From: Solirubrobacterales bacterium
GTDB lineage: Bacteria > Actinomycetota > Thermoleophilia > Solirubrobacterales > Solirubrobacteraceae
Direction of reading: 5' to 3'
Length of the DNA stretch: 64,000 bases
Assembly (NCBI GenBank): GCA_027315115.1
Contig: DAHUYQ010000044.1
Coordinates: 1 to 64,000 of the forward strand
Shown: in pieces, positions 1 to 64,000 of the stretch
How the letters are laid out: every line of letters starts with the position of its first letter
Position numbering within the stretch: position 1 is the stretch's first letter
The notes under the pieces: model-generated
Databases searched by the model: none
What the model was told of the DNA's origin: nothing
Seen by the model: only the letters and a program-made list of their open reading frames with translations
Made by a program: the position numbers and the translations under genes

Positions 1-43
1 CTTCCCAAGCCGAAGGTCGCGGGTTCGAGACCCGTTCGCCGCT
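1..43 (+). tRNA. 3' half of a tRNA, probably tRNA-Gly(CCC); cut by window edge
   Basis: The first bases read as the right half of a tRNA. There is an anticodon loop TTCCCAA (anticodon CCC), a stem GCCGA, a variable region, a T arm GCGGG-TTCGAGA-CCCGT and an acceptor strand TCGCCGC followed by T. U at position 73 is typical of tRNA-Gly. The 5' half would lie upstream of the window, so I cannot prove the gene is intact. The same 43 bp recur at 1459-1501, which suggests this is the integration target of a mobile element. Confidence 0.55.
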
Positions 44-160
44 CTCATCGCCTCGCCGTCTCTCGCTGCTTTTCGCTGTATCCGAGCGGGATAACGGGCG
101 TCTTCGGACTGCGCTGCGGCGCCACTCGCCTTACCTCTCGACTTCTCGCGCGACCGTCGT

Positions 161-179
161 GGTCGCATATTGGTCGCAT
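161..179 (+). repeat. 19-bp repeat near left att copy, possible integrase arm site
   Basis: The sequence GGTCGCATATTGGTCGCAT is itself two copies of GGTCGCAT and recurs with one mismatch at 1390-1408. Both copies sit inside the 43-bp repeats, at each end of the small island. Short repeats in this position are often arm-type binding sites of tyrosine integrases. That role is inferred; no integrase gene lies between the repeats. Confidence 0.4.
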
Positions 180-347
180 CAGGGCGCGATGATGCCGTGC
201 CAGGGCTGCCGGCTTCAGCGACGGGCGGAGCGCCGCGCGCACCAATGCGCCAGCCGTGCTGAGCTGGACCTGTCGGCGCCTTTCAAGATTTTCAAGATGT
301 CCTGGTTTTGGTTGATGTAGTAGGCTGGTGTCCTGGGGTCGCGTGTT

Positions 348-1004
348 ATGAGCATCCTTTCGCCCACCGATCGAGCCGTCCTGTGGCGTACCGCTGTCAC
401 GAGCGGGCCTGGGGAGCGCCCGTCGCTTCTGAGGGTTCTTGCTGCCGAGATCCTCGCGAGCGTCGGCCGCCGGCTCGATCTCTATGACGGCTATGAAGAG
501 GAGATCGTCGAGACTGTGGAGATCCTCGACCGCTCGGGGCTTCTCGGACGCGATGACCTGCGCGAGGCGTTCGAGGAGGCCGACGAGGACGATGGTCATG
601 CCGAGACCTTCGGTGCGATGCTCGCCGCTCACCTCGGCGCTGCCGCGGACATGGAGCGTCTCGGCGTCGAGCGTCGGCTGAGAGCCGTGCGGCTGGCAGG
701 CGCCTGGCAGGCGCATGTCGCCGATCATGCGCGCGCGCAACGCGAGTGGATGACGGCGGCTGAGGTCGCAGCGCGCTACGGAGTCACTCCGCAAGCCGTC
801 TACAGGTGGATCGCGGCCGGCCGGGTAAGAGCAGAGCAGACGCCCGGCGGGTCTTGGCGGCTGCCTGTCGACCAGTTCGCGGGCGAGCAGATCAGCCCTG
901 TTGCGAGCGCCGACCTCAAGGCGCGGCTGCTGGAGCGGGCGGGCGAGCGTCCTGCGCCCACTGACGAGCAACTTGCGGACGAGATCGTCAAACGCCGCCG
1001 CTGA
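348..1004 (+). CDS. Helix-turn-helix DNA-binding protein, likely antitoxin of a PIN pair
   Basis: A 218-residue protein. An excisionase-type helix-turn-helix (WMTAAEVAARYGVTPQAVYRW) lies at about residues 133-155, and a basic tail ends in KRRR. The first 120 residues are mostly helical and unrecognised. The stop TGA is followed directly by the GTG of a PIN-like gene, so the two are one transcriptional unit, as in toxin-antitoxin operons where the DNA-binding partner comes first. It lies inside the tRNA-bounded island. Its last 171 bp plus the start of the next gene exist as a broken second copy at 2669-2855. The antitoxin role is inferred from the arrangement. Confidence 0.7.
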   Translation: MSILSPTDRAVLWRTAVTSGPGERPSLLRVLAAEILASVGRRLDLYDGYEEEIVETVEILDRSGLLGRDDLREAFEEADEDDGHAETFGAMLAAHLGAAADMERLGVERRLRAVRLAGAWQAHVADHARAQREWMTAAEVAARYGVTPQAVYRWIAAGRVRAEQTPGGSWRLPVDQFAGEQISPVASADLKARLLERAGERPAPTDEQLADEIVKRRR

Positions 1005-1322
1005 GTGCTCGTCTGCTTCGACGCGACCGTCCTCTGCGGTGCGATCCGCAAGCCGACGGGGATCAACTTCAAGCTGCTCGAGCTCGCGGCCGCCGGGGTG
1101 GTGCTCGAAGGCTTCACGAGCGATGTCGCCGGCATGGAGTTCGTGCGGAACGCCCTCGACGGGCTCAGCGGCGTCTCGTATGAGATGGAGCTGTCCGCCG
1201 CAGCTCGACATGCAAACCTCATCTGCAGTTCCAATCGCCTGCACCTGCCAGAAGGACCACTCGCCGGCTACATCGAAATCGTCGGCCCCGCTCGCCTTGC
1301 CGCCCAACTTGGCATCGCGTAG
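1005..1322 (+). CDS. PIN-domain toxin-like protein, internally shortened
   Basis: GTG start directly after the HTH stop codon; 105 residues. The N-terminus (FDATVLCGAIRKP) looks like the first strand and acidic residue of a PIN ribonuclease. The C-terminal part (HANLICSSNRLHLPEGPL) resembles the last part of the same fold. PIN toxins usually run 130-150 residues or more and need three or four acidic residues. The middle section that normally supplies them appears to be missing after about residue 60. The product may therefore be inactive or a remnant. The reading frame is open, so it is kept as a CDS. The family call rests on motif resemblance only. Confidence 0.5.
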   Translation: MLVCFDATVLCGAIRKPTGINFKLLELAAAGVVLEGFTSDVAGMEFVRNALDGLSGVSYEMELSAAARHANLICSSNRLHLPEGPLAGYIEIVGPARLAAQLGIA

Positions 1323-1389
1323 CCCAGCGGCTCACGGCCCTTAAGGGCTGGTTTCCCATGCGGATTGTGATGCGATCGGATGATCTCTT

Positions 1390-1408
1390 GGTCGCATATT
1401 AGTCGCAT
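1390..1408 (+). repeat. Second copy of the 19-bp island repeat
   Basis: The sequence GGTCGCATATTAGTCGCAT matches 161-179 with one mismatch and is followed by a further partial unit (ATCGGTCGC). It lies about 50 bp before the right tRNA-derived repeat. The stretch 1323-1617 contains no convincing gene; it holds this repeat and the 43-bp repeat. Confidence 0.4.
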
Positions 1409-1458
1409 ATCGGTCGCTCCCGCCCAGCAAACAGCATGGTTGGGCCCCGCGATCGTAG

Positions 1459-1501
1459 CTTCCCAAGCCGAAGGTCGCGGGTTCGAGACCCGTTCGCCGC
1501 T
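1459..1501 (+). repeat. 43-bp tRNA-Gly 3'-end duplication (att-like site)
   Basis: Identical over 43 bp to window positions 1-43. Identity stops exactly after the discriminator base on the right. On the left, bases just before it do not complete the anticodon stem (GTAGC instead of a partner for GCCGA), and no GCGGCGA acceptor strand lies about 75 bp upstream. This copy is therefore only a 3'-half fragment of the tRNA. Integrases that target tRNA genes leave exactly this footprint, so 44-1458 is probably a small, degraded genomic island. Confidence 0.75.
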
Positions 1502-1617
1502 TGGCTCTATTTGGCTTTGTGAAGCCGATCCTGGCATGGGCAGGGACACCAGGACGTGACTTCTCCGACGTTCTCCTCCCAAGAGTCACGAACGGTTTTG
1601 ATGAGCCCTAAGCAGCC

Positions 1618-1866
1618 CTAAGCAGGCAGTAGCTCACTCAAGAGGTTCGACCTGAAGTAGCTGGAGTGCGTGCGCTTGATCGTCTCCAGCGAGTCTGCGC
1701 TGAGAAGCACGACGTCGAGATCCTGCTGCACCGCAGCCTCTCGCTCGGCCGTGCTGTAGGCGACTTGCGCAGCCTCGTAGTCGGTGCCGAACGCCTTGAC
1801 GGTCGTGCGGCCGGACGCGGCGTCGCGTGTGACCAGGAAGTGCTTGATCTCGTCGGTAGGACTCAT
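1618..1866 (-). CDS. 82-residue partner of the RelA/SpoT-domain protein, unknown function
   Basis: A small acidic/basic mixed protein with no membrane segment, beginning MSPTDEIKHFLVTRD. Its ATG overlaps the stop of the upstream RelA/SpoT-domain gene in an ATGA junction, so translation is probably coupled. No family is recognised. Small RelA/SpoT-fold toxins (toxSAS) are typically encoded beside a small antidote protein, so an antitoxin role is a reasonable hypothesis. It could equally be an accessory protein. Confidence 0.6.
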   Translation of the reverse strand: MSPTDEIKHFLVTRDAASGRTTVKAFGTDYEAAQVAYSTAEREAAVQQDLDVVLLSADSLETIKRTHSSYFRSNLLSELLPA

Positions 1867-2627
1867 TTTCGTTCTCGCTCTAGCCGTTGAACCAGTCCCA
1901 TGATCGCAGTTCCAATGCCTATGGCCAAGAGCTCGCGTTGAGAGAGCTCTCCTTGCTCGATGCCCGCGATCACGGCGGCGACGTTGGCGAACATGGCACG
2001 ATCGGACTCGGGTCCTTCACCGAACTTGAACTGGACGCCAGTCTGCAGCCCCGCCTGCTCGATGGCGTTCGCCCAAATATCCTGTCCGCGGGTCCGCAAC
2101 TGCACCTCGATCGGGAGACCGCTTCGACGCACGATCAGGTGCAGAGCGCGGTAGCCGTCGTCCTTCGGGCGGGCGATGTAGTCGCGCTCGCGGACGATCG
2201 TCCACGACTTCAGCAGCCTGCGCCGCACGCGATACACGTGAGGCGGGCTTGGCATGACCGCGCGCACGCCGCCGATGTCCTGCATCTGCGTGACGCTTCC
2301 CCGCTCACGGCCGAGCTTGCCGACGAGCGTGTCCTGTCGCTTGAGGCGTTGAGTGACCTCGACTCGCCCATCGACCTCAGCCGCCGCCTTGACGACGTGA
2401 TAGCGCAGGTTCGCGGATACAGCGGACAGCGGTCGAGCATGTAGGCCGCGCCACCACTCCAGCGCCTCGCGGGAAGCCTCAAGAGCAGCCTCGTCTGTCG
2501 CTCGTAACGCGCGCTCCGCGCCTTCGAGGCGCACACGCTCGCGAAACTCCAAGAGGAACATACCCGCGCGGTTCACCTGCCCCTTCGAGAACTGCGGAGC
2601 GTCCACGCCCTTTGCCGCTCGCGTCAC
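1863..2627 (-). CDS. RelA/SpoT-domain nucleotide pyrophosphokinase, possible toxSAS
   Basis: A 254-residue single-domain protein with a GTG start. It keeps the order of synthetase motifs of small alarmone synthetases: RLKRQD (94-99), DIGGVR (117-122), DYIARPKDDGYRALHL (149-164) and EVQLRT (174-179). There is no HD hydrolase domain and no TGS/ACT regulatory tail. The N-terminal PQFSKGQVNRAG stretch resembles the lead-in seen in RelA/SpoT proteins outside the housekeeping Rel group, from memory. Such enzymes transfer pyrophosphate from ATP to GTP/GDP, to ATP, or in some toxins to the tRNA 3' CCA end; which applies here cannot be read from sequence. It is coupled by ATGA to an 82-residue protein in an accessory region, which favours a toxin-antitoxin or defence role. 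Confidence 0.75.
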   Translation of the reverse strand: MTRAAKGVDAPQFSKGQVNRAGMFLLEFRERVRLEGAERALRATDEAALEASREALEWWRGLHARPLSAVSANLRYHVVKAAAEVDGRVEVTQRLKRQDTLVGKLGRERGSVTQMQDIGGVRAVMPSPPHVYRVRRRLLKSWTIVRERDYIARPKDDGYRALHLIVRRSGLPIEVQLRTRGQDIWANAIEQAGLQTGVQFKFGEGPESDRAMFANVAAVIAGIEQGELSQRELLAIGIGTAIMGLVQRLERERK

Positions 2628-2668
2628 CCATCCACCCTATACCCGGCTTGGGGCATCCTCGACGCGAA

Positions 2669-2855
2669 CAGAGCAGACGCCCGGCGGGTCTTGGCGGCTG
2701 CCTGCCGACCAGTTCGCGGGCGAGCAGATCAGCCCTGTCGCGAGCGCCGACCTCAAGGCGCGGCTGCTGGAGCGGACCGGCGAGCGTCCTGCGCCGACTG
2801 ACGAGCAACTCGCGGACGAGATCGTCAAACGCCGCCGCTGAGTGCTCGTTTACTT
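2669..2855 (+). pseudogene. Remnant copy of the HTH-PIN gene junction
   Basis: These 187 bp align without gaps to 832-1018 with 8 mismatches. They cover the last 57 codons of the HTH gene, its TGA at 2839-2841 and the first five codons of the PIN gene. Most differences fall in third codon positions, so the copy was under coding selection for a while after it diverged. There is no start codon and both genes are cut off. It is read as the leftover of a second HTH-PIN unit that was disrupted by, or lost during, insertion of the neighbouring RelA/SpoT pair. Confidence 0.85.
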
Positions 2856-2931
2856 TCCGGCGATTACTCTCGGGAGGGACCTTTGACGCCGTGGGGATCG
2901 TATAGATGGTGATGCACTGGCTGGCGAGGGG

Positions 2932-3492
2932 TTGGTGAGCGAGCATGGCCGCCGCGACGCGGCTCTGGTCAGCGCTGCGCGGGACGGCTCGGAGGCGGCG
3001 CTGGAGGCGCTCTTTCGTCGCTACTGGGCGGTGGCGCGCCACTCCGCGTTCCTGGTCTGTCACGACCACGCGGCCGCGGAGGACATCGCGCAGGAGGCGT
3101 TCGTGGCGGCCGTGCGGTCGCTCGGGCGTTTCGATCGTCGGCGCCCGTTCGGGCCGTGGCTGCACCGGATCGTGGTCAACCGCGCGATCGACTGGACGAG
3201 GGTGCGTGCCGCGCGCCGTGAGGCGCCGGTCGACGGCATGCACGAGCTTGGCGCAGGTGAGACGGCCGGCCTGGACAGCAGTGAGCTGGAGCGGCTTGGC
3301 GATCTCGACGAGCTGTTGGCGGCGCTGGCCGAGCTTTCGCCGGAGCATCGCGCAGTGATCGTCCTGCGTTACCTGCACGACTTCTCGCCCGGGGAGATAT
3401 CGCGGGCGTTGTCGCTGCCGCGTGGCACGGTGAACTCGCGTCTGCGTCGCGGCCTGGACAGCCTCGGCAGGCATCTGGAGCGCGTGCCGTGA
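2932..3492 (+). CDS. ECF-type RNA polymerase sigma factor
   Basis: About 186 residues with region 2 at roughly 20-92 (ALFRRYW, AEDIAQEAF, PWLHRIVVNRAIDW) and region 4 at roughly 128-180 (LSPEHRAVIVLRYLHDFSPGEISRAL followed by a GTVNSRLRRGL recognition helix). Regions 1 and 3 are absent, as expected for extracytoplasmic-function sigma factors. TTG at 2932 or GTG at 2935 are both possible starts. The stop overlaps the GTG of the next gene (GTGA), which encodes a membrane protein likely to act as its anti-sigma partner. Confidence 0.9.
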   Translation: MVSEHGRRDAALVSAARDGSEAALEALFRRYWAVARHSAFLVCHDHAAAEDIAQEAFVAAVRSLGRFDRRRPFGPWLHRIVVNRAIDWTRVRAARREAPVDGMHELGAGETAGLDSSELERLGDLDELLAALAELSPEHRAVIVLRYLHDFSPGEISRALSLPRGTVNSRLRRGLDSLGRHLERVP

Positions 3493-4694
3493 ACGAGCGT
3501 GCGCTGCGTGAGCATCTCCGTTCGACGTTGCCTTCCGACTCGGTCGGGGAGGATCGCGCATGGCAGGTGGTGCGCGGATCCTACGAGCCCGCCACGGCCG
3601 CACGTGCGCGCCCGCGCCCTCGGTCGCGTCGAACGGCCGTCGCTACGGCGAGCGTGGTTGCGGTCTTGGCCATCGTTCTTGTGAGCGTCGGCATTCTGCT
3701 GCGCGCGGGCTCGCTGCTGCGCCCCGCCACGCGAGGCGCGAGTGCGCATCCGAATCTGCGTTCGGCGCCGGTCAAGCTGCCGGGCGGCGGGGAGCTGCTG
3801 GTCGATTCCGCGGGTGGCCCGTGGATCGTTCACGGCAACGGCAGCATGCGCTATCTCGGCCGCTACGCCGCGGCGGCATGGTCGCCGCACAGCCTGTTCG
3901 TCGTAGCCTGGCGCGGCGGCGAGATTGCCGCGGTGGACCTGGAAGGGCGTGTGCGGTGGGCTGTCTCGGAAGCGGGGCGAGTGTCGGTTGCCAGATGGTC
4001 TCCGGACGGCTATCGGATCGCCTACATCGCGGGGCGCGCCCTGCGAGTGATCGATGGCGACGGCACCGGCGAGCACCTGCTCCTTCGCGCCGTCAGGCGT
4101 GTGGCGCCGGCGTGGCAGCCGGGCGCTCCCGCCGCGCACAGGCTTGCCCTAATCGACGCGGCGGGAGACGTCGAGCTGCGCGCGGCCGACACCGGCGCGC
4201 TGCTCTGGCGTGCGCGGCCGCTCGCCCCGGTGCGGCAGATCGCCTTCTCGCCGGACGGGCGGCTGCTGCTGGCGGTCTCGCAGCACAGGCTGAGTCTCTA
4301 CGACGCCGCCGGCCGGCTGGTGCAGACGCGAACGCTGCCGCCGGGCGTGACGGCGTCGCAGGCAGCGTTCTCCGCCTCCGGCGACCGGCTGGCGTTGCTG
4401 CTCCGACAGGCCCGGCCGCGCGAGGACGTCGTGATGCTGCTGAACGCGAGCGCCGGCGGGCTCTCCGTTGCCGCCGGCAGGGTGCTGTTCAGCACGCCGG
4501 AGCCGCTCTCCGGGCTCGACTGGTCCCCGACCGGACGCTGGCTGCTGGCCAACTCGCCGGCGGCGGACCAGTGGGTCTTCATCCACGCGCAGGCCCCCAC
4601 ACGCCTCTCGGCTCTCAGCGAGATCGCGGCGCACTTCCGGCTCGGCGCTGAACGCCGCAGCGCGGCGGCGCTGCTCGCGGGCTGGCAGCGATGA
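3489..4694 (+). CDS. Membrane-anchored beta-propeller protein, probable anti-sigma factor
   Basis: A 401-residue protein with a GTG start overlapping the sigma-factor stop. A cytoplasmic stretch of about 45 residues (a possible sigma-binding region, with no HxxxCxxC zinc motif) is followed by one membrane segment at about 48-72. The extracellular part contains repeated WSPDG, FSPDG, FSASG and WSPTG motifs typical of WD40-like PD40 propeller blades. The layout suits a sensor that holds the sigma factor and reads an external cue. Coupling to the sigma gene supports this; the anti-sigma role itself is inferred. Confidence 0.65.
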   Translation: MNERALREHLRSTLPSDSVGEDRAWQVVRGSYEPATAARARPRPRSRRTAVATASVVAVLAIVLVSVGILLRAGSLLRPATRGASAHPNLRSAPVKLPGGGELLVDSAGGPWIVHGNGSMRYLGRYAAAAWSPHSLFVVAWRGGEIAAVDLEGRVRWAVSEAGRVSVARWSPDGYRIAYIAGRALRVIDGDGTGEHLLLRAVRRVAPAWQPGAPAAHRLALIDAAGDVELRAADTGALLWRARPLAPVRQIAFSPDGRLLLAVSQHRLSLYDAAGRLVQTRTLPPGVTASQAAFSASGDRLALLLRQARPREDVVMLLNASAGGLSVAAGRVLFSTPEPLSGLDWSPTGRWLLANSPAADQWVFIHAQAPTRLSALSEIAAHFRLGAERRSAAALLAGWQR

Positions 4695-4746
4695 TGCGCT
4701 TGCGCGCAGAGGGACCTCGGCAATAGCCACAGCCGTATATGTGGAT

Positions 4747-5334
4747 ATGAGCCTCTCACCCGATCGCTCACATCACATGCATGCCATGCGCGTCTCACGC
4801 GGCGGTGTCCTCGCGAGCCTCGGTGCGCGCAGGCTGCTCGCAGCCATGTCACTCGTGCTGCTGGTGCCGACGGTCGCCGGCTGCGCAGCCGGCGCCGGCG
4901 GCGAACGGCGCGCGACACATAGCGGCACGCACCCGGCCGCCGACATGCGACCCGCTCACCAAAACGAGGTGATCGTCGGCGGTCATGTGGTCGGCAGACC
5001 GCAGAGGGCGATCCTGCACCTCGCGGCGGGCCGCTCCCACGCCTCCTACGAGATCGTCGCGCCGTCGCCGGCGCGATACGTCTACACGGTCAGGCTCAGC
5101 GCTCCCGCGACATCGACGATCGGCGCTCACATCCGCACGTGGTACGGCCAGCGGCTCAGCGTGCTCGCCTCCAGCCACGGAGAGGGTTGCAGGCCGCGAG
5201 AGTCAATGGACGTGTGCGTGCTGCGCTTCCCGCTGCTGGCCGCCGAGCGCGCCGGCGCATGGAGGATGATCGCGACCAAGCGATCGGGACCGGCGGCCGA
5301 CGTGAGAATTTCGGTCACCTTCACGAGGCCGTAG
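4747..5334 (+). CDS. Predicted lipoprotein, unknown function
   Basis: About 195 residues. A basic N-terminus leads into a hydrophobic stretch ending in a lipobox (TVAGC), so the mature protein should be lipid-anchored outside the membrane. Two later cysteines (GCRPRE and DVCVL) may form a disulfide. ATG codons at 4747, 4777 and 4786 are all in frame and none has a clear ribosome-binding site; the last gives the most usual signal length. It follows the sigma/anti-sigma pair on the same strand and could belong to that regulon. No family recognised. Confidence 0.65.
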   Translation: MSLSPDRSHHMHAMRVSRGGVLASLGARRLLAAMSLVLLVPTVAGCAAGAGGERRATHSGTHPAADMRPAHQNEVIVGGHVVGRPQRAILHLAAGRSHASYEIVAPSPARYVYTVRLSAPATSTIGAHIRTWYGQRLSVLASSHGEGCRPRESMDVCVLRFPLLAAERAGAWRMIATKRSGPAADVRISVTFTRP

Positions 5335-5374
5335 GCCACGTTCACGGTCGTCGCGGGCCATGGATCTCGCAGGA

Positions 5375-5881
5375 CTACGGGATCGACACGCTGCGCTCTC
5401 CGACCGGCAGCGCCCGCATGCCGGGGTCGCCGCCGGGCGACGGGAAGGCGTCGCTGGCATCGGTGCGCGTGTAGGTGACGCTGACCAGGAAGCGGCCTCT
5501 GCACGCGTCGCTCACTCGCTGCGACGTGCCGACCTCTTCGCCGGCGCGCACGTCGTGGGAGACGGGTCCTCCGGTCGTGTAGCCGCACTTTCCGCTCGCT
5601 CCCGGCACGTGCACCGAGATCCAGTAGGCGGCGCGGGCGTTGTTGACCGCGACACGCGCCTGGAAGCGCACAGTCAGGACCCGTTCGCCGCTTGCCCGGC
5701 GCACCTTGACGGAGACGGGCGCCTTGACGGCGGCGTCGCTGAGCGGCGGCGGCGCGGTGCGCGTCTCGCCGATCGCGGGGCAGGCGCGTTCGTGGGCCGG
5801 GCCGCGCGGGGCGCACCGCACCACCTGTCCGCCGCTGTAGGCGATCTTCACGATCCGTTCGCCGCCGACGTAGCCGTCCAC
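5375..5881 (-). CDS. Hypothetical protein, possibly exported
   Basis: A 168-residue open frame converging on the lipoprotein gene. It has a beta-rich composition and repeated short patterns (VKIAYSGGQVVRCAP, VSVKVRRASGERVLTVRF, FLVSVTYTRT). The ends of this protein and of the upstream lipoprotein share the pattern VSVTYTR/ISVTFTR, so the two may be distant relatives. No signal peptide is visible at this start; the frame has no alternative start further upstream. Function unknown. Confidence 0.5.
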   Translation of the reverse strand: MDGYVGGERIVKIAYSGGQVVRCAPRGPAHERACPAIGETRTAPPPLSDAAVKAPVSVKVRRASGERVLTVRFQARVAVNNARAAYWISVHVPGASGKCGYTTGGPVSHDVRAGEEVGTSQRVSDACRGRFLVSVTYTRTDASDAFPSPGGDPGMRALPVGERSVSIP

Positions 5882-5915
5882 GTAGGGGCGAAACGAGCCG
5901 GCGGACAGCTCCGAG

Positions 5916-6683
5916 TCACGACACCCAATCAGCCGAGTTCACCGCGGGCTGCTCGGCAACGATGGCCTCATATTCCTGCTCGTCGAGCAGGTCGGCCGCG
6001 CGTGCTTCGCTGGCATACAGCAGCGTGCGCTTCGGCACTCGCGGATACCGGTCGTCCTCGGCGAGCGTCTGGATCGTGTCGCGGAGCCTGTGCGGGGCGT
6101 GGCGGCCAACTAGTGTCGCTGCCCGATTGGAGAGCTCGTCGATGAGCCGCTGCTTCGCGGTTGGGCCGATCGCACCCACGCGTTCGAGACGATAGACGGC
6201 GGCGGGGAACGCGATCCCGAACTCCAGGGCGAGACGCGCTGCGGTGTCCGGCGCCGCCGCGTCAGCGATGAGTTCCTGGTTCTCAAGCCAGCCCGTGATC
6301 GCGGCGCGGGGCGCGAGCAGCTCTGCAGCGAAGTAGTTCGCCTCGACCTCCTGGGGGTCACGGGTCGCTCCGAAGAGGTCCGATGAGAGCTCGACTCGGG
6401 GTTGGTGCCCCATGCAGAGGTGGCCGAGCTCGTGGGCGAGCGTGAAGCGTTGACGGACGGGGTTGTGGTCGGCGTTTACGGCCACGAAGCTCTCGCCGCT
6501 TCCGTGCTTGAGGAGCACGCCTGCGATCCGATCGTTGTCGAATCGCTCGATCAGCACCGGCACCTGCTCACGATCCTCGGCGACTTCCAACAGGTCCCTC
6601 ACAGGCTGGGTCTGCGCCAACCCCCAATGCTCGCGCGCCCTACGTGCCGCGCGTTCGCCGGGATGGAGAGGTCGGGCGCTCAT
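5916..6683 (-). CDS. ImmA/IrrE-family metallopeptidase (COG2856)
   Basis: About 255 residues from the ATG (MSARPLHPGE) that overlaps the stop of the XRE gene in an ATGA junction; the longer track ORF adds only low-complexity Arg-rich sequence. The zinc-protease motif HELGH is at 84-88 and the third ligand lies in EVEANYFAAELLAP near 114. Enzymes of this family cleave their partner XRE repressor, as ImmA does in ICEBs1, or act in stress regulation like IrrE. The C-terminal 100 residues are helical and unassigned. The coupled upstream repressor is the obvious substrate. Confidence 0.9.
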   Translation of the reverse strand: MSARPLHPGERAARRAREHWGLAQTQPVRDLLEVAEDREQVPVLIERFDNDRIAGVLLKHGSGESFVAVNADHNPVRQRFTLAHELGHLCMGHQPRVELSSDLFGATRDPQEVEANYFAAELLAPRAAITGWLENQELIADAAAPDTAARLALEFGIAFPAAVYRLERVGAIGPTAKQRLIDELSNRAATLVGRHAPHRLRDTIQTLAEDDRYPRVPKRTLLYASEARAADLLDEQEYEAIVAEQPAVNSADWVS

Positions 6684-7012
6684 CCCGCGACCAGCGCCCG
6701 AACATATCGGTAGTGGTTGAAAGCCTCCTCGACTCTCGCGATGACGCGGCGCGCGTCGGCGTCGGCGTCGGCGCGTAGCAGCGCCCCAACCATCTTCGGC
6801 GGCGTGCCGAAGAGGATGGTGTCGCTGGGCACGCCGTAGTGGTCGCATAGAGCGGCGAGCTCGCCCGCGGCGAGGCCGCGGTTGCCGGCCATGAGCCGGG
6901 AGACGGCCGACTCGTCGATGTCGAGCACTCGGGCGAGGTCGGATTGGCTGTCGCCGCGCTCCTCAAGGAGATCCTTGATCCTGGCAACGATCTCATCCAT
7001 GTCGTTCTTCAT
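6680..7012 (-). CDS. XRE (Cro/CI-type) transcriptional regulator
   Basis: A 110-residue protein with a Cro/CI helix-turn-helix at about 23-46 (SDLARVLDIDESAVSRLMAGNRGL) and a helical C-terminal part. The ATG at 7012 has an AAGGAGG ribosome-binding site 12 bp upstream. A TTGCG-N5-CGCAA dyad lies immediately upstream of that site, so autorepression is likely. It is coupled to the ImmA/IrrE peptidase, which would lift repression by cutting it. XRE-COG2856 pairs occur as mobile-element switches and as toxin-antitoxin-like modules. Confidence 0.9.
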   Translation of the reverse strand: MKNDMDEIVARIKDLLEERGDSQSDLARVLDIDESAVSRLMAGNRGLAAGELAALCDHYGVPSDTILFGTPPKMVGALLRADADADARRVIARVEEAFNHYRYVRALVAG

Positions 7013-7032
7013 GAGGGCATGCTACCTCCTTA

Positions 7033-7047
7033 TTGCGAATTACGCAA
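7033..7047. promoter_or_regulatory. Dyad operator upstream of the XRE-ImmA operon
   Basis: The arms TTGCG and CGCAA are perfect inverted repeats around AATTA. They lie 20 bp upstream of the XRE start codon and just before its Shine-Dalgarno, so a bound repressor would block the operon. The spacing is typical for Cro/CI dimers. The assignment to this regulator is inferred from position. Confidence 0.6.
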
Positions 7048-7288
7048 GAGCATAGTTCCCTGATGGGATGGGAGCTTGTGATTCATGCCGATGCCCTCGG
7101 CGATGAATCTCGCGACACGCTCCTCTGCCCACTCCTCGCGCGACGCCCGTCATAGCTGCTACGTCGTGTTGTGCGTCGGCAAGTGGGGCCAGGCTCTCTG
7201 CTCTGTCTGTGCCGCTCGTCAAACGCGCCCACCGGGAGCGCCGCTTGCTAGCCTCGCCCCGGTCCTGCCCCGAAGGAGCGCCTGCCAC

Positions 7289-8206
7289 ATGAGATCTGTT
7301 CGTGATCATCGCCACAGCTCGCCTGTCCCCGACCGCCGTGGCGGGCCGGGCGATGGCCTTCTGCCGGTGCTCGGCCGTTTCTTCCCGGCGCCCGTGGCGG
7401 CGAAGGTGCCGGAGGTCATTCTCGTCTTCTGGGTCGTCAAGATCCTGACGACCGCGGGTGGCGAGGCGACTTCGGACTTCCTGAAGCGGTACGGCAACTT
7501 CAAGGGCGGCGGGATCGAGGTGCTCGTGATCGTCGTGGGGCTGCTGCTGCAGCTCGGCACGCGCCGCTACCGGGCCTTCGCGTACTGGTCGCTGGCATTC
7601 GCGATCGCGATCACCGGGACGGGCGTCTCGGACTTCCTGCACCTGGACGGCCACATCCCCTACGCCGGCACGAGCCTGCTGTGGGCGGTGATCCTGGCCG
7701 CGATCTTCTGGCTCTGGCATCGCAGCGAGGGGACGCTGTCGATCCACAGCATCACGACGCAGCGGCGCGAGGGCTACTACTGGGCGACGGTGTTCGCGAC
7801 CTTCGCGCTGGGGACGGCGCTCGGCGACCTGACCGCCTTCTCGCTCAAACTGGGCTACCTGGACTCCGGGATCATCTTCGGCGTCGTGATCCTGATCCCG
7901 GCTCTGGCCCGGTGGCAGCTCGGCCTGAACGGCATCGTCGCGTTCTGGATGTCCTACATCGTCACGCGGCCGCTCGGCGCCTCCTTCGCCGACTACATCA
8001 GCAAGCCTCGCAGCACCGGCGGGATCGACTTCGGCGACGGCGCCACCGCGATCGCGTTCGCCGCGGGCGTCTTCGTCCTGGTCTGCTATCTGGCCGTCAC
8101 CCGTGCAGACGTCCAAGAGCCATCCGGGTTGCGCTCCGAGTCGCGCTCGACTCCGCCGCTGGCCGATCTGATGCGCCCGGTCGAGCCCGAGCTCGAAGCG
8201 GACTGA
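7289..8206 (+). CDS. COG4705-like integral membrane protein
   Basis: About 305 residues from the ATG with GAAGGAG 10 bp upstream; the track start at 7085 is unsupported. There are eight or so hydrophobic segments. Conserved features include KVPEVILVFWVVKILTT, GEATSDFL, GTALGDLTAF and a YIVTRPLGASFADY motif, which I associate with COG4705. The repeated charged residues inside membrane segments (GEATSD, LGD, SFAD) suggest an ion or metal pathway. No substrate is established. Confidence 0.75.
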   Translation: MRSVRDHRHSSPVPDRRGGPGDGLLPVLGRFFPAPVAAKVPEVILVFWVVKILTTAGGEATSDFLKRYGNFKGGGIEVLVIVVGLLLQLGTRRYRAFAYWSLAFAIAITGTGVSDFLHLDGHIPYAGTSLLWAVILAAIFWLWHRSEGTLSIHSITTQRREGYYWATVFATFALGTALGDLTAFSLKLGYLDSGIIFGVVILIPALARWQLGLNGIVAFWMSYIVTRPLGASFADYISKPRSTGGIDFGDGATAIAFAAGVFVLVCYLAVTRADVQEPSGLRSESRSTPPLADLMRPVEPELEAD

Positions 8207-8310
8207 CCGGGCGCCTTCGGTCAAGTACCGACATTCAGCCCGCGCCGTCCCCCGATGTGGCGGATGTGCGGCAGAGCCTACGCTGGCATCCCGACCATTG
8301 GAGGCACGTG

Positions 8311-8661
8311 ATGATCAGCGACTACCCCGACTGCTACGAGCATGTCAACGAGATGATGAGCAGGTTCGGAGCCGAGTCTCCCGGCGTGATGGGCGGCTTC
8401 GCGCAGCTTCACAAGGCCGCCGTCGCCGACGGGGCGTTGAGCGGGAAGGTCAAGGAGCTGATCGCGCTGGCGATCGGGATCACGGTGCGCTGCGACGGCT
8501 GCATCGCCTTTCACGTGCACGACGCCTTGAAGGCGGGCGCGACGCGAGCGGAGATCGCCGAGACCGTGGGCGTGTCGGTGATGATGGGCGGCGGGCCGTC
8601 TGTCGTATACGGCTGCCAGGCGCTGGAGGCGCTGGAGGAGTTCGAGGCGCAGACCGCCTGA
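8311..8661 (+). CDS. AhpD-like carboxymuconolactone decarboxylase family protein
   Basis: A 116-residue all-helical protein with the redox motif CDGC followed by AFH (RCDGCIAFHVHDAL, about 61-74) and the preceding KELIALAIGI helix. These features define the AhpD/CMD family, which acts as a thiol peroxidase or adaptor reductase. ATG at 8311, with GTG just before it. The last 28 bp of the gene plus 5 bp beyond recur about 1.1 kb downstream at 9711-9743, bracketing an insert. Confidence 0.85.
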   Translation: MISDYPDCYEHVNEMMSRFGAESPGVMGGFAQLHKAAVADGALSGKVKELIALAIGITVRCDGCIAFHVHDALKAGATRAEIAETVGVSVMMGGGPSVVYGCQALEALEEFEAQTA

Positions 8662-8666
8662 GCGGG
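8634..8666 (+). repeat. 33-bp direct repeat, left copy (3' end of the AhpD-like gene)
   Basis: Matches 9711-9743 with a single mismatch. The left copy is the natural 3' end of the AhpD-like gene, including its stop codon. Elements that integrate at the 3' end of a gene restore the gene end and leave the second copy at the far side, so this pair marks the borders of a roughly 1.05-kb insert. Confidence 0.75.
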
Positions 8667-8706
8667 TCCGGGGAGATCTGCGCCGAGGGGGCGTGCCACC
8701 GTTTGG

Positions 8707-9354
8707 TTAGCCGCGAAGACTCTGAGGGGTCTCGTTGGGGTCGTACGGGCTCGCCGGCCAGCCATCGGCGGCCAACTCGTGTTCGCCACGCTCGTGCAGT
8801 GGCACGTCCTCTGGCTTGATCGCGGCTCTGCCCCAGTAAGCGGCGAGCTTGACCTTGAGTTGTCGCCGTGCCGCGGGCTGCAACTGTGCGACGCGCCGCG
8901 GTGGCTTGCGCAGAAGCTCCTCGGAGATCAGCGTTGGGCGGAACAAGCACGCCACATGCTCTGCACCCAGCGCGCCTGGAAGCGGCGGCAGATACATGTA
9001 CGGGGAGATTGTGTCGCGGTTGCGGAGCAGGCCGACACTCCGCTGCAGCGCGTCGGTGCTCGTGATCACGACCTCCAAGGGCACGACGGGGACGAGCACA
9101 CGGTAGGGGTGGGCGTGCGTCCGTGGGCGGTGCTGCTCTGCCATGTCACATGTAGGGGTGATGAGCAGGCCGTAGCCGAAGACGATCTCGCCTATGAAGT
9201 GCTTGCCTGGTTGGTTTTCATGCTCGTCCCTGTAGAGCACTGTCGGCTGCTCGCCGAATGGGATCGCCTCGAACAGGTCGCCGGCGAACAGCGTTCGCGT
9301 CCACGGACGCTGCCAGTACTCCGTATCGAGTGGTCGATGCTCACCGGGACCCAT
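8707..9354 (-). CDS. Unrecognised protein carried with a MerR-type regulator
   Basis: About 215 residues counting from MGPGEHRPLD; the longer track start adds a Cys/Arg-rich stretch unlike the rest. It is soluble, with an acidic front half, the motif GLLITPTCDM at about 63-72 followed by HPYRVLVPVVPL, and a basic helical region RRQLKVKLAAYWGR near 175. I recognise no family. It lies 52 bp downstream of a small DNA-binding protein on the same strand, inside the 33-bp direct repeats, so the two probably moved together. Confidence 0.6.
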   Translation of the reverse strand: MGPGEHRPLDTEYWQRPWTRTLFAGDLFEAIPFGEQPTVLYRDEHENQPGKHFIGEIVFGYGLLITPTCDMAEQHRPRTHAHPYRVLVPVVPLEVVITSTDALQRSVGLLRNRDTISPYMYLPPLPGALGAEHVACLFRPTLISEELLRKPPRRVAQLQPAARRQLKVKLAAYWGRAAIKPEDVPLHERGEHELAADGWPASPYDPNETPQSLRG

Positions 9355-9406
9355 AGACGCGCCGGCAAGCCTATTGGCCGTTTGGGATGGCAGGCTGGTC
9401 TCGCGG

Positions 9407-9637
9407 TCAGTCGACCGGGAGGGCGCGCACGGGTGCGATGTCGTCGTCTGTGCAAAGCGGAGGCAGGCTGCTGAACATTTGCGCGCGCAGACTCTCAACC
9501 TCTGCCGGCTGGAATCGTCGCACGCCACTCGGCAGCCGCACGGCATGCAACAGCCCGCGTTGCTCCCAACGCCGCACCGTGTTCTCGTGCACGCCGAGCG
9601 TGCGCGCGACCTGTCGGACCTGCATCAGCTGCTGCAT
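9407..9637 (-). CDS. Small MerR/excisionase-type DNA-binding protein
   Basis: A 76-residue protein with a MerR-like winged helix-turn-helix at about 6-45 (VRQVARTLGVHENTVRRWEQRGLLHAVRLPSGVRRF). There is no effector domain. Proteins of this size act as excisionases, phage-type regulators or antitoxins. It is the first gene of a two-gene unit with the unrecognised protein and lies inside the repeat-bounded insert. Confidence 0.8.
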   Translation of the reverse strand: MQQLMQVRQVARTLGVHENTVRRWEQRGLLHAVRLPSGVRRFQPAEVESLRAQMFSSLPPLCTDDDIAPVRALPVD

Positions 9638-9710
9638 CGACGCTCCTTCATACGGCCATCATAGCCAGATGGGGGACAATGTCGACCTGGTGGAGGTGGT
9701 GGAGAACGCG

Positions 9711-9743
9711 GGAGGAGCTCGAGGCGCAGACCGCCTGAGCGGG
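9711..9743 (+). repeat. 33-bp direct repeat, right copy
   Basis: Copy of 8634-8666 with one mismatch. Here it is not part of any gene and ends about 70 bp before the LCP gene. With the left copy it delimits a 1.04-kb segment (8667-9710) that contains only the regulator and the unrecognised gene. Confidence 0.75.
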
Positions 9744-9812
9744 CTGAGCCGCCGTGGGGCGCACCGCGCTGAACGGGCGCGCCGGCCGCTTGGCGCTCCA
9801 TAATCACAGTCG

Positions 9813-11666
9813 ATGCTGGCGAGATCGCCGAAACGCATCGCGGGGGGAGCCTCCCCGGGAGCGCCGATGGCGCAGCGGAGCCTGGCGGAGCCGCGCAGGC
9901 CCTTCGGGGGCGGCGTGCTGCGCATGCTGCTCGGCGCGCTCGCGGTGGCGCTGCTGGCGGGCGGCGCGACGGCCGCGATCGCGCTCAACGAGGTCAACAA
10001 CATCGTCGAAGCGATCGGGCACAGGCACGTCGCGGTGGGGCCGAAAGTCCTGGCGCCGACCTATGAAGGCGGGCCGGAGACGCTGCTGCTGGTCGGCAAC
10101 GACGAACGCCGTCGCACCACGACCGCGCCGGTGCTGCCGCACTCCAACGAGATGCTGCTCGTGCGGATCGACCCGAGCAGGCCGACCATCTCGATGCTCT
10201 CGATCCCGCGCGAGCTGCTGGTGCCGATCACCCGGCCCGACGGGGAAGTGGTCGAAACCCGCATCAACGCCGCCTACCAGTTCGGCTGGGAAGGGGGCGG
10301 CGGCACCGCGGGCGGCATCAAGCTGATGGTCGAAACGATCAAAAAAGTGCTCGACGGCATCCAGATCAACCACGTGTTCGTGATCAACTTCAAAAAATTC
10401 GAACACGCTGTCGAGGAACTTGGCTGCATCTACTTCCCTGTCGACAAGCGCTACTACCACAAGAACGAACCGGGCGGCGAACAGTACTTCCAGATCAACC
10501 TGAAGCCGGGCTACCAGAAGCTGTGCGGAAAAGAAGCGCTCGAATTCGTCGCCAACCGTCACGAAAGCACCTCGCTGGTGCGCGACGCGCGCGACCAGCG
10601 CTTCATGCTCGAAGTCAAGCGGCAGCTCGGCGAAAACCTCTTGGAAGAACGCGCCAAGTACGAGCACATCTTCTCCAAGAACGTCGAAACCGACCTGCAC
10701 GGCAAAGAACAGGTCTACAACCTGCTCAAGCTGCTGGTCCAGATCCAGGGCAGGCCCGTGCGTCAGGTTCACTTCGACGTCACGCTGCTGCCCACCTACG
10801 ACACCGCCAGCCCTGAGCAGATCCACGAAGCCGTCGCCAAGTTCCTCGGCGGCACCGCCGAAATCACCGGGGCCAAGCTCAACCAGGCGCTGAGCAACGC
10901 CAAGCAGGCGCACGCGCAGGCCAGGCGCACGCACAGAGCGCCGGCGCCGCAGCCATCGATGATCCCGACCAGCAGCGAAGCACTCGATCACGCTCGCTCG
11001 CTGGCGCCCGACCTGCCGTTCGCGCTGGAGTACCCGCGCATCCGCAACAGCTTCGCCGAAGCCGAACCGGACCAGGTGCGCCTGTACAACCTGCACGGCC
11101 CGCATGGAAATCCGCACCGCAGTTACGTGATCGTGATCGACCGGGGCCTGCTCGGCCAGTACTACGACGTGGAGGGCACGACCTGGCTTAACCCACCGCT
11201 TCTGAGCAAACCCAACAAGACCGTTCAGATCGGCTCGCGTGAATACTCGCTTTACTACGACGGCGAACACATAACCACGGTCGCCTGGCGCGAAGGCAAC
11301 GCCGCCTACTGGGTGCAGAACACCCTCGTGGACAGCGTCTCTCCAAGGGAGATGATCGAAATCGCCGAGGAAACCCAGCCGGTGGATCGCGCGGTCACGC
11401 GCGCGCCGATCAAGCGCGCCAAAGGAGCCGAAGCGGCGCTGCGGCTTCCCTCCGCCACAACGACCGCGGCCGCGAACGACAGGAAGATCGCCGAGCTGCT
11501 CGGCGGCCTGGCCCTGCTCGCGCTCGCCGTGCTCTCGGTGCTGGTGGCGCGCAAGCGACGGGAGATCAGGCTGCTGCGCGAGCAGATCCACGCGCAGGTC
11601 GATGCGCTGGAGGCGCACGCCAAGCGTCAGCGCGCGACGTTCCAGCGATCCGGCCCGGCAGGGTAA
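9813..11666 (+). CDS. LytR-CpsA-Psr (LCP) family cell-wall polymer ligase
   Basis: A 617-residue protein. A basic N-terminus and a membrane segment at about 30-55 precede an LCP domain at about 85-270, with LLLVGNDERR, SIPRE, RINAAYQFG, a KKFEHAVEELG stretch, GKEALEFVANRH and an Arg-containing DARDQRF. LCP enzymes transfer polyprenyl-phosphate-linked glycopolymers to peptidoglycan. The following 230 residues are unassigned. A second hydrophobic segment at about 558-577 is followed by a charged cytoplasmic coiled tail (REIRLLREQIHAQVDAL), which is unusual for the family. GAA codons are more common than in the neighbours. Confidence 0.85.
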   Translation: MLARSPKRIAGGASPGAPMAQRSLAEPRRPFGGGVLRMLLGALAVALLAGGATAAIALNEVNNIVEAIGHRHVAVGPKVLAPTYEGGPETLLLVGNDERRRTTTAPVLPHSNEMLLVRIDPSRPTISMLSIPRELLVPITRPDGEVVETRINAAYQFGWEGGGGTAGGIKLMVETIKKVLDGIQINHVFVINFKKFEHAVEELGCIYFPVDKRYYHKNEPGGEQYFQINLKPGYQKLCGKEALEFVANRHESTSLVRDARDQRFMLEVKRQLGENLLEERAKYEHIFSKNVETDLHGKEQVYNLLKLLVQIQGRPVRQVHFDVTLLPTYDTASPEQIHEAVAKFLGGTAEITGAKLNQALSNAKQAHAQARRTHRAPAPQPSMIPTSSEALDHARSLAPDLPFALEYPRIRNSFAEAEPDQVRLYNLHGPHGNPHRSYVIVIDRGLLGQYYDVEGTTWLNPPLLSKPNKTVQIGSREYSLYYDGEHITTVAWREGNAAYWVQNTLVDSVSPREMIEIAEETQPVDRAVTRAPIKRAKGAEAALRLPSATTTAAANDRKIAELLGGLALLALAVLSVLVARKRREIRLLREQIHAQVDALEAHAKRQRATFQRSGPAG

Positions 11667-11733
11667 TTACCCATCGGCGATGCGGGACTGGGCGGATTGG
11701 CGTCGCAGCTTTGTGTCATAGGCTGAGCGCACA

Positions 11734-13641
11734 GTGACCCCCGGCTCTCAGAGCGGCCGCAGCGGCAGATGGAGCCTCGCCGCCTGCCGGCGGGCTCTGG
11801 TCGAGCACCGCGCGGGGATCCTCGCCTCGATCGCCCTCGGAGCGCTGGTGGCCGGAGCGGCCGCCCACCTTGCGGGCGCCGGGAGCCTCGGCGATCAGGT
11901 CTGGCGTGCGGCCGTGGCTCTGCTTGCGCTGGAGCTGTTGCTGGAAGTGGGACGCACGATCGTGGTGGAACGCCACATGGGCGTCGACACGATCGCGCTG
12001 GTGGCGATGCTCGGCGCGCTGGCGCTCGACGAACTGCTCGCGGGCCTGATCGTCGGGATCATGTTCACGGGCGGCTCCCTGCTGGAGGACATCGCCTCCA
12101 CCCGCGCTCGGCGCGAGCTGACCGCCCTGGTCAAGCGCGCCCCCAGCGTGGCGCAGCGCAAGCGCGACGGGCGCCTTGAGGAGATCCCGGTGCAAGAGGT
12201 GAACGTCGGGGACGTCCTGGTGGTTCGCGCCGGCGAGGTGGTCCCGGTCGACGGCACGCTGGCGGCCGGCGAGGCTGTGATCGACACCAGCACGCTGACG
12301 GGTGAGCCGCTGCCTGTCAGTCTCAGCGCCGGCATGTCCGTGCTGAGCGGCACCGCCAACGCGGGCGACCCGTTCGAGATGCGCGCCGATCGGCCCGCGG
12401 CCGAGAGCGCCTACTCGGCGCTCGTGCGCTTGGTCGAGCAGGCGCAGACGCAGCGCGCGCCCTTCGTGCGGATGGCCGACCGCTACGCCGGCTTCTTCCT
12501 GCCGGCGACCCTCGTGGTCGCCGGCGCCGCGTGGGCGGCCAGCGGGGATGCGGTGCGGGCGCTGGCGGTGGTCGTGGTGGCCACGCCCTGTCCCCTGATC
12601 CTGGCGGCCCCGATCGCGCTGGTCTCAGGTCTCTCGCGCGCCGCGCGCAGCGGCGTGATCGTCAAGAACACCGCCGCGATCGAGACGCTCGGCGAGGCGC
12701 ACACGGTGCTGTTCGACAAGACCGGCACCCTCACCGTCGGGGTGCCGGAGGTGCGCGAGATCGTCTCGCGCAACGCCATGCAGGCAAGCGAGGTGCTGCG
12801 CATGGCCGCCTCCGTCGACCAGATGTCAGCGCACGTGCTCGGAGACGCGCTGCTGGCCGCCGCCGGCGAGGCCGGCATCGACCTGGGCACGCCCACCGCC
12901 GTGCGCGAGGAGCCGGGTCAGGGCATCGAAGGCGAGCTCGACGGGCATCGCGTCGCCGTCGGCAGCCGCGCGTTCATGCGCGCCGCGGGCATCCCGCAGA
13001 CCGAGATCGCCTCCGCGTCTGTGCTCGGCGGGCACGGGTCGGGCGAGGCGCGCGTGCTGGTCGGCATCGACGGGCATCTCGGAGGCGTGATCGTGATGGC
13101 CGACGAGCTGCGCCCCGACGCCGAGCGCATGATCGAGCGTCTCCGCGGCGAGGGAGTGCGTCACGTGGCTATGGTCTCAGGCGACCATCGCTCGGTCGCC
13201 GCGCGCGTCGGCGCTCAGATAGGCGTCGACCGCGTCTACGCCGAACAGTCCCCGCAGGAGAAGCTGGAGGTCGTGCGCAGTCTCCGCGCGGACCCGCGCC
13301 TGCACCCCGTGGTGATGGTCGGAGACGGGATCAACGACGCGCCGGCGCTCGCGCTAGCCGACATCGGCATCGCGATGGGCGCCGCCGGCGCGACCGTCTC
13401 CTCGCAGACCGCCGACGCGGTCATCACCGTGGACAGGGTGGACCGCGTGGCCGATGCTCTGCACGTTGGCCGCCGAGCCCTGCACATCGCCCGCCAGAGC
13501 GTGCTGGTCGGCATGGGGCTGAGCCTCGCCGCCATGGGCGTGGCCGCGTTCGGATACCTGCCGCCGGTGGCAGGCGCGCTGTTGCAGGAGGCGATCGACC
13601 TTGCCGTGATCGTCAACGCGCTGCGCGCGCTCTATGGATGA
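11734..13641 (+). CDS. Heavy-metal P1B-type ATPase of the TPC class, no metal-binding domain
   Basis: A 635-residue protein with a GTG start. Phosphatase motif TGEPLPV, transmembrane motif ATPCPLIL at about 284, phosphorylation site DKTGTLT at about 328 and hinge GDGINDAPALA are all present. The membrane motif is TPC rather than CPC or SPC, and there is no N-terminal heavy-metal-associated CXXC domain or His tail. It should export a metal ion from the cytosol using ATP, but TPC-type substrates are poorly defined. There is no metalloregulator next to it. Confidence 0.85.
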   Translation: MTPGSQSGRSGRWSLAACRRALVEHRAGILASIALGALVAGAAAHLAGAGSLGDQVWRAAVALLALELLLEVGRTIVVERHMGVDTIALVAMLGALALDELLAGLIVGIMFTGGSLLEDIASTRARRELTALVKRAPSVAQRKRDGRLEEIPVQEVNVGDVLVVRAGEVVPVDGTLAAGEAVIDTSTLTGEPLPVSLSAGMSVLSGTANAGDPFEMRADRPAAESAYSALVRLVEQAQTQRAPFVRMADRYAGFFLPATLVVAGAAWAASGDAVRALAVVVVATPCPLILAAPIALVSGLSRAARSGVIVKNTAAIETLGEAHTVLFDKTGTLTVGVPEVREIVSRNAMQASEVLRMAASVDQMSAHVLGDALLAAAGEAGIDLGTPTAVREEPGQGIEGELDGHRVAVGSRAFMRAAGIPQTEIASASVLGGHGSGEARVLVGIDGHLGGVIVMADELRPDAERMIERLRGEGVRHVAMVSGDHRSVAARVGAQIGVDRVYAEQSPQEKLEVVRSLRADPRLHPVVMVGDGINDAPALALADIGIAMGAAGATVSSQTADAVITVDRVDRVADALHVGRRALHIARQSVLVGMGLSLAAMGVAAFGYLPPVAGALLQEAIDLAVIVNALRALYG

Positions 13642-13759
13642 GGAGGCAGGCGGACGGGTGCGCGGACGGGGCAGGCGCGGATGGGCGCGCGGACGCGGCA
13701 TGCGGACGGACGCGCGCTGCGCACGCGCCTCCGTCCGCCGCGTCGCGCCGAGGACCGTC

Positions 13760-14035
13760 TCAATGCGCGCTCGCGTCGCCACTGTGGCTCGCGTCGACGC
13801 TGTTGCGATCGGTGCTCGACCCGGAGTCGCGCTTGTCGGAGCCGCTCTTGTCGCGGCTGCGGTCCTGCTTGGCGCCGTCACGCGAGGCGTCGCGGTGCAC
13901 CTGCGCGGAGTGCGCGGCCTTCGGCGCCGGCTGGCTTGTGCTCGCGGCGAACGACGTCGCGACCGGCAGGGCCGCGACCGAGAGCGCGCCTGCAGTGGCG
14001 AGGAGGGCGATACGTCGTGATCTCATCATCATCAT
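13760..14035 (-). CDS. Small secreted charged protein
   Basis: A 91-residue protein opening with four ATG codons and a clear signal peptide (RRIALLATAGALSVAALPVATSFAAS). The mature part of about 60 residues is made almost only of Ser, Asp, Lys, Arg, His and Ala and is likely disordered (DRSRDKSGSDKRDSG). A GAAAGGGA ribosome-binding site precedes the start. It is divergent from the flavin-reductase operon. The charge pattern could suit a cell-wall or extracellular cation-binding role, but nothing proves it. Confidence 0.65.
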   Translation of the reverse strand: MMMMRSRRIALLATAGALSVAALPVATSFAASTSQPAPKAAHSAQVHRDASRDGAKQDRSRDKSGSDKRDSGSSTDRNSVDASHSGDASAH

Positions 14036-14228
14036 GCTTCCCTTTCGTTTGGGTGTCGATGCGCAGTTCGCATCGGTTCACGCAAACCAGCCTGGAGGAG
14101 AAGTGCAAGAGGCAGCTCAGAGGCCGCTCATAGACCTCTGATAGTCGCCGTGTGCCATTCGTGAGCGCCTTCTCAGATGCTCCGAAGCTGGCGCTTATGC
14201 AGAGATGGTTTGCTGGTCGCGAGCCGAT

Positions 14229-15647
14229 ATGCCGCTGTCCAGAGAGGTCGAGGTCACAGATGGAGCCCTGGTCGTCAGAGGTGACGGCGCGCGGGCTCTT
14301 CGCGGGGAGGCGCGGCGCGAGAAGCCGCTGGCAGCCATCGCAATAGCCCTCTTCGTCGCCGCCAACGGCGCCGTGATCGTGTGGCTGTGGCTGAAAGGGG
14401 GCGGAATCTCTGGCGTTCACGGCCGCGCCGAAGCCTTCACCAGCCTCGGCAGGATCACCGGCCTGGTGGCCGTCTACCTCGCGTTGCTGCAGATTCTGAT
14501 GCTGGCGCGGCTTCCGCCGCTCGAGCGGCTGGTCGGCTTCGACAAGCTCACAGTCTGGCACCGTTTCAACGGCAAGCTGTGCGTGTCGCTCGTGATCGCA
14601 CACGTCTTCCTGATCACGGCGGGTTACTCGCTCGCCGACAGGATCAGCTTCGGAGGCGAGTTCTCGCGGCTGCTGAACGTCTATCCGGAAATGGTGACCG
14701 CGACGATCGGCACGGTCCTGATGGTGATGGTCGTCGCGACCTCGATCGTGATCGTGCGCCGGCGGCTGCGATACGAGGCTTGGTATTTCGTGCACTTCAC
14801 CGTCTATGCGGGCATCGCGCTGGCGTATCTGCACCAGATACCGACCGGCAACGAATTCGCGGCGCATCCCGTGCAGGCCGACTACTGGATCGCGCTGTAC
14901 GTCGCGACGCTCGCCGTGCTGATCGCCTTCCGAGTGGTGCGGCCCGCGATCAGAGCGCGCCGGCACATGCTGCGCGTCAGCGCTGTCACAGTGGAGGCGC
15001 GAGGCGTGACGAGCATCGAGGTGAGCGGACGCGAGCTGGGGAGGCTCGGCGTGCGCGCGGGACAGTTCATGCTCTGGCGGTTCCTGACGCCGGGTCGCTG
15101 GTGGCAGTCGCACCCCTTTTCACTCTCCGCCCTCCCCGACGGCCAGACCTTGAGACTGACTGTGAAGGACGTCGGCGACTTCTCCGGCGCCTTGAAGAGC
15201 CTTCCCGTAGGGACGAAGGTGCTCGTGGAAGGGCCGTTCGGCGCCTTCACGAGCGATGCCATGATCGGCGAGCAGGTCGCGTTGATCGCGGGAGGGATCG
15301 GCATAACGCCGCTGCGAGCCCTGTTCGAGGAGCTCTCCGCATCGCATGACGTGGCGCTCGTCTACAGGGCGATCTCCAAGAAGGAGGTCGTCTTGGAGCA
15401 CGAGCTTCGGGAGATAGCCGAGCGTCCCGGCGCGGAGCTTCACCTGCTCCTGGGAGACCATCGCAAGGCGGGCGGCGCGCAGCTTCTGGAAGCCAAGACG
15501 CTCGGCAAGCTGATCCCGAACATCGCGCAGCGCGACGTGTACGTGTGCGGGCCGGTCGGGATGATGGACGCGACCCTGGGCGCGCTGAGGCGGCTCGGCG
15601 TGCCTGAGGACCAGATCCACGTCGAGCGATTCGCGCTTGCCGCATGA
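14229..15647 (+). CDS. Ferric-reductase-like transmembrane flavocytochrome with FNR domain
   Basis: About 472 residues from MPLSREVEV. A membrane half of about six helices carries paired histidines (WHRFNGKLCVSLVIAHVF and YFVHFTVYAGIALAYLHQ), suitable for heme. It is followed by a ferredoxin-NADP-reductase half with the FAD motif HPFSLSALPD, NAD(P) motif IAGGIGITPLRALFEEL and terminal CGPVGMM. It should pass electrons from NAD(P)H across the membrane. It is the first gene of an operon with ApbE and an FMN-binding protein (ATGA overlaps), so the likely electron acceptor is the flavinylated partner. Confidence 0.85.
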   Translation: MPLSREVEVTDGALVVRGDGARALRGEARREKPLAAIAIALFVAANGAVIVWLWLKGGGISGVHGRAEAFTSLGRITGLVAVYLALLQILMLARLPPLERLVGFDKLTVWHRFNGKLCVSLVIAHVFLITAGYSLADRISFGGEFSRLLNVYPEMVTATIGTVLMVMVVATSIVIVRRRLRYEAWYFVHFTVYAGIALAYLHQIPTGNEFAAHPVQADYWIALYVATLAVLIAFRVVRPAIRARRHMLRVSAVTVEARGVTSIEVSGRELGRLGVRAGQFMLWRFLTPGRWWQSHPFSLSALPDGQTLRLTVKDVGDFSGALKSLPVGTKVLVEGPFGAFTSDAMIGEQVALIAGGIGITPLRALFEELSASHDVALVYRAISKKEVVLEHELREIAERPGAELHLLLGDHRKAGGAQLLEAKTLGKLIPNIAQRDVYVCGPVGMMDATLGALRRLGVPEDQIHVERFALAA

Positions 15648-16432
15648 GCGCCGCCGTGCCCATGACGAGGTCCATCGAAGAGGTGATGGGCATCCCGGTG
15701 ATCGTCGAGGCCGGCGGCGAGGGGTTCGACGCGGGGTCGGTCGGCCGCGTGTTCGAGTGGCTGCGGTTCGTCGACCGCACCTTCTCCACATACAAGGCCG
15801 ACAGCGAGATCAGCAGGATCAACCGTGGAGAGCTGCCGCTGGAGCAGGCGCACATGAGCGTGCGCGCGGTGCTGCGCCGCTGCGAGCGGCTGCGAGAGCT
15901 CACCGGCGGGTACTTCGACGCCGCGTGCAGACCTCCGGCGCCCGACCTCGACCCGTCGGGATTCGTGAAGGGCTGGGCGCTGCAGCAGGCCACGCGCATC
16001 CTGCGCCGCGCCGGCGCGCAGCGGTACAGCCTCAACGCCGGCGGCGACGTCTGCCTCGCGGGCGCACCGCCCGGTCAAGACGCCTGGCAGGTCGGGGTGC
16101 AGCATCCGCGTGAGCGGCAGGCGGTCGCCGCCGTGCTCGCGCTCCGCGACGGCGCGATCGCCACCTCGGGGGCATACGAGCGCGGCGCCCACATCGTCGA
16201 TCCCCACACCGGACGGCCCCCGGAGGGGGTGCTCTCGGTCACGATCGTCGGCAGCGACCTCGCGCTGGCCGACGCCTACGCGACCGCGGCGTATGCGATG
16301 GGCAGAGCGGGAGCGCGGTGGGCGGCAAGGCTGCCCGGACACGGAGCGATCGTGATCCTCGACGACGACACGATCTCCTACTCCGCGGGGGTCGAGAGAT
16401 TCCTCGCCTGTGGACCAAAGGAGGCGGCATGA
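15644..16432 (+). CDS. apbE: FAD:protein FMN transferase (ApbE family)
   Basis: A 262-residue protein with the family landmarks FSTYKADSEISRINRG, GFVKGWALQQ, YSLNAGGDVCLAG, a SGAYERG segment and a HIVDPHTGRPPEGVLSVTIVG stretch. ApbE attaches FMN from FAD to a threonine in FMN-binding domains. It is somewhat shorter than the usual ApbE of about 330 residues and has no lipoprotein signal, so the site of action is uncertain. It overlaps both neighbours by ATGA; the next gene encodes a protein with the target motif. Confidence 0.9.
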   Translation: MSAAVPMTRSIEEVMGIPVIVEAGGEGFDAGSVGRVFEWLRFVDRTFSTYKADSEISRINRGELPLEQAHMSVRAVLRRCERLRELTGGYFDAACRPPAPDLDPSGFVKGWALQQATRILRRAGAQRYSLNAGGDVCLAGAPPGQDAWQVGVQHPRERQAVAAVLALRDGAIATSGAYERGAHIVDPHTGRPPEGVLSVTIVGSDLALADAYATAAYAMGRAGARWAARLPGHGAIVILDDDTISYSAGVERFLACGPKEAA

Positions 16433-17061
16433 TCCGCAACAGCACCTGGAAGCTGATTCGCAGGGTGACGGGCACGGCGGCGATCCTCGCGGTCGTGATC
16501 GTGCTCGTGGTGATCTACGTCCGCAGCAGCGGCAAGGGGACCGGCGTGCCGGTCGCGGTGGGCAGCGCCGCAAGCGCGCGCGCCGGCGCCGGCTCGGGCA
16601 CAGGCGGGTCCGGCGGATCGTCGGCCGGGTCCGGCCCGCCGCCGCCCCCCTCCGAACAGGGCGGCGGGGCGAGCGAACAGGCCGGGGGGGCGAGCGAAGG
16701 CTCCGCCAGCGGGTCGAGCTCTGCCCCCGGCTCGGGCGAAAGCTCCGCCGGCGGGTCGAGCTCCGCCCCCAAGTCGAGCTCGGGTCCCTCCGGCACCTAC
16801 ACGGGGCCCGTGATCCAGACCCCCTACGGCCCGGTGCAGGTTGCCGTCGCCGAGGAAAAAGGCAGGATCACCGATGTGAAGGCGCTGCAGCTTCCCACCG
16901 AACACCCGCAGTCGATGTTCATCAGCGAAAGGGCCGCGCCGCTGCTGCGCAGCGAGGCGCTGGAAGCCCAGAGCGACGAAATCAACATCGTGACGGGCGC
17001 GACGTTCACGAGCGAGGGCTTTGCCTCCTCGCTCCAGAAGGCGCTGCTCAAAGCCGGGTAG
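16429..17061 (+). CDS. Membrane-anchored FMN-binding (FMN_bind) protein
   Basis: A 210-residue protein. An N-terminal membrane anchor at about 14-31 is followed by a Gly/Ser/Ala-rich linker of about 80 residues. A C-terminal FMN_bind domain ends with VTGATFTSEG, whose TGAT is the usual ApbE flavinylation site. It is thus an extracytoplasmic protein expected to carry covalent FMN. The flexible tether would let it shuttle electrons from the membrane reductase encoded two genes upstream. Confidence 0.85.
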   Translation: MIRNSTWKLIRRVTGTAAILAVVIVLVVIYVRSSGKGTGVPVAVGSAASARAGAGSGTGGSGGSSAGSGPPPPPSEQGGGASEQAGGASEGSASGSSSAPGSGESSAGGSSSAPKSSSGPSGTYTGPVIQTPYGPVQVAVAEEKGRITDVKALQLPTEHPQSMFISERAAPLLRSEALEAQSDEINIVTGATFTSEGFASSLQKALLKAG

Positions 17062-17095
17062 GACCGGGCTCGCTCGGCCCGCGGGCGCCGGGCGC

Positions 17096-18124
17096 CTACC
17101 CCGCCGGGTGCCGCGCCGACATCGTGATGAAGTCGCGCGCCCAGGCGGGGTCGAAGAACGTCGCCGGGCTTTGGATCGTCCCGGCCAGCAGCTTGCTGCC
17201 GTTGGCCGCGGTGGCGATGCCGTGTTCGTTGCTGGGACGGTAGGTGGCGAAGATCGGCCAGTCCGGGTTGATGTCGAGCTGCATGCCGCGCACGACTCCC
17301 GCGCGGGAAAGCAGCCGCGCGAGCTGCAGCGGGTCGAGCGCCGGCCCCTGGGCGTAGACCAGCGCGCCGGCGGCGGTGATCCCGACGCCGGAGCGCCACT
17401 GGCTCTCGATGCCGGCGCCAGAGCAGGAGCTGACGCCGCATGTCGCGCCCCAGATCTGCCATTCCGGGCTTGCGGCACGCGCCGTGGGCCGGCCGCCCGC
17501 GACAAGCGGCATCAGGTTCTGGCGCACGCTGGCCACCTGGGGGCTCATGCTCACGTCGCTGCCCCAGGCGCCGACGTTCACCGAGCCGTTCTTGTAGATG
17601 ACCAGCGACGCGGCCCCGGCGCGCAGCGGGTCGATCATGCGCCCTTCGGCGTAGTAGCCGCCTTCTGCGACGTTCATGATGAACCCGCCGTTGAACGCGG
17701 CGACGAGATAGCGCGCGACTCCGGCGCCGATCGGAGCGGTGAAGCGGTAGGGCCCGCCGCCGGGACTCTTCGACCCCGAGTAGAGGCGGGCGGAGAGCAG
17801 GCGCGGGTCCATCCATGCGAGCCCCGCCTGCTGGGAGCCGCCGGGCGGAGTCAGCGTCGTCTCGTAGACGGCCGAGGCGCCGAAGACGCGGCGCCCGGCG
17901 GGCCGCCACGCCCCTTCCCCGCGGGCGGGGCGCCGCTGGAACGGCGTCAGGCTGCGCGGCTTGCCGAGCGGAGTTGGCCGTTGTACGGCTGGCGGCGGCG
18001 TGGGCTTGCGGCTTGCGGTCGGGGCGTCGCTCACCGATCGCGGGCGGTGCGCGGTTGCCGCGCCGGCGCCGCAGGCCGCGAGCGCGAGGCATGTGCAGAG
18101 CGGCAGCCAAAGACGCGACCGCAT
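17096..18124 (-). CDS. Lipoprotein with phosphodiester glycosidase (NAGPA/DUF2233) domain
   Basis: About 342 residues from MRSRLWLP, which gives a standard lipoprotein signal with lipobox LALAAC; an upstream ATG at 18154 only adds ten residues. The domain includes VAAFNGGFIMNVAEGGYY, DPLRAGAASLVIYKNG, GITAAGALVYAQG and MQLDINPDWP, which match the NAGPA-type phosphodiester alpha-N-acetylglucosaminidase fold. Bacterial members are linked to cell-wall polysaccharide metabolism. The substrate is unknown here. Confidence 0.8.
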   Translation of the reverse strand: MRSRLWLPLCTCLALAACGAGAATAHRPRSVSDAPTASRKPTPPPAVQRPTPLGKPRSLTPFQRRPARGEGAWRPAGRRVFGASAVYETTLTPPGGSQQAGLAWMDPRLLSARLYSGSKSPGGGPYRFTAPIGAGVARYLVAAFNGGFIMNVAEGGYYAEGRMIDPLRAGAASLVIYKNGSVNVGAWGSDVSMSPQVASVRQNLMPLVAGGRPTARAASPEWQIWGATCGVSSCSGAGIESQWRSGVGITAAGALVYAQGPALDPLQLARLLSRAGVVRGMQLDINPDWPIFATYRPSNEHGIATAANGSKLLAGTIQSPATFFDPAWARDFITMSARHPAG

Positions 18125-18282
18125 CGGGTGGATGGAACCAGAGCGCATTGCCATTCCGATCGACTCGTGTGAGGGTAACGCGAGCGCGGACGATGCAGCA
18201 CCGGTGCGAGGACCGCAGGCGTCACTATGAGAAATGACTCATGTGGCGGCGCGGTCGGGCTTCGTGAGGCCGTGAGGCGCTT

Positions 18283-18329
18283 CGGTGACGCCGCGACGCC
18301 TTGAGCGTCCCGGTGACGCGGCGACGCCT
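18283..18329 (+). repeat. Two 19-bp direct repeats
   Basis: The sequence CGGTGACGCCGCGACGCCT at 18283-18301 recurs at 18311-18329 with one mismatch; the start-to-start distance is 28 bp. It lies between the NAGPA lipoprotein gene and the end of the next minus-strand gene. A duplicated binding site or simple slippage are both possible. Confidence 0.4.
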
Positions 18330-19078
18330 CAGCAGGTCGCGGATGGTTCGGAGACGCCGGCGCCTTCGGCGGGGCTCTCCACGATGCCGACTTCCGCTTC
18401 CCGCAGGATCGCGCCGAGGTGGACGACGTACCACACGCCTCGCCAGGAGATCATCGAGGCGATGCCGAACGAGTGAGCCCTGCCGTGCTCGCGGTACACC
18501 AGGCGCGAGTTGGGCGTCTCGTAGTAGCCGTCGCGGTTGTAGCAGACGCCCGGAGGTATCCAGTGGGCGTAGGCGGCCGGCGCCTTGACGGCGAGCAGCA
18601 CGGCCGAGGCGGCGCCGCGGCCGAGCAGCCGGTGGGCGGCGCCGATGTCAAGCGCGTAGTCGCGCCACAGGCGATTCTCGAAGTCGGCGCTCGGGTCCCC
18701 GATTTCCTTGAGCTGCACGTAGGCGCGCTCGGGGAAGAACGCGCTTCGTGCCAGCGCCGGCGATCCGGTCACGATCGCGCGCCAGAGTGCGGACATCTCA
18801 CGCCTGAACGTCAGCGTGTGCGCCGACGGGAGCGCCGAGGTCTGAGGCAGCGAGCCGGGGGAGGGCCTGCGTCGCCGCGGGCGCCTCCGGGCCTGGAGCG
18901 CCACCTTCGCCGTCGCGGCCGCCACGCCAGCGGCGCGGCGCTGTGCGGGACGTTGCGCCAAGCCGCCGTCGCCCGCATGGGAGCCCGCGCCGCCCGCGTG
19001 GGAGCCGGCGCCGCCCGCGTGGGCGCCCCGCCGATCGAGCCGGCCTCCGCCCGGCGAGGAGGAGGCGGACATCACCAC
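18329..19078 (-). CDS. Hypothetical protein, membrane segment encoded upstream of the only usual start
   Basis: The 249-residue track ORF starts at a GTG. It has a Gly/Ala/His repeat (GGAGSHAG) near the N-terminus and a conserved-looking C-terminal domain from about residue 90 (YALDIGAAHRLLG, WIPPGVCYNRDGYYETPNSRLVY, HSFGIASMISWRGVWYVVHLG). Reading upstream in the same frame gives RRRPVAAIAALAGALLIALL, an obvious membrane anchor. No ATG, GTG or TTG occurs before the stop at about 19262; only CTG codons do. The true start may be CTG, or the N-terminus may be frameshifted. Function unknown. Confidence 0.6.
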   Translation of the reverse strand: MVMSASSSPGGGRLDRRGAHAGGAGSHAGGAGSHAGDGGLAQRPAQRRAAGVAAATAKVALQARRRPRRRRPSPGSLPQTSALPSAHTLTFRREMSALWRAIVTGSPALARSAFFPERAYVQLKEIGDPSADFENRLWRDYALDIGAAHRLLGRGAASAVLLAVKAPAAYAHWIPPGVCYNRDGYYETPNSRLVYREHGRAHSFGIASMISWRGVWYVVHLGAILREAEVGIVESPAEGAGVSEPSATC

Positions 19079-19314
19079 GACGAGCAGCGCGATCAGCAGC
19101 GCGCCTGCCAGGGCCGCGATCGCGGCGACCGGCCGGCGGCGGGTCCGAGGCGACCTCGGGCGCCGTGGATGTCGAGGGTCCGATGTGCTCAGATCGCAAA
19201 ACGTTAGAGCACGCGCGGGAGCCGGATGCTCGGTTGCGGAAAAGCCGCAACGAGTGCAGGACTACCGGCGGATGCACGTTCGAGCGAGAGCCGCGAGCCT
19301 CGGCGGCGAACACG

Positions 19315-21780
19315 ATGAGCCCGCCGCCCACATCCGGCCGCGCCGCTGCCGGGACCGATGCGGTGGCGCCGGCCGCACCGGAGCATCCACTCCCCGTCGA
19401 AGGTCGGCCGCTCGGCCTGAGCGAGCAGGAGGCGCAGCGGCGCAGGCAGCGTGGGGGGCGCGGGCCTCGTGTCTCGACGCGATCGAGCCGCTCCTACGCG
19501 AGCATCGTGCGCGCCAACACGCTGACCGTGTTCAACCTGATCCTCGCCGCCTTCGGCGTCGTCACGCTGATCTTCGGCGACTGGCGCGACGCGCTGTTCC
19601 TCGGAGTGATCGTCGCGAACAGCAGCATCGGGATATTCCAGGAGGTGCGGGCCAAGCGGGCGCTCGACCGTCTCGCGCTGCTGGTCGCGCCACAGGCTCG
19701 CGTGACCCGCGACGGCGTGCAGCGACTCGTGCCCGTGGAGGAGGTGGTCGAGGGAGATCTGACCACCGTCGCAGCCGGCGACCAGATCGTCGCCGACGGC
19801 GAGCTGGTCTCCGCGAGCGAGCTGAGGCTCGACGAGTCCGTGCTGAGCGGCGAGTCGGAGCCGGTCAGGCGTCGGGTGGGCGAGCAGGTTCGCTCCGGAG
19901 CGTTCGTCAGCGAGGGCGCCGGCGCCTACCTGGTCACGGCAGTGGGGGAGGAGAGCTTCGCGGCCAAGCTCACAGGGCAGGCTCGCTCATTTCGCCATCC
20001 CCGCTCCCCACTGGAACGAGCGGTCAACAGGCTCCTCTACGGCCTCGTGGTCGCGGTGATCCTGCTCGGCACGCTGCTCGGATACTCGCTCTACCACAGG
20101 AAGGTGAGCGCTCACACCGCTGTCGCGACCTCCGCTGCCGGTGTGGTGACGCTGGTCCCGGAGGGGCTGATCGTGCTCGTCAGCCTCACCTATGCGGTCG
20201 CCGCCGCCAGGATGTCGCGGCGCGGCGTGCTGGCCCAGCAGCTCAACGCGATCGAGTCGCTGGCCTCCGTCGACACGCTCTGCATCGACAAGACCGGCAC
20301 ACTGACAGAGTCGACCTTGCGACTGGTCGAAGTGATCCCGGCCGCGGGCGCGCAGGAGGACCACGTGCGAAGGCTGCTCGGCAGCTTCGCCGCCAGCGCT
20401 CCGACGCGCAACCTCACGCTGGAGGCGATCGCCACCGGCTGCGATGGGCAGCCGCAGCCGGTGGCCGCCGAAGTGCCGTTCTCCAGCGCTCGCCGCTGGA
20501 GCGCGCTGAGGCTCGGCGATGAGAGCCTCTATCTCGGCGCGCCGGAGCGGCTGCCGCTCGGCGAGCTGGCATCCACGGCCCAGCGCTTCCAGCAGCAGGG
20601 ACGCAGGGTGCTCGCGCTGGCGCGCTCCGCGCGACCGCTCCCCGAGGAGGCGGAGCAGATGCCGCCGGCCGGCGTGGAGCCGCTGGGGCTGATCGTGCTG
20701 GCGGAGCAGTTGCGTCCCTCCGCGCCTCAGACGATCGCGTTCCTGCAGCAGCAGGGGGTGCAGGTGAAGGTGCTCTCCGGCGACGCGCCGCAGACCGTCG
20801 CCGCGATCGCGCGCGACGTCGGCATCGCCGTCGAGGAGGTCCACACGGGAGAGAGCGTCCCGTCAGATCCCGCCGAGCTTGCGGAGTTCGCGGCGCACGT
20901 GAGCGTGCTCGGACGCGTCTCGCCGGAGCACAAGCAGGCGATCGTGGAGGCCCTCGTGCAGCAGGGGCGGTATGTCGCGATGGTGGGAGACGGCGTCAAC
21001 GACGTGCCGGCGCTCAAGCAGTCGCGGCTCGCGCTCGCCCAGGGCAGCGGCGCGCAGATGGCACGCGCGGTCGCTGATCTGGTGCTGGTCTCCGGCGACT
21101 TCGCCACCGTGCCGCTGCTGGTGGCCGAAGGCCGCCGCGCGCTTCGCAACCTCCAGCGCGTGACCAAGCTCTACGTCACCAAGTCGGCGTTCGCCGCGTT
21201 CCTGATCCTCACGATCGGCGTCAGCTCGGACGCCTACCCGCTGCTGCCGCGCCATCTCACGCTCGTGGCCAGCCTCACGGTCGGCATCCCCACCTTCTTC
21301 CTCGCGCTGGCTCCCAGCAGCGGCCCCTGGCGGCCGGAGCGCTTCGCGCGCAAGGTCGCGCGCTTCGCCGTCCCGGCCGGCGCGCTGGTCGGCGTCGGGG
21401 TGGTCTCCGGCTACCTCTTCGCGCTGCACGACCTCGACCTCTCCACGGCCGACTCGCGCACCGTCGCGGTCACGGTCCTGATCGCCTGCGGGCTCTACCT
21501 GGTGATGGCGCTGGAGTCGGAAGGCTCGCTGAAGCGCTCAGGTCTCGTGGCGGCGATGTGCGCGGTGCTGGCGCTGGCCTACGTCGGCTGCCTGCTGATC
21601 GACCCGATCCGCGAGTTCTTCGCGCTCAGCGTGCCCGGCGCCGCGATGATCGCGACCGCGCTGGTGGCCGGGGCGGTGTCGATCACCGCGCTGACGCTCG
21701 CCGGCTATTCGGTCCGCGGCGGCGCGGGGCCCGGCCCCGGCCCCGGCCCCGGCTCTTCCGGTGATGACACGGGAGGATGA
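19315..21780 (+). CDS. HAD-IC P-type ATPase, CtpE-like
   Basis: About 821 residues from the ATG at 19315; the track start at 18943 gives an Arg-rich N-terminus that is a shadow. Motifs in order: SGESEPV, membrane motif VPEGLIVLVSLTYAVA at about 280, DKTGTLTES at about 325 and GDGVNDVPALKQSRLALA. The PEGL membrane motif and overall layout resemble mycobacterial CtpE, reported to be a calcium transporter. About ten membrane segments; the C-terminus ends in a GPGPGPGPG run. The substrate here is inferred, not shown. Confidence 0.85.
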   Translation: MSPPPTSGRAAAGTDAVAPAAPEHPLPVEGRPLGLSEQEAQRRRQRGGRGPRVSTRSSRSYASIVRANTLTVFNLILAAFGVVTLIFGDWRDALFLGVIVANSSIGIFQEVRAKRALDRLALLVAPQARVTRDGVQRLVPVEEVVEGDLTTVAAGDQIVADGELVSASELRLDESVLSGESEPVRRRVGEQVRSGAFVSEGAGAYLVTAVGEESFAAKLTGQARSFRHPRSPLERAVNRLLYGLVVAVILLGTLLGYSLYHRKVSAHTAVATSAAGVVTLVPEGLIVLVSLTYAVAAARMSRRGVLAQQLNAIESLASVDTLCIDKTGTLTESTLRLVEVIPAAGAQEDHVRRLLGSFAASAPTRNLTLEAIATGCDGQPQPVAAEVPFSSARRWSALRLGDESLYLGAPERLPLGELASTAQRFQQQGRRVLALARSARPLPEEAEQMPPAGVEPLGLIVLAEQLRPSAPQTIAFLQQQGVQVKVLSGDAPQTVAAIARDVGIAVEEVHTGESVPSDPAELAEFAAHVSVLGRVSPEHKQAIVEALVQQGRYVAMVGDGVNDVPALKQSRLALAQGSGAQMARAVADLVLVSGDFATVPLLVAEGRRALRNLQRVTKLYVTKSAFAAFLILTIGVSSDAYPLLPRHLTLVASLTVGIPTFFLALAPSSGPWRPERFARKVARFAVPAGALVGVGVVSGYLFALHDLDLSTADSRTVAVTVLIACGLYLVMALESEGSLKRSGLVAAMCAVLALAYVGCLLIDPIREFFALSVPGAAMIATALVAGAVSITALTLAGYSVRGGAGPGPGPGPGSSGDDTGG

Positions 21781-21807
21781 CGCGCGAGCCGCCGCGCCCC
21801 AGGCCCT

Positions 21808-22572
21808 TCAGCGGCCGGCGGCCCTGCGGTAGCGCGCGACCGCGAGCGGCGCGAAGACCGCGATGATCACGAGCGACCAGACGATCGAGCCCCAGACGTT
21901 GTTGCCCGCGGGCGCGCCAAGCCAAAGATGGCGGATCGCGTCGACGATGATCGTGAACGGGTTCACTTCCGCGAACGCGCGCAGGCCCGCGGGCATCGAT
22001 TCCACCGGCACGAACGCGGATGAGATGAACGTGAGCGGGAAGACCGCGATGAACCCGATCGAGTTGACGGTTTCCGAGGACTTCGCCAGCAGGCCGATGA
22101 ACGCCAGGAACCAGGAGAAGGAGTAGCCGAAGAGCAGCAGCAGGCCGACGCCCGCGATCGCTTCCGGGAAGCTCGTCTGGAAGCTGAAGCCGATGATCAC
22201 GCCGGTGATCAGCAGGATCGTGATCGACAGCGTGTTGGTGGCGATGTCCGAGAGGGTGCGTCCGCCGAGCACCGCCGCGCGGGACATCGGCAGCGAGCGG
22301 AAGCGGTCGATCAGGCCCTTGCGCACGTCCTCGTTGAGGCCGAGCGCGGTCGCGAACCCGCCGAAGGCGGTGTTCTGCACGATGATGCCGGGGATCAGGT
22401 AGTCGACGTAGCTGTAGCCGGGCGTCTGGATCGCGCCGCCGAAGACGTAGCGGAACAGCAGCACGAACATGATCGGCTGGATCGTGAACCCGATCAGCAG
22501 TTCCGGCGCGCGCGGCAGGCGCAGCAGGTTGCGTTCGGCGATGATGAGCGTGTCGGTGACGAGTCGTCTCAT
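21808..22572 (-). CDS. ABC-2 type permease (DrrB-like)
   Basis: A 254-residue protein with six membrane segments and the ABC-2 signature region (SRAAVLGGRTLSD, PLTFISSAFVPVESMPAGLRAFAEVNPFT). Its ATG overlaps the stop of the ATPase gene (ATGA), so the two form an exporter of the daunorubicin-resistance type. Such pairs export lipids, antibiotics or polyketides; the substrate cannot be told from sequence. Confidence 0.9.
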   Translation of the reverse strand: MRRLVTDTLIIAERNLLRLPRAPELLIGFTIQPIMFVLLFRYVFGGAIQTPGYSYVDYLIPGIIVQNTAFGGFATALGLNEDVRKGLIDRFRSLPMSRAAVLGGRTLSDIATNTLSITILLITGVIIGFSFQTSFPEAIAGVGLLLLFGYSFSWFLAFIGLLAKSSETVNSIGFIAVFPLTFISSAFVPVESMPAGLRAFAEVNPFTIIVDAIRHLWLGAPAGNNVWGSIVWSLVIIAVFAPLAVARYRRAAGR

Positions 22573-23540
22573 GCGGCCTGCTCTTCCTCCTGGTCGGCGT
22601 GCTCTTCCGCGACGTGGCCGGTGAGCGCGAGGAAGACGTCGTCCAGCGTCGGCCGTCGCAGCGCAAGGTCCTCGACGCCGAGGTCCGCGTCGCTCAGGCG
22701 CCGCACCGCCTCGGCGATCACGCCGTGGCGCTCGCGCACGCTCAGCCTGACTAGACCGTCCTCGACGGTCGCGGGCTCGTCGGCCATCGCGGAGAGCACC
22801 GCCACCGCGAGATGCGGGTCGGCACCGTCCTCAAGGCGCACCTCCAGACGCTCGCCGCCGAGGCGGTCCTTGAGCTGGTCGGATGTGCCCTCGGCGATCA
22901 GCCGGCCGTGGTCGATCACCGCGATCGTGTCGGCGAGGCGGTCAGCCTCCTCCAGGTATTGAGTCGTCAGCAGCACGGTCGTGCCCTCGGCGACCAGCCC
23001 TTCGATCACGGCCCACAGGCTCAGACGGCTGCGCGGGTCAAGGCCCGTCGTCGGCTCGTCCAGGAACAGCACGGGCGGCCTGGCGACCAGCGCGGCGGCG
23101 AGATCGAGGCGGCGGCGCATGCCGCCCGAGTAGGTCTTGGTCGGGCGCGAGGCCGCGTCGAGCAGGTCGAAGCGCTCCAGCAGCTCCATGCCGCGCGCCT
23201 TTGCAGAGCGGCGGGGCTCGCCGTAGAGGCGGCCGACCATCGTCAGGTTCTCAAGGCCGGTGAGGTTTTCGTCCACCGCCGCGTACTGGCCGGCGAGGCC
23301 GATCTGCTCCCGCAGCGCCGCCGCGTCGTGCTGCACGTCGAAGTCGAGCACGCGCGCCGTGCCTGCGTCCGGCTTTATCAGGGTCGCAAGCACCCGCACG
23401 AGCGTCGTCTTGCCCGCGCCGTTGGGGCCGAGCAGGCCGAGCACCTGCCCCTGCTCGGCGAGCAGGTCCACGCCGTCCAGCGCGCGCACGTCGCCGAAGT
23501 GCTTGACGAGCCCTTCGATCTCAATCGCCTGATCGGTCAT
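22569..23540 (-). CDS. ABC transporter ATP-binding protein (DrrA-like)
   Basis: About 323 residues from MTDQAIEIEGL. Walker A GPNGAGKTT, signature YSGGMRRRLDLA, Walker B VLFLDEPTTGLD and the H-loop region TVLLTTQYLEEA are intact. The C-terminal 90 residues match the DrrA-type extension. Its ATG lies in an ATGA overlap with a 33-residue ORF upstream. It powers the permease encoded next. Confidence 0.92.
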   Translation of the reverse strand: MTDQAIEIEGLVKHFGDVRALDGVDLLAEQGQVLGLLGPNGAGKTTLVRVLATLIKPDAGTARVLDFDVQHDAAALREQIGLAGQYAAVDENLTGLENLTMVGRLYGEPRRSAKARGMELLERFDLLDAASRPTKTYSGGMRRRLDLAAALVARPPVLFLDEPTTGLDPRSRLSLWAVIEGLVAEGTTVLLTTQYLEEADRLADTIAVIDHGRLIAEGTSDQLKDRLGGERLEVRLEDGADPHLAVAVLSAMADEPATVEDGLVRLSVRERHGVIAEAVRRLSDADLGVEDLALRRPTLDDVFLALTGHVAEEHADQEEEQAA

Positions 23541-23638
23541 CGCCCGGCTCCCGCGACTCCGTCGAACCGATCTTCGCGCCAGAGGCGGCGCTCCCACACG
23601 TCCGGCAGCGCGCTGAAGCGGTCGATGCGCTGCCTCAT
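23537..23638 (-). CDS. 33-residue ORF coupled to the ABC exporter
   Basis: Starts at ATG 23638 (MRQRIDRFSALPDVWERRLW) and stops in an ATGA overlap with the ATPase gene. It is too short for the ORF track. The composition (Arg/Asp/Trp-rich, amphipathic) looks like a real peptide, and coupling suggests either a small cytoplasmic protein or a translation leader. A TTGACATATACA stretch lies just upstream. Not recognised. Confidence 0.4.
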   Translation of the reverse strand: MRQRIDRFSALPDVWERRLWREDRFDGVAGAGR

Positions 23639-23843
23639 GACGCGAGTGTATATGTCAAACGTCCAGTACGAACGCGATCGCCGACGGTCGGCTTCCCGTT
23701 CGTGGCGGTTTGGCCTCCGAGGCGCCGTCGGTTACGCTTCTTCACGGTCCTCGCAAGGAATCACACCCTGCGATCTGCGGCAGCGGGCCTCGCCCGGCCG
23801 CTGTCCACTACGTCATCACCCCGAGAAGGAGAGGCAGAACCCC
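23639..23843. other. Divergent intergenic region, exporter and acyl-CoA dehydrogenase
   Basis: Holds the promoters for the minus-strand ABC unit and the plus-strand dehydrogenase. A GCCGAC-G-GTCGGC dyad sits at 23680-23692 and the AT-rich GTGTATATGTCAAA lies near the exporter side. Either could bind a regulator. No gene seen. Confidence 0.35.
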
Positions 23844-25136
23844 ATGTCATCGAGCACCGTCTCCAGCACCGAGGCGGCCGACGCCGCTGTGGAGGCGATT
23901 TCCAACGCCGCAGCCCAGGAGGCAACCTTCTCGCTGGCGCTCACCCAGGACCAGAAGGATCTCCGCGACTGGGTTCACGGCTTCGCCGCCGACGTGATGC
24001 GGCCCGCCGCCCACGAGTGGGACGAGAAGGAGAAGACCCCCTGGCCCGTGATCCAGGAGGCCGCCAAGATCGGCCTCTACGGCTGGGAAGCGCTTGCGCA
24101 GTTCTTCGCCGACCCGACCGGCCTGACGCTGCCGATCGTCAACGAGGAGCTCTTCTGGGGCGACGCGGGCATCGGCATGGCGATCATGGGCACCGGCCTC
24201 GCCGTGGCCGCGATCTTCGGCCAGGGCTCGGGCGAGCAGATCGGCGAATGGATCCCGCGCTGCTTCGGCACCGAGGACGACCTGAAGGTCGCCGCCTTCT
24301 GCTCCTCGGAGCCCAATGCCGGCTCCGACGTCTCCGCGGTGCGCACCACCGCCAAGTTCGACGAGGCGACGGGGGAGTGGGTGCTCAACGGCCAGAAGGC
24401 CTGGGCCACCAACGGCGGCATCTCCGACGTCCACGTCGTGATCGCCTCCGTGGACCGCGAGCTCGGCTCGCGCGGCCACGCCGCGTTCATCGTGCCGATG
24501 AGCGAGGCCAAGGGCATCTCCCAGGGGGCCAAGGTCAGCAAGCACGGCCTGCGCGCCTCCCACACCGCCGACGTCTACCTGGACGACTGCCGGATTCCGG
24601 CCGGCTACGTGCTGGGCGGCAAGGAGAAGCTCGACGAACGCCTCGCGCGCGTGCGTGAGGGCAAGAAGAGCAAGGGCAACGCCTCGATGGCCACCTTCGA
24701 GGCCTCGCGCCCGACGGTGGGCGCGCAGGCGCTCGGCATCGCCCGCGCCGCCTACGAGTACGCGCTGGACTACGCCAAGGAGCGCGAGCAGTTCGGCAAG
24801 AAGATCGTCGAGAACCAGGCGATCGCTTTCACGCTGGCGCGGATGAAGATGGAGATCGACGCCGCCCGCCTGCTGGTCTGGCGTGCCTCCTGGATGGGCC
24901 GCAACCAGGTCCCGTTCGAAAACGCCGAGGGCTCGATGAGCAAGCTGAAGGCCGGCGAGGTCGCGGTCTGGGTCTCCGAGCGCGCGATCCAGATCCTCGG
25001 CGGCAACGGCTACACCCGCGAGTTCCCGGTGGAGCGCTTCCACCGCGACGCGAAGATCTACGACATCTTCGAGGGCACCGCGGAGATCCAGCAGCTAGTG
25101 ATCTCACGGGCCATCTCGGGGATGCACATCAGCTAG
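23844..25136 (+). CDS. Acyl-CoA dehydrogenase
   Basis: A 430-residue protein; ATG preceded by GAAGGAGAGG. Family landmarks: FCSSEPNAGSDVSAVRTTA (flavin/substrate loop), KAWATNGGISD, EREQFGKKIVENQAIAF, ILGGNGYTREFPVERFHRD and the catalytic-base motif IFEGTAEIQ. It oxidises acyl-CoA to enoyl-CoA with FAD and passes electrons to ETF. It stands alone here, apart from the larger fatty-acid operon at 50-56 kb. The chain length cannot be deduced. Confidence 0.9.
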   Translation: MSSSTVSSTEAADAAVEAISNAAAQEATFSLALTQDQKDLRDWVHGFAADVMRPAAHEWDEKEKTPWPVIQEAAKIGLYGWEALAQFFADPTGLTLPIVNEELFWGDAGIGMAIMGTGLAVAAIFGQGSGEQIGEWIPRCFGTEDDLKVAAFCSSEPNAGSDVSAVRTTAKFDEATGEWVLNGQKAWATNGGISDVHVVIASVDRELGSRGHAAFIVPMSEAKGISQGAKVSKHGLRASHTADVYLDDCRIPAGYVLGGKEKLDERLARVREGKKSKGNASMATFEASRPTVGAQALGIARAAYEYALDYAKEREQFGKKIVENQAIAFTLARMKMEIDAARLLVWRASWMGRNQVPFENAEGSMSKLKAGEVAVWVSERAIQILGGNGYTREFPVERFHRDAKIYDIFEGTAEIQQLVISRAISGMHIS

Positions 25137-25145
25137 GGACGACGA

Positions 25146-25454
25146 CTACCAGGCCTGCTCGCAGCCGCAGTGCGGGCAGGCCACGGTCGTGGAGACCGGT
25201 GCGCTGAAGATCAGGCCGCAGCCGCAGCTATAGGTGGCCAGGTCGACCGGGCCGCCGGCGGCACGGCCGCGGCCGCGGCCGTCTTCGCCGTCGGCCGGCT
25301 GGGCCTGGACCTGGGCCTCGACCGCGGCCGCAGGAGACGCCGAGAGCTGCTCCGAGACGGCGTGGGCGCGCCGGCGCCGCAGCCGCGTCAGCTCCAGCGG
25401 ATCGCGCTGACGGTGGCGCGTCGGGCTGCGATGGAAGAGGCTTGGTCGCGTCAT
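25146..25454 (-). CDS. Small protein with C-terminal zinc ribbon
   Basis: A 102-residue protein. A basic N-terminus with TRLRRRRAHAV and a Gln/Ala/Glu-rich linker precede a C-terminal YSCGCGLIFSAP segment and CPHCGCEQAW. The paired cysteines form a probable zinc ribbon. A ribosome-binding site (AGGAGAG) precedes the ATG. Zinc-ribbon adaptors of this size often bind nucleic acid or proteins; no specific role is known. Confidence 0.65.
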   Translation of the reverse strand: MTRPSLFHRSPTRHRQRDPLELTRLRRRRAHAVSEQLSASPAAAVEAQVQAQPADGEDGRGRGRAAGGPVDLATYSCGCGLIFSAPVSTTVACPHCGCEQAW

Positions 25455-25601
25455 GCGCTTCTCTCCTAGAAAGACTCCGGGGGGACGCGAAGGTTTCGCT
25501 GTCCTTGCGAGGCAGTTCTTCGCTGTCAGAGCGGTAACTCCTCGCTGCCCCGATCGCGCAGGCTCCGCGTCAGCACTGGGCGTTTGGGATACTTCGCTGC
25601 C

Positions 25602-26018
25602 GTGAACCCCTCACGCAAGCGCACCATCCGCTTGATCGTGGCGCTGACGGCCGCGGTCTCGCTTGCCAGCGCGCTGATCTACACGAGCTTCAGCGCCGCG
25701 AGCCCGGCGCTCACGCCCACGCAGCTCATGCACAGCGCCGTGCCCGGCCGCAGCTACCAGCTCACCGGCACCGTGGTCGCGCACTCGGTGCGCCACGAAG
25801 GCGAAGTGCTCTACTTCAGCATCCGGGACCGCAAAGGCGAAGACTCCGTTCCGGTCCGCTACACCGGCGAAGTGCCGGACCCCTTCAAGGAAGGGCGCGA
25901 GGTGATCGTGACCGTCCAGAAGCAGGGCAGCGAGTACATCGGGGAACGCAACTCGCTGATCACCAAGTGCCCGTCGAAGTACAAGGCGGCGCCGCCGGCC
26001 GCGGCGCGGAAATACTGA
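25602..26018 (+). CDS. ccmE: Cytochrome c maturation protein CcmE, CXXXY type
   Basis: About 138 residues from GTG 25602 (the track TTG adds six). A single N-terminal membrane anchor is followed by an OB-fold domain (SYQLTGTVVAHSV, VLYFSIRDRKGEDSVPVRYTGEVPDPFKEGREVIVTV). CcmE normally binds heme covalently through a His in HXXXY. Here the equivalent position reads CPSKY (about 123-127), the cysteine variant known from archaea and Desulfovibrio. It heads an operon with CcmF (TGATG overlap) and a CcmI-like protein. Confidence 0.88.
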   Translation: MNPSRKRTIRLIVALTAAVSLASALIYTSFSAASPALTPTQLMHSAVPGRSYQLTGTVVAHSVRHEGEVLYFSIRDRKGEDSVPVRYTGEVPDPFKEGREVIVTVQKQGSEYIGERNSLITKCPSKYKAAPPAAARKY

Positions 26019-28192
26019 TGCCCTCTCTGGGAACCGGCGCGCTGCTGCTGGGGCTGGTCGTGTGCTTCTACGGCATCGGCGCCAGCATCTACGGCGCGCG
26101 CACCGGCCAGGACCGCTGGATCGAGTCGGGCAAGCGCTCGGTCTACGCGCTGGCGGTCACGATGGTCTGCGCCTTCGCCGTGCTGGAGATCGCGCTGCTC
26201 TCAAACGACTGGGCCTTCAACACCGTCGCCGAAACCTCCAGCGTCACCACGCCGCTCTTCTACAAGGCGGCCGCGGTGTGGGCCTCCCAGGAAGGCTCGC
26301 TGCTGCTGTGGTCGCTGCTCTCGGCGCTCTGGTCGAGCCTGGCCCTGTTCCTCGTCAAAGGCCGCATGCGCGAGGTGAGCGCCTACGCCACCGCGGTGCT
26401 GCTGGCCTTCGACGCCTTCTTCATCTTCCTGATGCTCGGATACGCGAACCCGTTCGTGACCACGCATCCGGCGCCGGTGGAAGGCGCGGGCCTGGACCCG
26501 CTGCTGCGCTTCCCGACGATGATGATCCACCCGCCGATGATCTACTCGGGCTACACGCTGTGCATCGTGCCCTTCGCGTTCGGCGTGGGCGCCCTGATCA
26601 GCCGCAAAGTCGACGCCGAGTGGCTGAAGGCGATGCGCCGCTTCGCGCTGGCCGCCTGGATCTTCCTCGGCATCGGGATAGTGCTCGGCGCCCGCTGGTC
26701 CTACGCGGAGCTCGGCTGGGGAGGCTACTGGGGGTGGGACGCGGTCGAGAACGCGGCGCTGATGCCCTGGCTGGCCTGCACGGCCTTCATCCACTCGCTG
26801 ATGATCCAGGAAAAGCGCGGGATGCTGAAGGTCTGGAACGCCTCGCTGGTGGCCGCGATGGGCACCCTGGCGATCATGGGCACCTTCCTGGTGCGCAGCG
26901 GCATCCTCAACTCGATCCACGCCTTCGGCGGCGCGACGCTCGGGGTGCCGTTCGTGATCCTGATCGCCGCGATGATCATCGGCTCGATCTACCTGGTGGT
27001 CTCGCGCCGCGACGTGCTGCGCTCGGAGCACCGGCTCGACTCGCTGGTCTCGCGCGAGTCTGCCTTCCTGCTGAACAACATGGTGCTCGCGGGGCTCGCG
27101 TTCGTGATCTTCTGGGGCACCTTCTTCCCGCTGATCTCCGCCGCGCTGACCGGCCAGGAGGCATCCGTCGGGCCGCCGTGGTTCGACCGCTACACCGTGC
27201 CGCTGGCGCTGGTGCTGGTCCTGCTTTCGGGCATCGGGCCGGTGATCGCATGGCGGCGGGCGACCATCGCCAACGCCCTGCGCAACCTGCGGGCGCCGAT
27301 CCTCGTGGCGCTCGCGGTCTGCGCCGCGGTGCTCGGCACCGGCGTGAGCGGCAAACCGCTCGCGGTCGTGATGTTCGGCTGCGCCGGCTTCGCGCTGGCG
27401 GCCGTGACGCAGGAGTACTGGCGAGGCACACGCGTGCGCTCGAGGAGCACGGGACAGCTCCCGCCACGCGCGCTGCTCGGACTGGTGCGCCGCAACCGCA
27501 GGCGCTACGGCGGCTACATCGTCCACGTGGGGATGGCGGCCCTTTTCATCGGCGTGGCCGCCTCCTCCTCCTTCCAGCACGCCTCCGAGCCCACCCTGCG
27601 CGTGGGGCAGTCGCTGAAGATCGGCGGCTACACCATGCACTACGTCAGGCCGACCGCGAGCGTGACGCCGAAGTACGACGCCGCTCACACCGGCGCGACG
27701 CTCAGCCTCGGCGCGATCGTGAAGGTCACCAAGGGCGGCAAATACGTGACCACGCTCAACCCGGCCGAGGGCTTCTACGACTCCGGCGAACCCTCCCAGG
27801 GCTCCGTCGGCCACCTGATCGGCGGCCAGCCGGTCAGCCACGTGGCGCTCAACAGCACTCCGCTGCGGGACCTGTGGGCGGCGATCGCCCCGGACATCAC
27901 CGCGCCCTCGCTGGAACGCATCCTGAAGGCCGGCAACAAGGCGATCCCGGTCAACCGCCCCGAAGAGGCGTGGATCGTGTTGGGGCTGATGGGCCGCGAA
28001 TACCTGCGGCACACGCCTGCGGCGCAGTTCCACTTCGAGGTCTCGCCGATGGTGATGTGGATCTGGATCGGCGCGTTCATCATCGGCGGCGGCGGCCTGA
28101 TCGCGATCTTCCCCTCACGGCGGGCGGTCTGGCGTCGCGTGAGCCTGCGGATGCCGGCCCCCGTCGCCAAGCGCGACCGCGTGCCGGCATGA
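26018..28192 (+). CDS. ccmF: Cytochrome c heme lyase subunit CcmF
   Basis: A 724-residue protein starting at the ATG that overlaps the CcmE stop. Around 14 membrane segments with the heme-handling WWD motif WGGYWGWDAVENAALMPWL near 233, a MMIHPPMIYSGY loop before it and RRYGGYIVHVGMA later, as in CcmF. It takes heme from CcmE and attaches it to apocytochrome c outside the membrane. It is longer than E. coli CcmF by about 70 residues, mainly in the external C-terminal domain. Confidence 0.93.
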   Translation: MPSLGTGALLLGLVVCFYGIGASIYGARTGQDRWIESGKRSVYALAVTMVCAFAVLEIALLSNDWAFNTVAETSSVTTPLFYKAAAVWASQEGSLLLWSLLSALWSSLALFLVKGRMREVSAYATAVLLAFDAFFIFLMLGYANPFVTTHPAPVEGAGLDPLLRFPTMMIHPPMIYSGYTLCIVPFAFGVGALISRKVDAEWLKAMRRFALAAWIFLGIGIVLGARWSYAELGWGGYWGWDAVENAALMPWLACTAFIHSLMIQEKRGMLKVWNASLVAAMGTLAIMGTFLVRSGILNSIHAFGGATLGVPFVILIAAMIIGSIYLVVSRRDVLRSEHRLDSLVSRESAFLLNNMVLAGLAFVIFWGTFFPLISAALTGQEASVGPPWFDRYTVPLALVLVLLSGIGPVIAWRRATIANALRNLRAPILVALAVCAAVLGTGVSGKPLAVVMFGCAGFALAAVTQEYWRGTRVRSRSTGQLPPRALLGLVRRNRRRYGGYIVHVGMAALFIGVAASSSFQHASEPTLRVGQSLKIGGYTMHYVRPTASVTPKYDAAHTGATLSLGAIVKVTKGGKYVTTLNPAEGFYDSGEPSQGSVGHLIGGQPVSHVALNSTPLRDLWAAIAPDITAPSLERILKAGNKAIPVNRPEEAWIVLGLMGREYLRHTPAAQFHFEVSPMVMWIWIGAFIIGGGGLIAIFPSRRAVWRRVSLRMPAPVAKRDRVPA

Positions 28193-28515
28193 CGCTACCC
28201 GCCGCGGCCCTGATGCTCGTGCTGCTCGGGGTCGTGCTCTGGATCGTGCTCTCGCCCCTGAGCGCGATGCCGCGCCCCGGTCGCCGGCGCTCGAACGCGC
28301 GCGCCGACCTGGAGGCGCAGCGAGAGGCCAAGTACCAGGAGATCAGGGACGCGGAGATGGACTTCAAGACCGGCAAGCTCTCGGTCGAGGACCACGAGGC
28401 CATCGAGGCGACGCTGCGCAGCGAAGCGGTCGGGATCCTCGATCGAATCCGAGCGCTGGAGGAGGCGGAGGGAGACGCCGACCAAGCCGAGGCGGCCGCG
28501 GCCGCCGGACAGTAG
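28189..28515 (+). CDS. CcmI-like small membrane protein
   Basis: A 108-residue protein; ATG overlaps the CcmF stop (ATGA). One N-terminal membrane segment (ALMLVLLGVVLWIVL) precedes a charged helix with AKYQEIRDAEMDFKTGKLS and LRSEAVGILDRI, the pattern of the N-terminal part of CcmI/CycH. It lacks the TPR domain that presents apocytochromes, so it may be a minimal assembly factor. It completes the ccmE-ccmF unit. Confidence 0.7.
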   Translation: MTLPAAALMLVLLGVVLWIVLSPLSAMPRPGRRRSNARADLEAQREAKYQEIRDAEMDFKTGKLSVEDHEAIEATLRSEAVGILDRIRALEEAEGDADQAEAAAAAGQ

Positions 28516-28544
28516 CCGGAGTCGGGCGCCGCGCCGACGATCGC

Positions 28545-28775
28545 CTAAGCGAGTTTCTTCAGCAGCACGATCGTGTTCAGGACGAACAGGACCGCGAAGA
28601 AGACTGTCCAGCGGTTGAGGTTGCGCTCGACCATCGATCCTCCGCCGAGCGGCCCGCTGCCGCTGCCCACGCCGAAGGCGCCGGAGAGGCCGGCGTCCTT
28701 TCCTGAGTGCATCAGCACCAGGAAGATCAGCACGACCGCGATGATCACCTGTATGACCGAGAGGATCGTTTCCAT
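28545..28775 (-). CDS. secG: Protein translocase subunit SecG
   Basis: A 76-residue protein counted from METILSVIQ; upstream track codons are unsupported. Two membrane helices (VIQVIIAVVLIFLVLM and WTVFFAVLFVLNTIVLL) flank a Gly/Ser-rich loop with KDAGLSGAFGVGSG, the hallmark of SecG. It is the accessory subunit of SecYEG. It converges with the ccm operon across about 29 bp. Confidence 0.92.
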   Translation of the reverse strand: METILSVIQVIIAVVLIFLVLMHSGKDAGLSGAFGVGSGSGPLGGGSMVERNLNRWTVFFAVLFVLNTIVLLKKLA

Positions 28776-29128
28776 GTCGCCCAGGGTACAGGCGCGACGC
28801 CGTCGATGCCAGTCCGGCTCTGCCATGCGGGATCGGACTGGACGTCGCTGGACCTGCAAGAGTCGTTGCGAGCGCCGTCCAGACCTCGCGCGAGTGACTT
28901 GCGCCTCCCGCCTGCGGCGCCGTTACAGTCAAGGCGCGTGATTGCCTCGGGTCAGCAGCCAGAGCCGCGTGGCGGGGGAGCCGCCGGCCGCGATTACCGT
29001 ACGTTTACGACGGTCTTAGGTGGTTGTGGTTGGCTGGTGTCCGGTGCCGTGCCAGGACGAAAGTCAAGGGAGCCGGTGTCACGGGCCGATAACCCGATCT
29101 GTATGAGCTTTGCCCCTGGAGAGAGCCG
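28776..29128 (+). other. Intergenic region and long leader of the transglycosylase gene
   Basis: There are 353 bp without a convincing gene. The last 180 bp are a likely 5' leader. It contains a box GTGGCGGGGGAGCC and later segments GGACGAAAGTC and CACGGGCCGATAACCCGAT that can form hairpins. Cell-wall lytic genes of actinobacteria often sit behind cyclic-di-AMP riboswitches. The first box recalls that class, but the other conserved blocks are not found, so I do not name it. Confidence 0.35.
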
Positions 29129-31786
29129 ATGAGCGTTTCGCGCCGCTGGGCGCGGCGCGCGGCCGTCTCCGCCCTGGCCGGAGGCGGGATCACGGCCGTC
29201 GGGCTGGGCGGCCAGCTCGCTCCCGCCGTCGGCGCCGAAGGCTCGGGCTCGCGCCAGCCGGGGCGCGCCAGCAGTAGCGGCACCGAAACCACGACGGCGA
29301 CGAGCACGGAAACCTCGAGCGTTTCCATCTCATCGTCGAGCTCCTCCAGCTCGTCCTCGAGCTCTTCGAGCACCGCCACCACGCAGACGAGCTCCTCCGG
29401 GCCCTCCAGCACCCAGAGCTCGACCAGCTCCTCCTCGACCGGCTCCTCCTCGACCAGCTCGACTCAGACTCACACCGGGTCGTCTCACACCGAAACGGCG
29501 CCCTCGGCGATCGGCGAAGAAGGCCAGCAGAGCACGCCTTCCACGGGCACGCTGGCCAAACACAAGCGGTCCTCATCCGGGACAGGCGAGACCCACAAGT
29601 CCTCGAAGAAATCCTCCAAGCACGGCGAAGGCTCCGAAGGCAGCGGCGAAGGCTCCGAAGGCAGCGGCGAAGGCGGCGGCGAAGGCAACGTCGCGCCTGC
29701 CCCCCAGATGGTCGCCTCCCAGGCCGAAGCGCTCGCCTCGCTGCTCGGCTCGCCGGCGGTCTCGATCCAGGCGCTCGACTACTACCGGATCCCGATGTTC
29801 CTGCTGCCGATCTACCAGGCCGCCGCGGTCCAGTACGGGGTGCCCTGGCAGGTGCTCGCGGCGATCAACGAAGTCGAGACCAACTACGGCAGCGACCTCG
29901 CGATCTCCAGCGCGGGCGCCGAGGGCTGGATGCAGTTCATGCCGGCGACTTGGCTGCAGTACGGAGTGGACGTCCAGGACGCCGGCTACGCCGACCCCTA
30001 CAACCCGGTGGACGCGATCTTCGCCGCCGCCAGGTACCTGCGCGCGGCAGGCGCAGCCAAGAGCCTGAAGGGCGCGATCTTCGCCTACAACCACTCGCAG
30101 GCCTACGTCGAATCGGTGCTGCTGCGCGCGAAGCTGATCGCCCACTATCCGACCGCCGTGATGGAGACCCTGACGGGGCTCGCGGAGGGCGGCCTGCCCG
30201 TGTCGCATGCCCTGGCGACCGCCGAAGATCTGCTGCAGCCGGGATCGGCCACGTCGAGCATCGACTCGGTCCGCCCGGCCAAGGCGAGCTCGACCAGGCG
30301 CCGCTCCGGTGGCGCGGCCGTCACCTCCACCGCCGCGACCGCCGGCGCCGCGCTGCGGCCAGGGTCCACGCCGGCGCCCACCCCGGGGGCAAGCGCGGCA
30401 GCCGTGACCGGCGGCAAGGCCGACTCCGCGCAGCGCTTCGGCAAGCTCGTCGCGCCCGCCGGCGCGCCCGTCGTCGCCGTCCAGGACGGCAAGATCGTCG
30501 GTCTCGGGCGCTCCCGCAAGCTCGGCGACTACGTGATCCTACGCGACGTCTACGGCGACGTCTTCACCTACGCGGGGCTCGGCAGCATCGCATCGACCTA
30601 CTCGCCGCCGAAGCTCGACGCCTCCGGCCAGGTCGCCGGCATCGTGCAGGCAGGCGCGGAAGCGGCGCACGACAAGACTCCGGCGCAGGCCGCGACCGCC
30701 GGCGCGCAGACGCCGTTCACGCTGCACGTGAAGACGCCCGCGAAACCGAGCGCGGGCTCCGAAAGCGGGTCGGTGGAACCGGAAGGCGAAGCGGGCGAAG
30801 GGATCGGCAAGGTGCGGATCTACGCCCACCCGGCCAACTCCTACGCGCATGCCGCCGTCGCGCGGGCACGCGCCGCCGGCACGCTCTACGGGCAGCGCAG
30901 ACCTCTGAAGCGTGGCTCCGTCGTGTCCCAGGGCACCGTGCTCGGCAGCAGCAGCCCCGGGCCGGGCGCCACCCAGGGGCACTTCAACTTCGCGATCAGC
31001 CCCGCCGGCGACGCCGGCACCGTCCAGGTGCAGCCGGTGCTTGAGAGCTGGAGGCAGCTCGACGCGGCGCTGCATCCGCGCGGCGCCAAGCGCAGCGCGG
31101 GCCTGATCGGGGCGACCGCCGGGGATGCGTTCCTGCTCTCGCGCGCCCAGCTCCAGCGCGCCGTGCTCTCCGACCCGGGCATCGGGCTCGACGCCTGCGC
31201 CAGGAGAGACGTCCAGGACGCGGCGACAGACACGCGCCTGCTGGCGAGCCTGGTCTTCCTCTCACGCAGCGGCCTGAAGCCGACCCTCGGGGCGATGCCC
31301 TGCGCACGCACGCTCAAGGGCGGCATATCTCTGCCCGGCCAGTCCGGAGTGCAGCCGTTGCTGCACTTCTTCCAGGTCGTGAGGGTCAACGGCGTGGACG
31401 TCGAAGGCCATCAGGGGGCCGGCTCGATCACCGACCTGACGATCAGGACGCTGCTGACGCTTCAGGGCAAGTTCGCGCCGAGCAGGATCACAAGCCTGAT
31501 GCGCTATCCGGGCTCTCAGGCGACGGTGGCAAGGGCCTCGCAGTCCCGCACGATCCGGATCGCGTTCGTTCCGCCGGCCGGATCGCCGGGCGCCACCGCC
31601 ACCGTGAAGGGCGCGGCGGCCAGGATCGCCAGGAACGCCACCTCCAGCACGCTGCTGCTCGGCGGTGGACTGCGCTCCTCGCAGTGGACCAACCTGATGG
31701 GGAGGATCGGCGCGATCCCGCAGCCCCGGATAACGGGCAAGCGCAGCTCGGCGGCGATTCCCGACCACGAATCGACTCACGGCTAG
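29129..31786 (+). CDS. Secreted lytic transglycosylase with degenerate M23-like domain
   Basis: An 885-residue protein. A signal peptide (about 1-37) is followed by a Ser/Thr-rich linker with long Ser runs and a GEGSEGSGEG repeat. A transglycosylase domain lies at about 205-340 (WQVLAAINEVETNYGSD, the catalytic Glu in NEVE, then GAEGWMQFMPATW and AIFAYNHSQAYV). A later region, VVAVQDGKIVGLGRSRKLG with YVILRDVYGDVFTYAGLG, looks like an M23/LytM peptidase fold without clear metal ligands. A C-terminal 200 residues are unassigned. It should cut glycan strands outside the membrane. Confidence 0.82.
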   Translation: MSVSRRWARRAAVSALAGGGITAVGLGGQLAPAVGAEGSGSRQPGRASSSGTETTTATSTETSSVSISSSSSSSSSSSSSSTATTQTSSSGPSSTQSSTSSSSTGSSSTSSTQTHTGSSHTETAPSAIGEEGQQSTPSTGTLAKHKRSSSGTGETHKSSKKSSKHGEGSEGSGEGSEGSGEGGGEGNVAPAPQMVASQAEALASLLGSPAVSIQALDYYRIPMFLLPIYQAAAVQYGVPWQVLAAINEVETNYGSDLAISSAGAEGWMQFMPATWLQYGVDVQDAGYADPYNPVDAIFAAARYLRAAGAAKSLKGAIFAYNHSQAYVESVLLRAKLIAHYPTAVMETLTGLAEGGLPVSHALATAEDLLQPGSATSSIDSVRPAKASSTRRRSGGAAVTSTAATAGAALRPGSTPAPTPGASAAAVTGGKADSAQRFGKLVAPAGAPVVAVQDGKIVGLGRSRKLGDYVILRDVYGDVFTYAGLGSIASTYSPPKLDASGQVAGIVQAGAEAAHDKTPAQAATAGAQTPFTLHVKTPAKPSAGSESGSVEPEGEAGEGIGKVRIYAHPANSYAHAAVARARAAGTLYGQRRPLKRGSVVSQGTVLGSSSPGPGATQGHFNFAISPAGDAGTVQVQPVLESWRQLDAALHPRGAKRSAGLIGATAGDAFLLSRAQLQRAVLSDPGIGLDACARRDVQDAATDTRLLASLVFLSRSGLKPTLGAMPCARTLKGGISLPGQSGVQPLLHFFQVVRVNGVDVEGHQGAGSITDLTIRTLLTLQGKFAPSRITSLMRYPGSQATVARASQSRTIRIAFVPPAGSPGATATVKGAAARIARNATSSTLLLGGGLRSSQWTNLMGRIGAIPQPRITGKRSSAAIPDHESTHG

Positions 31787-31826
31787 ACCTGGCCCTGCCC
31801 GGCTGCCTGTCTGCGAAGATCGGAGC

Positions 31827-32831
31827 ATGAGCCTCACCTACGGCGGTATCGACCTGGGCGGCACGAAGATCCAGGCCATCGTGCTGGATGCCGGCGGTGC
31901 GCAGGTGCTTGGCTCCTCGCGCCGGCCCACGCCCACGCAAGGGGGGCCGAAAGCGATCGTGGAGGCGATGGCGGGTGCGCTGCGCGAGGCCGCGGCGGAA
32001 GCCGGGCAGCCGCTCGAGACGCTCGACGCGGTCGGCGTAGGCTCGCCCGGAGATGTGGACCCCGACACCGGCAGCGTCGCAAACGCGCGCAACCTCTCCG
32101 GGTGGGAGGGCTCCTTCCAGCTCGCCGCGGTGCTCTCCGAGCAGGTCGGCGCGAAGGTGCGCGTCGGAAACGACGTGGACGTGGCGACTCTGGCCGAGCT
32201 CAAGCTGGGCGCCGGCAAGGAGGCGGGCTCGCTGCTCGGCGTGTTCTGGGGCACCGGCGTCGGCGGCGGGCTGGTCCTCGACGGCGAGCTCTGGCGCGGG
32301 CGCGACGGCGCCGGCGAGATCGGGCACATGGTCGTCAAGCGCAAAGGCGCGCGCTGCCCCTGCGGCCGCCGTGGCTGCATGGAGGCCTACGCCGGTCGCA
32401 AGGCGATGGAGCAGCGCGCCCGGCGCGAGGTCGAGCGCGGCCAGAAGACGATGCTGTTCGAGATCATGCGCGAGCGCGGCCGGGACTCGCTCAGCAGCGG
32501 CGTCTGGGCCCGTGCGCTGGAGCACGGGGACTCGCTCGCGCAGCGGCTGGTGGACCGCGCCGTCAAGGCTCTGGGGGCGGGGGTCGCCTCGGCGGTGAAC
32601 CTGCTCGACGTGGAGCTGGTCGTGATCGGCGGAGGGCTCGGCACGCGCTTCGGCGATCAGATGTCCAGCCGGATCGCCGAGGCGATGCGGCCGCATCTCT
32701 TCAACGACCATCGGCCGCCCGACGTGCGCGTGGCGCAGCTCGGCGATCTCGGCGGCGCGATCGGCGCGACGCTGCTGTGCGGCTCGGTCGCGGGCGCGCA
32801 GATCCCGGTCGCGGCTGAGCGGTCCCGTTGA
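31827..32831 (+). CDS. ROK-family sugar kinase, probably glucokinase
   Basis: A 334-residue protein with N-terminal phosphate-binding GGIDLGGTKIQAIVLD, GVGSPGDVD, WGTGVGGGLVLDG, and the ROK zinc motif with HMVVKRKGARCPCGRRGCMEAYAG (His plus CxCGxxGCxE). These features fit glucokinases of actinobacteria that phosphorylate glucose with ATP. ROK repressors are excluded because there is no helix-turn-helix. The exact sugar is inferred. Confidence 0.88.
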   Translation: MSLTYGGIDLGGTKIQAIVLDAGGAQVLGSSRRPTPTQGGPKAIVEAMAGALREAAAEAGQPLETLDAVGVGSPGDVDPDTGSVANARNLSGWEGSFQLAAVLSEQVGAKVRVGNDVDVATLAELKLGAGKEAGSLLGVFWGTGVGGGLVLDGELWRGRDGAGEIGHMVVKRKGARCPCGRRGCMEAYAGRKAMEQRARREVERGQKTMLFEIMRERGRDSLSSGVWARALEHGDSLAQRLVDRAVKALGAGVASAVNLLDVELVVIGGGLGTRFGDQMSSRIAEAMRPHLFNDHRPPDVRVAQLGDLGGAIGATLLCGSVAGAQIPVAAERSR

Positions 32832-32889
32832 GCGCTGCCACGCCCGCGCTTTTCGCCCGCCGCCGCTTGCACTAACGTATACGCCAGAG

Positions 32890-34149
32890 TTGTCCCAGCC
32901 AGTCGTGCATCTCTCGACGGTTCTACGCAGCCCGCTGCTCGACAGGGCTGGGGAGAAGCTTGGTTGCGTGGAGGATCTGATCGTGCGGCTCGCCGACGGC
33001 GGCTATCCGCCGGTCACCGGCCTGAAGGGCAGCATCGGTGGACGTGAGCTCTTCGTTCCGATCGCGAAGGTCGCGGCGCTCGAGCCAGGGGCGGTGCGGC
33101 TCGCGGGCGAAAAACTCTCGCTTGGACGCTTCGAGCGCCGGCCCGGCGAGGTGCTGCTGCGCCAGGACGTGCTCGGCCGCAAGCTCGTGGACGTCGAGTC
33201 CGAGCCACCGCGGCTGGTGACCGCACAGGAGATCGAGCTGGCCTGCATCGAGGGATGGTGGAGGGTGGTCGGCCTGGACGCCAGCCTCGCCGCGCAGGTG
33301 CGCCGCGCGCTGCCGCGCAGGCTGAAGGGGCTCGTGAAGGATCGGCCGTTCCTTGACTGGTCGGACATGGAGCCGTTCGTCGGGCACGTGCCGACCGCGC
33401 GGCTGCGCTTCTCGCATCGCAAGCTCGCCAACCTGCACCCCGCCGAGATCGCCGACCTGGTCGAGGCCGCCTCCCACGACGAGGGCGAGGAGATCATCGA
33501 AGCCGTCCGCCAGGACAGGGACCTGGAGGCGGACGTCTTCGAGGAGCTCGACGAGCACCACCGGCTGGAGTTCATACGCGAGCGCCCCGACTCCCAGGTG
33601 GCGGCGGTGATCGCGCGCATGGCGCCGGACGACGCCGCCGACCTGATCGGCGAGCTCGACCAGGAGCGTCGCGTGAAGATCATCAAGCTGCTGCCGCCGG
33701 CGCACAGGCGCAAGATCGAAGCGCTGCTCGGATACAACCCCTCCACGGCCGGGGGCCTGATGGGCGTCGAGCTCGTCGCGCTCGGCGAGCAGGACACCGC
33801 CGCCGTGGGCGTCGAGCGCGTGCGGCGCAGCGAGATCGCGCCCGAGGCGCTGAACGTGGTCTTCGTCTGCGACGCCGAGGACAGGCTGACCGGGTCGCTG
33901 CCGGTGGTCGCGCTGCTGCGCGCCGCACCGGACACCGCCGTGATCGAGATCGCCGAGCAGGAGCCCGTGTCGGTCGCCCCCGACGCGGACCTGCCCGAGG
34001 TCGCGAGGATGATGACCGACTACAACCTCACCGCGCTGCCGGTCGTGGACGAGGAGCACCGGATCATCGGCGTCATCACCGTGGACGACGTGCTGGAGCA
34101 GACGCTGCCCGCCGGGTGGCGTCGCCGCTACGGCCTGGTCAGCGACTGA
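32890..34149 (+). CDS. PRC-barrel / MgtE_N / tandem CBS protein, probable magnesium-linked regulator
   Basis: A 419-residue soluble protein, TTG start. PRC-barrel-like strands occupy about 10-100 (GEKLGCVEDLIVRL, RQDVLGRKLVDVES). A superhelical MgtE N-domain follows at about 165-285 (LHPAEIADLVEAAS, RMAPDDAADLIGEL, KIEALLGYNPSTAGGLM), then two CBS domains at about 290-410 (VVFVCDAEDRLTGSLPV, LTALPVVDEEHRIIGVITVDDVLE). It has everything of MgtE except the membrane channel. MgtE_N-CBS units sense cytosolic Mg2+, and the next gene is an Nramp-related transporter, so it may gate or accompany that protein. Confidence 0.85.
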   Translation: MSQPVVHLSTVLRSPLLDRAGEKLGCVEDLIVRLADGGYPPVTGLKGSIGGRELFVPIAKVAALEPGAVRLAGEKLSLGRFERRPGEVLLRQDVLGRKLVDVESEPPRLVTAQEIELACIEGWWRVVGLDASLAAQVRRALPRRLKGLVKDRPFLDWSDMEPFVGHVPTARLRFSHRKLANLHPAEIADLVEAASHDEGEEIIEAVRQDRDLEADVFEELDEHHRLEFIRERPDSQVAAVIARMAPDDAADLIGELDQERRVKIIKLLPPAHRRKIEALLGYNPSTAGGLMGVELVALGEQDTAAVGVERVRRSEIAPEALNVVFVCDAEDRLTGSLPVVALLRAAPDTAVIEIAEQEPVSVAPDADLPEVARMMTDYNLTALPVVDEEHRIIGVITVDDVLEQTLPAGWRRRYGLVSD

Positions 34150-34266
34150 CGCGCGGCCGCGTGAGCCGCGGCACGCCGCAAGCGCCTGCTCAGAGCGTGG
34201 TTTCCTCTGCGCTGCTAGGGTGAGCGGCGGCAGAGCCCTTGCAGATCGCGCAGAAAGGAGGCCGGT

Positions 34267-34338
34267 GTGGACGCAGACAGTGAGCCACGAAGTACCACGC
34301 CGGTAGCGCGCACGCCGGGCTTGTCTCCTTCGCTTTAG
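34267..34338 (+). CDS. Candidate 23-residue leader peptide upstream of the Nramp-related gene
   Basis: A GTG start lies 5 bp after a strong AAAGGAGG. The peptide begins with a cluster of acidic residues and proline (VDADSEP) and has four prolines in all before TAG. An alternative GTG two bases earlier gives a 13-codon ORF. In enterobacterial Mg2+ transporter genes, acidic/proline-rich leader peptides such as MgtL destabilise ribosomes at low Mg2+. The parallel is suggestive only. The leader ends 113 bp before the transporter start, with a hairpin between. Confidence 0.4.
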   Translation: MDADSEPRSTTPVARTPGLSPSL

Positions 34339-34395
34339 AGGAATCAGCGGGACAGCTCGCCCCCGCGCCACCGTGCCCGTGATCACACGCGCCGC

Positions 34396-34410
34396 CGCGG
34401 CTCAGCCGCG
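34396..34410 (+). promoter_or_regulatory. Hairpin between the leader ORF and the Nramp-related gene
   Basis: CGCGGC-TCA-GCCGCG forms a six-pair stem 42 bp before the start codon. Together with the leader ORF it could act in attenuation. There is no U tract, so it is not a standard terminator. The wider 34150-34451 region has no other gene; a GCTAGGGTGAGC box at about 34212 is faintly like the opening of the M-box Mg2+ riboswitch but does not continue to match. Confidence 0.35.
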
Positions 34411-34451
34411 CGGAGATGTCACCCGAGCATGGCGAAAGGAGGTCGATTCCG

Positions 34452-36125
34452 ATGTCTGAGAAGAAGAGCGCGGTGAGGGAGGGCGCGCCCGAGCAGGCGC
34501 GCGTCACAGCGCCCGTGCAGGTCGAGGGCGTGCCGCCCGTTCTCGACGAGGCGCACATCGGCGACATCCGCGGCGCGCTCGGGACGATCAAAGCCTCCGA
34601 TCTGGGCGCACGGCACGGCTGGCGCTCCCGCGCGATGGCGCTGCTGGCGATCATGGGCCCCGGCCTGATCGTGATGGTCGGCGACAACGACGCGGGCGGC
34701 GTCTCGACCTACCTGCAGGCGGGACAGAACTACGGCCCGAGCCTGCTGTGGGTGCTGATCCTGCTGATCCCGGTGCTGATCGTCAACCAGGAGATGGTGA
34801 TCCGCCTGGGAGCTGTCACCGGCGTGGGTCACGCGCGGCTTATCAACGAGCGCTTCGGCCGCTTCTGGGGCTGGTTCTCGGTCGGCGACCTGTTCGTGCT
34901 GAACTTCCTGACGATCGTCACCGAGTTCATCGGCGTGAGCCTCTCGCTCGGCTACTTCGGCGTCAGCCGCTACATAGCCGTGCCGCTGGCCGCGGTGGCG
35001 CTGGTCGCGATCACCTCGACCGGCAGCTTCCGAAGCTGGGAGCGCTTCATGTACGTGTTCGTGATCGCCAACTTCCTCGTGATCCCGCTGCTGTTCTTCG
35101 CGAGCCCGAGCTTCGGCGCGATCGCCCACCACACGTTCGTGCCGGGCGTCCAGGGTGGCGCCAGCTCCACGGCGGTGCTTCTGATCATCGCGATCGTGGG
35201 CACCACGGTGGCGCCCTGGCAGCTCTTCTTCCAGCAGTCGAACATCATCGACAAGCGCATCACGCCGCGCTGGATCAACTACGAGCGCGCCGACACGGTG
35301 ATCGGCGCCTTCGTCGTGGTGATCGGCGCGGGCGCGCTGCTGTCCGTGGCCGCCTTCGCGTTCGCAGGCACTCCAGCCGCCGGGCACTTCTCCGACGCGG
35401 GCGCCACCGCGGAAGCGCTGCGCCACTACGTCAGCCCGGTCGCGGGGGCGTTCCTGGCGATCGTGCTGCTGAACGCATCCCTGATCGGCGCCGGCGCGGT
35501 GACGCTGGCGACCTCCTACGCGTTCGGCGACGTGTTCGGCGTCAGCCACTCGCTGCACCGGGGGCTGGGGGACGCGAAGGTCTTCTACGCGAGCTTCTCG
35601 GCGATGGTCGCGCTGGCGGCCGGCGTGGTCCTGATCCCCGGCGCCCCGCTCGGGCTGATCACGACCTCGGTGCAGGCGCTCGCGGGGGTCCTGCTGCCCA
35701 GCGCGAGCGTCTTCCTGGTGCTGCTCTGCAACGACCGCGCCGTGCTCGGGCCGTGGGTGAACCCGACGTGGCTGAACATCCTCGCCTCGGTGATCGTGGG
35801 GGTGCTGGTGGAGCTGTCGCTGATCCTGGTGATGACCACGATGTTCCCGTCGCTGAACGCGGGCGCCGCCTTCCTGTACATGTCGATCGCGCTGGTGGTC
35901 TGCCTGGTGGGTGCGGGCATCTACATCGCCTCCCGCAGGCAGCCTGTGCCCGCGGAGGCAGCGGTCGAGAGGGAGAAGCGGGCCACCTGGACGATGCCGC
36001 CGCTCGCGCTGCTGGAGCCGGCGCGCTGGTCTCCGGGTCGCAAGGCCGCCATGCTGGCGATGCGGGCCTACCTGGTGATCGCGGTTGCGCTGCTGATCGT
36101 CAAGGCGACGCAGCTCGGGCACTGA
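34452..36125 (+). CDS. Nramp-related transporter of the NRMT (magnesium) type
   Basis: A 557-residue protein; ATG preceded by GAAAGGAGG. Eleven or more membrane segments in the Nramp order. In helix 1, the metal-binding DPGN of Nramp proteins is replaced by DAGG (VMVGDNDAGGVSTYLQAG, about 80-83). In helix 6, MPH becomes APW (GTTVAPWQLFFQQSN, about 254-256), removing the methionine that selects transition metals. The same methionine-to-alanine change characterises Nramp-related magnesium transporters. The neighbouring MgtE_N-CBS protein supports Mg2+ as substrate. Assignment is from motifs and context. Confidence 0.85.
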   Translation: MSEKKSAVREGAPEQARVTAPVQVEGVPPVLDEAHIGDIRGALGTIKASDLGARHGWRSRAMALLAIMGPGLIVMVGDNDAGGVSTYLQAGQNYGPSLLWVLILLIPVLIVNQEMVIRLGAVTGVGHARLINERFGRFWGWFSVGDLFVLNFLTIVTEFIGVSLSLGYFGVSRYIAVPLAAVALVAITSTGSFRSWERFMYVFVIANFLVIPLLFFASPSFGAIAHHTFVPGVQGGASSTAVLLIIAIVGTTVAPWQLFFQQSNIIDKRITPRWINYERADTVIGAFVVVIGAGALLSVAAFAFAGTPAAGHFSDAGATAEALRHYVSPVAGAFLAIVLLNASLIGAGAVTLATSYAFGDVFGVSHSLHRGLGDAKVFYASFSAMVALAAGVVLIPGAPLGLITTSVQALAGVLLPSASVFLVLLCNDRAVLGPWVNPTWLNILASVIVGVLVELSLILVMTTMFPSLNAGAAFLYMSIALVVCLVGAGIYIASRRQPVPAEAAVEREKRATWTMPPLALLEPARWSPGRKAAMLAMRAYLVIAVALLIVKATQLGH

Positions 36126-36159
36126 GCCAGGGATCTCGGCCGCCGCCGAGATCCCAGGC
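36126..36159. terminator. Bidirectional terminator hairpin
   Basis: A perfect 11-pair stem (GGGATCTCGGC with GCCGAGATCCC) closes a 4-base loop, with three further pairs beyond an A-A mismatch. It lies exactly between the converging ends of the transporter and the DsbA-like gene and can serve both strands. There is no U run, as is common in GC-rich actinobacteria. Confidence 0.75.
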
Positions 36160-36161
36160 CC

Positions 36162-36899
36162 TCAGCCGTGGTTGAGCTCGCCTTCGATCGCTTCCTCGAT
36201 CACCGAGCTCTCCGCCGCCGCCGACGCCGGCAGGGCGTGCGCCTTGCCGCCGGTCTTGGCAACCGTGAAGGAGGGAGTGGCGTTGACGCCGAGCTGGCGT
36301 GCCTGCGCCGAGGCGCGGGCGATCACCGTGCTCACCCTGGCCGAGGTGCTGGCGGCGAGCGACCGGTTGACGTTGGCTCCGGGGATCGCGCTCGCCAGCG
36401 CCTTCAGGTAGGTGCTCGTCACGTAGCCGGTGTTCTCGGAGCCCTGGTTGCGGTACATCAGGTCGATGAACTGCCAGAGCCGGTCCTGGCCGCCGAGCGC
36501 CACCGCCATGCGCGCGGCCTTGGTCGATTCGGGGCCGATGATGTCCAGCGGCTTGAAGACGATTCGCACCTGGCCGGTGCGCACGTAGCTGCGGATCAGG
36601 CCCGGCAGCTCTTCCTGGGCGAAGCTCGCGCAGCTCGGACACTGGAGGTCGCCGTACTCGAAGAGCGTGACGGGCGCGCTGCGGTCCCCGAGCGTCAGCC
36701 CGGACTGGTGTATGCCCTTCAGCATCGAGATCGTCGCCGGGGCGCCTGGAACCGGCTTGCCCGGCCGCAGTTCCGAGGTGCTGCCGCTGGCGAACACCGC
36801 CACCACGACGGCGATGATCACCGCGCTCGCGACCAGGATTCCGACCACCTGGTGCAGCCTGGTGGAGGACTCGACTGGCGCTGTCTGGGATTCGGTCAC
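36162..36899 (-). CDS. Membrane-anchored DsbA-family thioredoxin-fold protein
   Basis: A 245-residue protein. An N-terminal membrane anchor at about 18-41 is followed by a thioredoxin-like domain with active site CPSC in FEYGDLQCPSCASFAQEELP. A cis-proline loop is present (GVNATPSFTV). It should form or shuffle disulfides outside the membrane. The long helical insert (STKAARMAVALGGQDRLWQFIDLMY) is typical of DsbA-like Thioredoxin_4 proteins. Confidence 0.87.
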   Translation of the reverse strand: MTESQTAPVESSTRLHQVVGILVASAVIIAVVVAVFASGSTSELRPGKPVPGAPATISMLKGIHQSGLTLGDRSAPVTLFEYGDLQCPSCASFAQEELPGLIRSYVRTGQVRIVFKPLDIIGPESTKAARMAVALGGQDRLWQFIDLMYRNQGSENTGYVTSTYLKALASAIPGANVNRSLAASTSARVSTVIARASAQARQLGVNATPSFTVAKTGGKAHALPASAAAESSVIEEAIEGELNHG

Positions 36900-36910
36900 G
36901 GGCTAAGTCT

Positions 36911-37768
36911 ATGAGCAGGCCCTATCTTGGGACGGTGCTTCCGTTCTGGGCTTCGATCACGGTGCTTTCGCTCGTGCAGGCGATCACGGTGGCACTGCCT
37001 GGCGATCGCGCGATTGCCGAGGTGCGGCGCCGCCGCGGCGCCGGCCGGCTCGACAGTCGCTGGTGGGCGCTGATCCCGCCCGGATCGATCGTCGCGTTCG
37101 TCGCGGTCGGCAGCGTGGCGGCCAGCGCGAGTGCGACCTTCCTGACATACCTCGCGCTCTGCCTGGTCCCCGGGGGCGCGGCGCTGGCGCTCGGGCTGCT
37201 GGCTCGCGGTGCGCGCCCGGCCGCGGCGCTGGCGGTGCTGCCGCTGATGGCGCTGGCGTGGGCTGACAACGGAGGGCTTGCCGGGCAGGCGGCCGCCGTG
37301 GCGCTCACGGCGCTGAGCTGCGTGGCGCTGGGTGCGCTGCTGGCAGCCGTCACCCCGCCTGTCTGGCTGATGGCGGGGATCATCGCGATGGCCGCGGTGG
37401 ACGTCGCCCTGGTCGCAAGCGAACTGCTGCAGAAGCCAAACAACGCCCTGAACATCGCCCATCCGGCCGCCAAACTGCCGCGCCTGCAGGCCGAGCTGTT
37501 CGGCTCCGCGGCGATGGGCTACGGCGATCTGTTCGTCGCCGCCCTGCTCGGCGGGCTGCTCGTCGCCACCGGAAGCGCCGGCCGGCAGAGACGGGTGGCG
37601 CTGCTGGTCGCGGCCCTGGCGCTGGCCGCCGACCTGCTGTTCTTCTTCCTGCGAGAGCTGCCCGCGACCGCGCCGGTGGCGCTCGCGCTGGTCGTCATGC
37701 TGCTGGCGGAGCGCCACCCACGCCTGGCGGGCGCCCGCCACCGCGTCTCGGCCGCCGACACCGCCTAG
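36911..37768 (+). CDS. Multi-pass membrane protein, unknown
   Basis: A 285-residue protein with eight or nine hydrophobic helices and very high Ala/Leu content. The only charged stretch is RAIAEVRRRRGAGRLDSRWW near 35-54. No family motif recognised. It is divergent from the DsbA-like gene with 11 bp between start codons, so the two may share a promoter region and function. A role in the envelope is the most that can be said. Confidence 0.6.
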   Translation: MSRPYLGTVLPFWASITVLSLVQAITVALPGDRAIAEVRRRRGAGRLDSRWWALIPPGSIVAFVAVGSVAASASATFLTYLALCLVPGGAALALGLLARGARPAAALAVLPLMALAWADNGGLAGQAAAVALTALSCVALGALLAAVTPPVWLMAGIIAMAAVDVALVASELLQKPNNALNIAHPAAKLPRLQAELFGSAAMGYGDLFVAALLGGLLVATGSAGRQRRVALLVAALALAADLLFFFLRELPATAPVALALVVMLLAERHPRLAGARHRVSAADTA

Positions 37769-37802
37769 CGCCCGGCGGCGGGGGCGTCGGCGGCGGGTGC
37801 GT

Positions 37803-37888
37803 CCGAACCGTGGCGGTGGCGCGTAGCCGTTGGCGGTGGGCGTCGCCGAACCGTGGCCGCGGGGCGTAACCGTTGGCGGCGGGCGCGG
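37803..37888 (+). repeat. Two tandem 43-bp repeats
   Basis: Each unit begins CCGAACCGTGGC and contains CCGTTGGCGG; the second has several substitutions. They fill most of the 134-bp gap before the acyltransferase gene. They may be degenerate slippage products or repeated binding sites. Confidence 0.5.
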
Positions 37889-37902
37889 TAGTCGGTCCTG
37901 AG

Positions 37903-38739
37903 ATGTCAGATCGCCACGACGAGACGCGGCAGCGAGGCTCCGGAGGCTCCGATGGCGATGGAGGAACGGGTGGCCCGCTGGGAACAGAGCTCAAACCGCA
38001 GGTCTATGTCGACCCGCGGCCCGCGGAGCGCTTCGAGCGCTATCACGAGTGGGCTCGCACCCACCGCCCGGACTGGGTCCAGGACCTGCTGCGCCTGATC
38101 ATGCTGCCGCTCAGCATGCTCCTCTATCGGGTCAGGTGCCGAGACTGCGCGCGGGTGCCGGGCTCCGGCGCGGCGATCATCGCGCCCAACCATTTCTCCG
38201 CGATGGACCACTTCTTTTGCGGCATCTACCTGCGCAGGAGGGTGCGCTTCATGGCCAAGTCGCAGCTCTTCACGGGACCGCTTGCCGCCGTGATCGAGCA
38301 TGCGGGCGCCTTTCCGGTGCGCCGCGGCCGGCGGGACGAGCAGTCGATGCAGACGGCGCTCCGCATCCTGCGCGGCGGCGGGGTGATCGTGATCTACCCG
38401 GAGGGTGGGCGCTCTCGCGGCAGCCAGATCGGCGAGCAGGCCCGTCCGGGCGTGGGCCGGCTTGCCCTCGAAAGCGGCGCGCCCGTGGTGCCCGTGGCCA
38501 TCTGCGGCTCCCAGCGCGTGCGCGGCTGGAAGCGGCTGCGCTTCCCGTCGGTCCACGTCGCCTACGGTGCGCCGGTCTGCTTCGAGCGGATCGGCGGCTG
38601 CACCCGCGAGCAGCAGCAGGAGGTGGCCGACGAGGTCCTGGAGCGCGTCAGGGCGCTCTACGGGACGCTCAGCGCGCCGGCATCGCCGCCGGCGACGGAT
38701 CGCCCGCCGGTGCTTCACGGTCCTTCCGCGACGCATTGA
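37903..38739 (+). CDS. 1-acyl-glycerol-3-phosphate acyltransferase (PlsC family)
   Basis: About 278 residues from MSDRHDETRQ. The acyltransferase motifs are NHFSAMDHFF (HX4D), a VRRGRRDEQSM stretch, YPEGGRSRGSQIG and VPVAICGSQRVRGW. It should transfer acyl chains to lysophosphatidic acid or a similar acceptor in phospholipid synthesis. The 45-residue N-terminus is charged and flexible. Its 3' end overlaps the RmuC gene on the other strand by 71 bp. Confidence 0.87.
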   Translation: MSDRHDETRQRGSGGSDGDGGTGGPLGTELKPQVYVDPRPAERFERYHEWARTHRPDWVQDLLRLIMLPLSMLLYRVRCRDCARVPGSGAAIIAPNHFSAMDHFFCGIYLRRRVRFMAKSQLFTGPLAAVIEHAGAFPVRRGRRDEQSMQTALRILRGGGVIVIYPEGGRSRGSQIGEQARPGVGRLALESGAPVVPVAICGSQRVRGWKRLRFPSVHVAYGAPVCFERIGGCTREQQQEVADEVLERVRALYGTLSAPASPPATDRPPVLHGPSATH

Positions 38740-39994
38740 TCGGGCTGGCTTCGGCAAGCGCCTGCCGCTGCGCATCGGCTTCGCCGTGCGCGTCGAGCTG
38801 TGCGGTCGGCGGCTGCGGGCTGGACTCGATCAGGTCTGCCGCCGCGAGCTCGCGTCCCGAGGAGGCGCCCATCTGCGCCAGCTCCCTGGCCTTCGGAGTG
38901 AGCCTCGCGTCGAAGGAGCGTGCCGCCTGGTTGTAGGCGTCCACGGCGGAGCCGAGCTGCCTGCCCACCTTGGCCAGCGGCTCGGCGAACACCGCCAGCC
39001 GCTTGTGCAGCTCCCGGCCGGCCTCGGCGATCGCGCGCGCCGACTCGGCGATCTGCTCCTGGCGCCAGCCGTAGTGGACGGCGCGCAGCAGCCCGATCAG
39101 AGTCGTGGGAGTCGCCATCAGCACCTGCTGGTGCACGCCGTACTCGATCAGCCCCGGATCCTCCGAGAGCGCCGCCTGGTAGATGCCGTCGGAGGGCACG
39201 AACATCGCCACGAGGTCGGGCGTGGCGTCGAACTGGCGCTGATACCCCTTGGAGGCGAGCTTGGTGATGTGCTCGCGCGTCTGCTTGGCGTGGCGCGCGA
39301 GGTGCATCGCCCGCTCCTCCTCGGTCTGCGCCTCCAGGTGGGAGAGGTATGCGTCCAGCGGCACCTTGGAGTCGACCACGATCACCTTGCCGCCGGGCAG
39401 CTTGACCAGCACGTCCGGGCGCAGCATTCCTTCGTCGGTGGAGACGCTGCTCTGCTCCAGGAAGTCGCAGTGCTCGATCATCCCCGCCATCTCGATCACG
39501 TTGCGAAGCTGGATCTCACCCCAGGACCCGCGCGTGTTGGGCCGCTTGAGCGCCGAGACGAGATTGCCGGTCTCCATCCGTAGCGAGCCGACGCCTTCGT
39601 GGAGCTGGCGGACCATGTTGGCCAGTTCTCCCTGCGCCTGCCGGCGCTCGCGCTCCAGCCGTGCGATCTCGCCCTCGACCTTGCCGAGCTTCTCGCTGAC
39701 GGGCCCGACGAGCCCCTTGATCTGCTCGGTGCGGGTGGCCATCTCGCCGGCGATCCGCTCATGCTCGGCCTGCCTGGCCTCCGCTAGGCGCTGCGCCAGC
39801 GAATCGCCGGTCTGCTTGAGCACGTCGGCCGAGATCGCCTTCATTTCGTCGCGCATGCGCTCGCGTCCCTCGCTGGAGAGCTCGCGGAGCTGCTCGCTCA
39901 GATGCTCCCGGCTGGACCGCGCCAGTCGCAGCGCGGCCAGCACGCCCACCAGCGCGCCGACCAGGATGCCGAGTATCACCAGAACGACAGTCAT
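38669..39994 (-). CDS. rmuC: RmuC-domain protein (DNA recombination/limiting factor)
   Basis: About 441 residues from MTVVLVILGI; the longer track start is a shadow. An N-terminal membrane segment, a coiled coil at about 35-150 and a C-terminal nuclease-like domain with RGSWGEIQLRNVIEMAGM, LRPDVLVKLPGGKVIVVDSKVPLDAY and VPSDGIYQAALSEDP follow the RmuC plan. The PD-(D/E)XK core is visible in RPDV...VDSKV. RmuC limits recombination at repeats; its exact action is unclear. Confidence 0.92.
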   Translation of the reverse strand: MTVVLVILGILVGALVGVLAALRLARSSREHLSEQLRELSSEGRERMRDEMKAISADVLKQTGDSLAQRLAEARQAEHERIAGEMATRTEQIKGLVGPVSEKLGKVEGEIARLERERRQAQGELANMVRQLHEGVGSLRMETGNLVSALKRPNTRGSWGEIQLRNVIEMAGMIEHCDFLEQSSVSTDEGMLRPDVLVKLPGGKVIVVDSKVPLDAYLSHLEAQTEEERAMHLARHAKQTREHITKLASKGYQRQFDATPDLVAMFVPSDGIYQAALSEDPGLIEYGVHQQVLMATPTTLIGLLRAVHYGWRQEQIAESARAIAEAGRELHKRLAVFAEPLAKVGRQLGSAVDAYNQAARSFDARLTPKARELAQMGASSGRELAAADLIESSPQPPTAQLDAHGEADAQRQALAEASPINASRKDREAPAGDPSPAAMPAR

Positions 39995-40142
39995 CGGGGA
40001 CCCACCACGGTGACACGCGCCCCGGACGGCAGCGGCCGGGGAGCGCGCGGACGCCGGCGCCGAAGGCGGGCGGGCACGGGATGGACGCCGGCACGGCCGG
40101 CCGGGGGCTGACAGGCGGCCCGAGCGCCCGTATGGTGGATAC

Positions 40143-41495
40143 ATGTCCACGGCCGCTCCAAGCGCATGGTCCCGCTACCGCGTGCTGCTCGCCGACCGCG
40201 CCTTCGCCGGCCTGCTGGCAAGCTCGGTGCTGGCCCGCATGCCGCTGGGCATGAACTCGCTGGCGATCCTGCTGTTCATGCGCGCCAGGACAGGCTCCTT
40301 CCTGCAGGCGGGGATCGCGGTCGGCGCCTACACCCTGGCCAACGCGGCCGTGGCGCCCGCGCAGGGCAGGCTGCTCGATCGCCTTCCGCACAGCGGCGTG
40401 CTGCTGGCCGGGGCGTTCCTGGAGACCGCCCTGCTGCTGATGCTCGTTATGGCCGCCGAGGCCGGGGCAGGCAGCGCGCCGCTGATCGCCCTGGCCACGC
40501 TCGCGGGCGCCGTGATGCCGCCGGTCTCGGCCAGCGTGAGATCGCTGTGGCCCGAGGTGGCGGGTCCGGGCTCGCTGGAATCGGCATACGCGCTCGATGC
40601 GACGACCCAGGAGGTGATCTGGACGCTCGGCCCGGTGATCGTCGGCTCGTGCACGGCGATCGTCTCCGCCTCCGCGGCGCTGGTGCTCTGCGCGGCCGTA
40701 GGGCTGATCGGCACATCGCTCTTCGCCGCGATGCCGCCGCTGAGGCTGGCCGGCAGGCGCCACGCGCACAGGGAGGCCCGGGGAGGGGCGCTGCGCAGCC
40801 GCGGTCTGCGTGCCCTGTTCGTCTCCGTGGCGCTGCTCGGCATGACGATCGGAGCGCTCGAGGTCGGCCTGCCGGCGCTTGCCGTGCACCTGAGCGACCC
40901 GTCGGCCGCGGGCGTCCTGCTTGCGATGATGAGCGTCGGCAGCATGGCCGGCGGCCTGCTCTACGGCTCGCGGGGATGGCGGCTGCCCCTGGCGGCACGC
41001 CACCAGGCGCTGCTTGCCGTGGCTGCGCTGCTCGCGGCGCCGCTGCTGCTGGCAGCCTCGCTGCCGGGGGCGATCGTGCTCACGATGCTCGCCGGGGCGG
41101 CCTGCGCCCCGGTGCTCTCTTGCCAGTACGCGCTCGTGGAGGTGCTCGCCCCGAAGGGGGCCGCGGCGGAGGCGTTCAACTGGCACACGGCGGCGCTGGT
41201 GGCTGGGATCGCGGCCGGCACGGCCGCGGGCGGGGCGCTGGTCGAAGGGGTCGGCCTGCGCTCGGCGTTCGTGCTCGCCAGCGTCGCCGTGGGCACCGGC
41301 GCCGCGCTCGCCTTCGCCTGGCGTGGCGCGATCGGCGCAGGTGGCGCGGGCGGACGCCCGGCGGAGCGTCCGGCGGAGCCTGCCGCGATCAGCTCTTCGC
41401 CGGCTGGGGATGGGCGGCGGCGGGAGGAGAGCCTCGACCTGCAGCAAGACGCCGCAGCGTCAGCAGACCGAGCAGCGCCACCACTACACAGGTGA
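40143..41495 (+). CDS. MFS transporter
   Basis: A 450-residue protein with about twelve membrane helices and a central charged loop (AGRRHAHREARGG). Features such as ARMPLGMNSLAILLFMRARTGS and QGRLLDRLP are common in sugar/drug-efflux MFS proteins of actinobacteria. The C-terminal 100 residues after the last helix are hydrophilic. They overlap, antisense, the 3' end of the next MFS gene by 107 bp. Substrate unknown. Confidence 0.83.
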   Translation: MSTAAPSAWSRYRVLLADRAFAGLLASSVLARMPLGMNSLAILLFMRARTGSFLQAGIAVGAYTLANAAVAPAQGRLLDRLPHSGVLLAGAFLETALLLMLVMAAEAGAGSAPLIALATLAGAVMPPVSASVRSLWPEVAGPGSLESAYALDATTQEVIWTLGPVIVGSCTAIVSASAALVLCAAVGLIGTSLFAAMPPLRLAGRRHAHREARGGALRSRGLRALFVSVALLGMTIGALEVGLPALAVHLSDPSAAGVLLAMMSVGSMAGGLLYGSRGWRLPLAARHQALLAVAALLAAPLLLAASLPGAIVLTMLAGAACAPVLSCQYALVEVLAPKGAAAEAFNWHTAALVAGIAAGTAAGGALVEGVGLRSAFVLASVAVGTGAALAFAWRGAIGAGGAGGRPAERPAEPAAISSSPAGDGRRREESLDLQQDAAASADRAAPPLHR

Positions 41496-42654
41496 CCGCG
41501 CCGAGCCCGAGGCCGGAACGGGCGCCGGCGGCCGCCATCATCCAGCCGACGATCGGGCCTCCGATTGGCGTGGAGCCCTGGAAGGCGACGAACCAGAGCG
41601 ACATCACCCGGCCACGCATCGAGGGCGCCGCAGTGAGCTGCAACGTGCTGTTGGCGGTAGCCATGAACGAGATGCTCGCCCAGCCGACGAGCGCGAGCGC
41701 GATCAGCTCGACGGTAAGGCTGGGGGCGAGCGCCGCCAGCATCAGCAACACGCCGAAGGCCGCCGCGGCCAGCGAGATGGTCTTTATGCCCGTGCGACCG
41801 ACCGCGGCGACGATCAGGCCGCCGAAGACCGCGCCGATGCCCATCGCGGAGGTCATGAAGCCGTAGCCGGCGGCGCCGACGTGCAGCCCGCTGCGTGCCA
41901 TCACCGGCAGGGAGACCTGGAACTCGTAGGCCAGCGCGCCGACGAGCCCCATCATCACCAGCGGCACCGCCAGCTCGGGCGTGGCGCGCACGTAGCGCAG
42001 ACCCTCGCGTAGCTGGCCGGGAGCGCGCGGGGTCGGCGCGGTTGGGCGCAGTCCGGCGCGATCCAGCGTCAGCAGCGACGTGATCACGGCCGCGAAGCTC
42101 GCGGCGTTCAGCAGGAAGCTGACCCCCTCTCCGACCGTCGCGATCAGGATGCCCGCGACCGCCGGGCCGATCGCGCGCGCCACGTTGGCCAGCACCGAGT
42201 TGAGGCTGACCGCGTTGCGCAGGTGCTCGGGGCCGACCATCTCGAGCATGAACGACTGCCTGGCCGGGTTCTCGAAGGCGTTGCCCAGGCCCAGCAGCAC
42301 CGCCAGCGCGCCTATCTCCCACACTGTCACCGCTTTGGTGATCGTGAGCACGCCGAGCGCGAGCGCCTGAAGGCCCATCGTCGCCTGCAGGATTACCATC
42401 AGCCTGCGCTTGTCCGCGCGGTCGGCCACGACGCCGCCGTAGGGTCCGAGAATCAGGATCGGCACCGTCTGCGCCGCGACGATCAACCCGAGCGCGGTGC
42501 TGGAGTGCGTGAGCGTCAGCACCAGCCAGGACTGCGCCGCCATCTGCATCCAGGTGCCGATCAGCGATATCGCCTGGCCGGAGATGTAGCGGCGGTAGTT
42601 GGGCACCTCCAACGCCTTGAAGGTCAGCCGCCCTGCCCTGACCAGCCTCGTCAA
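41389..42654 (-). CDS. MFS transporter of the EntS-like group, in operon with MarR
   Basis: A 421-residue protein with twelve helices. The N-terminus (ALEVPNYRRYISGQAISLIGTWMQ) and the conserved GPYGGVVADRADKRRLM loop are typical of EntS/enterobactin-type exporters. The TTG start lies in a TTGA overlap with the MarR gene, so it is probably the pump controlled by that regulator. Substrate unknown. Confidence 0.87.
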   Translation of the reverse strand: MTRLVRAGRLTFKALEVPNYRRYISGQAISLIGTWMQMAAQSWLVLTLTHSSTALGLIVAAQTVPILILGPYGGVVADRADKRRLMVILQATMGLQALALGVLTITKAVTVWEIGALAVLLGLGNAFENPARQSFMLEMVGPEHLRNAVSLNSVLANVARAIGPAVAGILIATVGEGVSFLLNAASFAAVITSLLTLDRAGLRPTAPTPRAPGQLREGLRYVRATPELAVPLVMMGLVGALAYEFQVSLPVMARSGLHVGAAGYGFMTSAMGIGAVFGGLIVAAVGRTGIKTISLAAAAFGVLLMLAALAPSLTVELIALALVGWASISFMATANSTLQLTAAPSMRGRVMSLWFVAFQGSTPIGGPIVGWMMAAAGARSGLGLGAVTCVVVALLGLLTLRRLAAGRGSPPAAAHPQPAKS

Positions 42655-43208
42655 GAGTCCCGCTCCCCGACCAGCGCCGCCAGTCGCTCCAATGCCGGCA
42701 GCGCCTCCTCCAGCGCCTGACGCTCCTGCACGGAGAGCTCCTGCAGGCGTGACTGCAGCGCCGCGGTTCGCTCCTTGAGGATGCGCTTGCGCATCCGCTT
42801 TCCGGCAGGGGTCGATTCCACCTGCGCCGCGCGGCGGTCGACCGCGTCCGGCGTGCGCGTGATCAGGCCGCGCTGCGCCAGGGCGCCGGTGATGCGCGAG
42901 AGCATCGTGGGGTTGATCGACTCGACCGCGGCCAGCTCGGTCAGCCGCATCGGGCCGTGGCGATCGACGGTCAGCAGGATCGAGATCTGGGAGGGGGTCA
43001 GATCCGAGCCGGCGACGGTCGGGCGCAGGCGCCGGGAGAGCTTGCCGATCACCGCTCGCAGACGCGCCGGGAGCTCCTGCGCGGCCGGATCGCGGCCTGG
43101 ATCGTCCGCGAGCGCGGTCTCGGCGGTGGTCTGCGTCTGGATGGTGTCGGCTGCGGTCTGGATCGGCTTGCTCCGGGCGGGCGAAGATAGTTGCTTGCTA
43201 GCAAGCAT
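42651..43208 (-). CDS. MarR-family transcriptional regulator
   Basis: About 185 residues from MLASKQLSS. A winged helix-turn-helix is at about 70-135 (DLTPSQISILLTVDRHGPMRLTELAAVESINPTMLSRITGAL, then a basic wing with RTPDAVDRRAAQVESTPAG). The start codon lies inside a 16-bp palindrome, the likely autoregulatory operator. It is coupled to the MFS exporter downstream. Confidence 0.9.
   Translation of the reverse strand: MLASKQLSSPARSKPIQTAADTIQTQTTAETALADDPGRDPAAQELPARLRAVIGKLSRRLRPTVAGSDLTPSQISILLTVDRHGPMRLTELAAVESINPTMLSRITGALAQRGLITRTPDAVDRRAAQVESTPAGKRMRKRILKERTAALQSRLQELSVQERQALEEALPALERLAALVGERDS
43192..43207. promoter_or_regulatory. 16-bp palindrome over the MarR start codon
   Basis: TGCTTGCTAGCAAGCA is a perfect palindrome whose end overlaps the ATG of the MarR gene, so the first codons are part of it. 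A MarR dimer bound here would block transcription or initiation of its own operon. The assignment to MarR is inferred from position and from the usual 16-20-bp dyads of this family. Confidence 0.6.
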
Positions 43209-43317
43209 GATATCGGCTCCCAATCCAGGCTTAACGAATCCTGAAACACCGCCAACGGGAAGCCGCGTACCGTTTCTGCGCAGTCGACCCACTCACCTGT
43301 GAGGGAGGTGAACTCGC

Positions 43318-43410
43318 ATGGCGCTCACCGTCAAGAAGAAGAACAAGAAGAAGCAGCACCACGACAAGAAGAAGAAGAAGCACCTCGTCAAGAAGAAGAA
43401 GAAGAAGTAG
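43318..43410 (+). CDS. 30-residue lysine-rich miniprotein
   Basis: ATG preceded by GAGGGAGGTG at good spacing, too short for the ORF track. Of 30 residues, 17 are Lys, all encoded by AAG. They occur in blocks (KKK, KKK, KKKKK and a terminal KKKKKK) separated by N, Q, HHD and HLV, after MALTV. There is no Arg. A strong hairpin follows 17 bp after the stop, so the unit has its own translation start and end. Small basic ribosomal proteins such as bTHX or bS22 are of this size but are Arg-rich. A ribosome- or nucleic-acid-binding peptide is the best guess. Confidence 0.6.
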   Translation: MALTVKKKNKKKQHHDKKKKKHLVKKKKKK

Positions 43411-43426
43411 GTCCCTTCCGCCTGCG

Positions 43427-43461
43427 GGCCGTGGGTTGCGCCCTGCGCGCGGCCCACGGCC
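43427..43461 (+). terminator. Hairpin after the lysine-rich miniprotein gene
   Basis: A perfect nine-pair stem (GGCCGTGGG with CCCACGGCC) around a 17-base loop, just after the stop codon and 22 bp before the next start. There is no U tract. It probably separates the miniprotein transcript from the ABC membrane gene. Confidence 0.55.
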
Positions 43462-43482
43462 GCTAGGCTCAGCGGAGCCCCG

Positions 43483-44514
43483 ATGGAACCGCGCAAGATC
43501 TTTCGATCCGCAGTCGCGATGCGCATTCGCCGCAGAGGCTCTCGCACGGAGATCCCCTGGCGGCGACTGATCCCGCTGATGCGGCCGGTCCGCGCCCAGC
43601 TCGCGGCGATGGTCGCGCTCACGGGCGTCGGCTCCCTGGTCGGGCTCGTGCCAGCGCTCGCGCTCGGCGCGCTCGTCGACGACCTCGCGGGCTCCCATCA
43701 CGGCGGAGGAGCGGCGCTGGCGGTCGGGCTGATCGTCGGCTCCATCGCGATCGAGGCGGTCGCGTTCACGCTCTCGGACGGCTTCTTCACCAAGGCCGTC
43801 TCCTCTCTGTACCGCGATCTGCGGGTGATGATGTTCGCGGGCGTCCAGCGCGCTCCGCAGCGAAGCTCCGAGGATCTCGCGGGTCTGACCTCGCGCTTCG
43901 TCTCCGATGCCGAGGCGATGCAGGATCTGATCGTCTCGCCGCTCGACACCGCGGTGATGGGGGCCTTCGAGCTGGTCTCGGCGCTGGTCGCGCTGATCGT
44001 GCTGAACGCGCCCGCCGCCGGCGTGGCGGTCTTGCTGGGGCTGATCGCGGCTGTGCTCACGCGGGCGCTCCAGACGCCGGCGGCCGGTGCTGCCGAGGAG
44101 CGCCAGGAGGCGCTGGAGGAGATGAGCAGGAGCCTGGCCGGAGAGCTCTCGCGACGCCTGCAGGACGAGGGCGCCGCGCACCGGTTCGCGCAGTCCGCGA
44201 CGCGGGTGCTGCGTCGCGAGGTGCGTCTGGGCTGGCTGGAAGCCGCCAGCCGCTACGGCTCCGGCGCGGCCGCGAACCTCGGGCCGATCGCGGTGGTGCT
44301 GGTCGCCGCGCTCACCTCCAGCCTGCAGGCGGGCACGCTGCTGAGCATCTTCCTGCTCGCCCAGCGCGCCTTTTCGGCCGCCGACGACCTGATGGAAATC
44401 GGCCTCGACGTGGAGCTCGTGCGTGGCGCCGTCGCGCGCTGCTTCCAGCTCGTGGACGCCCAGGCGCCGCAGGGCGCGTCCGAGACGCAGACGGCGCTGG
44501 CCAACGCTACATGA
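43483..44514 (+). CDS. ABC-exporter-type transmembrane protein without ATPase domain
   Basis: A 343-residue protein. It begins with a basic stretch, then follows the type-1 ABC exporter membrane domain: helices with GALVDDLAG, a LYRDLRVMMFAGVQRAP coupling region, SEDLAGLTSRFVSDAEAMQ, EEMSRSLAGELSRRLQD and six membrane segments. Exporter subunits continue into a nucleotide-binding domain; this one stops where that domain would start. No ATPase gene is adjacent. It may be a heterodimer half that uses a distant ATPase, or a decayed gene. Confidence 0.75.
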   Translation: MEPRKIFRSAVAMRIRRRGSRTEIPWRRLIPLMRPVRAQLAAMVALTGVGSLVGLVPALALGALVDDLAGSHHGGGAALAVGLIVGSIAIEAVAFTLSDGFFTKAVSSLYRDLRVMMFAGVQRAPQRSSEDLAGLTSRFVSDAEAMQDLIVSPLDTAVMGAFELVSALVALIVLNAPAAGVAVLLGLIAAVLTRALQTPAAGAAEERQEALEEMSRSLAGELSRRLQDEGAAHRFAQSATRVLRREVRLGWLEAASRYGSGAAANLGPIAVVLVAALTSSLQAGTLLSIFLLAQRAFSAADDLMEIGLDVELVRGAVARCFQLVDAQAPQGASETQTALANAT

Positions 44515-46078
44515 CCCTCGTCGCCGGCTCCGGCTCGTAGGCCCCGGCGGTGGCCACGTCCTGCGGATAGGTGAAGCGCGCGCGCAACATCAAGACACCG
44601 GCCGCGACGAGCGTGACGAGCATGATCAGGAAGCTGACCTCCAGGCCATTGGCTTCGCTCAGCGTGGTCGTGCCGGGATGGGCGCCCACCGGGGTCTGAA
44701 CCGGGAAGATGCCGGCGATCAGAGCCGAGACGCCTCCGAAGAGCAGCGGCGCCAGTGCCTGCGAAAGGGAGCGCAGGACGGTACGGGTGCCCTCCGCCTG
44801 GCCCCAGAGGCCCGAGGGCATGATGTCCAGGCGCGCGGCATCCAGCGGCGGATTGGCCGCGAAGATCAGCGTCGCGCCGCCGACGTCGAACCATAGACCC
44901 GTGCTCAGCTTGCTGGCCAGGATGCCTGGCACGAGCAGCCCGGCTGCGCCGAGGTAGCAGACGCCGGGAATCCAGATGCGGGCGTTGAGGAAGCCGTTGC
45001 GGAGCAACGCATCGGTCACACGGCCGCTGATCAGCGTGGCCACCAGCGCGCTCGCCATCAGCAGGATCACCAGAAGCGAGACCGACGCGGATCCGACTTT
45101 GTAGTGGCGTGTGACGAAGACGACGACGAACGTCTGCAGGCCGGTGAGGAAGAAGTAGCCGAGAGCAGAGCTTGCGATCAGCATCACGTTGGTCGGTATG
45201 GAAAGCACGTAGCGGATCGCGGCCGAAATGCTCATTTCGCGCGGGTTGCGACGCAGCACAAGGCGCGGGTCCGGCTGCACGCCGTGACGCTGCGCCGCTT
45301 CATGTGCGATCTCGCCTTCCTCGGGATGCACGCCGCCTGCGGGATCCTCCCAGTCGAACTCCTCGGGCTCCGCCCGCTCGAAGCCTTCGGCACCGAGATG
45401 CAGGTGGCTTTGGCCGCCCCGCTGCGGCTCTGGCACCGTCCGCCACAGCGTGCGGGCGAGCAGGAAGCCTGGGAGCGCCAGCACGACGAAGGCGGCTCGC
45501 CAGGAGATCAGGCTCGCCAGCGGCAGACAGATCAGAAAGCCGATCGCGGCGCCAGCGAGCTCTCCGGCAAGGATGTAGGAGTACACGCGCCCACGCTCAC
45601 GCGCGGGGAAGTAGTCGCCTGTGAGCGAGGCGATCGCCGGGCCTGCGGTGGCCGTCACGGCGCCGAGCGCGAGCCTGGTGATCAGCAGCGTCGAGTAGCT
45701 GCCGGCGACCGCGGACGCCAGCGAGGCGACGCTCCAGAGCACGATGCTGGCTGAGAGCAGCGGGATGCGGCGGGAGCGGTCCACCAGCATCCCGATGGGC
45801 AACACGAAGATCGCCCCGACCAGCAGGCTCGCCGAGCTCAGCAGGCCGAGCTGGACGTTGTCGATTTTCATCGAGCTCTCCAGTTGGGTGGCGACGGCGC
45901 CGATCGTCGCCGTGTCCGCGCTGCTGAGCGCCAGCACACAGCCGAACAGCACGATCACGCGCGCCCGGGCCGGGCCGCCGACCATCTGCACCACCTGCCC
46001 GCGCGCAAGCCGCGCGGTCCACCGCATCGCTTTCCACGTCGCGTCCCTGGTGCGTGCCGCCGCTCCCGGCGTGGCCAT
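44507..46078 (-). CDS. MFS transporter (spinster-like)
   Basis: A 523-residue protein starting at MATPGAAART; the 850-residue track ORF is an extension into the next gene's shadow. Twelve helices with ALSSADTATIGAVATQLESSM, a LPIGMLVDRSRRIPLLSAS loop and GDYFPARERGRVYSYILAG resemble spinster-type MFS carriers. A long acidic cytoplasmic loop with EPEEFDWEDPAGG lies in the middle. It overlaps the upstream flippase-like gene by one base (TGATG). Substrate unknown. Confidence 0.83.
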   Translation of the reverse strand: MATPGAAARTRDATWKAMRWTARLARGQVVQMVGGPARARVIVLFGCVLALSSADTATIGAVATQLESSMKIDNVQLGLLSSASLLVGAIFVLPIGMLVDRSRRIPLLSASIVLWSVASLASAVAGSYSTLLITRLALGAVTATAGPAIASLTGDYFPARERGRVYSYILAGELAGAAIGFLICLPLASLISWRAAFVVLALPGFLLARTLWRTVPEPQRGGQSHLHLGAEGFERAEPEEFDWEDPAGGVHPEEGEIAHEAAQRHGVQPDPRLVLRRNPREMSISAAIRYVLSIPTNVMLIASSALGYFFLTGLQTFVVVFVTRHYKVGSASVSLLVILLMASALVATLISGRVTDALLRNGFLNARIWIPGVCYLGAAGLLVPGILASKLSTGLWFDVGGATLIFAANPPLDAARLDIMPSGLWGQAEGTRTVLRSLSQALAPLLFGGVSALIAGIFPVQTPVGAHPGTTTLSEANGLEVSFLIMLVTLVAAGVLMLRARFTYPQDVATAGAYEPEPATRVM

Positions 46079-47247
46079 CAGTGCTGCCCTGCCTCTGCGG
46101 TTCGTGGGCTGCCGGCTCGATCGTGCTCGTCCGTCTCCTCGGCCGCGGCTTCGTCGTGGGCGTTCCAGCCTCTGACGGTCGCACGCAGCGCGAGGTAGCC
46201 GGCGATTCCCGGCAGCGTCGGCAGCCAGAACGAGATCGCCCGGTAGGCGAGCACTCCCACCACCGCCTGGCCACCGGGCACGCCGAAGGCCGCCAGCGCG
46301 CCGATCATGCCTCCCTCGACCCCGCCGATTCCGCCGGGCAGTGGCAGCAGACTGCCGAGCGTGCCGATGAAGTAGGCCATCACGATCACCGATGGTGAGA
46401 CTACGGCTCCGAAGGCGCGCAGGCTGACACCAAGCACGGCGATGTCGAACCCCCAGTATCCGATTGCCGCCAGCACCCCGTAGGGGCGCTGCCACACCAG
46501 CGCGATCGCGGTCCGCACTCCCGTGGAGATCGTGCCGGGGACGGGCGCGAGGCGGCTCGCCAGCCGGCCCGTGCGCCCCGACCGGGCGCCCAGACGCCGC
46601 AGGCGGCGCTCGAAGTCCTGCGGCAGCAGACCCATGCTCAGCACGAGCAGGCCCAGGCCGGCGGCGCCGATCGCCGGCAGGATCGTGAGCGCGAAGGACC
46701 CGCCGCCTTCGAAGAGGCCGAGCCAGAGCCCGAGGCCGCAGACGATCAGCGCGATCAGGTAGATCGCGTACTGGATCACCAGGTTGGCGACCATCCGCGA
46801 GCCGATCAACCTGCCGGCCATGCCGGCGCGGCGCAACGCCCAGACCGTGACCGCGACCCCGCCTGCGCCCGCCGCCGCCAGCAGCCTGATCGCCGCGATC
46901 CCCGCCAGCGGGATCTCGACGCTCACGCGCCAGTCGATGCGTGGCACGCCGCGGCCGAAGACTGCTCGGAAGAGCACGGCGTAGCTGGCGATCGAGAAGG
47001 CCTCCAGCGCTGCGGCGACCCCGAGCCAGACCGGGTCGCCGTGCTGGAGCTGTCCCCATGTGCGGTTCAGGCCCGCGAGCTTCGGCAGCAGGAAGTAGAG
47101 GCTCACCAGCCCCACGAGGATCACCGCGACGCTGATCAGCAGCGAACGGCGGCCCGGCAGCGCCGGCGTGCTGCGTTGATCGGTGGACGGTGACGAGCTG
47201 GACACTGACGGGCTCCTCGTGGCGAGACGGTCGCGCACACCCATCAT
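46078..47247 (-). CDS. Lysylphosphatidylglycerol-synthase-type membrane protein (UPF0104)
   Basis: About 389 residues from MMGVRDRLAT. Eight or so membrane helices with SVEIPLAGIAAIRLLAAAGAGG, the GSLLPLPGGIGGVEGGMIGAL motif and a YRAISFWLPTLPGIAGYL end. These match the membrane flippase domain of the MprF/UPF0104 family. The catalytic aminoacyl-transferase half is absent. It probably translocates a lipid or polyisoprenoid-linked sugar. It forms an operon with the MFS gene. Confidence 0.85.
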   Translation of the reverse strand: MMGVRDRLATRSPSVSSSSPSTDQRSTPALPGRRSLLISVAVILVGLVSLYFLLPKLAGLNRTWGQLQHGDPVWLGVAAALEAFSIASYAVLFRAVFGRGVPRIDWRVSVEIPLAGIAAIRLLAAAGAGGVAVTVWALRRAGMAGRLIGSRMVANLVIQYAIYLIALIVCGLGLWLGLFEGGGSFALTILPAIGAAGLGLLVLSMGLLPQDFERRLRRLGARSGRTGRLASRLAPVPGTISTGVRTAIALVWQRPYGVLAAIGYWGFDIAVLGVSLRAFGAVVSPSVIVMAYFIGTLGSLLPLPGGIGGVEGGMIGALAAFGVPGGQAVVGVLAYRAISFWLPTLPGIAGYLALRATVRGWNAHDEAAAEETDEHDRAGSPRTAEAGQH

Positions 47248-47252
47248 TACCC

Positions 47253-47337
47253 GGCGGGCCTTCCGTTCCGGTCTGTGGCGGGCGGGCCTGCCGTTTCGGT
47301 TCTGTGGCGGGCGGGCCTGCCGTTTCGGTCTGTGGCG
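47253..47337 (+). repeat. Three tandem repeats of 28-29 bp
   Basis: Units at 47253-47280, 47281-47309 and 47310-47337 each begin GGCGGGCCT and end with CTGTGGCG. The second and third are nearly identical, while the first has a few changes. They sit between the start of the flippase-like gene and the end of the alcohol dehydrogenase gene. It is a minisatellite-like array. Confidence 0.75.
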
Positions 47338-47363
47338 GCGAGGCGGCGGCGGGCCTGCGCGGC

Positions 47364-48413
47364 TCAGGCGGTCAGCACGGCCTTGATGCTGCCCTCGCGG
47401 AAGTGCTCGCCGAGCACCCGGGGCGCTTGGTCCAGCGGCGCCTGCGTGCTGATCACGAGCTCCGGCGCCAGCGCGCCGCTGCGCATCAGATCGAGCACGA
47501 CGGGCATCAGCGGCCGCGCCGAGGTGCGACCCATGTGCAGAGTCGCTTTGCGGACGTAGGCCGCGGCGATCGGCACCCTTGCGGCGCGGTGCAGGCTGCC
47601 GGAGCTCGTGCACACGCCGTCCGGCGCGGTCGCCGCGAGCGCCCGGCCGAGATGCATGACGCTCGTGTCGACGACCAGCGGCGCGCGCGGCCGCCGGCGC
47701 AGCGCGCGCGGCTCGATCGCTTCGATGCCGAGCCGCTGCGCGTGCTCGCGGACTCGGGCTCGCGCATCGACGAGACAGACGTTGCGTGCGCCCAGCGCCT
47801 TGGCGATCAGCCCGCAGTAGAGCGGCAGGCTCGCGCCGAACGGCATGTTGCGGCGTTGCGCGGCGAGGATCAGCACCTCGGCGTCCCGGTCGCGCTGCAG
47901 CATCGCCGGCAGGTGCGGCGCGAGGTGCCTGTAGGCGTCGCAGAGATTGTCGGCGACGCTCGCGGCGGCGGCGGGATCGATGCCCTCGGGCAGCGGCACG
48001 AGCATCGCGTCGGCGTAGGGCACGCGCAGCAGGTCCGAGCAGGCGCCGCCCCAATGGCCGGTCGCCAAGCCCATGCCGAAGGCCGATACGGGCGGGACCG
48101 AGGCGCAGCTTGCGGTCAGGCCTGCTCGGCACGGCGGGCAGGCTCCGCAACTGACCTCGTATGGCACGACGACCCTGTCGCCGGGCCTGGCTCCCTGGAC
48201 GCGCTCGCCGACCGCCACCACCTCGGCCACGCATTCATGTCCCAGATGCAGCGGCAGGGGCATCTGCAGCATCCCCATCGCCATCGGACAGTCGATGTCG
48301 CAGGTGGCGATCGCGATCGGGTGCACGATCGCGCCGTCCGGTCCCGGCGGCGGCGGAGCCGGCACGTCCCTGAAGCGCAGCTTCCCTCCGGGCGCCGCCT
48401 GCAGAGCCCGCAT
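47364..48413 (-). CDS. Zinc-dependent alcohol dehydrogenase family protein
   Basis: About 349 residues counted from MRALQAAPGGKLRF, a normal start for the family. The open frame extends to 48596 and would add 61 residues of unclear origin. Catalytic-zinc region GHECVAEVVAVGERV and the structural-zinc cysteines CGACPPCRAGLTASC are present. The Rossmann half is unusual: the usual GXGXXG is replaced by LILAAQRRNMPFGASLPLYCGLIAKALGARNVCLVD. Cofactor binding or activity may thus differ from classical enzymes. Confidence 0.78.
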   Translation of the reverse strand: MRALQAAPGGKLRFRDVPAPPPPGPDGAIVHPIAIATCDIDCPMAMGMLQMPLPLHLGHECVAEVVAVGERVQGARPGDRVVVPYEVSCGACPPCRAGLTASCASVPPVSAFGMGLATGHWGGACSDLLRVPYADAMLVPLPEGIDPAAAASVADNLCDAYRHLAPHLPAMLQRDRDAEVLILAAQRRNMPFGASLPLYCGLIAKALGARNVCLVDARARVREHAQRLGIEAIEPRALRRRPRAPLVVDTSVMHLGRALAATAPDGVCTSSGSLHRAARVPIAAAYVRKATLHMGRTSARPLMPVVLDLMRSGALAPELVISTQAPLDQAPRVLGEHFREGSIKAVLTA

Positions 48414-48828
48414 GCGCGGACGGCTCGGCCGCAGGCGCTGGCGGGCCCGCTGCGCCCCGGCGGACCGCAGCCGCGTCAGGCGGGCGCCGACATCGCGTTC
48501 GAGCATCGCCGGCGCGACGGCCGCGGCGTTGGGCCCGAGGAGCCCCGCGTAGTGGCGCAGAGCGCCGCGCGGACGGTTCGCGGCGTGCCCTCTCATCGAG
48601 CCGCCGGTGGCGTCAGGTCTCTGGGGAGCGCGGCGTCAACATCGGTCATGCGCTCGCATCGCCTACTTCGGGAGGCGGAAGGGATGCCGGATGAGGCTGC
48701 TCAAACCGGGCAGCAGACCCGTGCGCAGGGTGAGGCGTGGCACATCCGAAGGGGGCGGAAGTGGTGCCGGCGGCGGCGTTGGTCTAGATGGGTCGGCCAT
48801 GGAGCACATTGTAACCACCGAATATCGA

Positions 48829-49308
48829 CTACGCGAATGCGCTGGTCGAGTAGACGATCGTGGCGAGCAAGGCCGCGATCGCCGCGGCGAGGCGACGCTC
48901 CTTGCGCAGCAGAGTGCGATCGTTCGTCTTCAGTACGTCGTCCAGGTCTGAGAGCAACTGGACGTTGACGGCTGCCTCGGGCCCTCCTCCATATGCCGCG
49001 TAGAACCCGTGCGGAGAGGGCCCGATCTCGACGCGCAGCCCACGTCGCACACCCAGCAGGATCGCCGCCGAAATCGCCAAGCCAGGCAGCGGAATCCACC
49101 ACTCTCCGCCAAAGAGGCTGCGCGCCGCAAGGTCCGCTCCCGCCAGGGCTCCGTTGATTCCCAGGACGCCCATCGACCGACCGTCAACGCCGTCGGAGTC
49201 CAGCATCTGCGCGAGCAGTTGCGTCTGAGCCAGGGCGATCAGCGCGGTGATTCCTCCGCGTCGATCGATCTGCGCATCGAGGCCGTGTCTCGTGCGAAAA
49301 CGCGACAT
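48829..49308 (-). CDS. Small membrane protein, unknown
   Basis: A 159-residue protein counted from MSRFRTRHGL; the longer track ORF is the shadow of the TetR gene. One hydrophobic segment (WIPLPGLAISAAILLGV) lies at about 73-90 and a second at the C-terminus (AAAIAALLATIVYSTSAFA), with a charged amphipathic region between (LSDLDDVLKTNDRTLLRKERRL). The layout recalls SLATT/Pycsar-type two-helix effectors but no motif is decisive, and no nucleotide cyclase is adjacent. The 48597-48828 gap before it holds no clear gene. Confidence 0.6.
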   Translation of the reverse strand: MSRFRTRHGLDAQIDRRGGITALIALAQTQLLAQMLDSDGVDGRSMGVLGINGALAGADLAARSLFGGEWWIPLPGLAISAAILLGVRRGLRVEIGPSPHGFYAAYGGGPEAAVNVQLLSDLDDVLKTNDRTLLRKERRLAAAIAALLATIVYSTSAFA

Positions 49309-49410
49309 GGGACCAAGCCTAGGGATGGCTTGGGATGGGACACGCGAGGACTCTGCGGGGGCGGCCCGTGGCCGCTGAGCCAGGCGGCCCCGTCGTGTGA
49401 GATCCGTCAC

Positions 49411-49440
49411 GTTACTTGAGTATAAATTTATACCTGGGTA
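49411..49440. promoter_or_regulatory. AT-rich dyad operator of the TetR/fatty-acid operon
   Basis: A perfect 14-bp core GTATAAATTTATAC is flanked symmetrically by TTAC and GTAA arms, giving a 30-bp imperfect dyad that ends 12 bp before the TetR start. It stands out in a GC-rich genome and likely covers the promoter. A TetR dimer encoded next should bind it and control the operon that follows. Confidence 0.7.
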
Positions 49441-49452
49441 ACATGCCGCGGC

Positions 49453-50085
49453 ATGGCAGTCGACACATCGACCAGAAGCCGGATGCCAAGGGAGGAGCGG
49501 ATGCAGCAGACGCTCTCCGTGGCGCACGACCTGTTCGCGGAGCGCGGCTATGCCGCGGTGACGATGGACGAGGTCGCGGCGGCCGTCGGCGTGACCAAGC
49601 CGCTGCTCTACAACTACTTCGGCAACAAGGAACGGCTCTACATCGCCTGCATGGAGCGGGCGGGGGAGGGGCTGTTCACGATGATCGGGGAAGCCGTCGC
49701 GCAGGCCAAAGGGCCGAGCGAGGCGCTCGGCGCCGGCATCAGGGCCTTCTTCGGGTTCCTGGACGCCGACCGCGCCGCGTGGGCCGTGCTCTTCGACGAG
49801 ACGTCCGCGCACGTCGGTGAGGTCGCCGCGCGCGTGGCCGACTATCGCGGGCGGATCGCCGAGCTGGTCGCCGGGTCGCTGCTCGCGCGGCTGCCGGAGC
49901 GGAGCAGGGGTGCGGCAAGGGTTGAGGTGGAGGCGCTTTCTGCTGCGTTGCTGGGCGCCGCGGAGGCGCTGGCGCGCTGGTGGCTGCGCACCGAGGCGGT
50001 CACGGCCGCCGAGGCCGCGGAGCTCTTGATCTCGACGGTCGAGCCGGGCATCACCCTGCGCTCGAAGAAAGGTGAAGCAAGTTGA
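49453..50085 (+). CDS. TetR-family transcriptional regulator
   Basis: A 210-residue protein with a TetR helix-turn-helix at about 20-65 (AHDLFAERGYAAVTMDEVAAAVGVTKPLLYNYFGNKERLY). The ligand domain is helical and ends in TLRSKKGEAS. Its stop overlaps the TTG of the thiolase gene (TTGA), so it heads the fatty-acid operon and probably represses it until an acyl-CoA ligand binds. The palindrome just upstream is the predicted operator. Confidence 0.9.
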   Translation: MAVDTSTRSRMPREERMQQTLSVAHDLFAERGYAAVTMDEVAAAVGVTKPLLYNYFGNKERLYIACMERAGEGLFTMIGEAVAQAKGPSEALGAGIRAFFGFLDADRAAWAVLFDETSAHVGEVAARVADYRGRIAELVAGSLLARLPERSRGAARVEVEALSAALLGAAEALARWWLRTEAVTAAEAAELLISTVEPGITLRSKKGEAS

Positions 50086-51389
50086 TCGACAAGCCCCGAC
50101 GCGTCGCGATCATCGGCGGCAGCAGGATCCCGTTCGCGCGGTCCAACTCCCACTACTCGCATGCCTCGAACCAGGACATGCTCACCGCGGCGCTCGAATC
50201 GCTGGTGGCCCGCTTCGACCTGCAGGGCCAGCGCATCGGCGAGGTCGCCGGCGGCGCGGTGCTCAAGCACTCCGGCGACCGCGACCTGACGCGCGAGAGC
50301 GTGCTGAGCACGCGCCTGGCGCCCGAGACCCCCGCCTACGACGTGCAGCAGGCCTGCGGCACCGGCCTGGAGACCACGATCCTGATCGCGAACAAGATCG
50401 CGCTCGGCCAGATCGACTGCGGGATCGCCTGTGGCACCGACACAACCTCCGACGCGCCGATCGGCGTCAACGAGGACCTGCGCGGCATCATGCTCGACCT
50501 CAACCGCGAGAAGTCGCTGGTGGGACGCGCCAAGCAGCTCACACGGCTGCGTCCCGGCCAGATCGTGCCTTCGATCCCGCGCAACGAGGAGCCGCGCACC
50601 GGCCTCTCGATGGGGGAGCACTGCGCGATCATGGCGCAGGAGTGGGGGATCGGCCGCGAGCAGCAGGACGAGCTCGCGGCCCGCAGCCACCACAACCTCG
50701 CGGCCGCATACGAGCGCGGCTTCATGGAAGACCTCGTCACGCCCTATCTCGGGCTCGAGCGCGACCAGAACCTGCGCCCCGACTCCAGCGTGGAGAAGCT
50801 CGCGAAGCTCCCGCCGGTCTTCGGCGGACCGCAGGGCACGATGACCGCCGGCAACTCCACGCCGCTCTCCGACGGCTCCTCCGCTGTGCTGCTGGCAAGC
50901 GAGGAGTGGGCGAAGGAGCGCAAGCTGCCGGTGCTCGCCTACTTCGTGGACGGCCAGGCCGCCGCGATCGACCACGTCCACAAGCGCGAGGGGCTGCTGA
51001 TGGCGCCCGCCTACGGGATGCCGTTGCTGCTGGAGCGGGTTGGCGTCACGCTGCAGGACTTCGACCTCTACGAGATCCACGAGGCGTTCGCCGCACAGGT
51101 GCTCTGCACGCTGAAGGCGTGGGAGGACGAGCGGTTCTGCAAGGAGCGTCTGGGACTGAAGGCGCCGCTCGGCGCGATCGACCGCGATCGCCTGAACGTG
51201 AACGGCGGCTCGCTTGCCGCCGGTCACCCCTTCGCGGCGACCGGCGGGCGGATCGTCGCCTCGCTGGCCAAGGCCCTGAGCGAACGCAAGCCCGGCCGGA
51301 CCCCGGCGCGCGGCGTGATCAGCATCTGCGCGGCCGACGGTCAGGGCGTCCTCGCCGTGCTGGAGAGCGCAGGAGGCGCCCAGCGATGA
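50082..51389 (+). CDS. Acetyl-CoA C-acetyltransferase (thiolase)
   Basis: A 435-residue protein, TTG start coupled to TetR. Nucleophile region QQACGTGLET, HEAFAAQVLCTLKAW, GGSLAAGHPFAATGGR and C-terminal ISICAADGQGVLAVLES give the Cys/His/Cys catalytic set. It resembles the FadI-type thiolases of beta-oxidation, cleaving 3-ketoacyl-CoA with CoA. The other steps are encoded in the same operon (reductase/dehydrogenase, hydratase, two acyl-CoA dehydrogenases). Confidence 0.92.
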   Translation: MIDKPRRVAIIGGSRIPFARSNSHYSHASNQDMLTAALESLVARFDLQGQRIGEVAGGAVLKHSGDRDLTRESVLSTRLAPETPAYDVQQACGTGLETTILIANKIALGQIDCGIACGTDTTSDAPIGVNEDLRGIMLDLNREKSLVGRAKQLTRLRPGQIVPSIPRNEEPRTGLSMGEHCAIMAQEWGIGREQQDELAARSHHNLAAAYERGFMEDLVTPYLGLERDQNLRPDSSVEKLAKLPPVFGGPQGTMTAGNSTPLSDGSSAVLLASEEWAKERKLPVLAYFVDGQAAAIDHVHKREGLLMAPAYGMPLLLERVGVTLQDFDLYEIHEAFAAQVLCTLKAWEDERFCKERLGLKAPLGAIDRDRLNVNGGSLAAGHPFAATGGRIVASLAKALSERKPGRTPARGVISICAADGQGVLAVLESAGGAQR

Positions 51390-52738
51390 GCGATCTGTAC
51401 GCAGAGGCCGTCAACTCCCTTCCGGGCAGGCTGATCGCCGGCAGGCTCGGGCTGCCGCGCCCCGCCAGGCTGCGGCGCCACCGGCCCGGCGACCCCGTGA
51501 TCTCCGGAGCTGTCCTGATCGGCGGCGCGCCCGGCGGAAGGCTGACGGGCGCGCTGCAAAGGCTGATCGTCCAGATCGGCGCGCAGCGCGCGAGCGCCGG
51601 CCAGACGCCGGTCGGGGCACTGGTCTTCGACGCCACCGGCATCGAGGACTCCACCCAGCTAGTCGAGCTGCAGCGCTTCTTCCATCCGAACGTCAAGCGC
51701 GTGCAGCCATGCGGGCGGATCGTCGTGCTCGGGGCGCCGCCGCAGTCACCGTCGGGCCGCTCGACCGCGGAACGCTCCGCATCGGTGCGCAGGGCGACCG
51801 CCCAGCGCGCCCTGGAGGGCTTCACGCGCTCGCTGGCCAAGGAGGTCGGCAAGGGCATCGCGGTGCAGCTCGTGCACGTCGCCGAGGGCGCCGAGGAGCA
51901 GATCGACTCCACGATGCGCTTCCTGCTCTCGCCGCGCTCGGCCTACGTGTCGGGGCAGGTGATCGAGGTCGGCGTGCCGGTCGCTGAAAGCCCGGCGATC
52001 GACTGGGAGCACCCGCTGGCCGGCAAGCGCGCGCTGGTGACCGGCGCCTCGCGTGGGATCGGCGAGGCGATCGCGACCACGCTGCACCGCGACGGCGCGC
52101 AACTGATCCTGCTGGACGTGCCGGCGCTCTCCGAGGATCTGGCGAAGGTTGCCGACCGCCTCGGCGCGCAGAGCATCGAGCTTGACATCACCGACTCCGA
52201 CGCGCCCGCCCGGATCGCCGACAGCCTGAACAGCGGCGTGGACGTCGTGGTCCACAACGCCGGCGTCACGCGCGACAGGACGCTCGCGAAGATGCCGGAG
52301 GACCGCTGGAGCTCGCTGATGGAGATCAATCTCTCAAGCGAGGAGCGGATAGACGACGAGTTGCTCTCGCGGGGGCTGCTCGCGCAGAACGGGCGGATCG
52401 TCTGCGTCTCCTCGATGAGCGGCATCGCCGGCAACGCCGGCCAGACCAACTACGCCACCTCCAAGGCCGGCGTGATCGGGATGGTGCAGGCGCTCTCCGG
52501 CGAGCTCGCAAAGCGGCACGTCACCATCAACGCCGTCGCCCCCGGATTCATCGAGACCCAGATGACCGCGAAGATGCCGATCGCGATCCGCGAAGCGGGA
52601 CGGCGCATGAACAGCATGTCCCAGGGCGGGCTGCCCCTCGACGTCGCCGAGACGATCGCCTGGCTCGCAAGCCCGGCCTCCACAGGCGTCAACGGCAACG
52701 TGGTGCGGGTCTGCGGCCAGAGCCTGCTGGGGGCGTGA
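51386..52738 (+). CDS. High-molecular-weight 3-oxoacyl reductase (FabG4-like)
   Basis: A 450-residue protein, ATG in an ATGA overlap and preceded by AGGAGG. The N-terminal 210 residues form a degenerate Rossmann-like domain. The C-terminal half is an SDR with GASRGIGEA, VVVHNAGVTRDRTLAKM, and the Ser-Tyr-Lys set in SSMSGIAGNAGQTNYATSKAG. FabG4-type enzymes act on 3-oxo/3-hydroxyacyl-CoA with NADH. Within this operon it most likely runs as the 3-hydroxyacyl-CoA dehydrogenase of beta-oxidation. Confidence 0.9.
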   Translation: MSDLYAEAVNSLPGRLIAGRLGLPRPARLRRHRPGDPVISGAVLIGGAPGGRLTGALQRLIVQIGAQRASAGQTPVGALVFDATGIEDSTQLVELQRFFHPNVKRVQPCGRIVVLGAPPQSPSGRSTAERSASVRRATAQRALEGFTRSLAKEVGKGIAVQLVHVAEGAEEQIDSTMRFLLSPRSAYVSGQVIEVGVPVAESPAIDWEHPLAGKRALVTGASRGIGEAIATTLHRDGAQLILLDVPALSEDLAKVADRLGAQSIELDITDSDAPARIADSLNSGVDVVVHNAGVTRDRTLAKMPEDRWSSLMEINLSSEERIDDELLSRGLLAQNGRIVCVSSMSGIAGNAGQTNYATSKAGVIGMVQALSGELAKRHVTINAVAPGFIETQMTAKMPIAIREAGRRMNSMSQGGLPLDVAETIAWLASPASTGVNGNVVRVCGQSLLGA

Positions 52739-53742
52739 TGGCGACGCGGACGCTGAAGAGCTCGCCGCGCCTGCTGCCGCTGTATGCGCGCGCGGCGGCG
52801 CCGCTGATCCCCGGCGCCTGCCTGCTGCCGTTCGTGCCGGGCGCCGGCAAGAGCATTCCCGAGCTGGAGCTGACGCTCCAGGACGTGCGCGCCGACGGCG
52901 CGCAGGTCGCCGACTACGCGAAGGTCTGCGGCTTCGCGCTGCGCGAGCACCTGCCGATCACCTACCCGCACGTGCTCGCCTTCCCGCTGCACATGGCTGT
53001 GATGGCGGACGGGCGCTTCCCGTTCGGCGCCGTCGGGCTGGTGCACATCGAGAACAGGATTCTCCAGCACCGGCCCGTGGGCATCGGCGAGCCGCTGAGC
53101 ATCAAGGTCTGGCCCACCGCGCTTGAGCCGCACGCGCGCGGGCGCGCCTTCACGCTGGTCACGCAGGTCAGCGCCGGCGGCGAGGTGGTCTGGGAGGACT
53201 TCAGCACGATGCTGCGCCGCGGCGGCGGCAGCGCATCGGAGAACAAGGTTGGACCGGGGGAGCGCAAGGCCGCGGACCGCGACGGCGAGGGCTCGCCGGC
53301 AGCCGGTCTGCGGCCGAGCGCCACATGGCGCCTGCCAGGCGACCTCGGTCGACGCTACGCGGCGGTCTCCGGCGACCGCAACCCGATCCACATGCACCCG
53401 CTCAGCGCGAAGCTGTTCGGGTTTCCGGGCGCGATCGCGCACGGGATGTGGAGCAAGGCGCGCTGCCTTGCCGCGCTGGAGAGCCGTCTGCCGGATGCCT
53501 GCGAGGCGGAGGTCCGCTTCCGCAAGCCGATCGTGCTGCCGGCGAAGGTGCAGCTCGCGAGTTCCCTCTCCGAGCAGCCGGCGGGCGCGGGCGGCTCGGC
53601 GGAAGCGCCGGCGGGCGAGGTGGTGGGCGACTCGGCGGGCGAGATCCGCTTCGCGCTCACCGACGCGAAGAAGGGCACACCCCACCTCGACGGCGTCGTG
53701 CGCCCGGTCGAGCACAGCGAAGAAAGGAGCACGGGGAAGTGA
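52735..53742 (+). CDS. MaoC-family enoyl-CoA hydratase
   Basis: A 335-residue double hot-dog protein; GTG (or the next-codon ATG) overlaps the FabG4 stop. The hydratase motif YAAVSGDRNPIHMHPLSAKLFGFPGAIAHGMW is near 205-235, with the Asp/His pair in GDRNPIH. The N-terminal half is the second, degenerate hot dog. It should hydrate trans-2-enoyl-CoA. The C-terminus ends in a Gly/Ala/Glu-rich insert and a hydrophilic tail. Confidence 0.88.
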   Translation: MMATRTLKSSPRLLPLYARAAAPLIPGACLLPFVPGAGKSIPELELTLQDVRADGAQVADYAKVCGFALREHLPITYPHVLAFPLHMAVMADGRFPFGAVGLVHIENRILQHRPVGIGEPLSIKVWPTALEPHARGRAFTLVTQVSAGGEVVWEDFSTMLRRGGGSASENKVGPGERKAADRDGEGSPAAGLRPSATWRLPGDLGRRYAAVSGDRNPIHMHPLSAKLFGFPGAIAHGMWSKARCLAALESRLPDACEAEVRFRKPIVLPAKVQLASSLSEQPAGAGGSAEAPAGEVVGDSAGEIRFALTDAKKGTPHLDGVVRPVEHSEERSTGK

Positions 53743-55070
53743 GCACCCAGAAGTCAGTCGCGCAGCGGAGCATGGGCCTCGGCCTGCGGGCGCTCGGCGC
53801 TCTCGCCGGCTCGCCCGCGCTGGACAAGCTCGGCATGCGCAAGCAGACCGAGAAGCTGCTCTATGGCGCCACCAAGAACGGGTTCAAGGCGGCCACCGCC
53901 GCCAGCCGCAGCTTCAAGGCCGCGCAGGGCCTCTCCGGCGGCCCGGCGCGTCAGAGCGCCACCAAAGCGGCATCGCTGTTCGACATCACCCCCGACGACG
54001 AGCAGCAGATGCTGCAGGAGGCCGTCAAGGACTTCGCCTCCGAGAAGGTGCGTCCGGCGGCCGGCGCCGCGGACGCGCAGACCGCCACGCCGGCGGAGCT
54101 GCTGGCGCAGGCGAGCGAGCTGGGCGTGAACATGCTCGGCATTCCCGAGCAGCTCGGCGGCGTGATGCAGGAGAAGGCGGCCGTGGCGGGAGTGCTGATC
54201 GCGCAGGCGCTCGCGCACGGCGACATGGGCATCGCCTACGCGGTGCTGGCTCCCGGCGCGGTCGCCACCGCGATCGGCATGTTCGGAGACGAGCATCAGC
54301 AGGCCACCTACCTGCCGGACTTCGCCGGCGAGAGCGCGCCCGCCGCGGCGCTCGCGCTGCTGGAGTCGCGTCCGCTGTTCGACCCGCTGCACCTGCAGAC
54401 CAGGGCGCGGCGCTCCGGCGGCGAGTGGGTGCTCGACGGGGCCAAGTCGCTTCTGGCGCGCGCCGGCGAGTGCGAGCTGTTCGTGATTGCGGCCGACGCG
54501 GAGGGCCTTGGCCCGGCGCTGTTCATAGTCGAGTCGTCCACTAGCGGACTCTCGGTGCAGGCCGAGCCGGCGATGGGCCTGCGGCCCGCCGCGACCGGGC
54601 GTTTGCTGATCGAGGGCGTGCGCGTGCCGGCCGGCGCGCTGCTTGCCGAGGGCCGGCGCGAGGTATACGCCGAGTGCGTCCAGCGCGCCCGGATCGCCTG
54701 GTGCGCGCTGGCCGTCGGCACCGCGCAGGCGGTGCTCGACTACGTGATCCCCTACGTCAACGAGCGCACCGCGTTCGGCGAGCCGGTCTCCAACCGCCAG
54801 GCGGTCGCCTTCGGCGTCGCGGACATCGGTATCGAGGCCGAAGCGATGAAGCTGCTCACCTACCGTGCGGCCGCGCGGGCCGACCAGGGCGCCGGCTTCG
54901 CCCACGAGGCGGCGCTCGCGCGGCGGCTGTGCGCGGCCAAGGGCATGAAGATCGGCTCCGAAGGCGTGCAGCTCCTGGGTGGCCACGGCTACGTCAAGGA
55001 GCACCCGGTGGAGCGCTGGTACAGGGACCTTCGAGCGGCGGGCGTGATGGAGGGCGCCCTGCTCGTCTAG
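53739..55070 (+). CDS. Acyl-CoA dehydrogenase-like protein with N-terminal extension
   Basis: A 443-residue protein; GTG overlaps the MaoC stop. An unusual 75-residue N-terminal basic helical stretch (LDKLGMRKQTEKLLYGATKNGFKAATAASRS) precedes the dehydrogenase domain. The normal substrate-loop motif (usually EPxxGSD) is replaced by LLESRPLF, while NERTAFGEPVSNRQAVAFG, QLLGGHGYVKEHPVERWYRDL and a terminal MEGALL are kept. It may be the weaker or regulatory half of a heteromeric dehydrogenase with the next gene product. Confidence 0.85.
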   Translation: MSTQKSVAQRSMGLGLRALGALAGSPALDKLGMRKQTEKLLYGATKNGFKAATAASRSFKAAQGLSGGPARQSATKAASLFDITPDDEQQMLQEAVKDFASEKVRPAAGAADAQTATPAELLAQASELGVNMLGIPEQLGGVMQEKAAVAGVLIAQALAHGDMGIAYAVLAPGAVATAIGMFGDEHQQATYLPDFAGESAPAAALALLESRPLFDPLHLQTRARRSGGEWVLDGAKSLLARAGECELFVIAADAEGLGPALFIVESSTSGLSVQAEPAMGLRPAATGRLLIEGVRVPAGALLAEGRREVYAECVQRARIAWCALAVGTAQAVLDYVIPYVNERTAFGEPVSNRQAVAFGVADIGIEAEAMKLLTYRAAARADQGAGFAHEAALARRLCAAKGMKIGSEGVQLLGGHGYVKEHPVERWYRDLRAAGVMEGALLV

Positions 55071-55085
55071 AGCGAACGCACTCAC

Positions 55086-56300
55086 ATGATCAACCTCGAG
55101 ACACCCAAGAAGTTCAGGCCGCTGGTCGACCAGGCCAATCAGGTCGCCAAGGAGGTGCTGAGGCCGATCTCGCGCAAGTACGACCTCGCCGAGCACACCT
55201 ATCCCAAGGAGCTCGACATGCTCGCCGCGCTGATCGACGGCATGAACGAGGGCAGCGACATCGGCGGCGCCGGCGCAGCGGGCGTGCGTCGCAGCGCGGA
55301 CGCGGCCGGCGCGGGCGAGAACCGCAACGGCTCCAATCTCTCCACCGTGCTCTCGATCATCGAGATGTGCTGGGGAGACGTCGGCCTGCTGCTCACGATG
55401 CCCCGCCAGGGCCTCGGCAACTCCGCGATCGCCTCGGTGGCGACCGAGGAGCAGCTTCAGCGCTACGGAGGCCGCTGGGCGGCGATGGCGATCACCGAGC
55501 CGGAGGCCGGGTCGGACTCCGCCGCGATCAGGACCACCGCCGAGCTCGACGGCGAGGAGTACGTGCTCAACGGAGAGAAGATCTTCGTCACATCCGGCGA
55601 GCGCGCCGATCTGGTGGTGGTGTGGGCGAGCCTCGACCGCAGCAAGGGCCGCGCGGCGATCAAGTCCTTCATCGTCGAACGCGACAACCCTGGCCTGAAG
55701 CTGGAGCGCCTGGAGCACAAGCTCGGGATCAGGGCCTCGGACACCGCGAACTTCCGCCTGGAGAACTGCCGGGTGCCCAAGGACGCGCTGCTCGGCAACC
55801 CCACGATCGACGTCAAGCAGGGCTTCGCCGGCGCGATGCAGACCTTCGACAACACCCGGCCGCTGGTCGCCGCGATGGCGGTCGGCGTCGGCCGGGCGGC
55901 GCTGGAGGAGACGCGCAGCCGGCTGGCAAACGCCGGCATCGAGATCGACGACGCAGTGCCTGCGCTGTGCCAGCACGCGGCCGCCGCCCGCTTCCTGGAG
56001 CTGGAGGCCGACTGGGAGGCCGCGCGGCTTCTGACCATGCAGGCAGCCTGGATGGCCGACAACTCCAAGCCCAACTCGCTGCAGGCCTCGATGGCCAAGG
56101 CGAAGGCGGGCCGCACGTGCGTGGATGTCACGCTCGGCTGCGTGGAGCTCTGCGGCAGCGTCGGCTACGCCGAGAACGAGCTGCTGGAGAAGTGGGCCAG
56201 AGACGCCAAGATCCTCGACATCTTCGAGGGCACCCAGCAGATCCAGCTTCTGATCGTGGCGCGGCAGTTGCTGGGGAAGAGCTCTGCGGAGCTTCGGTAG
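55086..56300 (+). CDS. Acyl-CoA dehydrogenase
   Basis: A 404-residue protein 15 bp after the previous gene. It has the standard motifs ITEPEAGSDSAAIRTTA, GEKIFVTSGERAD, SVGYAENELLEKWARDAKILDIFEGTQQIQ (with the catalytic Glu in FEGT). The usual Arg-Glu-Gln-Phe-Gly loop is missing and replaced by MQTFDNTRPLVAAMAVG. With the preceding partner it would start each beta-oxidation round. It ends the TetR operon. Confidence 0.9.
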   Translation: MINLETPKKFRPLVDQANQVAKEVLRPISRKYDLAEHTYPKELDMLAALIDGMNEGSDIGGAGAAGVRRSADAAGAGENRNGSNLSTVLSIIEMCWGDVGLLLTMPRQGLGNSAIASVATEEQLQRYGGRWAAMAITEPEAGSDSAAIRTTAELDGEEYVLNGEKIFVTSGERADLVVVWASLDRSKGRAAIKSFIVERDNPGLKLERLEHKLGIRASDTANFRLENCRVPKDALLGNPTIDVKQGFAGAMQTFDNTRPLVAAMAVGVGRAALEETRSRLANAGIEIDDAVPALCQHAAAARFLELEADWEAARLLTMQAAWMADNSKPNSLQASMAKAKAGRTCVDVTLGCVELCGSVGYAENELLEKWARDAKILDIFEGTQQIQLLIVARQLLGKSSAELR

Positions 56301-56301
56301 A

Positions 56302-56640
56302 TCAGTGAGGCTCGCGCGATAGGTGCGCGCAAGCTCCGTGCCGTGCCAGCCCGGTGCTCGCGCCGGTCGCGGCCAGGCTCACGATCTCGGGTGGCCTGCC
56401 GGTGCTCGGCTCCTCGGCCCGAAGAAGGCGCGACCCGCCGCGTCCTTCACGTTGAGCGTGGAACGCTTCGCTGGCCAGCCGGCCGGTCAGCATTCTCACG
56501 AGGCTGCGCGAGCGTGCGATGCAGCGAGGGCAGTGCCAGACCATCAGCGGCTGGAACCTGGGAGTGATCATCAATCCGCAACGCGGACAGCCAAGTCTCT
56601 GATCCTTGGCGGCGACGGTGGATCGCTGGCGGTCGGGCAT
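56302..56640 (-). CDS. Small zinc-ribbon protein
   Basis: A 112-residue protein with CPRCG and CPRC pairs in the first 40 residues (LGCPRCGLMITP and WHCPRCIARS), a clear zinc ribbon. A basic helix follows (RSRSLVRMLTGRL) and the C-terminal half is low-complexity. It is 6 bp downstream of another small gene, so the two are co-transcribed. Function unknown. Confidence 0.55.
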   Translation of the reverse strand: MPDRQRSTVAAKDQRLGCPRCGLMITPRFQPLMVWHCPRCIARSRSLVRMLTGRLASEAFHAQREGRGGSRLLRAEEPSTGRPPEIVSLAATGASTGLARHGACAHLSREPH

Positions 56641-56646
56641 GCGGCG

Positions 56647-56874
56647 TCAGTCCCGTGGCTCGCTCGCGGCAAGAGCGGCGAGCCACGCTTGGCGCTTCGC
56701 GCTGTAGCCGCCGGTGATCTCCTGGCCGATCGCCTCGAGCATGCGAATCCAGTCCAGAGCCTGCGCGAAGTCGCCCTGCTCCGCTGCCGCGTCGGCCCAG
56801 CCGAGGCTGTTCGCGACGGCCGCCAGATGCCGCGCGTCGGTGTTTCCATGTCGCTCGCTGATGGTCACGTTCAT
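56647..56874 (-). CDS. 75-residue hypothetical protein
   Basis: Counted from MNVTISERHG; upstream residues in the track ORF are shadow. It is a mostly helical, tetratricopeptide-like protein (LAAVANSLGWADAAAEQGDFAQALDWIRMLEAIG) followed by YSAKRQAWLAALAA. Short helical repeats of this form mediate protein contacts. It forms a unit with the zinc-ribbon gene and is divergent from an ANTAR regulator. Confidence 0.6.
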   Translation of the reverse strand: MNVTISERHGNTDARHLAAVANSLGWADAAAEQGDFAQALDWIRMLEAIGQEITGGYSAKRQAWLAALAASEPRD

Positions 56875-57218
56875 GCGCCCACGTTCTCGCCGCGACATCC
56901 GTGCGAGGCATCCCGGGGGAAGGCGGCGCACTCCGCCCTGGGAGACTGATCGTGTACGTCGGCATGTCTGAACATGGCTCGGCTCCTGACGTGTGTTTCT
57001 TGGCATGACCGCTTGGGTCAGAGCACCCACGCCGGCCGAGTGTCAGAGCCGGAACATCAAGCTCGCCGAGGCTTGAAGCGAGCGAGGATCACATTAGCAG
57101 TGGCCGGCAGGGCCGGCGTGGGCGACTCGATGAAAGTCGCTTCAAGACGGCTGAGCCCGGCCCGCCGTCCGATGCGCCGCCGGCATGATCCTCTAGACTC
57201 GCCACGGCTGGAGTGCTG
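56875..57218. other. Divergent intergenic region with two dyads
   Basis: There are 344 bp with no supported gene. They contain CATGT-CTGA-ACATG at 56963-56976 and TGACC-GCTTG-GGTCA at 57006-57020. Both are spaced like dimer sites. They lie between the small zinc-ribbon unit and the ANTAR regulator, so they may control either. Confidence 0.4.
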
Positions 57219-57824
57219 ATGAGTCACCGCGAGACCAAGCATCTGCGTGTCCTGATCGCCAATGAGCGCAAGGACCGTCTGGCGCTCGTCGCTCCGATCG
57301 TGGTTGCGCTGGGCCATGAGGTGATCGCCCGCGAGATCGACGTCGAGGACGTTGGCGCGGTGACCGCGAGAGAGCGACCGGATGTCGCGCTGGTGGGACT
57401 CGGGGAGAGCTCGGAGCACGCGCTGGAGATGATCGACAAGATCGTGCGGGAAGCGGCGTGCCCGGTGATCGCGTTGCTGCACGGCCGCGACCCGGCGTTC
57501 GTGAGCGAGGCGTCCAAGCGCGGCGTCTTCGCGCATATCAGCGACGCGGACGTCGAGGACTGGCAGAGCGCGATCGACATCGTGCTGCGGCGCTTCGCCG
57601 AGTACCAGGATCTGCAGGGCGCGTTCGGTCGTCGCGCCTTGGTCGAGCGGGCCAAGGGCATCCTGATGGAGCGCCATGGCATCGACGAGACAAGTGCTTA
57701 CGAGATGCTCCGAGAGCAATCGCGTATCGGCAACCGCAAGCTCGTCGACCTGGCGACCGCGGTCGTCGACGGTCATCGCCTGCTGCCCAGACAGCCTGAC
57801 GCTCAGACGCTCCCGCGGCCCTGA
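57219..57824 (+). CDS. Response-regulator-like protein with ANTAR domain
   Basis: About 201 residues (ATG 57219; GTG 57213 also possible). A receiver-like domain occupies 1-125 with ERPDVALVGLG, where the Asp is the possible phosphate acceptor. A C-terminal ANTAR RNA-binding domain at about 135-190 follows (RRALVERAKGILMERHGIDETSAYEMLREQSR). ANTAR proteins bind tandem hexanucleotide hairpins in transcripts to prevent termination. No such hairpin pair was found in the immediate neighbourhood, so its target is elsewhere. Confidence 0.88.
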   Translation: MSHRETKHLRVLIANERKDRLALVAPIVVALGHEVIAREIDVEDVGAVTARERPDVALVGLGESSEHALEMIDKIVREAACPVIALLHGRDPAFVSEASKRGVFAHISDADVEDWQSAIDIVLRRFAEYQDLQGAFGRRALVERAKGILMERHGIDETSAYEMLREQSRIGNRKLVDLATAVVDGHRLLPRQPDAQTLPRP

Positions 57825-57946
57825 TCCGCGCTCAGATTTCGCTGCTCACGGCTCCCGCGGGCGACAGACGAGAGGCTGGCCAGACAGGGGCTGCGGCGGG
57901 CCTACACTGGATGAGATTCCATATCACGACCGAGGGCAGGTTGAGG

Positions 57947-58324
57947 ATGATGAGCGAGCACCAGCGGGACTCAGAATGGAACATCGCAGAGTGGCATGGG
58001 AAGATGCTGATCGATCGCGACGGCCAGAAGATCGGCAAGCTTCAGGATGTCTATGTCGACGTCGAGACCGACGAGCCGCAGTTCGCGACCGTCAAGGAGG
58101 GCTTCATCGGTCGCCACTTGACTTTCGTGCCGGTGGGCGGGATCGCCGTGGGCCCCAACGAGCTGCAGGTGGCCGTCTCCAGCGAGCTCGTCAAGAGCGC
58201 GCCGAACATCGAGCAGCACGGCGAGGAGCTCTCACAGGAGGACGAGTCGGCCCTCTACCACCATTACGAGCTCAACTACACGCCGCCCAACACAGAGAGC
58301 GGGCGTCGCCTTGCCCGGCGGTGA
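57947..58324 (+). CDS. PRC-barrel domain protein
   Basis: About 125 residues from the ATG 57947 with TTGAGG before it; the earlier in-frame ATG 57911 gives a longer version. A PRC barrel covers about 15-90 (MLIDRDGQKIGKLQDVYVDVETDEPQFATVKEG, HLTFVPVGGIAVGPNEL). The C-terminal tail is acidic with HYELNYTPPN. Cytosolic PRC-barrel proteins are common stress- or membrane-associated adaptors; the specific role is unknown. Confidence 0.85.
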   Translation: MMSEHQRDSEWNIAEWHGKMLIDRDGQKIGKLQDVYVDVETDEPQFATVKEGFIGRHLTFVPVGGIAVGPNELQVAVSSELVKSAPNIEQHGEELSQEDESALYHHYELNYTPPNTESGRRLARR

Positions 58325-58401
58325 CCAGCCAGCTCTGCCCAAGCCCGAGCGCGTCAGCGCACGCTGCACGACAATCCAGAGAGCCGGCGGAGCTCGAATG
58401 A

Positions 58402-60408
58402 TCAGAGGTGAACGGCGGCGTGCAGGTGCCGCAGCACTTCGAGCTGCTGGGCGTGCCCGCTGCCGCCTGTGAGCACCAGCCAGGCGCCGGGCAGGCGCTC
58501 GGCGGTGAGATTGCTGTTGCCGGCATGCCCGCCGCCCATGAATCCGCCGGGGGCGTCGAAGACGCCGGCGGCGACCGCGGACGCGGTCATGTAGGGCAGC
58601 GCCGCCGGGGTGGCGCCCGGATGTTCGGCGTCCAGAAGGACGGCCGCCTGGAGCGTCGAGCCGCCGAGGGCGTAGTAGGTGTCGGCGCATGACTGGAAGG
58701 CGTGGCTTTCGAAGAGCCGGTAGCCCTTCACCTGCGGGACGACCTTGCCGCCGATCGGGGTGAGGCCGCTCATGCCTGAGGCGCTGATCTGGCAGGGGCC
58801 TCCGGCTGGCGGTGTCGAAGGCGCCGTCCAAGTGCGGGGCGCGTATGGCCCTTCGAATTCGTGGGGCTTGGGCGCCGGTTCGAAGCCCTGCGTGGCGATG
58901 CGTCGCCCATGGACGTCGAACGCGGCCGGTGTGACGCCCGCGTTCTTCACAGCCACCACGGCGAAGCGCATCCCATAGGGCAGCCCGCCCGACTGGGTGC
59001 GGACCGGCGGCCGTCCTTCGACGGAGACCGCGGCGACCTCCGGCGCGGCGAGCACCGTCGCTGTCCACCACGGCCCGGAGCCCGGACCGAGATCCTTGGA
59101 AGCGTCCAGGAGCCCGGCCGGATGGGTCAGCGCGCTGCAGCAGGAGCCGCCGCTGCCGCTGCCGGCTTCGGTTTTCAAATACGCCCAGCCCAGGGCGCCG
59201 GCTTCCAGCGCGGGCGCCACGCGCAGCGTGGTCGGGCTGGAAGCCGGCGGGGGCGTGTTGCCGTGGCCGGCCTCGGCCACGCCGGCGGAGGCCGGGACCG
59301 AAGATCCGAGCCTCACGAGCGCGCTGAGGTGGCGCAGCACCTCGACCCGCTGAGCGACTCCGCGGCCCTGTCCGACGACCAGCCAGGCGCCCGCTGCGCG
59401 CCTCGCGGTCAGGCTGCCCTCGTTGACGTACCCGGGCGCCCCGCGCACCGGCTTGAAGTCAGGCAGCGCGGCGGCGCGTGCGCCGGGCTGCGCGGCATCA
59501 AGCAGGATCAGCGCCTGCAGCGGCATCCCCGCCAGGTGGTAGAGGACCGAGACGCAGGGCAGGAAGGCATGTCCTGCGATCTGCCCGCCGACGCGCTGCG
59601 CGGGGTATGGGCGTATGGCGCTCAGCGCCTTGCCGCCCTGCGCCGTCAGCCCGGTCAGGCCGCTTGCGCGCAGGCCGCAGGCGCCCTCGGGCGTGGACGC
59701 AGGGTATTCCCACGAATGGATCGTGCCCTGAGATGGGTCGAGGTGGTTCGGCTTGCTGGGGATCGGCCGGCCTGCGGCGTCGAGGGGAACCAGCGAGCTC
59801 GGCCCGTGCGATTCGCCGCCGAGACCCGGCGGGATGCGTTGTTCTTCCGGGGTGATCGGCGTCACGATGTGTACGGCGCGCAAGCCGTAGGGGAGTCCAG
59901 GCAACGCGACCGTCGGTATGCGCGTCTTGCCGTCGGCGAGCATCGAGGCGACGTTCGAGGTGGTCAGCACGTCGTGGACCGAGCGGTGCGAATTGCCGCT
60001 GCCATAGCCCGCAAAGATCGGCTCGGAGCTCAACGCCGGACCGGTGGACTCGCCTCCCGTCTGCTTGCCGTCTTCTTCGTAGAAGATCTGCCAGCCGGCC
60101 CGGCCGACTTCCAGGGTCGGGGCGAGCCTCACGTCGAAGCCCGAGGCGCTGGAGGCGGTCTGAGCCGCGGCCCCTCCACGGCCGGCCGTGCCCGTGTGCG
60201 CGGAGGTGGCCTGCGAGCCTTCGAGCACGAAGGCGAGCGCCATCAGGCCCGCCGCCGCGACGAACGCGAAGATCGCAAGGCGCCTGCGACGCCGGTGCTG
60301 GCGCCGGCGCGCGTCTTCGATCACCCCCTGCCGGGGGTCGGGCCACGCCGGCTTCTGAGCCGAGCCGTGCGTCGAAGTGGGACGGGGTGGATCTTGGACC
60401 AGCGACAT
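58402..60408 (-). CDS. Membrane-anchored surface protein with two copies of one domain
   Basis: About 668 residues from MSLVQDPPRP. A basic cytoplasmic start is followed by a membrane segment at about 44-63 and a large extracellular part. That part contains two homologous units of roughly 280 residues. Paired landmarks: FDVRLAPTLEVGRAGW and TLRVAPALEAGALGW, CGLRASGLTGLTAQGGKAL and CQISASGMSGLTPIGGKVV, and GAWLVV...VEVLRHLSALV and GAWLVL...LEVLRHLHAAV. It is a clear internal duplication. Both contain Cys pairs likely to be disulfides. No family known to me. Confidence 0.75.
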   Translation of the reverse strand: MSLVQDPPRPTSTHGSAQKPAWPDPRQGVIEDARRRQHRRRRRLAIFAFVAAAGLMALAFVLEGSQATSAHTGTAGRGGAAAQTASSASGFDVRLAPTLEVGRAGWQIFYEEDGKQTGGESTGPALSSEPIFAGYGSGNSHRSVHDVLTTSNVASMLADGKTRIPTVALPGLPYGLRAVHIVTPITPEEQRIPPGLGGESHGPSSLVPLDAAGRPIPSKPNHLDPSQGTIHSWEYPASTPEGACGLRASGLTGLTAQGGKALSAIRPYPAQRVGGQIAGHAFLPCVSVLYHLAGMPLQALILLDAAQPGARAAALPDFKPVRGAPGYVNEGSLTARRAAGAWLVVGQGRGVAQRVEVLRHLSALVRLGSSVPASAGVAEAGHGNTPPPASSPTTLRVAPALEAGALGWAYLKTEAGSGSGGSCCSALTHPAGLLDASKDLGPGSGPWWTATVLAAPEVAAVSVEGRPPVRTQSGGLPYGMRFAVVAVKNAGVTPAAFDVHGRRIATQGFEPAPKPHEFEGPYAPRTWTAPSTPPAGGPCQISASGMSGLTPIGGKVVPQVKGYRLFESHAFQSCADTYYALGGSTLQAAVLLDAEHPGATPAALPYMTASAVAAGVFDAPGGFMGGGHAGNSNLTAERLPGAWLVLTGGSGHAQQLEVLRHLHAAVHL

Positions 60409-60489
60409 TGGAGCTAGTGACAATAGCATTATGGCTCCTTCCGAGGGCGGCGTGGCGCGCACGAAGCCCACGGGGCTGCCTTCGGGGAT

Positions 60490-61881
60490 TCAGGCGCTGT
60501 GCTGAGCGGACGGCACGGCCGGCTCCTCGCCGCCGCCGAGGTGCTCCGACTCCGGATGCCAGGGCGGCAGGCCGGCCGCTTCGGTGATCAGTCGGGTGCC
60601 GCGTCCGTGGGTGAAGAAGCTGTAGGACCAGCGCAGCAGCACCATCACCCGGTTCTCGAAGCCGATCAGATAGAAGATGTGGACCAGCAGCCAGGTCACC
60701 CAGGCGATCACGCCGGTCAGGCGCAGCCCACGCAGCTCGGCGACCGCGTGGCCGCGGCCGATCGTGGCGAGCGAGCCCTTGTCACGGTAGTGAAACGGGG
60801 GCAGCGAGCCGCCCCGCATGCGAGCCGCGATCAGCGCTCCGGCGTAGCGTCCCTGCTGCATCGCCACCGGCGCGAGTCCCGGCAGCGAATGTGGCTGACC
60901 GTCGTGCGGGTCGCGGACCTGCACCATGTCGCCGAGCGCGAGCACGTCGGGGTGGCCCGGCAGCGTCAGGTCGGGCTCGACCAGCAGCCTGCCGGCGCGG
61001 TCGGTCTGCGCGCCGGGCGCCTCGGCGAGCGCTCGTGCCAGCGGGGAGGCGCCCACGCCCGCCGCCCACACGACGGTCCGGGTCTTGATCTGCGCGTGCT
61101 CGCCGGTGGCCGTGCGCAGCTCGACGCAGTCCGGGTGCACGTCGACCATCTGGTGGCCGAGCATCAGTGTCACCCCGAGGTGCTCCAGGTCGCGGGCCGC
61201 CTTTGCCGAGAGGGAGGGTGTGAAGCCTGTCAGCACCCGGTCTGCCATCTCTACCAGGAGGACGCGGCCGCTGCGCGGGTCGCTGCTGCGGAACTCCGCC
61301 GGCAGGGTGTCCCTGGCCATCTCGGCGATCTGTCCGGCCATCTCGACTCCGGTGGGGCCGGCGCCCACGACGACGAAGGTCAGCCAGCCGAGCCGCCGCT
61401 CGGGGTCGTCCTCGAGCTCGGCGGCCTCGAACGCCTGCAGGATCCTGCCCCTGACCTGCAGCGCGCTGTCCAGCGACTTGACCTCGAGCGCGAGCGTGCG
61501 CCACTCGTCATGACCGAAGTAGGCGTAGCTGGAGCCGCCGGCCACCACCAGCGTGTCGTACGGCACCCGGCGCGCGGCGGTTCCAGCGATGGCGGGGCCG
61601 ACGATCACCTCCTTGCTCTCCAGGTCGAAGGCTTCGACCTCGCCCATCAGCACCCGTACGTCGCGCCGCCTGCGAAACACGCGGCGCAGCGGGATCGCGA
61701 TCTCGCCGGGGGAGAGGGCGCCTGTGGCCACCTGGTAGGAGAGCGGCTGGAAGAGGTGGTAGTTGTGGCGGTCGATCAGAGTGATCTCGGTGCCTGCCCG
61801 CGCGAGCGAGCTCACCGTCTGCAGGCCGCCGAAGCCGCCGCCGACCACCACCACACGTCGCGCGGGTGCTTGCGGGGTCAC
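60490..61881 (-). CDS. ndh: Type II NADH dehydrogenase (NDH-2)
   Basis: About 463 residues from GTG 61881 (VTPQAPARR), with six further codons in the track. FAD site VVVGGGFGGLQ, RHNYHLFQPLSYQVATGAL, NADH site FVVVGAGPTGVEMAGQI, AAGVGASPLARAL, and a GDMVQV motif are typical of NDH-2. The C-terminal amphipathic region WVTWLLVHIFYLIGF serves for membrane attachment. It oxidises NADH and reduces menaquinone without pumping protons. Confidence 0.92.
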   Translation of the reverse strand: MTPQAPARRVVVVGGGFGGLQTVSSLARAGTEITLIDRHNYHLFQPLSYQVATGALSPGEIAIPLRRVFRRRRDVRVLMGEVEAFDLESKEVIVGPAIAGTAARRVPYDTLVVAGGSSYAYFGHDEWRTLALEVKSLDSALQVRGRILQAFEAAELEDDPERRLGWLTFVVVGAGPTGVEMAGQIAEMARDTLPAEFRSSDPRSGRVLLVEMADRVLTGFTPSLSAKAARDLEHLGVTLMLGHQMVDVHPDCVELRTATGEHAQIKTRTVVWAAGVGASPLARALAEAPGAQTDRAGRLLVEPDLTLPGHPDVLALGDMVQVRDPHDGQPHSLPGLAPVAMQQGRYAGALIAARMRGGSLPPFHYRDKGSLATIGRGHAVAELRGLRLTGVIAWVTWLLVHIFYLIGFENRVMVLLRWSYSFFTHGRGTRLITEAAGLPPWHPESEHLGGGEEPAVPSAQHSA

Positions 61882-62015
61882 TCCCGCAGTCTGGCACACG
61901 GGTGCTCGACGTCAGCGCTGGCCGGGCTCGCGCTCCTACGGCGGCGGCCTGCGGCGGCGCAAGCCGGCGATGGTAGGTTTCGAGCGACCCTGACACCGGT
62001 GCTACGGAGACGAAC

Positions 62016-62759
62016 ATGAGCGGCGAGACGATCGACATCCAGACCCGCGACGGAGTCGCGGACGCATATCTCTCGCGACCAGATCAGCCGGGCAGCCACC
62101 CGGGAGTGCTGCTGCTGATCGATGCGTTTGGACTGCGTGGACGGATTGCGCAGATGGCCGACAGGATCGCGGCGAAGGGGTTCGTCGTGCTGGCCCCGAA
62201 CGTCTTCTATCGCGCCCGCAGGGCGCCCGTGTTCGAGCTCGAGGGCATCGAGGACCCGGAGAAGCGCGGCGAGCTCTTCCAGAAGATCATGCCGCTGATG
62301 CAGGAGCTCACACCCGAGCGGATCATCAGCGACGCAGACGCCTACCTCGGCAAGCTGCAGGAGCTGAGCAGCGGGCCGGTGGCGCTCACCGGCTACTGCA
62401 TGGGCGGGCGGCTGGGCTGGCGGATCGCCACGGCCTACCCCGACCGGGTGGCCGCGCTCGGCGCCTTCCACACCGGTGGTCTGGTCACGGACGACCCCGA
62501 GAGCCCGCATCTGAGCGCCGGTGAGCTGCGCCAGGAGCTCTACTTCGGCTTTGCCGACAACGACCGCAGCATGACCGCCGAGAACATCGCGACATTGGAG
62601 CAGGCGTTTCGGCAGGCGGGAGTCTCCTACACGGCGGAGGTGTACGAGGGCGCCGAGCATGGCTACACGATGGCCGACACGCCCGCCTACGACGAGGCGG
62701 CGTCCGAGCGGCATTTCGAGGCGCTCTTCGAGCTGCTCGCCAAAACCGTGGCGGCATAG
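62016..62759 (+). CDS. Dienelactone hydrolase family protein
   Basis: A 247-residue alpha/beta-hydrolase. Nucleophile GYCMGG (Cys), acid in FADNDRS and base in GAEHGY give the Cys-Asp-His triad of dienelactone hydrolases. It hydrolyses lactones/esters such as dienelactone in aromatic degradation; homologues act on other esters. It is divergent from ndh; the 134-bp interval probably holds both promoters. Confidence 0.88.
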   Translation: MSGETIDIQTRDGVADAYLSRPDQPGSHPGVLLLIDAFGLRGRIAQMADRIAAKGFVVLAPNVFYRARRAPVFELEGIEDPEKRGELFQKIMPLMQELTPERIISDADAYLGKLQELSSGPVALTGYCMGGRLGWRIATAYPDRVAALGAFHTGGLVTDDPESPHLSAGELRQELYFGFADNDRSMTAENIATLEQAFRQAGVSYTAEVYEGAEHGYTMADTPAYDEAASERHFEALFELLAKTVAA

Positions 62760-62804
62760 GCCGGGGCCGGGCCGAGGGCCGGATCTGTCTGTCCGGTTTG
62801 CGGG

Positions 62805-62832
62805 GGGCGGGCCGACTTCCTGCGGCCCGCCC
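62805..62832 (+). terminator. GC-rich hairpin after the dienelactone hydrolase gene
   Basis: GGGCGGGCC pairs perfectly with GGCCCGCCC across a 10-base loop. It lies 45 bp after the hydrolase stop and before the duplication that precedes the next gene. No U run follows. Confidence 0.55.
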
Positions 62833-62873
62833 GCTTGCCGCGCGCGCCGGGGCGGCCGGCCGGCGCTTGTAGC

Positions 62874-62925
62874 ATCTTGGTTGCGATGAGCGCAGTGGGA
62901 TCTTGGTTGCGATGAGCGCAGTGGG
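62874..62925 (+). repeat. Exact 26-bp tandem duplication spanning the start of the BI-1 gene
   Basis: Each unit begins ATCTTGGTTGCG and includes ATGAGCGCAGTGGG; the two copies are identical and adjacent. The second contains the start codon of the membrane gene. The duplication creates a short upstream ORF (see 62886-62915). It looks recent because there is no divergence at all. Confidence 0.9.
62886..62915 (+). CDS. Nine-residue upstream ORF made by the duplication
   Basis: Starts at the ATG of the first unit (MSAVGSWLR) and stops in an ATGA overlap with the ATG of the BI-1 gene. Translation of the short ORF would feed ribosomes to the real start. It probably reflects the duplicated start rather than a functional peptide. 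Confidence 0.4.
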   Translation: MSAVGSWLR

Positions 62926-63559
62926 CTACGAACCCGGCCTGCCTGCAGCAAGCGCCCGGACCCTGTTCGGCCGGGTGATGGCGCTCGTGGCCCTGACCGT
63001 GGGCTTCGCCACGCTCGGCGTCTACGTGGCCCGCGAATCCGGCGGGGCGACGTGGTTCATCGCCTGGCTGCTGGCGCTGGGATGTCTGATCGGCCTGAAC
63101 GTCGCCAACGCCAGAGGCAACCAGAGCCTTGCGCTCCTGCTGCTGCTCGCGTTCGGGCTGCTGATCGGGGCGGCGGTGTCGACCACCGTCAACTACTACT
63201 CCGAAGTGGACCCGACAGCGGTGCGCCAGGCTTTCGGCGCTACCGCCCTGTTCGTCGGCGGCCTGGGCGCCGGCGGCTACGCGATCAGGCGTGATCTCTC
63301 CTATCTCTACCGGCTCGCCTTCTGGCTGCTGCTCGGCCTGATCCTCGCCGGGATCGTCCTGATCTTCCTGCGCATACCCTCGCTCTACACGGGCTACGCG
63401 ATCGCCGGCCTGGCGATCTTCGGCCTCTACACGGTGATCGACTTCAATCGGCTGCGCCGCGCGCGGGAGCAGGAAGCGATCCCGATCGCGGCCGGGATCT
63501 TCCTGGACATCCTCAACGTCTTCCTCTTCTTCCTGCGCATCTTCGGCAACTCGCGCTGA
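62912..63559 (+). CDS. Bax inhibitor-1/YccA-like membrane protein
   Basis: About 215 residues from MSAVGYEPGL (the ATG in the second duplication unit). Seven membrane helices with FGRVMALVALTVGFATLG, AFGATALFVGGLGAGGYAIRRDLS, IAGLAIFGLYTVIDFNRL and IFLDILNVFLFFLRIFG, the BI-1 family plan with its C-terminal Asp pair (VIDFN, FLDILN). Members leak Ca2+/H+ or affect membrane stress. Confidence 0.9.
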   Translation: MSAVGYEPGLPAASARTLFGRVMALVALTVGFATLGVYVARESGGATWFIAWLLALGCLIGLNVANARGNQSLALLLLLAFGLLIGAAVSTTVNYYSEVDPTAVRQAFGATALFVGGLGAGGYAIRRDLSYLYRLAFWLLLGLILAGIVLIFLRIPSLYTGYAIAGLAIFGLYTVIDFNRLRRAREQEAIPIAAGIFLDILNVFLFFLRIFGNSR

Positions 63560-63703
63560 GCAGCGCGGCCGCGCTCGGTCTGCATATCCGGGTGATGTCA
63601 CGGCGGCTGCTCGGTAGTCGGAGCGGATTCGCCCGGCGCGGCGCGGGAGCAAGCTTTGAGTCATGCCGCTCGAGGTGGCCGGCTGTGGAAGCGGGACGTG
63701 CGC

Positions 63704-64000
63704 GTGAGCGCGATCGGCGCTCCACGGCGGCCGGGGCCGAGCGGGCCTGATCAGCCGCGGCCGTCCCTGGCGGTGCGGTGGGGCGTATGGGTGGCCCGCC
63801 GACGCTGGTGGGTGCTGTCGGCGTGGGCCGTGGCGCTGGTCGCCTCGGCGATCGCCTATCCCCACCTGATGTCCTCGCTGGTCCCGTCGGACTACAGCGT
63901 CACCGGCTCGGACTCCAGCAAGGTGACGCATCTGATGGAAACGCAGTTCCCCGCCGCCGGCGCCGAGCAGGACGTGATCGTGTTCGACTCCGCCACGCTC
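63704..64000 (+). CDS. MMPL/RND-family transporter, 5' part only
   Basis: GTG start; open to the window edge, so it is absent from the ORF track. After a Pro-rich cytoplasmic start, one membrane segment (WWVLSAWAVALVASAIAYP) is followed by the external loop beginning SDYSVTGSDSSKVTHLMETQFP, as in MMPL proteins, which transport lipids across the membrane. A 14-codon ORF (63663-63707) precedes it and overlaps its GTG by GTGA. Only 99 codons are visible. Confidence 0.8.
   Translation, partial: MSAIGAPRRPGPSGPDQPRPSLAVRWGVWVARRRWWVLSAWAVALVASAIAYPHLMSSLVPSDYSVTGSDSSKVTHLMETQFPAAGAEQDVIVFDSATL

Follow-up and report, generated by a model that had tools for sequence, protein, structure and literature searches.

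In the 64,000-nucleotide window that we analysed (the whole stretch at positions 1 to 64,000 of contig DAHUYQ010000044.1, from a soil bacterium of the Solirubrobacterales), two + strand genes in the order sensor, then carrier represent a well-conserved case of a known but unexplained pairing, and we lean towards reading them as a Mg2+ uptake unit of two proteins under feedback control, in which a detached MgtE-type sensor would act on an NRMT-type Nramp transporter. The idea of such a pair is known rather than new, because most nrmT genes were already described as having a neighbour that codes for the N-terminal cytosolic domain of MgtE, the product of which was suggested to exert feedback, with the function of the MgtE-like gene being left open at that time (Shin et al. 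2014, PMC4072509). What is new here comprises the pairing counts, an enrichment of CorA loss, fusions of the sensor to MgtA-type ATPases, pore-dead relatives, and a leader ORF; a partial literature search returned no paper on the last three of these. The value added is independent evidence tying the sensor module to Mg2+ transport, along with a set of natural constructs.

The carrier is a protein of 557 residues encoded at 34452..36125 on the + strand. Its start is probably 34452, correcting 34416, since a Shine-Dalgarno sequence (AAAGGAGG) lies in front of the former. The protein matches the Pfam Nramp family (E 3e-74) and shares its fold family with the canonical MntH/Nramp Mn2+ importers, but it has DAGG and TVAPW in place of their DPGN and VMPH, and it scores far below the NCBIfam MntH cut-off. 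Its nearest solved structure is that of the Mg2+ transporter EleNRMT (7qia, E 4e-54), with MntH-type structures at about 1e-12. The two metal-site motifs are DAGG in TM1 (residues 80-83, 34689..34700, + strand) and GTTVAPW in TM6 (residues 250-256, 35199..35219, + strand), and the NRMT metal-site signature DxxG-TxxA/T (PMC8806188) is present in them as D80-A-G-G83 and T251-T-V-A254, supporting membership in the NRMT clade. The carrier thereby resembles the NrmT/NRMT proteins described earlier (PMC4072509; EleNRMT, PMC8806188) in its DxxG-TxxA/T site and top structural match, and also in its neighbour gene for an MgtE cytosolic domain and the feedback role proposed for that gene. It differs in a C-terminal extension of about 90 residues and in a conserved cytosolic N-terminal tail that belongs to the long NRMT type (LDxAHxGDIxGAxGTI in the alignment, 34542..34589, + strand). 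We considered this tail as a potential dock for the sensor and rejected it as a sensor-specific one, because it is equally present in Alicyclobacillus and Paraburkholderia carriers whose genes have no sensor gene next to them.

The sensor ORF (32890..34149, + strand) begins with a TTG at 32890 and codes for 419 residues comprised of a PRC-like barrel, a second β-rich domain, an MgtE N domain, and a CBS pair. The N domain (residues 182-284, 33433..33741, + strand; PF03448, E 3.1e-23) and the CBS pair (residues about 285-406, 33742..34107, + strand; PF00571, E 2e-14, aligned with Thermus MgtE) are the parts shared with the MgtE channel (2yvx/2zy9), whereas the ORF ends after the CBS pair, without a membrane part or the channel domain PF01769, and the PRC-like and second β-rich domains are additions. 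Consistent with this, comparison with solved structures places the cytosolic domains of MgtE nearest (2yvy, E 2e-28), and a model built from ten close relatives (pLDDT 69, a moderate value) displays an N domain made of helices and a CBS pair besides two β-rich parts, with MgtE structures as the top Foldseek matches. The PRC-like barrel (about residues 4-70, 32899..33099, + strand) is seen as strands in a low-confidence part of this model.

Of the Mg2+ ligands known from MgtE (D91 and D247 at site Mg4, D95 at site Mg6; PMC5882242), all three are retained in the alignment of the window sensor with Thermus MgtE and are conserved in essentially all aligned sensor homologues, including the NRMT-paired ones. 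Further acidic positions are substituted in the window sensor (E59 to D, D250 to E, D226 to N), a trend that extends to the homologues, where D predominates at position 59 and N at 226, and either E or D occupies 250. D226N and F227L were rejected as marks of a dead sensor, as variation at 226/227 is also seen within the class in true MgtE channels. In contrast to Thermus MgtE, the ATP-site residues (Y170, R187, and D188, PMC5529423, together with F227) are not retained in the window sensor; Y170, R187, and D188 are lost throughout its group and mostly retained in the other NRMT-paired group. Because the Mg2+ ligands are mostly kept and the ATP-site residues lost, this protein could plausibly sense Mg2+ without being tuned by ATP. 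A sequence-only reading of the window had taken DAGG for DPGN and APW for MPH as NRMT-type changes, which the DxxG-TxxA signature and the nearest structure bear out, and had described the preceding gene as exactly the sensing parts of MgtE, minus the channel and plus a PRC barrel. Pfam, 2yvy, and Foldseek concur on the N domain, the CBS pair, and the missing channel; "exactly" is accurate as to extent, with some ligands substituted and the ATP-site residues lost. As to the barrel, 11 of 13 relatives have PRC matches at E 0.01 or better (the best at 4e-12), and the window protein itself scores 18.8 bits, below the Pfam cut-off of 21.2.

In a survey of 199 Thermoleophilia genomes, 54 of the 74 sensor matches adjoin an NRMT-like gene, all 54 on the same strand and 53 of them with the sensor first. 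The remaining 20 comprise two cut by contig ends, one MgtA fusion, two of a clade with DUF1003 neighbours, and 15 of a paralogous clade in one family (f6). In a tree of 129 sensors, the window sensor belongs to a supported clade of 33, 30 of which are NRMT-adjacent and three cut by contig ends. DAGG together with GT-T-x-(A/T)-P-(W/Y/F) is the combination seen in most paired NRMTs, and Nramps of the motif types DPAG, NDGPS, and DAGS/DVGS are mostly unpaired; pairs lacking DAGG occur in G113 (DPAG), G086 (DPGG), G054 (DAPG), and as the second pair of G117 (EAGS). Together, these gene neighborhoods support a strongly conserved pairing of sensor and NRMT. Co-occurrence was the check that the sequence-only reading had offered for its proposal, with sensors mostly lacking NRMT neighbours as the outcome that would speak against it: the class-wide counts and the window's clade side with pairing, while the phylum-scale picture is mixed because the DUF1003-neighbour type and the f6 paralogue lack NRMT neighbours.

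With respect to the metal, a separate canonical MntH with DPGN/MPH is encoded on another contig of the window's genome, and in this genome bin (90.65% complete) we detected neither CorA nor an MgtE channel, nor a match to MgtA at E 1e-60. CorA is missing in 29 of the 199 Thermoleophilia genomes, 24 of which have the sensor; equivalently, it is absent from 24 of 55 sensor genomes versus 5 of 144 others (Fisher 2e-11, kinship uncorrected), or 10 of 22 versus 4 of 72 when counted by genus (p 4e-5), and the CorA-less sensor genomes span five families. The effect is weak at the scale of the phylum, where CorA is present in 60 of 100 genomes having NRMT-type or long sensors versus 281 of 396 overall, and CorA absence was accordingly rejected as a phylum-wide rule; this weak pattern and the incompleteness of the bin both count against the Mg2+ unit. 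On the whole, these genome data favour Mg2+ for the class, without settling the substrate of the window carrier.

A competing reading as to substrate is a manganese uptake unit, wherein the carrier would mainly import Mn2+ and the MgtE-type sensor would take its signal from Mn2+ or from the Mg/Mn balance. It draws on Acidobacterium capsulatum NrmT, which has an MgtE-like neighbour and no M-box, and which behaved as an Mn2+ transporter, fully rescuing an Mn2+ transport mutant and a Mg2+ one only at millimolar Mg2+ (PMC4072509), on the transport of Mn2+ alongside Mg2+ by EleNRMT (PMC8806188), and on close carrier homologues that lie, without a sensor, beside heavy-metal genes in metal-resistance regions of plasmids. 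All of these count against the Mg2+ unit. Set against them are the MntH already available in the genome, the dearth of any other detected Mg2+ importer there, the prevalence of the sensor among the CorA-less genomes of the class, and the fusion of the same module to a MgtA-type Mg2+ ATPase. We consider the manganese unit unlikely. The magnesium role of the pair is in turn supported indirectly, by the CorA loss, the MgtA fusions, and the separate MntH.

These fusions are in-frame joinings of the sensor to a P-type ATPase in G070 (L075), G379 (L204), and G417 (L205), the open frame running to 1318 codons in both complete cases. By the curated NCBIfam cut-offs, the G070 protein qualifies as a magnesium-translocating P-type ATPase, and Pfam finds the PRC, MgtE_N, CBS, and ATPase domains in a single chain in both G379 and G417. 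The three fused sensors form one clade nested among the NRMT-associated sensors; as G379 and G417 are mutually close, they amount to at least two distinct fusion cases, and as all three genomes are bins, misassembly is not fully excluded. The window locus is linked to MgtA through relatives of its sensor, which are the ones fused to the ATPase; the locus itself has no ATPase. Additionally, five NRMT-adjacent PRC-MgtE-like relatives (L213, L216, L222, L223, and L258) have kept a membrane part C-terminal to the CBS pair, and this part lacks both the GGNxGxQ motif of MgtE and its pore aspartate. These pore-dead forms look like a path from channel to regulator, with the direction being our inference, made without a root.

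The position of the module bears on a further alternative, namely that the pair indeed handles Mg2+ and the sensor has no gating role, serving instead in the stability or assembly of the carrier, as a metal chaperone, or with some other partner. Clostridial precedent agrees with this, as C. acetobutylicum NrmT is functional without the MgtE fragment, as does the lack of any help from co-expressing the fragment with A. capsulatum NrmT (PMC4072509); both also count against the proposed unit. Some sensor relatives moreover pair with DUF1003 proteins in place of carriers, and carrier homologues without an adjacent sensor exist. However, both the MgtA-type ATPase fusion and the pore-dead membrane part beside NRMT place the module at a transporter, and we regard a sensor devoid of gating as quite unlikely. 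With the fusions and gene-loss patterns, a role of the sensor as a plug-in brake on Mg2+ uptake gains in likelihood, and the fusions and pore-dead relatives furnish natural constructs for asking if one cytosolic Mg2+ sensor brakes three unrelated transporters.

For the Mg2+ unit with feedback that we prefer, we propose that the NRMT carrier would let in Mg2+ and, probably to some extent, Mn2+, uncoupled from protons in the manner of EleNRMT. The cytosolic PRC-MgtE_N-CBS sensor would read the internal Mg2+ level by the mechanism of MgtE, in which Mg2+ bridges the N domain and the CBS domains and compacts the dimer, and at sufficient Mg2+ it might dock on or near the carrier to slow transport. 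The sequences themselves establish the families, motifs, conserved pairing, fusions, and leader ORF, and we infer the substrate, the binding of Mg2+ by the sensor, the direct contact, the sign of regulation, and any role of the leader. A short acidic leader ORF before the carrier may add a translation-level Mg2+ control, as MgtL does for mgtA.

This leader ORF (34267..34338, + strand) has a GTG start and 23 residues with the N-terminus M-D-A-D-S-E-P, and it separates the sensor and the carrier, a difference from the NrmT/NRMT loci described previously. It is preceded by a strong Shine-Dalgarno sequence (AAAGGAGG, 34254-34261) that, together with the start, is present in nearly all relatives, and its conserved block occurs once each in eight genomes of the genus, always between sensor and NRMT, and in no other genome of the family. 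Directly 3' of the sensor gene, a promoter-like element (TGCTAGGGT, 34213..34221, + strand) is kept in most of nine aligned relatives; it is only suggestive, as a sigma-70 scan did not detect it. MgtL, the leader of mgtA, has a destabilising EPDP at residues 2-5 and answers to Mg2+ through ribosome drop-off (PMC11282234), and in the leader ORF, known here from its sequence, positions 2 and 4 are likewise acidic, a likeness for which we claim no homology. Starts of the type M-[DE]-x-[DE] also precede NRMTs in another genus of the class (L113, L115, and, with a TTG start, L114) and in family f28 (L249, L256), these two other lineages using different nucleotides. With the pattern defined on the window and then examined elsewhere, 4 such regions were observed outside the genus versus 0.05 of 70 expected from shuffled sequence, and regions upstream of sensors had no such ORF.

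Whether 34267-34338 specifies a regulatory peptide is close to evenly balanced, with the contrary reading, that the block acts as a control element at the level of DNA or RNA or that the ORF is translated and functionless, falling slightly short of an even chance. The pN/pS of the ORF is 0.98 (seven close relatives) and the block CGAAGTACC is nucleotide-invariant, and therefore a peptide function of the leader is not shown. RNA folding around it is no better than in shuffles (z 0.85), which also speaks for the contrary reading, as against the near-universal Shine-Dalgarno and start among relatives and the recurrence of the acidic start from different nucleotides in two other lineages. An M-box or other riboswitch between the genes was rejected, despite an M-box-like TGCTAGGGTGAGC, as the Rfam search was negative across the window, the genome likewise gave no M-box match, and the region folds no better than shuffles. 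This too departs from the earlier NrmT/NRMT loci and counts against the Mg2+ unit; the M-box is known in only a subset of the NRMT family and is hence not required for membership.

A broader scheme, which we put forward tentatively and with some doubt, is that the sensor constitutes a portable module for Mg2+ feedback, which might have moved from the MgtE channel, via pore-dead MgtE relatives, both to NRMT, an unrelated carrier, and to an unrelated ATP-driven pump of the MgtA type, and that in the window's lineage a MgtL-like acidic leader ORF would provide a second, translation-level Mg2+ control of the carrier. If the leader works like MgtL, it would represent ribosome-based Mg2+ sensing in Actinomycetota, before a different transporter family.

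Finally, the unpaired f6 sensor was considered as a potential partner of another carrier and rejected, its neighbours displaying no operon evidence; what recurs beside it is a cation exchanger and, in divergent orientation, a membrane permease that resembles NCS2 by eye. Elsewhere, a sensor-carrier pair and MgtC occur together on one Leifsonia plasmid, which counts in favour of the Mg2+ unit.

The carrier that accompanies the sensor appears to have been exchanged within the genus of the window: since a congeneric genome (G186:C13, locus L111) encodes a shorter type of NRMT adjoining a related sensor, we suggest that the carrier was replaced while the sensor type was retained. PRC-MgtE-like proteins of about 630 aa adjoin NRMT genes at five loci (L213, L216, L222, L223, and L258); these contain a membrane part but lack the MgtE pore motif and aspartate. 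Additional Nramp-like clades with different TM1 motifs (loci L092-L098 and L100-L108) show no sensor pairing, and include types combining NDGPS with GATVTPW, DPAG with GTTLAPW, and DAGS or DVGS with GAVVMPW or GAVIMPW. The long-type NRMT also occurs on plasmids without the sensor, adjoined by cation-transporter genes, in Alicyclobacillus curvatus (L264) and Paraburkholderia kururiensis (L265), the latter version having DAGA in place of DAGG and a further neighboring gene for a cadR-type regulator. A Leifsonia shinshuensis plasmid (L269) carries consecutive genes for an NRMT, the sensor, and an MgtC family protein.

Three genome bins encode an in-frame fusion of the PRC-MgtE_N-CBS module with a P-type ATPase of the MgtA-type Mg2+ family: two are complete (L204:2093-6046 and L205:1781-5734, both minus strand) and one is truncated by a contig end (L075:3-3740, minus strand). 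A distinct clade of channel-less MgtE-type sensors from larger actinobacterial genomes (L228:3132-4966, L241, L242, L248, and about 20 more loci) lacks an NRMT neighbor; there the sensor is followed by a gene for a DUF1003 membrane protein, possibly a third partner type for such sensors, and often also by one for an Mrp-like ATPase. A second sensor paralogue, present in genomes of one family (L081:4847-6109, minus strand, and 14 related loci), has no adjacent NRMT gene; across these loci it is oriented divergently from a membrane permease gene, whose product looks NCS2-like on visual inspection, and has a calcium/sodium-exchanger-like gene nearby.
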